Shown here: positions 1 through 22,287 of the stretch, piece by piece
Layout: each line of letters begins with the position of its first letter
Position numbering within the stretch: position 1 is the first letter of the stretch
Origin: Candidatus Cloacimonadota bacterium
GTDB lineage: Bacteria; Cloacimonadota; Cloacimonadia; Cloacimonadales; TCS61
Assembly: GCA_030445745.1 (NCBI GenBank)
Contig: JASUTE010000025.1
Coordinates: 1-22,287, forward strand
Direction of reading: 5' to 3'
DNA: 22,287 bases
The notes under the pieces: generated by a model
What the model saw: the letters and a program-made list of their open reading frames with translations, nothing else
What the model was told of the DNA's origin: nothing
Database searches by the model: none
Translations under genes and position numbers: made by a program

Positions 1-72
1 AGTGGCGTTTATTTCTATAAAATGCAAGCTGGTAGATATACTTCTACTAAGAAAATGATCCTGATGAAATAG
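1..72 (+). CDS. C-terminal end of a probable type IX secretion (T9SS) cargo protein (partial)
   Basis: The window opens inside a reading frame of 23 codons ending at TAG (70-72). The peptide begins SGVYFYKMQAGRYTSTKKM and ends ILMK. This is the hallmark of the C-terminal sorting domain of T9SS cargo and FlgD-Ig-like tails in the FCB group: a Gly-Val/Ile-Tyr-Phe-Tyr strand, a short turn, then a basic strand ending in a hydrophobic-Lys terminus. In that family the tail directs an exported protein across the outer membrane. The passenger domain lies outside the window, so its function cannot be told. The stop-codon region is duplicated downstream (see the repeat). Confidence 0.7.
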   Translation, partial: SGVYFYKMQAGRYTSTKKMILMK

Positions 73-147
73 TACTTTCGTAATTTCACAGGACAGGTCT
101 TGATGAAATAGTTCTCTGAAATTTCACAGGACAGGTCTTGATGAAAT
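62..147 (+). repeat. 38-39 bp tandem repeat, about 2.3 copies
   Basis: Unit 1 spans 62-100 (39 bp), unit 2 spans 101-138 (38 bp), and a partial third copy starts at 139. Each unit starts TGATGAAAT and ends TTTCACAGGACAGGTCT. The 28 bp block at 82-109 recurs exactly at 120-147, and each block is bounded by ATTTCA and TGAAAT, a 6 bp inverted repeat. The first unit begins on the last codons of the upstream gene, so the Leu-Met-Lys-stop end is recreated at 100-111 in the same frame. Confidence 0.85.
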
Positions 148-171
148 GATAGTTCTTATTTGATAGAAAAT

Positions 172-201
172 AAAGGCCTCGTAATTTACGAGGCCTTTTT
201 T
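172..201 (+). terminator. Strong intrinsic terminator, probably bidirectional
   Basis: AAAGGCCTCGT (172-182) pairs perfectly with ACGAGGCCTTT (188-198) around a 5 nt loop, giving an 11 bp GC-containing stem. A run of T follows (196-201), and an A-rich stretch precedes it on the other side. It ends transcription of the upstream T9SS-tail gene before the dehydrogenase promoter. It is the clearest terminator in the window. Confidence 0.85.
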
Positions 202-203
202 AT

Positions 204-243
204 TTGACATTTTGACTGGGAATTTATGTTTCAACAATAATAT
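204..243 (+). promoter_or_regulatory. Candidate sigma-70 promoter for the nucleotide-sugar dehydrogenase
   Basis: Two overlapping -35-like hexamers, TTGACA (204-209) and TTGACT (212-217), lie just downstream of the terminator. AATAAT (236-241) is a 5/6 match to the -10 consensus, placed 18 nt after the second hexamer. The predicted start near 248 gives a very short leader with a GGAGA ribosome site before the ATG at 261. The call rests on consensus matching only. Confidence 0.45.
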
Positions 244-260
244 TAAGATGGAGATAAAAT

Positions 261-1802
261 ATGAACAGATCAATAGCACCGGATGGCTCAGAATATTTTT
301 TGCCAAATTCCCAGGAAACAGTAGCAGAAGATAAAAAGATAGAAGAAATCACAATAGCAGAACGTCAGAAAGGGCGGAAAATAGTAACTGTTCAAGGTTT
401 GGGCTTTGTGGGATGTGTGATGGCTGCAGTAGTAGCTAATGCCGAAACAGAAACTGGCGAGCCTATTTATTTTGTACATGGACATCAGCGCGATTCCAAG
501 CGTTCATATTGGAAAATTCCTGTAATAAATTCCGGTAAATCGCCTGTTAACTCTTCCGATCCAAAAATACCAGTTTTGTTTGAAAAATGCGTGAAAGAGA
601 AAAAAACTTTTCGGGCAACTTGGTCGGAAAAAGTTTATGAAGAAGCTGATATTGTGGTAGTAGATATCCAGTTGGATGCTATTAAACCAGCTTTTGGTGA
701 AGCAGAAAAAGGGTATTGCGATTTATATGCTTTTCGAGAAGGTATGAAAACTTTGGGTCGGCATATTAAGCCAGAGTGCTTGATTTTGGTGGAAACCACA
801 GTACCTCCCGGAACCTGTGAACAAGTGGTGAAACCAATCATAGAAGAAGAATATAAAAAACGCGGTATAAATATCCAAAGTAATCCTCCTCTGATTGCTC
901 ATTCTTACGAAAGAGTAATGCCCGGAGAAAATTATGTGGCTTCTATTCGCGATTTTTGGCGAGTTTATTCAGGAGTTAACCAAAAAAGCAAAGAACTAGC
1001 CCGGGAATTTTTATCCCAAGTTATAAATGTTAAGAAGTATCCACTAACAGAACTGGAAAATACTAATTCTTCCGAGATGGCTAAAGTAATGGAGAATTCA
1101 TATCGCGCTACTAATATTGCTTTAACTTTGGAATGGGCGCGCTTTGCTGAAAAAATCGGAGTAGATATTTTCAAGGTGCGAGAGGCTATTCGCAAAAGGA
1201 AAGGTACACACGACAACCTGCTGCGCCCCAGCTTGGGTGTGGGTGGTTATTGTCTAACCAAAGATCCGGTTTTGGCAAATTGGGCATTAAAAGAGATTTT
1301 CCAAATAAACGACAGCTTGAATGTAGCTATAAATTCTGTAAATATTAACGACACTATGCCTCTGCATACAATCGATTTGATAAAAGAAAAATATGAAAAT
1401 TTAAAAGATGTTAAAGTGGCGGTTTTAGGGGTTTCATACCTGCAAAATCTGGGCGATACACGACATTCACCTTCCAAAATATTGATAAAAAATTTAAAAG
1501 AATATTGGGCAGAAGTTAAAGTTCATGATCCTTATGTAAAATCGTGGCCGGAAATGGAAGATATCGACATTGAGGAAAAAATAGAAGATGCCGTTGCTGA
1601 GGCAGAAGTTGTGGTTTTTGCTGTTGGACACGATGAATACAAGCAACTAGAGCCAAAAGAGCTTATCGAAAAATGTTCGTGCACACCACTAATCATAGAT
1701 TGCTCCAATTTTATCAGCGATGCGAAGATAATTGAATATTTAAATTTGGGTTGCCAGGTGAAAGGAGTGGGCAAAGGACACATAGACAATTTGACAAAAT
1801 AA
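261..1802 (+). CDS. UDP-glucose/GDP-mannose dehydrogenase family nucleotide-sugar dehydrogenase
   Basis: The protein has 513 aa. It should be a cytosolic NAD-dependent enzyme that oxidises the C6 hydroxyl of a nucleotide sugar to a uronic acid for surface polysaccharide. Visible features are the Rossmann motif GLGFVG (46-51), the family helix with Asn-Ser-Ser-Glu-Met-Ala-Lys (269-275) and Asn-Ile-Ala-Leu (285-288), and the catalytic cysteine Cys331 in GVGGYCLTKDP. A C-terminal sugar-binding domain starts near residue 370. The Rossmann motif usually lies near residue 5-10, so there are about 36 extra N-terminal residues, polar and charged with no signal peptide. The next in-frame Met lies inside the Rossmann fold, so the upstream start with GGAGATAAAAT before ATG is right. 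The substrate (UDP-Glc, UDP-ManNAc or similar) cannot be decided. No glycosyltransferases are adjacent. Confidence 0.85.
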   Translation: MNRSIAPDGSEYFLPNSQETVAEDKKIEEITIAERQKGRKIVTVQGLGFVGCVMAAVVANAETETGEPIYFVHGHQRDSKRSYWKIPVINSGKSPVNSSDPKIPVLFEKCVKEKKTFRATWSEKVYEEADIVVVDIQLDAIKPAFGEAEKGYCDLYAFREGMKTLGRHIKPECLILVETTVPPGTCEQVVKPIIEEEYKKRGINIQSNPPLIAHSYERVMPGENYVASIRDFWRVYSGVNQKSKELAREFLSQVINVKKYPLTELENTNSSEMAKVMENSYRATNIALTLEWARFAEKIGVDIFKVREAIRKRKGTHDNLLRPSLGVGGYCLTKDPVLANWALKEIFQINDSLNVAINSVNINDTMPLHTIDLIKEKYENLKDVKVAVLGVSYLQNLGDTRHSPSKILIKNLKEYWAEVKVHDPYVKSWPEMEDIDIEEKIEDAVAEAEVVVFAVGHDEYKQLEPKELIEKCSCTPLIIDCSNFISDAKIIEYLNLGCQVKGVGKGHIDNLTK

Positions 1803-1805
1803 ACT

Positions 1806-1832
1806 TTGACATTACTAATAGCATAATAAATT
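1806..1832 (+). promoter_or_regulatory. Candidate promoter before the ABC transporter genes
   Basis: TTGACA (1806-1811) sits four bases after the dehydrogenase stop. The best -10-like hexamer at usable distance is TAAATT (1827-1832), 4/6 with a short 15 nt spacer, so the -10 is weak. The -35 match is exact and lies in a 49 bp intergenic gap. Confidence 0.3.
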
Positions 1833-1851
1833 TTAAAGTAAAGGTGAAAAT

Positions 1852-2535
1852 ATGGAAAGCATAATAGAAGTCAATAACCTAGAAAAAGAATATAAATTGG
1901 GAAAAGTAAGTGTTCCTGCGTTAAAAGGAGTGAACACTAAAATTTACAGCGGCGAATTTGTCGCAATTATGGGACCATCTGGTTCGGGCAAATCTACTTT
2001 AATGCATATTTTAGGTTGCTTAGATACTGCCACTGCTGGAGATTATTTCTTGAATGGCGAGGAAGTTAGTAAAATGAAAAAAAATCAGCTAGCAGCTATT
2101 CGGAATAAAGAGATCGGCTTTGTTTTCCAAACTTTTAATTTGCTACCTCATCTAAATATCAGCAAAAATGTGGAATTACCGCTAATGTATGCTGGGATGC
2201 ATAAAAGTGAACGGAAAAAGCAAGCAGTAAAGGTATTGCAGGAAGTTGGCTTAGGTAACCGGTTGCAGCACAAGCCAAATGAGCTTTCTGGTGGTCAGCG
2301 CCAGCGCGTAGCAATCGCGAGAGCGATTATTAATAATCCCTCGATAATCTTGGCAGATGAACCCACAGGAAATTTAGATACAACTTCGGGAAATGATATC
2401 TTGTCTATTTTTACAGAGTTGAACAAACTTGGTCACACAATCGTAATGGTGACCCACGATCCAGTTGTTGCTAAAAAAGCTAGTAGAGTGGTATATATTG
2501 TGGATGGACTTATAAAAGATGGCGCTGTCGATTAA
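1852..2535 (+). CDS. ABC transporter ATP-binding protein, MacB/LolD type
   Basis: The protein has 227 aa, the normal length for a stand-alone MacB/LolD/FtsE-class ATPase. Motifs in order are Walker [10 protein letters not shown] (41-49), the Q-loop in [10 protein letters not shown] (91-100), signature LSGGQRQR (145-152), Walker B IILADE (165-170) followed by PTGNLD, and the H-loop His202 in VTHDP. The sequence around PTGNLD and the Q-loop is typical of the 'o228' branch. Members of that branch power mechanotransmission across the inner membrane (lipoprotein release, macrolide or peptide export) rather than import. The next gene overlaps by 17 bp and is the cognate permease, so translation is probably coupled. 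A good AAAGGTG ribosome site precedes the ATG. The substrate is unknown. Confidence 0.92.
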
Positions 2536-3742
2536 AGAAAGTATTCAAACAGGTTTTTCCGACTTTTGGGCTCGCAAAGTGCGCAGTTTGGTTACTGTAG
2601 TGGGTATTGTATTGGGAACCATGTCTATAATTGTGGTGCTCTCTTTAGTCAAAAGCATCAATCAGCAGACTATTGCCTGGATGATGGAGCGGGGTGGACT
2701 GAGTAAGATAACCGTGCGAAAAGATTGGAGTTATGAAAGCCAAACTACGGTGAAAGATTATTTTACCTGGCGTGAATTGGAATTTATTCATTCACTTATT
2801 CCCGAAGTAGAATATTTCAATCCGCAAAATCGTACTCGCTTGAATATAACCTATGCAGATAAAGATTTTCGTAGTACAGTATATGGTGTAGTTCCCGATT
2901 TTGCAGCTATTGAAGAATGGACAGCAGATCAGGGACGATTTATTAGTAACTATGATGTAGTACAAGCTAATGATGTAATAGTAATTGGAACGAGAGTAAA
3001 ACAAGAATTATTTGGCAATAAAAATGCAATTGGTCAATATGTTACAGCTCAAGGTCGTCGTTTACAAGTTATAGGAATAATGGAATATCGCTATATGAAA
3101 GGTAATAATGCTTTCCGAGAAAATGCTTTAGAATATATGAATCGTCAATCCTTTATTCCTATTACAACTATGATATACAAAGGAACTGGAGAAGATAGAT
3201 TTGACTATTTTACCCTAAAAGCCAGCAATCCGCAAAAAGCAGTTCAAATTGCCCGAAAACTGGAAGCAATAATTTTGAACATGCGCCAGGGCGAACCTGT
3301 TTTTCGCATTGAATCAGCTCAAGAAAGAGCAGATGAGATACAAGGTGATACCGAAACCTTCCGTATGATTTTTTTCCTTATCAGTATGATTTCGTTGCTG
3401 GTTGGAGGCATTGTGATTATGAACATCATGATGGCTACAATCCAAGAGCGAACCCGCGAGATTGGAATAAGGATTACAGTAGGTGCCAGACGAAGAGATA
3501 TATTTACACAATTTCTGGTGCAAACTGTACTTGTAACCAGTTTAGGCGGTGTTTTGGGAGTGGTTTTAGGTGTTTCCATTCTGGATATAGTTGGTGGATA
3601 TTTGGGAATGGAACTTACTGCAGGTTTAGACATGGTATTAATTGCAATTGGTGTATCGGCGGGAGTGGGTTTAATCTTCGGAATTTCACCGGCTATTAAG
3701 GCCAGTAAATTAGATCCTGTGGAGGCTTTGCGTTATGAATAA
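2519..3742 (+). CDS. FtsX/MacB-family ABC transporter permease
   Basis: The protein has 407 aa. One membrane segment lies near the N-terminus (about 22-45). A large extracytoplasmic MacB-PCD-like domain follows (about 46-280). Three more segments lie near 283-305, 331-357 and 372-394. Between segments 2 and 3 is the cytoplasmic coupling stretch [19 protein letters not shown], which contacts the ATPase. The C-terminus DPVEALRYE is the usual ending of this family. It lacks the separate ATPase domain of full-length MacB because that is supplied by the gene before, with which it overlaps by 17 bp. An HlyD-like periplasmic partner or outer-membrane TolC is not present in the window. The role is export or extraction across the inner membrane, with substrate unknown. 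Confidence 0.9.
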
Positions 3743-4730
3743 AATAAAGGATTTTTTCAAAATTTTTTTCCGAAGCTATTCCCAAAAAGGAATTTATAAA
3801 GAAGCAGCCGCCCTTACTTTTGTTACTCTGCTGGGTTTTGTGCCATTTGTAATATTATTTTTATTTCTACTACCCGAATTACCATTTTTACAAATCGGAA
3901 CCAACTTTAGTGAATTGCTTTTGAAGGTGTTTTTACCGAGCTCTGCTGAACAAATTACCGTTATAATTAAACAGATAGCCAGTCAAAAAATTCCCTTTAA
4001 CTTCTTAAGCTTTATAATTTTGCTATTTTCATCATATTCACTTTTCAAAATTATCAACGATTCTTTCGATAATATTTTGAATGTACACGAGTTGAAGCGT
4101 AAAGACTTCCTAAACAACTTTGTGAAATTTTTGGGTATGACCCTGTTCGGTGGTTTACTAATCCTTATCCTATTCTCAGCTACTTCATTGCCATTTTTTT
4201 CTAATTTTTTCAATTTAGGAATTTTACAGCAGTTGTCGGTGTATGTAACCCCCTTTGTGCTACTGTTTCTTATTTTTAGTTTAAGCTTTTTGTTTATACC
4301 TTCGGTAAAAGTACAATTTAAGTCGATAGTGATTGGAGCAGGCAGTGCCGCAATCGCTTGGATTATCATAAAGTCATTTTTCAACTGGTATATAATCCAT
4401 CTCACCAATATTGAGATTATATTTGGTGTATTGGCGTTCTTTCCTATTTTCCTCTTTTGGATTTATATTAATTGGATTGTGATATTAAGTGGAGTTATTA
4501 TGGTTTCTATATTGGAAAATCGTCAAGCTCCCCAGGAAATAACTACTGAAAATAAAGATAGGATAAAAGTTACCTTTGAAAAGTTGATAGATTCCGATGA
4601 GCTGGAAACCATCTCTTCAACTACCTTACAAAAAAATGATTTGAAGGAAATTCTCGAAGAGGTAGTGACAAAAAAAAGCGATAACAAGGCCGAAACTAAA
4701 CAAAAAAATAGTTTACAGGAAAAACCATAA
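3735..4730 (+). CDS. YihY/BrkB family inner-membrane protein
   Basis: The protein has 331 aa. The N-terminal stretch with [20 protein letters not shown] (about 18-37) is the conserved entry to the YihY/UPF0761 (BrkB) domain. About six hydrophobic segments follow up to roughly residue 258, including the family's Trp-rich last helix [17 protein letters not shown] hydrophilic tail of about 70 residues, rich in Lys and Glu, completes the protein and is probably cytoplasmic. The family was once called ribonuclease BN, but that activity belongs to another protein and its true function is unsettled. The start overlaps the permease stop by 8 bp, so the three genes probably form one transcript. Confidence 0.82.
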
Positions 4731-4752
4731 ATTATTAGTGACATACCCTAGC

Positions 4753-4842
4753 GGAGACGTGTCCGAGTGGCTGAAGGAGCACGCTTGGAAAGCGTGTATA
4801 CGTTTATGCGTATCCAGGGTTCGAATCCCTGCGTCTCCGCCA
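4753..4842 (+). tRNA. tRNA-Ser, anticodon GGA
   Basis: This is a class II tRNA with the CCA end encoded. Acceptor GGAGACG (4753-4759) pairs with CGTCTCC (4832-4838), then discriminator G and CCA (4840-4842). The D-arm region contains GTCCGAGTGG. The anticodon arm CACGC-TTGGAAA-GCGTG places GGA at 4787-4789, reading UCC and UCU. A long variable arm (about 4798-4815) and the T-arm CAGGG-TTCGAAT-CCCTG follow. The length of 90 nt and the long variable arm are as expected for serine. Confidence 0.97.
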
Positions 4843-4983
4843 TTATTTAGTAACTACTACTTATTCCTTACCTTCCTTTACTTGAGCAGAAAATAGTAAC
4901 ATGATTCATCATCCACTTTTTCTTACATTAAAATATCTTAAAACACAATTTTCATTCCAAAACTAAAAAAAAATACAAAAACG

Positions 4984-5013
4984 TTGACAAAAATTCCTAA
5001 CAAGTTCAATAAT
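4984..5013 (+). promoter_or_regulatory. Strong candidate promoter for the lptB-rpoN-hprK-ptsHI operon
   Basis: A consensus -35 TTGACA (4984-4989) and a 5/6 -10 AATAAT (5008-5013) are separated by 18 nt. An A-rich tract at about 4962-4982 looks like an UP element. The predicted transcription start is near 5019-5021, two to four bases before the lptB ATG at 5023. This would give an essentially leaderless message. The rest of the 180 bp gap (4843-5022) shows no gene and no clear terminator after the tRNA. Confidence 0.6.
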
Positions 5014-5022
5014 AATTGTTAT

Positions 5023-5760
5023 ATGAATAGAGTAAATACGAAAAATTTAGTAAAAATATATGGTAAGCGACGTGTTGTGAACAATGTCAGCATCCACATA
5101 AAACAAGGCGAGATAGTAGGTATATTGGGCCCAAACGGTGCAGGTAAATCCACTACCTTCTATATGATTTTGGGTTTGATAAAGCCCAATGGTGGCAGTG
5201 TGCATTTCAATGACAAAGATATAATAAAACTACCCATGTACAAAAGAGCTCAATTAGGAATTGGTTACTTAGCACAAGATCCATCTATTTTTCATAAATT
5301 AACCGTAGAAGAGAATATTTTAGCTATTTTAGAAACTATGAAATTTTCCAAAAAAGAGCGAAAACGTAAATTAGCTGAATATTTAGCAGAACTTGATTTA
5401 ACTAAACTAGCTAAACAAAAAGCTTATACGCTTTCGGGTGGAGAACGCCGCAAGCTTGAAATCACTCGTTCCTTGGTTACCGATCCTTCATTTCTGCTAA
5501 TGGACGAGCCTTTTGCAGGTGTAGATCCTTTGGCTGTAGCCGATATCCAGGATATTATTTATAAACTAAAACAGCGAAATATTGGAATTCTAATTACCGA
5601 TCATAATGTTCAGGAAACTTTGAAGATCGTAGATAGAGCTTATATAATCTACAATGGCGAGATTTTATTTTCGGGAACTTCGCGCGAATTGGTGAATGAT
5701 GAAAGGGCTCGCGAAGTATATTTGGGAGATAGATTTTTAGATCCATTTGGGAATGAATGA
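5023..5760 (+). CDS. lptB: LptB, ATPase of the LPS export ABC transporter
   Basis: The protein has 245 aa from the ATG at 5023. It powers the LptB2FG complex that extracts lipopolysaccharide from the inner membrane and passes it along the LptC-A-D bridge. Motifs are Walker A GPNGAGKST (36-44), signature LSGGERRKLEI (137-147), Walker B LLMDEPFAGVDP (158-169) and H-loop His in ITDHNV. The ERRK-EI and FAGVDP stretches are typical of LptB as opposed to other ABC ATPases. A TTG at 4984 would add 13 residues, but it falls on the probable -35 box, has no ribosome site and adds nothing conserved, so I reject it. No lptA or lptC lies upstream, where they often sit. rpoN follows with an ATGA overlap, a common lptB-rpoN arrangement. 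Confidence 0.93.
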   Translation: MNRVNTKNLVKIYGKRRVVNNVSIHIKQGEIVGILGPNGAGKSTTFYMILGLIKPNGGSVHFNDKDIIKLPMYKRAQLGIGYLAQDPSIFHKLTVEENILAILETMKFSKKERKRKLAEYLAELDLTKLAKQKAYTLSGGERRKLEITRSLVTDPSFLLMDEPFAGVDPLAVADIQDIIYKLKQRNIGILITDHNVQETLKIVDRAYIIYNGEILFSGTSRELVNDERAREVYLGDRFLDPFGNE

Positions 5761-7202
5761 TGAATAGTTATAAACAGAATTATTCGCAGAAATTATCGCA
5801 GAAATTATCGCAAAACTTACTGCTAAAACCAAAGATGTTGCAGTCTTTGGAAATGCTGGCTATGCCTATAATGCAGTTAGAAACATACTTGAAACACGAG
5901 CTTGTGAACAACCCTATGTTGGAACTGCAGGAAGATAAGCCCGAGGAAGCAGAACAGCAGGAAGAAGAAACTGAAGGTGAAAACCAGGAAGATAAACAGT
6001 TGGAAAAAACGCTGGCAGAAGCAGAAGAATTAAGCGAAATTTTAGATTTTTGGAATGAAAATAACGAAACCCACAGCTCTAGCAAAGGTCGAAGTGATGA
6101 TGATTCAAACTTTGAACAACGAGCACCCAAGCAAAACAGGAAAGGTGAATTTATTGATCAACTGGAGGGACTTCAACTTTCTGATAATGAATATGATTTT
6201 GCTTACGATCTTATTGAAAGTATAAACGAGCGTGGATTTTTGCCAGATGATTTTGATATGCCAAAAATGGCACATTTTTTTCATCTACCTCTCACCAGAG
6301 CAGAAGAAATCCATCAGGAAATTTTGCATCTCTATCCACGTGGTATTACCGCTCGCGACCTCATAGAATGTCTGACTGTGCAAATTGATGACAGCGAAGA
6401 TAAAGAATATTTGCAGCAGATCATCAAAGAAGATTTTACCGATTTGATTCACAAAAGATACAAGAAAATCGCTTCCAAATACGGCGTAAGCTTGGATACA
6501 GTGTTGGCTTGGAAAGAAAAGATTTCAAAATTAGATCCCAAACCTGGTTTACGCTTAGAAGATTGTGAAACCGACTACATTGTTCCAGATGTGATCATAA
6601 AAAAAATCGATGGTGAGTTTGAGATAATTTCCAACGACTACTACCTGCCAAAAATTAGAATGAGCAAACATTATAAAAATATTCTGAATCAGGTAAAAGA
6701 TGATCGCACCGCCTTAGATTATGTACGCGGTAAAGTAAATTCTGCAAAATTTATGATAAAATCGATCTATCTGCGCCAACGTACTTTAGAAAGAGTGGTT
6801 CGCTCTATCATCAACCATCAAAAAGATTTCTTCTACAACAACTCTTCTTACCTAGCTCCGCTTACCTATTCGGTTATCGCTCAGGAACTACAGGTGAACG
6901 AATCTACCATTTCAAGAGTAGTAAAAGATAAATATGCTGATACTCCTTTTGGCATTATGTGCTTAAAAGATTTCTTCACAAGCAAAGCTGGCAAAGATAG
7001 CGGTTACAACTCTGTATCACGTCAAAATGTAGAGATCCAGCTAAAACGTATGATAGAAAAAGAAGATAAGAGCAATCCGCTTAGCGACCAAGAAATTGTA
7101 GATATTTTTAAAAAATCAGGGATAAATGTTTCTCGGCGAGTGGTATCTAAATATCGTGAAGCGATGGGGATTTTGAACAGTCATCTGAGAAAAGAAAAAT
7201 AA
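5757..7202 (+). CDS. rpoN: RNA polymerase sigma-54 factor RpoN
   Basis: The protein has 481 aa, a normal length. Region I (about 1-57) is Gln/Leu-rich with LKPKMLQSLEMLAMP and ends NNPMLEL. This is the part that contacts activators and holds the polymerase silent. Region II (about 58-115) is very acidic. The core-binding domain follows. The C-terminal DNA-binding part has an HTH-like stretch (SVIAQELQVNESTISRVV), then TPFGIMCLKDFF, and the RpoN box SRRVVSKYREAMGI near the end, which reads the -24 element. The start ATG overlaps the lptB stop (ATGA), implying coupled translation. Transcription by this factor needs bacterial enhancer-binding ATPases, none of which is in the window. The N-terminus carries a 12 bp tandem duplication. 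Confidence 0.96.
   Translation: MMNSYKQNYSQKLSQKLSQNLLLKPKMLQSLEMLAMPIMQLETYLKHELVNNPMLELQEDKPEEAEQQEEETEGENQEDKQLEKTLAEAEELSEILDFWNENNETHSSSKGRSDDDSNFEQRAPKQNRKGEFIDQLEGLQLSDNEYDFAYDLIESINERGFLPDDFDMPKMAHFFHLPLTRAEEIHQEILHLYPRGITARDLIECLTVQIDDSEDKEYLQQIIKEDFTDLIHKRYKKIASKYGVSLDTVLAWKEKISKLDPKPGLRLEDCETDYIVPDVIIKKIDGEFEIISNDYYLPKIRMSKHYKNILNQVKDDRTALDYVRGKVNSAKFMIKSIYLRQRTLERVVRSIINHQKDFFYNNSSYLAPLTYSVIAQELQVNESTISRVVKDKYADTPFGIMCLKDFFTSKAGKDSGYNSVSRQNVEIQLKRMIEKEDKSNPLSDQEIVDIFKKSGINVSRRVVSKYREAMGILNSHLRKEK
5785..5818 (+). repeat. 12 bp in-frame tandem repeat in rpoN region I
   Basis: CGCAGAAATTAT occurs twice in tandem (5785-5796 and 5797-5808), followed by a diverged partial third copy (CGCAAAACTTAC, 5809-5820). 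It encodes the repeating motif Ser-Gln-Lys-Leu, Ser-Gln-Lys-Leu, Ser-Gln-Asn-Leu. It keeps the frame and extends the Gln-rich N-terminus by about four residues per copy. Confidence 0.8.
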
Positions 7203-7215
7203 AAAAGAGGTCTTA

Positions 7216-8613
7216 ATGGAAACTACAAAAGTAGCAATTATCGGTGGCGGACCAGGCGGTTACGAAACTGCTATCCGTCTGCATCAGTTTGGAATAGAAA
7301 CAACTGTTTTCGAAAAAGAAAGATTAGGTGGTGTTTGCCTAAACTGGGGTTGTATTCCTACCAAAACTTTGGTAAAAGTTGCCGATCTTTATCACGAAAT
7401 TAAAAATGCTAAAGATTTTGGCATTTCAGTTTCGTTAGCAGAAATAGACTACAGCAAAGTTTGGAAACGTAAAAACAAGGTGGTAGAACAACTGGTTTCT
7501 GGAATAGAGTTTATATTTAAAAAACGTAAAATACCGGTAGTTAACGAAAATGTTATAGCAATAAAGAAGATAGATTCTGGTTACGAGATTCATACAGCAA
7601 ATACCCAATTTAAAGCTGAATATGTGGTTTTAGCTACAGGAACTCTACCGCAGGAATTGCCGTTTATGAAGTTTGACGAGCAGAAAATACTCTCATCTAC
7701 TGGAATTCTAAAAATGCAGCAACTACCCAAACATTTGGTGATAATTGGGGGTGGAGTAATTGGCTGTGAGTTTGCCTCTATTTACAACCAATTAGGTGTA
7801 AAAGTAGAAATTGTGGAGTTTTTACCACGTCTGGTTTCCACCGAGGATGAAGAGATTTCCAAAAGATTAGCAATGGCTTTTAAAAAATCTAAAATTAAAC
7901 TTCATCTTAAAACAGCTGTAGAAGATTACGAAGAAAAAAATGATCTGTTAGTATTAAAACTTTCCAACGGTAAACAAATAGAAACAGAGAAAGTTTTGTT
8001 AAGTGTTGGTCGTAAACCACATTGGAATATTGAAATGCAAAACTGTGAACTGAATAGAGAAAAAGGTTTCATTCAAATAGATAAGAAGATGCAGACTAAC
8101 TTGGAAAATATGTTTGCAATTGGTGACATAACAGGCAAACTGATGCTGGCTCATACTGCCAGTAAACAAGGTTTGCTGGTGGCTGATATTATTAACAATG
8201 AGTTGAACGATAAGGCAAAAAAACTGCACTGGATAGACTATCAAAAGATTCCAGCCTGCACTTTTACAAATCCCGAAGTAGCCTCCGTAGGAATAACCGA
8301 ACAGCAGGCTAAAGAGAGAGCAGAAGATTATTCTATAGGAAAATTCCCTTTCAGTGCTAATGGTAAAGCTTTGGGGCTGGGGCAGACCTACGGTTTAGTG
8401 AAAGTTGTGGCAGCTAAAAAAACTGGTGAACTTTTAGGAATCCATATAATTGGGCCGCAGGCTACTGAACTTATCGCTCAGGCCGGAGTTATGATTGGCT
8501 TAAAGGCAAGTGTAGAAGATATCAAAAAAATAGTTTTTGCTCATCCCACCCTTTCCGAGGCTGTTATGGAAGCTGTGGAAGATGTAGAGAATTTGGCAAT
8601 ACATAAAATGTAG
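7216..8613 (+). CDS. lpdA: Dihydrolipoyl dehydrogenase (E3)
   Basis: The protein has 465 aa. This cytosolic flavoenzyme reoxidises dihydrolipoyl groups of 2-oxoacid dehydrogenase complexes or the glycine cleavage H-protein, using NAD. It shows the FAD-binding GGGPGGYETA (10-19) and redox-active disulfide cysteines Cys41 and Cys46 in GGVCLNWGCIPTK. The NAD-binding Rossmann motif VIIGGGVIGCEFAS lies near 176-190, and a second FAD-contact motif, FAIGDITG, follows. The C-terminal His443-Glu448 catalytic pair sits in AHPTLSEAVMEA. The start follows AAAAGAGGTCTTA. lipA follows after only 3 bp, matching lipoate use with lipoate synthesis. No E1/E2 or gcv genes are in the window, so its partner complex is unknown. 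Confidence 0.95.
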   Translation: METTKVAIIGGGPGGYETAIRLHQFGIETTVFEKERLGGVCLNWGCIPTKTLVKVADLYHEIKNAKDFGISVSLAEIDYSKVWKRKNKVVEQLVSGIEFIFKKRKIPVVNENVIAIKKIDSGYEIHTANTQFKAEYVVLATGTLPQELPFMKFDEQKILSSTGILKMQQLPKHLVIIGGGVIGCEFASIYNQLGVKVEIVEFLPRLVSTEDEEISKRLAMAFKKSKIKLHLKTAVEDYEEKNDLLVLKLSNGKQIETEKVLLSVGRKPHWNIEMQNCELNREKGFIQIDKKMQTNLENMFAIGDITGKLMLAHTASKQGLLVADIINNELNDKAKKLHWIDYQKIPACTFTNPEVASVGITEQQAKERAEDYSIGKFPFSANGKALGLGQTYGLVKVVAAKKTGELLGIHIIGPQATELIAQAGVMIGLKASVEDIKKIVFAHPTLSEAVMEAVEDVENLAIHKM

Positions 8614-8616
8614 GAA

Positions 8617-9513
8617 ATGATGATAAAAAAACCAAAGTGGCTAAAATCGGAGAAACTAGGTACAAAGAAGGCTGGAGAGATTACTCGCCTTTTACGTAAA
8701 TACAATCTGCACACTGTATGCGAAAGTGCCAAATGTCCCAATCGAGGCGAATGTTTCGATCGTGGGACAGCGACTTTTATGATATTGGGTGATGTTTGTA
8801 CGCGTAATTGCACTTTTTGTGCAGTAGGGAAAAATCAACCTCTGTTACCGCCAGCTGCCAAAGAACCAGAAAATATTGCCCTGCTTGCTAAAGAACTGCA
8901 ATTGAAACATGTAGTCCTGACCACAGTTACGCGAGATGATCTGCCTGATGGTGGAGCAGCACATTTTGCCAGTACAGTAAAAAAAATTAGAGAATTTTGT
9001 GGCTCTGAAATTAGTATCGAGGTGCTTATATCCGATCTGCAAGGTGATTGGGATGATTTACAAACGATTCTGAATAGTAAACCAGATATTTTAAATCACA
9101 ATGTGGAAACTATTGCGCGATTATATCCCGAGGTAAGACCAATGGCAGATTTTAACAGATCGCTAAATCTATTACAAAAAGCCAAAGAGCTTTCACCAAA
9201 TATTCTTACTAAAAGTGGTTTTATGGTAGGGTTAGGCGAAACAGATAGAGAAGTTATTCAACTTTTACAAACTCTGCGGAAAGCAGATGTAGATATTGTA
9301 ACGATAGGACAATATATGCAGCCATCTCGGCAGCATTTTACTGTTCAGAGATATGTAGATCCCAAAACATTTGTATACTATCGAAAAGAGGGAGAGGCTT
9401 TGGGCTTTAAATTGATTGAATCGGCACCCTTGGTGCGCAGTTCCTACAAGGCCGAAAGAGCCAGAAAATTTATTAATAGGTTATCGAAAGAGAAGTTAGA
9501 AAAAGTAAATTAA
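8617..9513 (+). CDS. lipA: Lipoyl synthase LipA
   Basis: The protein has 298 aa. This radical-SAM enzyme inserts two sulfurs into octanoyl groups on carrier proteins to make lipoate. The auxiliary 4Fe-4S cluster ligands are Cys35, Cys40 and Cys46 (in CESAKCPNRGEC). The radical-SAM ligands are Cys61, Cys65 and Cys68 (in CTRNCTFC). The C-terminal RSSYKAE carries the conserved serine that ligates the auxiliary cluster. All family hallmarks are intact. An ATGATG start allows 8617 or 8620, with AGGA just upstream. It is placed directly after lpd. The octanoyltransferase LipB is not in the window. Confidence 0.97.
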   Translation: MMIKKPKWLKSEKLGTKKAGEITRLLRKYNLHTVCESAKCPNRGECFDRGTATFMILGDVCTRNCTFCAVGKNQPLLPPAAKEPENIALLAKELQLKHVVLTTVTRDDLPDGGAAHFASTVKKIREFCGSEISIEVLISDLQGDWDDLQTILNSKPDILNHNVETIARLYPEVRPMADFNRSLNLLQKAKELSPNILTKSGFMVGLGETDREVIQLLQTLRKADVDIVTIGQYMQPSRQHFTVQRYVDPKTFVYYRKEGEALGFKLIESAPLVRSSYKAERARKFINRLSKEKLEKVN

Positions 9514-9526
9514 CAAAGGAGTAATT

Positions 9527-10051
9527 ATGCAAATTACAATTACTGCCAGGCATTTTAATCTGACAAATGCCATCCGAGAACATATTGAGGAAGAAGCTGA
9601 AAAGCTGGAGAGGTATTTTGATCATATTATCGATGCCCAATTCGTCATGGATGTTCAGAACGAGCGCAATACGGTAGAGCTTATAGTACATATTCCCGGA
9701 AATAACCTTACAAGTGAAGCTACCGAAACCGATATGTACCGCGCTATTGACAATGTCGTCGAAAAGATGGAACAACAGATCAAAAAATTAAAAGGTAAGT
9801 GGGAAGATCATCATCGCAGAAACAAGAAACAAGAGAATCAATTTGTTTATGCGAACCTAATTCAAAAGAAAACTCCCCAAAATACTGTGAAAATTAAAAG
9901 AATGATTGCGGAACCAATGTTAGTTTCCGATGCTATAGATGAATTTGAAAAACAAAAACAGCCCTATTTGATCTTCAAAAATATTGAAACCGATAGGATC
10001 AACGTTCTTATAAAAAAAGATGAAGAACACTATAAGTTGATTCAACCATAA
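9527..10051 (+). CDS. hpf: Ribosome hibernation promoting factor, long form (HPF/RaiA family)
   Basis: The protein has 174 aa. The N-terminal domain (about 1-100), beginning MQITITARHFNLTNAIREHI, is the S30AE fold that binds the 30S A/P sites. The C-terminal domain (about 128-174, containing EPMLVSDAIDEFEKQKQPYL and then INVLIKKDEEHYKLIQP) is the dimerisation domain of long HPF. The long form makes 100S ribosome dimers by itself, without RMF. The start has a textbook AAAGGAG site. hpf between rpoN and PTS-related genes is a known association in many bacteria. A strong hairpin lies after its stop. Confidence 0.93.
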   Translation: MQITITARHFNLTNAIREHIEEEAEKLERYFDHIIDAQFVMDVQNERNTVELIVHIPGNNLTSEATETDMYRAIDNVVEKMEQQIKKLKGKWEDHHRRNKKQENQFVYANLIQKKTPQNTVKIKRMIAEPMLVSDAIDEFEKQKQPYLIFKNIETDRINVLIKKDEEHYKLIQP

Positions 10052-10058
10052 TCTACAA

Positions 10059-10088
10059 AGCTGCCGTCTCTTTTCAGGGGCGGTAGCT
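10059..10088 (+). other. Strong hairpin between hpf and hprK without a U-tract
   Basis: AGCTGCCGTCTC (10059-10070) pairs with GGGGCGGTAGCT (10077-10088) around a TTTTCA loop. The stem is 12 bp, with three G-U pairs and no mismatches. No T-run follows, so it is not a standard intrinsic terminator. It sits 18 bp before the hprK ATG. Plausible roles are RNA processing, 3' protection of the hpf message or partial attenuation. Confidence 0.6.
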
Positions 10089-10106
10089 GCTAATAAAGGA
10101 TTTTCT

Positions 10107-11072
10107 ATGAAAACAATGCAGTTAAAAACTTTATTCCATGAAATGAAAGATGAATTTTCACTTAATCTACTTACTAAGCAGTCGACTTTGGAAAAAAACA
10201 TCAGTAATCCCTACATCAATCGGCCTGGATTGGCATTGGCAGGGTATTTTGAGCGCTTTTCCTACGACAGAGTACAAATCTTGGGTGAAACCGAAATCAG
10301 CTATCTGCAATCTTTAAAACCAGAAAAATTATACGATCGAATAAAAGAGGTTTTAACCTACGATATACCAGCAGTTTTCATTACCAAAGGTCTTTCAGTT
10401 CCCGACCAGGTGGTTTTTCTTGCTAATGAAATGAAAATTCCTATTATCACCACCCGCATCACTACCAATAAATTCTATTATCTTCTAGGAAAATATCTCG
10501 ATGAGATATTTGCTCCTACCAAAACTATTCATGGTACTTTAGTAGAACTTTTTGGTGTAGGAATTTTGTTGACGGGTAAAAGTGGTATAGGAAAAAGCGA
10601 ATGTGCCTTAGATTTGGTAGAGCGTGGCCGCCGACTAATTGCCGATGATGCTGTGAAAATAGTGTTGCGTGATGATGTGCTAATGGGAACATCTACGAAC
10701 GACTACGGTCATTTTATGGAAGTGCGAGGTGTAGGGCTTATCGATGTGGAAAGAATGTTTGGTATCCATGCAGTACGAGTGCAAAAACGAATAGATGTGC
10801 AAGTGGAGCTAATGCCTTGGCGTGATAACTTAGATTACGAGCGCATTGGGCTTACCGATAATATTGTAGATATTTTGGGTAAGAAAATTCCTATAATATA
10901 TCTGCCTGTTTCTCCTGGGAAAAATATTTCTGTGGTTATCGAAGTAATTGCTATGAACTACATCTTGAAGACCTATGGTTATGAAGCTGCCAAAGAATAC
11001 ACAGCTCGTTTGCAACAAGATCTGAAAAACAAGGCAAAAATGAGAAAATTGAGAATGGATGATAAAGAATAG
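10107..11072 (+). CDS. hprK: HPr kinase/phosphorylase
   Basis: The protein has 321 aa. This bifunctional enzyme phosphorylates HPr on Ser46 with ATP or PPi, and removes that phosphate by phosphorolysis. The N-terminal domain (about 1-130) has the usual HprK_N pattern. The catalytic domain has a His142-Gly pair in TIHGTLVELFGVG and the P-loop GKSGIGKS (157-164). The acidic catalytic stretch ECALDLVERGRRLIADDAV follows. The signature region is near EVRGVGLIDVERMFG, with a C-terminal stretch VSPGKNISVVIEVIA. The length is typical (about 310). An AAGGA ribosome site precedes the ATG. Its substrate HPr is encoded two bases downstream, which strongly supports the call. In Gram-negative bacteria HprK commonly coexists with rpoN/hpf and incomplete regulatory PTS sets. 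Confidence 0.96.
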   Translation: MKTMQLKTLFHEMKDEFSLNLLTKQSTLEKNISNPYINRPGLALAGYFERFSYDRVQILGETEISYLQSLKPEKLYDRIKEVLTYDIPAVFITKGLSVPDQVVFLANEMKIPIITTRITTNKFYYLLGKYLDEIFAPTKTIHGTLVELFGVGILLTGKSGIGKSECALDLVERGRRLIADDAVKIVLRDDVLMGTSTNDYGHFMEVRGVGLIDVERMFGIHAVRVQKRIDVQVELMPWRDNLDYERIGLTDNIVDILGKKIPIIYLPVSPGKNISVVIEVIAMNYILKTYGYEAAKEYTARLQQDLKNKAKMRKLRMDDKE

Positions 11073-11074
11073 TA

Positions 11075-11341
11075 ATGATAAAAACAAAGGTGACGATAAA
11101 AAATAAGTTAGGAATGCACGCTCGGCCAGCTACTATGTTGGTAAAAGCTGCTTCCAAATATCGTAGTGATTTTAAAATTATAAAAGGTGATATGGAGATA
11201 AACGGAAAGAGCATTATGGGAGTGATGACATTGGCAGCTGAACAAGGTTCGGAATTAGAGTTGGTAGCTGATGGTGTAGATGAAGAACATCTTATAAAAG
11301 AAATAACCACAATGTTCGAGAATAAATTTGATGAGGAATAG
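11075..11341 (+). CDS. ptsH: HPr, phosphocarrier protein of the PTS
   Basis: The protein has 88 aa, the normal HPr size. Active-site His15 lies in KLGMHARPAT, where enzyme I phosphorylates it. The regulatory Ser46 lies in NGKSIMGVMTLA, the site used by HPr kinase. Both phosphorylation sites are therefore intact. It sits two bases after hprK and eight before ptsI, so the phosphorelay and its regulator are co-transcribed. No sugar-specific enzyme II is nearby. The protein may serve regulation more than sugar uptake, or may work with enzyme II genes elsewhere. Confidence 0.97.
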   Translation: MIKTKVTIKNKLGMHARPATMLVKAASKYRSDFKIIKGDMEINGKSIMGVMTLAAEQGSELELVADGVDEEHLIKEITTMFENKFDEE

Positions 11342-11349
11342 GCTCTATT

Positions 11350-13038
11350 ATGAAAGAATGTAAAGGCATTCCAGTTTCGGAAGGAATAGGTATAGGAAAA
11401 GCGAAGTTCGTTACCAAACCAAAATTTGAAATAAAAAAGAAAAATATTAGTGAGGAAGAAGTAGATTCTGAACTGGAGCGTTTCAATACCAATCTGGAAA
11501 ATGTGTTACAGGAAATGGATTATCTTATTCAGAATTTTTCTCATTCCAAAGACAATCAAGATATATTGCACACTCATAAGATGATTTTGACAGATCCCGA
11601 ATTTATCGCTAAGATTGAAAAGATGATAAGTCAGGAATTAATGAGTTTGGAGCAGGCAATAAAGAAACATTTCACAGATATCATTGCTATTTTCAATAAT
11701 ATGGAAAATCAATATTATGCCGATCGCTCCAGCGATTATGAAGATGTGGCTCAAAGATTTTTGAAACATTCTATGAATTTGAAGGGCCTTGATTTTTCCA
11801 AGATAGATAAAAATTCGATAATTTTTGTAGATAAAATATCACCTTCGGAAGTTACCAGAGCTTATGAATGTGAAGCACAAGGAATTGTATTGCGCGAGGG
11901 AAGTAAAAATTCTCATAGTGCTATTATAGCGCGTTCTATGGGCTTACCTATGGTAGTATGTCTGGGACATCATGATAATATTTCCGAAAACGAGATGGTG
12001 ATACTGGATGGCAGAAAAGGAAAAATTTTTGCTAATCCAGATGAAAAAACACTGCAAAAATATAGTAAGCTGCAAGAAGAGGAAACAACCAGGCAAAAAC
12101 AATTGCAAAAGTTAAAAGATAAAGAAGCTATTACCAAAGATGGGCAAAAAGTTGGATTGATGAGCAATATAGAAATTCCAGAAGAGATAGTACAGGTAAT
12201 ACAGAGTAATAGCGCTGGCATTGGTTTATTTAGAACAGAATTTTTGTTTATCGACCGCAAAAATTTACCTACAGAAGATGAGCAATATAAAATTTATAAA
12301 AAAATTGCTGAGAAAATTAGTCCACATCCATTAATTATTCGTACTATAGATGTGGGTGGTGATAAGCTTTCCAGCATTTTGAATATTGAACATGAATTGA
12401 ATCCCAATTTGGGTTGCCGGGGAATTCGGCTCTCTTTCGAGAATATTCCCATCTTTAAAACTCAGCTAAAAGCTATTTTGCGGGCAAATACCACGGGAAA
12501 TATCAAGATAATGTTCCCAATGGTATCTTGCGTACAAGAAGTTATAAATGCGAAAAAAATAATAGAAGAATGTAAACAAGAGTTGGAAGAGGTTAACAAT
12601 ATTGAAATAGGAGCCATGGTCGAAATTCCTTCGGCGGCTTTGAATGCCGATATTATAGCTAAGGAATGCGATTTCCTGAGTATTGGAACTAATGATCTTA
12701 TCCAATACACCTTAGCTGTAGATCGCGATAACCAGACCGTGGCTAAATATTACAAACCAACTCATCCCTCAGTGCTTCAACTTATAAAACTAACAGCGGA
12801 AAAAGCACATAAACATCAGGTGAAAGTGGCTGTATGTGGCGAGATGGCTTCCCAGGAAGAATATGTAGGCCTGCTTTTGGGCTTGGGTGTGGATGAACTA
12901 AGTGTTAGTCCAGCAAAAGTGCTAAGTATAAAAGAAAAGATCAGGAATGCTGATATCAAAGAGCAACAAAAACGAGCAGAAAAAATTCTGCAAATGAGCA
13001 CCGCTGAAGAGGTGATGGATTTTTTAGAAAAGGAGTAA
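11350..13038 (+). CDS. ptsI: PTS enzyme I (phosphoenolpyruvate-protein phosphotransferase)
   Basis: The protein has 562 aa. It transfers phosphate from PEP to its own histidine and then to His15 of HPr. The N-terminal HPr-binding and phosphohistidine domains carry His189 in GSKNSHSAIIARSMGLP. The PEP-utilising TIM-barrel follows, with GIGLFRTEFLF, then IIRTIDVGGDK and GCRGIRLSF. The metal/substrate stretch FLSIGTNDLIQYTLAVDR comes next, and the catalytic Cys is in AVCGEMAS. All key residues of the family are present. The ribosome site (ATAGGC) is weak, and coupling from ptsH 8 bp upstream is likely. The canonical length is about 570. Confidence 0.97.
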   Translation: MKECKGIPVSEGIGIGKAKFVTKPKFEIKKKNISEEEVDSELERFNTNLENVLQEMDYLIQNFSHSKDNQDILHTHKMILTDPEFIAKIEKMISQELMSLEQAIKKHFTDIIAIFNNMENQYYADRSSDYEDVAQRFLKHSMNLKGLDFSKIDKNSIIFVDKISPSEVTRAYECEAQGIVLREGSKNSHSAIIARSMGLPMVVCLGHHDNISENEMVILDGRKGKIFANPDEKTLQKYSKLQEEETTRQKQLQKLKDKEAITKDGQKVGLMSNIEIPEEIVQVIQSNSAGIGLFRTEFLFIDRKNLPTEDEQYKIYKKIAEKISPHPLIIRTIDVGGDKLSSILNIEHELNPNLGCRGIRLSFENIPIFKTQLKAILRANTTGNIKIMFPMVSCVQEVINAKKIIEECKQELEEVNNIEIGAMVEIPSAALNADIIAKECDFLSIGTNDLIQYTLAVDRDNQTVAKYYKPTHPSVLQLIKLTAEKAHKHQVKVAVCGEMASQEEYVGLLLGLGVDELSVSPAKVLSIKEKIRNADIKEQQKRAEKILQMSTAEEVMDFLEKE

Positions 13039-13040
13039 CA

Positions 13041-14093
13041 ATGAATTTGTTAGATGACCAGAAAAGGATAAATGAAATTGATAAGCAGGGAATGTATGAT
13101 AAAATTATACATATGCCAGAGCAGGTGATAGCTGCTTACAACAACTTTAATCCGCACTATCCTCAGAATTATTCTGAGCTCGATTTTTCCCAAATAGAAA
13201 GAATCGTTATTTGTGGAATGGGCGGTTCAGCAATTTCGGGTAACATTGCCCAGGCAGCTTTTGGCGATCTTATTCCAATTAGTGTGGTGAAAGATTATAC
13301 TATTCCCTATATAAATCAAAAAACTCTGGTAATTTGCATAAGTTACTCGGGCAATACTGAAGAAACACTCTCTTGCCTGCAGCAGGCTATTTCGCAAACT
13401 CCTTTTGTGGCTGCCATAACTTCTGGCGGTCAAGTGAAAGAACTGGTTGATAAAAAATATGTTTGGATGGAGCTGGAAGATGGGTTTCCTCCCCGCGCTG
13501 CCGTAGCTTTCTTGTTCTTTTCACTTGTAAAATTATTGGAAAAAATGGAGCTTATCCCTCTGCAAAAGAAAATTGTAGATGATGTAGTAGCAAATTTAAT
13601 AAAAAAAGCGGGCTCAATTGCCATAAATGTAGAAGCAAAGAAAAATTTAGCTAAAACAGCTGCGGAAGAGATAAATAATAAAATTCCGGTTATTTATTCT
13701 TTAAACCCACGTTTAGCGCCTTTAGCCTATCGTTGGAAATGTCAATTCAATGAAAATGCCAAATATCCCGCTTTCTGGAACACTTTTCCCGAAATGAATC
13801 ACAACGAAATAGAGGGGTGGGAAGCAAAAAAGCTGCCAGCTGAACTGATGCCGATATTTTTATCTGGATTTAAATGTAAGAACTACTACAGTAAACGCTT
13901 GCAAGCTTTTAAAAAGCTACTGGAGCAGCAAGACAGAGATTTCCTAGAATTTTATGTGGAGGGTGAAACAGTTATCGAACAGGTTTTTTCCCTCATCTAT
14001 CTGGGCGATATGATTAGTTATTACCTGGCAATTCTGCAAAATGTTGATCCCACTTCCATCGATTACATCGATTATCTTAAGGAAAATATATAG
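13041..14093 (+). CDS. Bifunctional phosphoglucose/phosphomannose isomerase
   Basis: The protein has 350 aa. It is a SIS-domain sugar isomerase of the short bifunctional PGI/PMI family, which interconverts glucose-6-P or mannose-6-P with fructose-6-P. It differs from the long classical Pgi of about 550 aa. It shows the first SIS motif GMGGSAISG (59-67), the phosphate-binding SYSGNTEET (101-109), and the catalytic stretch MNHNEIEGWE near 251-260. The strong AAAAGGAG site overlaps the ptsI 3' end and only 2 bp separate the genes, so it ends the nine-gene array. It would feed mannose-6-P or fructose-6-P to central metabolism or nucleotide-sugar synthesis. Confidence 0.9.
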   Translation: MNLLDDQKRINEIDKQGMYDKIIHMPEQVIAAYNNFNPHYPQNYSELDFSQIERIVICGMGGSAISGNIAQAAFGDLIPISVVKDYTIPYINQKTLVICISYSGNTEETLSCLQQAISQTPFVAAITSGGQVKELVDKKYVWMELEDGFPPRAAVAFLFFSLVKLLEKMELIPLQKKIVDDVVANLIKKAGSIAINVEAKKNLAKTAAEEINNKIPVIYSLNPRLAPLAYRWKCQFNENAKYPAFWNTFPEMNHNEIEGWEAKKLPAELMPIFLSGFKCKNYYSKRLQAFKKLLEQQDRDFLEFYVEGETVIEQVFSLIYLGDMISYYLAILQNVDPTSIDYIDYLKENI

Positions 14094-14239
14094 GTTAGTA
14101 GCACTTATAACTTTTAAAAAAACATAAATTACTTTATCGATATATTTCACAATTATAATTTTTTTTCAATTGCATAATTTTCTTGCTTGACACAGCATAA
14201 ATCATTTTATTTATTAGGAAAAGAATGAGAGAGGAATAA

Positions 14240-14332
14240 ATGGAGCGGGGGAAAGGAGTATATTTGCAGATGAAAACTTCTGACATTCGAGAGCTAAGGG
14301 TTTTTTTAATAAACAAGTCATTTCTTTACTAA
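14240..14332 (+). pseudogene. Possible remnant of a T9SS sorting tail
   Basis: A 30-codon frame (ATG 14240, TAA 14330-14332) contains KGVYLQMKTSDIRELR and then VFLINK. Its spacing and character recall the T9SS tail Gly-Val-Tyr-Phe-Tyr-Gln-Leu-Lys-Thr, then Arg-Lys-Met-x-Leu-Ile-Lys. It reads as if two residues were lost after GVY and the rest had drifted. A GAGAGGA site precedes the ATG, so a genuine small ORF is also possible. A chance match is the third option for so short a stretch. Confidence 0.3.
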
Positions 14333-14369
14333 GTATGTAAAATCCCAAAAAATATGATGAACTAACTAA

Positions 14370-14375
14370 TATAAT
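14370..14375 (+). promoter_or_regulatory. Candidate -10 box of the Cmr operon promoter
   Basis: A perfect TATAAT lies 38 bp before the cmr1 start codon. A start near 14382 would leave a leader of about 30 nt holding the GAGGAGG site. No recognisable -35 hexamer is found 16-18 nt upstream, only an A-run. The promoter is therefore either weak or activator-dependent, or else the more distant TTGACA at 14187 is used. Confidence 0.35.
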
Positions 14376-14400
14376 TTTAACAGATTTTTAAAAATTTTTA

Positions 14401-14407
14401 GAGGAGG
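14401..14407 (+). promoter_or_regulatory. Ribosome binding site that fixes the TTG start of cmr1
   Basis: GAGGAGG, an almost full anti-16S match, lies 5 nt before TTG at 14413. No ATG occurs near. The RAMP fold begins right after (VTFETITPLF), so the TTG start is well supported. Confidence 0.8.
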
Positions 14408-14412
14408 GAAAA

Positions 14413-15561
14413 TTGAAAAAACTACCAGTTACGTTTGAAACAATTACACCCTTGTTTACTGGGGACTGTAACCAAGAAATGACAGAGATAAAACCAACCT
14501 CAATTATGGGATCGCTTCGCCTTTGGTTTGAAGTAATCTGCCATTTTTCAGGCAAATTCAATAACGAAGCATACTCAAAAAATGAGTTAAATGCCAAAGA
14601 ATTTAAAGGCTTTATAAAAGAGAAGCCTGATACAACCAGTGAAGAAATTCAAAAAGAATTTAAATTATCACCCACAGCTTTCTATTTCGGTTGCACCGGC
14701 TGGAAAAGCCGGATCGGGATTGAGAAAATTCATGCAAGCGAAGAATCTAATTTGGGAAACTTCTTAAGTAATCCAGAGGTTATCTATTTTGATAAATATG
14801 TGACAAATCCAATTTGGAAGGAATGTAGTTTAAAAGACTATAAAAGAAAGGACAAAAGAGAAAAACAGAAATTGTCCTCTTGGTTTCTTCCTAATCAATA
14901 TTTCTGTGGTAAATTTGAAATTACCTTTTCTCTCCCAGATAAATCTCTCAAAGAAAATATCCTTTTTCCGGTTCTAAGCTTTATTCAGGAATATGGTTTT
15001 CTGGGTGGAAAAAATAATTTGGGTTATGGAAGAGTGAAAATACTTAATCCGAGTTTCACTAATAAAGAGATGATTATTCTTAGGAAGAAAATTGATTATA
15101 CAGCATTGATACGGTCAAAGCAACTAAAAGAAAGCGAAATGGTGAACTATAGTTCTGATAAAATGGAAGTGTTATGGTTACAAGAAGTTATTGAGAAAAC
15201 ACATAAACATCAAAAATATTATAAAATAGATAATCCTTTTTGTTCTTTTATAGAAAATTATGAGAAAGAAAACTTTAATCTTAAAGACGAACAACCTAAA
15301 CTTACTTATCAAGATTCTATCAAATGTCTTTTGCTGATAAAGTCTAAAATGAGAAGTAGGATTAAGTTCTCAAAAAAACGTCACTTCTACTTTGGTTCTA
15401 TTAAGAAAGAAAACTATTACGAGTATATCAAATCAAAAAAATATGAAGTAACTGGACCCAACGCCACCAAAATCATCCCTTTAATTAGGGAAAATAAACG
15501 AGGATTTCTCGCTATCCCGGGAATTATTGAAATGGAGGAAACAATCAATGAAAAACAATAA
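14413..15561 (+). CDS. cmr1: Cmr1, RAMP (Cas7-like) subunit of a type III CRISPR effector
   Basis: The protein has 382 aa from a TTG start. The N-terminus shows the Cmr1 pattern: TITPLFTGD (10-18), then the motif with Lys-Pro-Thr-Ser-Ile-x-Gly-Ser-Leu-Arg-x-Trp (27-38). The glycine-rich RAMP loop GFLGGKNNLGYGRV lies at 195-208. In Cmr complexes Cmr1 caps the head end near the crRNA 3' side and target entry. The C-terminal third (about 215-382) is Lys/Glu/Asn-rich and less recognisable. Its 3' end overlaps the next gene by 14 bp. It opens the six-gene effector operon. Confidence 0.85.
   Translation: MKKLPVTFETITPLFTGDCNQEMTEIKPTSIMGSLRLWFEVICHFSGKFNNEAYSKNELNAKEFKGFIKEKPDTTSEEIQKEFKLSPTAFYFGCTGWKSRIGIEKIHASEESNLGNFLSNPEVIYFDKYVTNPIWKECSLKDYKRKDKREKQKLSSWFLPNQYFCGKFEITFSLPDKSLKENILFPVLSFIQEYGFLGGKNNLGYGRVKILNPSFTNKEMIILRKKIDYTALIRSKQLKESEMVNYSSDKMEVLWLQEVIEKTHKHQKYYKIDNPFCSFIENYEKENFNLKDEQPKLTYQDSIKCLLLIKSKMRSRIKFSKKRHFYFGSIKKENYYEYIKSKKYEVTGPNATKIIPLIRENKRGFLAIPGIIEMEETINEKQ
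15534..15538 (+). promoter_or_regulatory. Ribosome binding site that fixes the cmr6 start
   Basis: GGAGG, 9 nt before ATG at 15548 and inside the end of cmr1. An in-frame start at 15527 would precede this site, lacks its own and adds seven non-conserved residues, so 15548 is preferred. Confidence 0.65.
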
Positions 15562-16597
15562 ATATGAATTATCTATGATTAATTTTGAAGATATCAAAAC
15601 TGAGTTTGAGGCAATTGATTATTTTCATTATTGCAAACAGAAGAATTCCGATATACCAGAACAGAGAAAATATCTCATTCCTAATTGTTCAAAAAAATGG
15701 TTCAAAAACAATAATTTATTACGTTTAAGATATAATAAAAAAGCAGAAAGACAGTCTGGTCTTTTTTCAGATAAAAAGAAAATTAAGGATTATCTGAAGA
15801 CTTTGATTCCCTCTAGTTTCGCTGTTAATGGGAAATTTACATTAGCTTCTCCCTATTATTCAGCTGATGATGAAAAATACTCCATTTTTGATAATCCGCT
15901 GCTGAAAGAGAAAGTCTTCAAAGTACCGATGATGAGAGGTAGCAGTTGGAAAGGAGTAATAGCTTCTGCAGCCAGGGCAGTATTAGAACAAGAATTTTCT
16001 GTTGAAAATATTCTCAGTTTCGGCAGGTTATTTGGTTCTGGTTCGGAAGACTTCAGAAAAATTGAAAAAAAGGCTATCACACAGAATTATACATCGGGCT
16101 TTGAAAAAGACCTTCTTTATTATGCTTTAATGAAGTTTGGAAAAGTTACAGTGAAAAAAATGAATACTGAAGAGCAAAAAAAGGAACTTTGGAATAAAAT
16201 TAAAGAGAAAAAACTGCAAACCCAACGTGGTCGCCTTGTTTTTTATCCCAGCTATTTTAACCAAATCGGGCTGGAGATGATAAACCCCCACAAACGCAGA
16301 ACCAAAGCAGGTACTCATCCGATTTATTACGAAGTTGTGCCTGCCGGTGCTGAAGCAACATTCCAACTGCTTTATATTCCTGCTGATAACATTACTAAAT
16401 CTGATGAGGAAAGAAAAAAAGAATACGAGCATGATAAAAAGCTTATAACTACTGCTCTGAAGTTGATATTTCAGGAGCATGAAGATAAAGCTCAAATCAA
16501 AATCGGTGCTAAAACCAAACTGGGATGGGGTCGAATTACACCTATTTCTGATGATGACTTTAATAAGATGATAGTGGAGGTAAAAGATGAGCAATAA
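15548..16597 (+). CDS. cmr6: Cmr6-like RAMP subunit of the type III effector
   Basis: The protein has 349 aa. The assignment to Cmr6 (a Cas7-like RAMP) rests on these features in order: VPMMRGSSWKGVIASAAR (127-144, the RAMP entry loop), GRLVFYPSYF (228-237), and LEMINPHKRR (242-251), which matches the Cmr6 motif Asp-x-Met-Asn-Pro-His. Then come HPIYYEVVPAGAEATFQLLY and the closing glycine-rich loop IGAKTKLGWGRI (319-330). The first 90 residues are an N-terminal part I do not recognise. Known Cmr6 sits at the head of the complex beside Cmr1. Here the two genes are adjacent and overlap, consistent with that pairing. Its 3' end overlaps cas10 by 11 bp. It could be a subtype III-C variant of Cmr6. 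Confidence 0.75.
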   Translation: MKNNKYELSMINFEDIKTEFEAIDYFHYCKQKNSDIPEQRKYLIPNCSKKWFKNNNLLRLRYNKKAERQSGLFSDKKKIKDYLKTLIPSSFAVNGKFTLASPYYSADDEKYSIFDNPLLKEKVFKVPMMRGSSWKGVIASAARAVLEQEFSVENILSFGRLFGSGSEDFRKIEKKAITQNYTSGFEKDLLYYALMKFGKVTVKKMNTEEQKKELWNKIKEKKLQTQRGRLVFYPSYFNQIGLEMINPHKRRTKAGTHPIYYEVVPAGAEATFQLLYIPADNITKSDEERKKEYEHDKKLITTALKLIFQEHEDKAQIKIGAKTKLGWGRITPISDDDFNKMIVEVKDEQ

Positions 16598-19500
16598 TAT
16601 TGATGCATTAACTACCCATCGAGATGACCTGCTGAAAGCGGAAATAGCAATATATTTTATTCTGCTGGATAAAACCAATATCAATTTTTGGAAAGGGAAA
16701 GGATATTTTGATGGTTTAGAAAAAGTTAATTTCTCATTTGATGACTTTTTAAATACTTTCTTTTTAAAGAATCATAAAATTGATTTCTTTGATGACAATA
16801 ATCAATTGAAAAGTTATAATCTAATAGATGATTTGCTGAAAAATTGGCGGTCAGCTCAAGAACCATTACAGAAAATTTTAGCTCGTGGCTGCGAAAATGT
16901 AAATTCCGGCATCGATAAAGGAGCTTTACCAGATTCTCAACGAATAAAAGGCAAACTCTACATCTCCAATGCTTTTGGTTCTTTTATGCAGAAGATGGAT
17001 CATGATTATTTAGATAAACGCCGTGAATGTTTTTTGCAACGTCTTCATAATGAACTTTCTCAAAAAGATTTTTATGCTAATCCAAATTGGCAGGAGATTA
17101 GAAATTTTGTCTCTAATGAAATCAAGTGCTGGTATTCCAATCTATTGAGTGATAGCCGTTTCCCGGCAAATGATGTAACTCTTTGGGATCAAGCTTATAT
17201 GACAGCTTCTATGTTTAAAGCAACTTTAGCCGATTGTTATCTGCAAAATAACGCTACATATAAAATTAAAAATCCCCAATTAATCCAATGGCGAATATTG
17301 GGAATCCAATATGATAAACTTAGTTTAGCAGAAAAAGCGAGCAAACCAGCTATAATTGCAGCTTACCGCGATGAATGCCGAATATTTGATAAACAGGTGA
17401 AAGCATATCTGGAAAAAGAAATTGCCTTGGGAAATGAAATCTATCGGGATGAAACCGGAATCTATTTTCTGGTTCCTGAATCTTTGCCTATAAAAACATA
17501 TGATACTGGAGTTTCTATTGATTTACTCAAAGAAGAAAGCATAATAAATGAGATTAACCAAAAGGCTTATGATATCTTCCATAATGAAGTCCAGCCGGTA
17601 TATGTTTTATCAAAAGCCTCGCGGGGAACAATGAATCTGACTCAACTTCTGGAACATGCCCCAGAACTTCGTTTATATGCTCCACGATTTGATCAGCGAG
17701 AATTTAAAAATAATTTACGCAGTTCGCAGATTTGCCGGGTTTGTAGAGTCAGGTTTGCTAACAATCAAAACAATAAAGAAAAAGAGAACAATGAAATCCC
17801 TTTATGTGAAACTTGTAAAAAACGAAAAATAAATAGACTGAATACTTGGAATACTAACCGCAATGAAGAAACCATCTGGTTGGGTGAATTGCAAGACAAG
17901 AACAGCCGCATAGCTTTACTTACCATTCGCTTTGAACTCAAGCAATGGCTGAATGGAAATATGCTGAGTAGTTTGTTGAATAGGAAGGAAAAGTTTGATG
18001 AAGAAGTTGAAAATCTTAAAAGTATTATATTGTCTATTCGAGATTATCAAAATAGATTTGAACAAAGAGATAATAAAAACCTTTTAGAATTCATAGCATT
18101 TTATGAAAATAATAAAGCTCCAGTTGAGCAATATCTTAACCTGTTCGATGAAAAGGGTATAAAAAAGCAATTTAAAAAAGTAATTGATAAATCAGAGAAT
18201 CTTCTAAATAATCAGAAGTTAAATGACGAAGATAGAAATATAATTAATCTTCTAAATCGTTTTTGGAAGAAATTTTTTAGATGTAATTTTTCTCTTTTGA
18301 AAGAAAAAAAAGACGGTAAGGTAGTTAATAAAAATGATAAAACTGTGCTTGATCAATCTAACTTTAAGCTAAATAAAGATAGTTACAAACGTTTTAAAAA
18401 CTATTATCAATCCGATGGAAAAAAACTAACTTTTAAAGATATTTTCGCATTTAGCTTTTTAACAAATAATGTTATTGGTGGTCTTATTCTTGATCGCTCA
18501 AACGGAACAACCTGGCAAAAGCTGATAAAAGAAAAAATCGGGATTGTAGATTCTATTGATTGGGCAAATCTAACAGATAAGCAAATTGACGAGATGTCAT
18601 CCATCCTCATTCAGTTCCTGCTTCGTAAAAATCCTTCGCCGGCTCGTTTACGCCGTATTTGGGAATCGACACAGAGATTTACAAATGAAATTAAAGCCGA
18701 TATTGCCAATAATCTTTCTGCCAAAAGAATTGTATGGGATGTGACAAAGGGGGAAGGATCATATCAAAATAATGAAATAGAAATTAACGGATTGTTATTC
18801 TATCTCTATGAAGGTAAAGCCTTCTTAATTACCAGTCTTGCCAGTTGTTTCAAGCAAATCTATAATTTTAAAAATAAAGAAATCAAGAATTTCGCAGACT
18901 GGATAAAAAGCGAGAATTATGAGATTTCAGATTTTGAACTACCTGAAAAAATTGAAATAGATGAAAATGAAATTGAAATAAGCAATCCTCAATTTGAGAA
19001 TTTCCAATCCTATGTTTCTCTACTTGATCCAACCCCAATTTCCTGGCAGGTGGCAGTTCCGGCAGATAAAGTTCCTAAACTAATTAAAATGATTCAGGAA
19101 AAATACAAAAAGCATTTTCATTATGTATATGGCAAACTTCCTCTGCATATTGGCGTTGTTGTGCAAAATTTCAAACATCCGCTTTATATCGGATTGCAGG
19201 CACTAAGAAACATCAGAAGAGAAGTGAGATGGGAAGATATTAAGTCTGATATTGATGGAATTCGTTTAAAGGCAATCCAAAAAGATCAAGTTACGACATC
19301 AACATCTGAAGAAATCGCAAATTGTGCTGAAACCTATTATTCATTTTTTATCAGGAAAGATACAAAAGGTGATTATCAATTCTATTTCCCACCGGAAAAA
19401 GTTAGTAAACATTTATCTCTAACCAATGAAACTGGAAAAGGGGATATTTTCTTCTATTATCCTAACACGATTGATTTTGAATTTCTGGATTGTAACACCA

Positions 19501-19886
19501 GAAGAAATGACATCTTCTATGAAAAAGGGAAAAGAAAGCCGGAGCATCGTCAACAACGTCCGCTCACTTGGGAGCATTGGTATAAATACACATGTTTCAG
19601 AGAGTTATTTGCAGATGATTCCTCAAAGCTTCATAATCTCATCTCTCTTTTTTATCGTTTGTTGCAAGACTGGAAAAATGAAGAGAAAAACATCCTGCAA
19701 TTAGCCGCAACTGCAATCATCAATATGCTACAACCCCAAAATATGAGTAACAGAAAAAAAGCAATTTTAGCCTGTTTGTTTGGAGCTGAAAAATGGAAAG
19801 ATATTAATGAAAAAATAGAAATAAAACATCTGCTGGAATTCGTTGATTATTATGATTTCTGGCACAATAACCTGAAGGAGGTTTAA
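16587..19886 (+). CDS. cas10: Cas10 large subunit, Csx11-like, with degenerate HD and cyclase motifs
   Basis: The protein has 1099 aa. It resembles the Csx11 branch of Cas10, the marker of subtype III-C. Supporting features are an N-terminal LLKAEIAIYF (15-24) and LWDQAYMTASMFKATLA (199-215). QWRILGIQYDK (234-244), GNEIYRDETGIYFLVPE (282-298) and a zinc site Cys383/386-Cys407/410 follow. Next are ETIWLGELQDKNSRIALLTI (428-447), PISWQVAVPADKVPKLI (817-833) and KLPLHIGVVVQ (850-860). The last two match the palm domain. No GGDD occurs anywhere in the protein; the hairpin positions read YRDETG and SLLDPTPIS instead. At the expected HD site the sequence is ILLDKT, with Leu27 for His, and the later YDH-like site reads WDQ. 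A charged Lys/Asn/Glu-rich insert spans about 465-615. The start has GGAGG 6 nt upstream. The C-terminus (about 990-1099) is helical, like the crRNA-handle-binding D4 part of Cas10. Confidence 0.85.
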   Translation: MSNNIDALTTHRDDLLKAEIAIYFILLDKTNINFWKGKGYFDGLEKVNFSFDDFLNTFFLKNHKIDFFDDNNQLKSYNLIDDLLKNWRSAQEPLQKILARGCENVNSGIDKGALPDSQRIKGKLYISNAFGSFMQKMDHDYLDKRRECFLQRLHNELSQKDFYANPNWQEIRNFVSNEIKCWYSNLLSDSRFPANDVTLWDQAYMTASMFKATLADCYLQNNATYKIKNPQLIQWRILGIQYDKLSLAEKASKPAIIAAYRDECRIFDKQVKAYLEKEIALGNEIYRDETGIYFLVPESLPIKTYDTGVSIDLLKEESIINEINQKAYDIFHNEVQPVYVLSKASRGTMNLTQLLEHAPELRLYAPRFDQREFKNNLRSSQICRVCRVRFANNQNNKEKENNEIPLCETCKKRKINRLNTWNTNRNEETIWLGELQDKNSRIALLTIRFELKQWLNGNMLSSLLNRKEKFDEEVENLKSIILSIRDYQNRFEQRDNKNLLEFIAFYENNKAPVEQYLNLFDEKGIKKQFKKVIDKSENLLNNQKLNDEDRNIINLLNRFWKKFFRCNFSLLKEKKDGKVVNKNDKTVLDQSNFKLNKDSYKRFKNYYQSDGKKLTFKDIFAFSFLTNNVIGGLILDRSNGTTWQKLIKEKIGIVDSIDWANLTDKQIDEMSSILIQFLLRKNPSPARLRRIWESTQRFTNEIKADIANNLSAKRIVWDVTKGEGSYQNNEIEINGLLFYLYEGKAFLITSLASCFKQIYNFKNKEIKNFADWIKSENYEISDFELPEKIEIDENEIEISNPQFENFQSYVSLLDPTPISWQVAVPADKVPKLIKMIQEKYKKHFHYVYGKLPLHIGVVVQNFKHPLYIGLQALRNIRREVRWEDIKSDIDGIRLKAIQKDQVTTSTSEEIANCAETYYSFFIRKDTKGDYQFYFPPEKVSKHLSLTNETGKGDIFFYYPNTIDFEFLDCNTRRNDIFYEKGKRKPEHRQQRPLTWEHWYKYTCFRELFADDSSKLHNLISLFYRLLQDWKNEEKNILQLAATAIINMLQPQNMSNRKKAILACLFGAEKWKDINEKIEIKHLLEFVDYYDFWHNNLKEV

Positions 19887-19889
19887 AAA

Positions 19890-20984
19890 ATGAATGATGT
19901 AAAATCAATCGAATTGATCACTAAAGCAACTGATCCGATTTATATCGGAACCGGCGGCTATACCATTGGCAGAGTGGATAACACTATCGTACGTGACCCG
20001 ATTTCCCACATCCCCAAAATTCCCGGCACTTCACTTGCCGGAACCTGGCGCTATTTTATGGCTTTGCAACTTCAGAGCTATTTTAAAGACGAATATCGCA
20101 GTGATAGAAAAAAGCGGGGAGAAGATTATCACAGTATCAAAGAAAAGCAAGAAAAAGATAATAAAAATGATATGAACATAAAGTTTCTTTTTTTTGATAA
20201 AAAGGAAGACGGATGGTGGAATTGTATAGATGGGAATAGATTTGCTGCCTTAAATTGTGCCGGGCAAGATGATTTTCCAAATATGAAGATTATGGAGGAT
20301 TTGAATGATGAAAAACCAAGACATTGCGGACAATGTATTGTTTGCAAATCTTTTGGCTTTTCAAAATCTGATAAATCAGCACAAGGGTTGCTCTCCTTTA
20401 CAGACCTGAATATTCTCTTCTTTCCTGTTTATACCAGAAAGGGAACAATGTGGATTACCAGTGAATCAATTTTGCAGGAAGGCGGTTTGATTCAATCGAA
20501 ACACGCCAAAGAAGAGGAGGCGATTTTTGTAAATGAGAATTTTGAAGGAGGAGATTTTCTGAATCTGGGCTGGATTAATCTGCCCATGAAGAAACAGAAT
20601 TTGACTTTTAAGATTCCTAATGGCTGTGAGCTAGCTTCCAACCAAATTGTTATTGTTCCCGATCATCTAATTTCGCAAATCATCAATTCCAATCTGGAAG
20701 TGCGAACTTCTGTCTCCATTGATCCCAATACCGGAGCAGCCAAAGATGGAGCCTTATTCACCAGCGAAGCGATTCCCCGTACAACTGTTTTTTATGGGAA
20801 GATTCATATCTTTGAAAGATCTGAACTAAATCATAAAAATATCTGCAATGCTCTTTGTGACAGCAAGCAATATTATGAGAGCTTGGGAATTGGCGGAATG
20901 ACAACCCGAGGTTTCGGCAGAATGAAAGTTCAATTAAATTGTATTGGAGGAAATGATGAAAAACATAGATGCTGCGATCAATAA
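19890..20984 (+). CDS. cmr4: Cmr4, backbone RAMP with the target-RNA cleavage residue
   Basis: The protein has 364 aa. Cmr4 (Cas7 group) subunits line the complex and cut target RNA at 6 nt intervals. Motifs in order are YIGTGGYTIGRVDNTIVRDP (18-37), IPGTSLAGTWRY (44-55), and AQGLLSFTDLNILFFPVYTR (164-183). VRTSVSIDPNTGAAKDGALF (271-290) follows, then the glycine-rich loop IGGMTTRGFGRMKV (334-347). Asp30 in GRVDN sits at the place of the catalytic aspartate of characterised Cmr4 proteins. Cys146, Cys149 and Cys152 (CGQCIVC) form an extra possible metal site in the middle. The start has AAGGAGG 7 nt upstream, inside the end of cas10. The 3' end overlaps cmr5. Confidence 0.88.
   Translation: MNDVKSIELITKATDPIYIGTGGYTIGRVDNTIVRDPISHIPKIPGTSLAGTWRYFMALQLQSYFKDEYRSDRKKRGEDYHSIKEKQEKDNKNDMNIKFLFFDKKEDGWWNCIDGNRFAALNCAGQDDFPNMKIMEDLNDEKPRHCGQCIVCKSFGFSKSDKSAQGLLSFTDLNILFFPVYTRKGTMWITSESILQEGGLIQSKHAKEEEAIFVNENFEGGDFLNLGWINLPMKKQNLTFKIPNGCELASNQIVIVPDHLISQIINSNLEVRTSVSIDPNTGAAKDGALFTSEAIPRTTVFYGKIHIFERSELNHKNICNALCDSKQYYESLGIGGMTTRGFGRMKVQLNCIGGNDEKHRCCDQ
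20946..20950 (+). promoter_or_regulatory. Ribosome binding site that fixes the cmr5 start
   Basis: GGAGG lies inside the 3' end of cmr4, 5 nt before ATG at 20956. An upstream in-frame TTG (20944) overlaps this site and so cannot use it, and ATG at 20953 would be too close. 20956 is the best start. Confidence 0.65.
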
Positions 20985-21291
20985 AGCAAGTTACACTCTG
21001 GCTGAAAATGCTGGTATAGAAAAGAAAAATGAAATTGAAAAAGCAATGGGCGTTCTGGCAAATGACGGAGTTTATGCTTTTGTGATATTTTGTAAATCAA
21101 ACAAAATTTGGAATGATTTTTCCGATTCTATTAAAGAACTGAATACTTTATTTCCTGAAAAGTTGCAAAATTTTGATGATTCTAAACTGAAGTCAGATAA
21201 TTATTCCCTTTCCGATCTACTTTTTGTGAAAGAAATTCTGGAAAAGATGCTTACTTACACTCGGTATCATCTTAAAGCAAAGGGAGATTGA
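20956..21291 (+). CDS. cmr5: Cmr5, small (Cas11) subunit
   Basis: The protein has 111 aa, typical for Cmr5 (about 110-170). It is all-helical in appearance. The diagnostic part is the central helix with Lys-Ala-Met-x-Val-Leu-x-Asn-Asp-Gly-Val-Tyr-Ala-Phe-Val-Ile-Phe-Cys-Lys-Ser-Asn, equivalent to the 'LPxMIxxNGLxxTLAFLKSK' stretch of the family. A C-terminal helix ends YTRYHLKAKGD. Cmr5 subunits stack along the minor filament opposite Cmr4 and bind target RNA. The gene overlaps cmr4 by 29 bp and leaves one base before the next gene. Confidence 0.82.
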   Translation: MKNIDAAINKASYTLAENAGIEKKNEIEKAMGVLANDGVYAFVIFCKSNKIWNDFSDSIKELNTLFPEKLQNFDDSKLKSDNYSLSDLLFVKEILEKMLTYTRYHLKAKGD

Positions 21292-21292
21292 T

Positions 21293-22120
21293 ATGGCGAA
21301 AAAATGGTATGAAGTGACCTTAAAGCCTTTGCAACCGCTTCATATAGGAAGCGGAAATTACGGCGTTGTAAATCCAACCAGGATTTTTATCCCAGGTTGG
21401 ACAATGTGGGGTGCGTTAACAGCTGCTTTTGGAAAACATATGGGTTGGAATAAAAACGATCTGAGTAAAGACCAAAATGAGCTTTTTGAACAAGTTTCCA
21501 ACTTCTACCCAGTAATTGATAGTAAAATACTCTTCCCAAATTTTAAAAACGGTGAATTTTGTTTGGGAGAATATTCTGAAAAGGTATTCCGTTATTATGC
21601 AACTGAAACTTTTGCTTCAACTGCTATTAATGCTTCCACGCAAACTGCTAAAGATAAAATGTTATATGAAATAGAGTATCTACTGCCTGTATTAAAAGAT
21701 AAAAAAAAGAAGATATTTTGGCAGGGAAGTTTGTTTGTTGATTTAGATCAATCTAAACTAGAAGAGTTCCTCAAAGAGTTCCTCAGGAGAGGAGAAATAT
21801 TATATATTGGCGGAGAACGAAGTAAAGGTTTTGGAATGATGGAAATTGAAATGATAACTGAACTGGAAAAACGAGAAGATTGGAGTAACCCAAACAGAAA
21901 GATTTTTACTAATTTTGTTAAAGATTCAGAATGGATTGAATATGGTAAAGCCACATATATTGCAGAAATCGAAAAATCAGACAGTTATGATTTAACTTTA
22001 AAAAAGTTGACAAAAATTTACTTACCGGGATGTAGAAAATCACCGAAAACTCCAGCAAACGGGAGATTGATAAAAGGTGTTTTAGTGAAATGCAAATTAG
22101 ATGATATTTTCCAAAACTAG
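21293..22120 (+). CDS. cmr3: Cas5-group RAMP, Cmr3-like (short)
   Basis: The protein has 275 aa. It opens with EVTLKPLQPLHIGSGNYG (7-24), a RAMP strand-loop, then FIPGWTMWGALTAAFGKHM (32-50). The stretch Ser-Thr-Ala-Ile-Asn-Ala-Ser-Thr-Gln-Thr-Ala-Lys-Asp-Lys-Met-Leu-Tyr (109-125) matches the Cas5-group pattern 'H/S-T-x-I-d-x-x-T-x-T-A-x-x-G-x-L-y'. It closes with the glycine-rich loop YIGGERSKGFGMMEIE (171-186). In type III complexes this group (Cmr3/Csm4/Csx10) binds the crRNA 5' handle and Cas10. Since the operon otherwise lacks Cmr3, I assign it that role. It is shorter than most Cmr3 proteins (often 300 or more). The 3' end may be affected by a frameshift. Csx10-like is the alternative name. 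Confidence 0.7.
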   Translation: MAKKWYEVTLKPLQPLHIGSGNYGVVNPTRIFIPGWTMWGALTAAFGKHMGWNKNDLSKDQNELFEQVSNFYPVIDSKILFPNFKNGEFCLGEYSEKVFRYYATETFASTAINASTQTAKDKMLYEIEYLLPVLKDKKKKIFWQGSLFVDLDQSKLEEFLKEFLRRGEILYIGGERSKGFGMMEIEMITELEKREDWSNPNRKIFTNFVKDSEWIEYGKATYIAEIEKSDSYDLTLKKLTKIYLPGCRKSPKTPANGRLIKGVLVKCKLDDIFQN

Positions 22121-22287
22121 GAGCAAATGTTTCTTTTGAGGATTCAGATTATAATAAGACAGTAAATTTAATTATCTCTAGTCTGAGCCAAAATTATTGA
22201 CAAAATTAGCAAGAATTGTTCTTTTACAGCCATATAGAGGTGTAAGAAAAGTCTGGGACCCAAAAATATTGGGAAAATCTGGTTTTC
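22121..22287 (+). other. Terminal 167 bp: no complete gene; possible start of another CDS
   Basis: A frame beginning at TTG 22197 stays open to the window edge. It would read TKLARIVLLQPYRGVRKVW and continue. No good ribosome site precedes it, and the TTGACA at 22197-22202 may instead be a -35 box. A second frame (22105-22200) continues past the cmr3-like stop for about 31 codons. No CRISPR repeat, terminator or RNA gene is visible. Confidence 0.25.

What the first reader, a model, noticed from the sequence alone, without database searches (positions are those of the whole stretch)
16587..19886. Csx11-like Cas10 that appears to have lost both its cyclase and its HD nuclease motifs
Seen: the 1099 aa protein has no GGDD. 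The palm-like hairpins read YRDETG (286-291) and SLLDPTPIS (811-819). The HD position reads ILLDKT (Leu27-Asp28), and the second conserved HD-domain site reads WDQ (200-202) instead of the usual Asp-His. Known: subtype III-C is defined by a Cas10 with an inactivated cyclase-like domain. Inference: this complex makes no cyclic oligoadenylate and probably has no Cas10 DNase, leaving Cmr4 as the only visible catalytic subunit. A type III system that relies on RNA cleavage alone, or on an unknown output, would be unusual. One HD dipeptide (His139-Asp140) exists but lies outside the usual hydrophobic-helix context.
Basis: partly seen in the sequence, partly recalled or inferred. Interest (0 to 1): 0.75.

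Follow-up and report, generated by a model that had tools for sequence, protein, structure and literature searches.

The report
CRISPR Cas10 lacking both active sites
This gene encodes a known kind of bacterial CRISPR defence protein (type III-C Cas10, Csx11) in which both usual enzyme centres are gone, a feature of a whole branch of the family rather than of this one gene, leaving target-RNA cutting by a partner protein as the only recognisable activity of the complex.

Summary
The 1099-aa protein is a full-length Csx11, the type III-C Cas10 (TIGR02682, E 2.8e-148), in an intact Cmr1-Cmr6-Cas10-Cmr4-Cmr5-Cmr3 operon. The palm2 GGDD reads T816-P817-I818-S819. His11 and His139 are not conserved. 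An AlphaFold2 model keeps the full Cas10 fold, HD domain included (HD alone: Z 12.0 to S. epidermidis Cas10, next unrelated chain 3.3). The loss is shared by a 15-sequence clade (support 100/100) spread over several phyla; the operon is under purifying selection and the Cmr4 catalytic Asp is kept. Published surveys already say that III-C lacks cyclase sites and that only half of III-C has a recognisable HD domain. Of 15 other clade genomes, 14 carry Cas3, and in three the III-C operon lies within or beside a type I-B locus. The window's genome has no detectable Cas1, Cas3, Cas6 or GAAAC-type array. Best reading: a Cas10 scaffold in an RNA-slicing III-C complex that borrows guides. Known kind; how such systems immunise is a published open question.

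The parts
14413..15561 (+). cmr1 (RAMP)
   Evidence: TIGR01894 E 2.9e-13; PADLOC Cmr1 E 8.2e-64
15551..16597 (+). cmr6 (RAMP); the mechanical ORF begins at a TTG at 15527, the in-frame ATG at 15551 is the likelier start
   Evidence: PADLOC Cmr6 E 1.1e-68
16587..19886 (+). cas10c / csx11, 1099 aa, HD and cyclase residues substituted
   Evidence: TIGR02682 495.9 bits against cut-off 248.95; PADLOC Cas10c E 9.5e-125; AlphaFold2 pLDDT 82.7, pTM 0.86; Cas10 structures Z up to 19.2
16587..17252 (+). HD domain without canonical metal ligands, residues 1-222 (I25-L26 for HD, E103 for Asp, Q202 for His)
   Evidence: model pLDDT 87; Csm1 HD domains Z 12.0, next unrelated 3.3; ligand table
17427..17477 (+). 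palm1 beta-hairpin region, residues 281-297 (contains YRDETG); Y286 and D288 invariant in the III-C set
   Evidence: alignments, DSSP of model
17733..17816 (+). zinc-finger cysteines C383, C386, C407, C410
   Evidence: each conserved in 33 or 34 of 34 III-C sequences
19017..19043 (+). palm2 hairpin SLLDPTPIS (811-819), GGDD replaced by TPIS
   Evidence: HMMER alignment to Cmr2 4w8y; family alignment
19890..20984 (+). cmr4, backbone RNase; catalytic Asp30 at 19977-19979
   Evidence: TIGR02580 105.9 bits; D30 aligns with Pyrococcus Cmr4 D26; codon checked
20950..21291 (+). cmr5 small subunit, III-C type (mechanical ORF starts at TTG 20944)
   Evidence: PADLOC Cmr5 CAS-III-C E 6.7e-26
21293..22120 (+). 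cmr3 (Cas5-like)
   Evidence: PADLOC Cmr3 E 8.1e-54

Best explanation
The protein is the large subunit of a type III-C (Cmr-like) effector complex. Its HD and palm domains keep their folds but have lost the residues that hold metal and ATP, so it most likely acts as a scaffold that caps the complex at the 5' end of the guide, meets the flank of the target RNA and holds the other subunits. The only intrinsic chemistry left is cutting of guide-matched RNA by the Cmr4 backbone (Asp30). In most relatives the guides probably come from, and DNA destruction is left to, a co-resident type I system with Cas3. The III-C complex would then silence or clear invader transcripts. Shown: family, fold, substitutions, clade-wide conservation, purifying selection, retained Cmr4 Asp. 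Inferred: lack of activity, scaffold role, RNA-silencing output, shared guides.
For: Full-length Csx11. Both active sites substituted at mapped positions. Whole-length Cas10 fold including the HD domain. A 15-member HD-less clade with support 100/100. dN/dS 0.13-0.30 for all six genes against the L003 operon, Cmr4 the most constrained, no internal stops. Cmr4 Asp conserved in every complete clade Cmr4. No conserved extra gene among neighbours beyond the six core genes and type I/adaptation genes. Cas3 over cut-off in 14 of 15 relatives; III-C operon within or next to a I-B locus in L003, L007 and L009, with repeats in L003 and L007. Literature: cyclase sites absent from III-C and no known effectors for that subtype (PMC11229360).
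Against: In Pyrococcus III-B the double HD/palm mutant of Cmr2 lost anti-plasmid immunity (PMC7192623), although the double mutant complex still cut target RNA in vitro, so RNA slicing alone may not protect. The window's own genome has no detectable Cas1, Cas3, Cas6 or GAAAC-type array, so a source of guides is not shown here. Cas3 co-occurrence may only reflect that both are CRISPR systems. No biochemical data were found for this clade.
Confidence: 0.68

Rival explanations
1. The complex recruits an unknown effector in trans (for example the type I Cas3 or a host nuclease) once it binds target RNA, so that Cas10 is a switchable docking platform and not only a scaffold.
For: Strong conservation of motifs such as SDSRFPxNDVTLWDQAYMTASMFKA and GCENxNSGIDKG in a domain without canonical catalytic residues; Cas3 in 14 of 15 clade genomes; III-C genes interleaved with I-B genes in L003 and L007.
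Against: The window's genome has no Cas3 over cut-off; no extra gene is conserved in the operons; the conservation may be structural.
Confidence: 0.14
2. The HD domain keeps a non-canonical metal site built from Glu103, Asp201, the Asp189 and Asp196 region and, in most relatives, His31, and is still a nuclease.
For: Glu103 is invariant in the clade and conservative for Asp; 9 of 13 clade members with that region read GKTH with His31; the W(D/E)Q motif is fixed.
Against: The HD dipeptide and the motif I His are all lost; the window and L003 have also lost His31 and the glycine after HD, as if this motif were decaying further.
Confidence: 0.07
3. The cyclase activity moved from palm2 to palm1, whose hairpin carries the invariant Y286-x-D288 and, in this clade, E289.
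For: Y286 and D288 are present in all 34 III-C sequences; palm2 lacks GGDD; palm1 of the Cmr2/Csm1-type sequences fetched here shows a glycine-rich turn without this Asp.
Against: Counting from the conserved Pro, D288-E289 occupy the GG positions and not the DD positions of GGDD; the model places a two-residue turn there; no conserved gene able to sense a nucleotide was found beside these operons.
Confidence: 0.04
4. In this genome the operon is a decaying, non-functional remnant.
For: No Cas1, Cas3, Cas6 or GAAAC-type array detected in a 99.3% complete genome; the HD motif is further eroded in the two Cloacimonadota sequences.
Against: Six intact genes, dN/dS 0.13-0.30, Cmr4 84% identical to L003. 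The contig ends 167 bases after cmr3, where L003 has cas2 and an array, so an array may simply be unassembled.
Confidence: 0.07

Closest known systems
Csx11 / Cas10c of CRISPR-Cas subtype III-C (TIGR02682; PADLOC PDLC01314, PDLC00918)
   Same: Full-length match; operon of Cmr1, Cmr6, Cas10, Cmr4, Cmr5, Cmr3 in the same order as in the annotated Anabaena III-C locus; cyclase residues lost
   Different: Belongs to an HD-less sub-branch (CEN, WDQ); HD-positive III-C members keep LLHDIGK, an Asp at position 103 and WDH; the turn of the palm2 hairpin is one residue longer in this clade
Cmr2 of subtype III-B (Pyrococcus furiosus, 4w8y, 3w2w)
   Same: Palm1, zinc finger, palm2 and C-terminal architecture; palm2 aligned by sequence, the rest by structure (Z 19.2, rmsd 4.1, 419 residues)
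   Different: Cmr2 has GGDD and an active HD (PMC7192623)
Csm1 of subtype III-A (S. epidermidis, L. lactis, E. italicus)
   Same: HD domain fold (Z 12.0, rmsd 3.2, 163 residues) and whole-length fold (Z about 18.6, 570-580 residues)
   Different: Csm1 has HD nuclease and cyclase active sites (established knowledge); this protein has neither set of residues
[quoted passage not shown]
   Same: Reductive loss of signalling in type III (PMC12669027)
   Different: Separate subtypes with other effector gene sets; not tested by alignment here

Membership tests
Csx11 / type III-C Cas10 | Match to the curated Csx11 model over its whole length above cut-off | tested here: met
   TIGR02682 495.9 bits against 248.95, model 2-1004 of 1007
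Csx11 / type III-C Cas10 | Cyclase-like palm without GGDD | tested here: met
   TPIS at the GGDD position
Csx11 / type III-C Cas10 | Operon with Cmr-type subunits (Cmr1, 3, 4, 5, 6) | tested here: met
   same order in relatives
Csx11 / type III-C Cas10 | Associated adaptation genes or CRISPR array (variable in III-C, not defining) | tested here: inconclusive
   No Cas1, Cas6, Cas3 over cut-off or GAAAC-type array found in the genome, but the genome is a draft in 38 contigs and other repeat types were not searched; most III-C loci lack arrays (PMC12669027)
Active Cas10 HD nuclease | His-Asp dipeptide, second Asp, and C-terminal His of the permuted HD domain | tested here: not met
   I25-L26, E103, Q202; fold kept; permuted His described in PMC7689449
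Active Cas10 cyclase | GGDD in palm2 | tested here: not met
Active Cas7/Cmr4 backbone RNase | Catalytic Asp equivalent to Pyrococcus Cmr4 D26 | tested here: met
   D30 aligned with D26
Active type III effector complex | RNA cleavage, DNase or cOA activity in vitro | not testable with these tools
   needs purified complex

The most novel reading that the evidence does not exclude
A naturally selected, widely transferred branch of type III CRISPR gives immunity with a Cas10 that has neither activity, either by RNA slicing alone or by switching on an unknown partner through the conserved but non-catalytic HD domain. The published III-B double mutant of this kind is not immune, so this branch would need an output not yet described.
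Probability: 0.3. Interest if true: 0.7.

Novelty: new member of a known kind. Interest (0 to 1): 0.38.

Why it matters
How type III systems without DNase and without cyclic oligoadenylate protect a cell is an open question stated in print (PMC7192623). This clade is a clean natural test: both sites are gone by descent, the folds and the Cmr4 active site are kept, and the operon is compact and under selection. If it protects cells, RNA slicing alone or an unknown partner must suffice. In either case the gene itself is an expected kind of III-C Cas10.

Tried and rejected
1) A hidden metal cluster around His11 or His139: neither is conserved. 2) A further effector gene: clustering of 600 neighbouring ORFs from the fetched loci gave only the six core genes, genes read as Cas6, Cas3, Cas4, Cas1 and Cas2, and scattered neighbours; a few repeated non-core clusters (7, 8, 10, 24) occur in only 2 to 5 loci and were not annotated. 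3) Direct phmmer of the protein against the PDB found nothing meaningful; the family profile was needed. 4) Phage records: no match; plasmids: three III-C relatives, in Anabaena, Sphaerospermopsis and Thermus. 5) CRISPR array in the own genome by a spaced TTGAAAC pattern: one hit, no more than the reversed control; other repeat types were not excluded. 8) Foldseek with the HD domain alone gave only weak matches (best E 0.81, Csm1); the VIA alignment of its candidates resolved it. 9) A first dN/dS script failed on a file name and was repeated.

Full report
What was claimed. A 1099-aa Csx11-like Cas10 at 16587-19886 without GGDD and without a usable HD motif, leaving Cmr4 as the only catalytic subunit.

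The gene and its operon. The ORF is intact and matches the curated Csx11 model from end to end (495.9 bits, cut-off 248.95) and the PADLOC III-C Cas10 models. It sits in a compact + strand operon: Cmr1 14413-15561, Cmr6 to 16597, Cas10 16587-19886, Cmr4 19890-20984, Cmr5 to 21291, Cmr3 21293-22120. The contig ends at 22287, 167 bases after cmr3.

Palm domains. A profile of 33 relatives finds Pyrococcus Cmr2 (E 0.0025) and aligns its AILPVDKALEVAYKI segment with VAVPADKVPKLIKMI. Counting back across the hairpin, GGDD falls on T816-P817-I818-S819. No III-C member in the set has GGDD there. The palm1 hairpin is YRDETG; Y286 and D288 are invariant in all 34 sequences, but by the same counting D288-E289 fall on the GG and not on the DD positions, and the model shows a two-residue turn between strands 283-288 and 291-297.

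HD domain. HD-positive III-C relatives (L048, L050, L052, L068) read L(L)HDIGK, then an Asp at the position of window residue 103, then WDH. [quoted passage not shown] In the window these positions are I25-L26, E103 and Q202. H11 varies among relatives and H139 is unique to the window.

Structure. AlphaFold2 with 31 sequences gave pLDDT 82.7 and pTM 0.86. The model aligns along its whole length with Cas10 of III-A and III-B (Z about 18.6 over 572-582 residues; 3w2w Z 19.2 over 419). The HD domain predicted alone (pLDDT 87) matches Csm1 HD domains with Z 12.0 at rmsd 3.2 over 163 residues, and the next unrelated chain has Z 3.3. So the HD fold is predicted to be present and only its metal-binding residues are gone. 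Coordinates could not be superposed residue by residue here.

Evolution. The tree of 33 III-C Cas10 proteins puts all 15 sequences with WDQ or WEQ and no HD on one side of a branch with support 100/100 and length 1.58. Those with a named origin come from Cloacimonadota, Bacillota, Fidelibacterota, Minisyncoccota and Caldifarciminota, and a frame-broken copy from a Hydrogenothermaceae MAG shows the same N-terminal and downstream motifs, which implies transfer between phyla. Most members read LLFNLGKTH where HD-positive ones read LLHDIGK; the two Cloacimonadota sequences read FILLDKTN and FILMDKTN, a further erosion. Against the L003 operon all six genes have dN/dS of 0.13-0.30, Cmr4 lowest (0.127), and no internal stops (simple Nei-Gojobori estimate). 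Outside this clade and the HD-positive group, 15 further sequences keep the first His, have His instead of the second Asp, and lack the C-terminal His in all cases, so strict completeness of the canonical set in this sample is 4 of 34. The sample is small and not random, and alternative ligands in those 15 were not examined.

Catalysis left. Cmr4 D30 aligns with Pyrococcus Cmr4 D26, whose D26N mutation abolishes target RNA cleavage (PMC7192623). The GRVDNTIVRD motif is present in every complete Cmr4 of the clade.

Genomic setting. In relatives the III-C operon can lie with type I-B-like genes: L003 has cas3, cas4 and cas1 upstream, cas2 and a 49-copy repeat array downstream; L007 has cas3 before and cas1-cas2 and repeats after; L009 has a Cas6-like gene before and cas3-cas4-cas1-cas2 after (gene names by clustering and sequence inspection). 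Cas3 passes its cut-off in 14 of 15 other clade genomes, against 6 of 14 control genomes (Fisher p 0.005; not corrected for CRISPR carriage in general). Cas1 was found in 9 of 10 tested relatives. The window's genome, 99.3% complete, has neither Cas1, Cas6, Cas3 over cut-off, nor a GAAAC-type array. It was not searched for CARF effectors.

What is known. Csx11 was described as an inactivated Cas10 in 2011 (PMC3150331). The 2024 survey states that cyclase sites are absent from III-C, that this goes with a lack of known effectors, and that half of III-C has a recognisable HD domain (PMC11229360). The 2025 classification lists III-C among subtypes with an inactivated cyclase domain (PMC12669027). 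[quoted passage not shown]

Verdict. The protein is an ordinary member of an HD-less III-C branch. The added information is that the branch is monophyletic in this sample, widely transferred, structurally intact by prediction and under selection, and that this genome holds it without detectable partner CRISPR genes.

Noticed in passing
L003 1854-18800; L007 3780-16154; L009 5240-21038: The HD-less III-C operon is within or directly beside a type I-B-like locus (cas3, cas4, cas1, cas2); L003 carries a repeat array of 49 copies of GTATTAATCAGTCCTATGAGGAATTGAAAC.
   Followed up: partly
window 22121-22287: The contig ends 167 bases after cmr3; in L003 cas2 and a CRISPR array follow at this point, so the window's genome may have an unassembled array here.
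   Followed up: partly
G124 (Thermosyntropha) contigs C23 and C89; loci L055 and L004: One genome carries two different III-C operons of the HD-less clade.
   Followed up: no
L011 9947-13523; L012 9980-13349: The cas10c frame is broken in a Hydrogenothermaceae MAG and in Thermoanaerobacter thermocopriae; sequencing error or pseudogene not decided.
   Followed up: no
L046 7017-17077: III-C locus on a Thermus thermophilus plasmid interrupted by IS3 and IS701 family transposases.
   Followed up: no
L045 9119-16724: III-C operon, with LHD but without the C-terminal His of the HD domain, on a conjugative plasmid of Anabaena cylindrica.
   Followed up: partly
III-C relatives outside the clade and the HD-positive group (L045, L047, L056-L067, L069): In 15 of 15 the residue at window position 103 (Asp in HD-positive members) is His, and in 7 a second His sits at position 107, which could be a differently built metal site.
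   Followed up: no
window 82-147: Two exact copies of the 28-nt AATTTCACAGGACAGGTCTTGATGAAAT, 38 bases apart start to start, upstream of the first gene.
   Followed up: no
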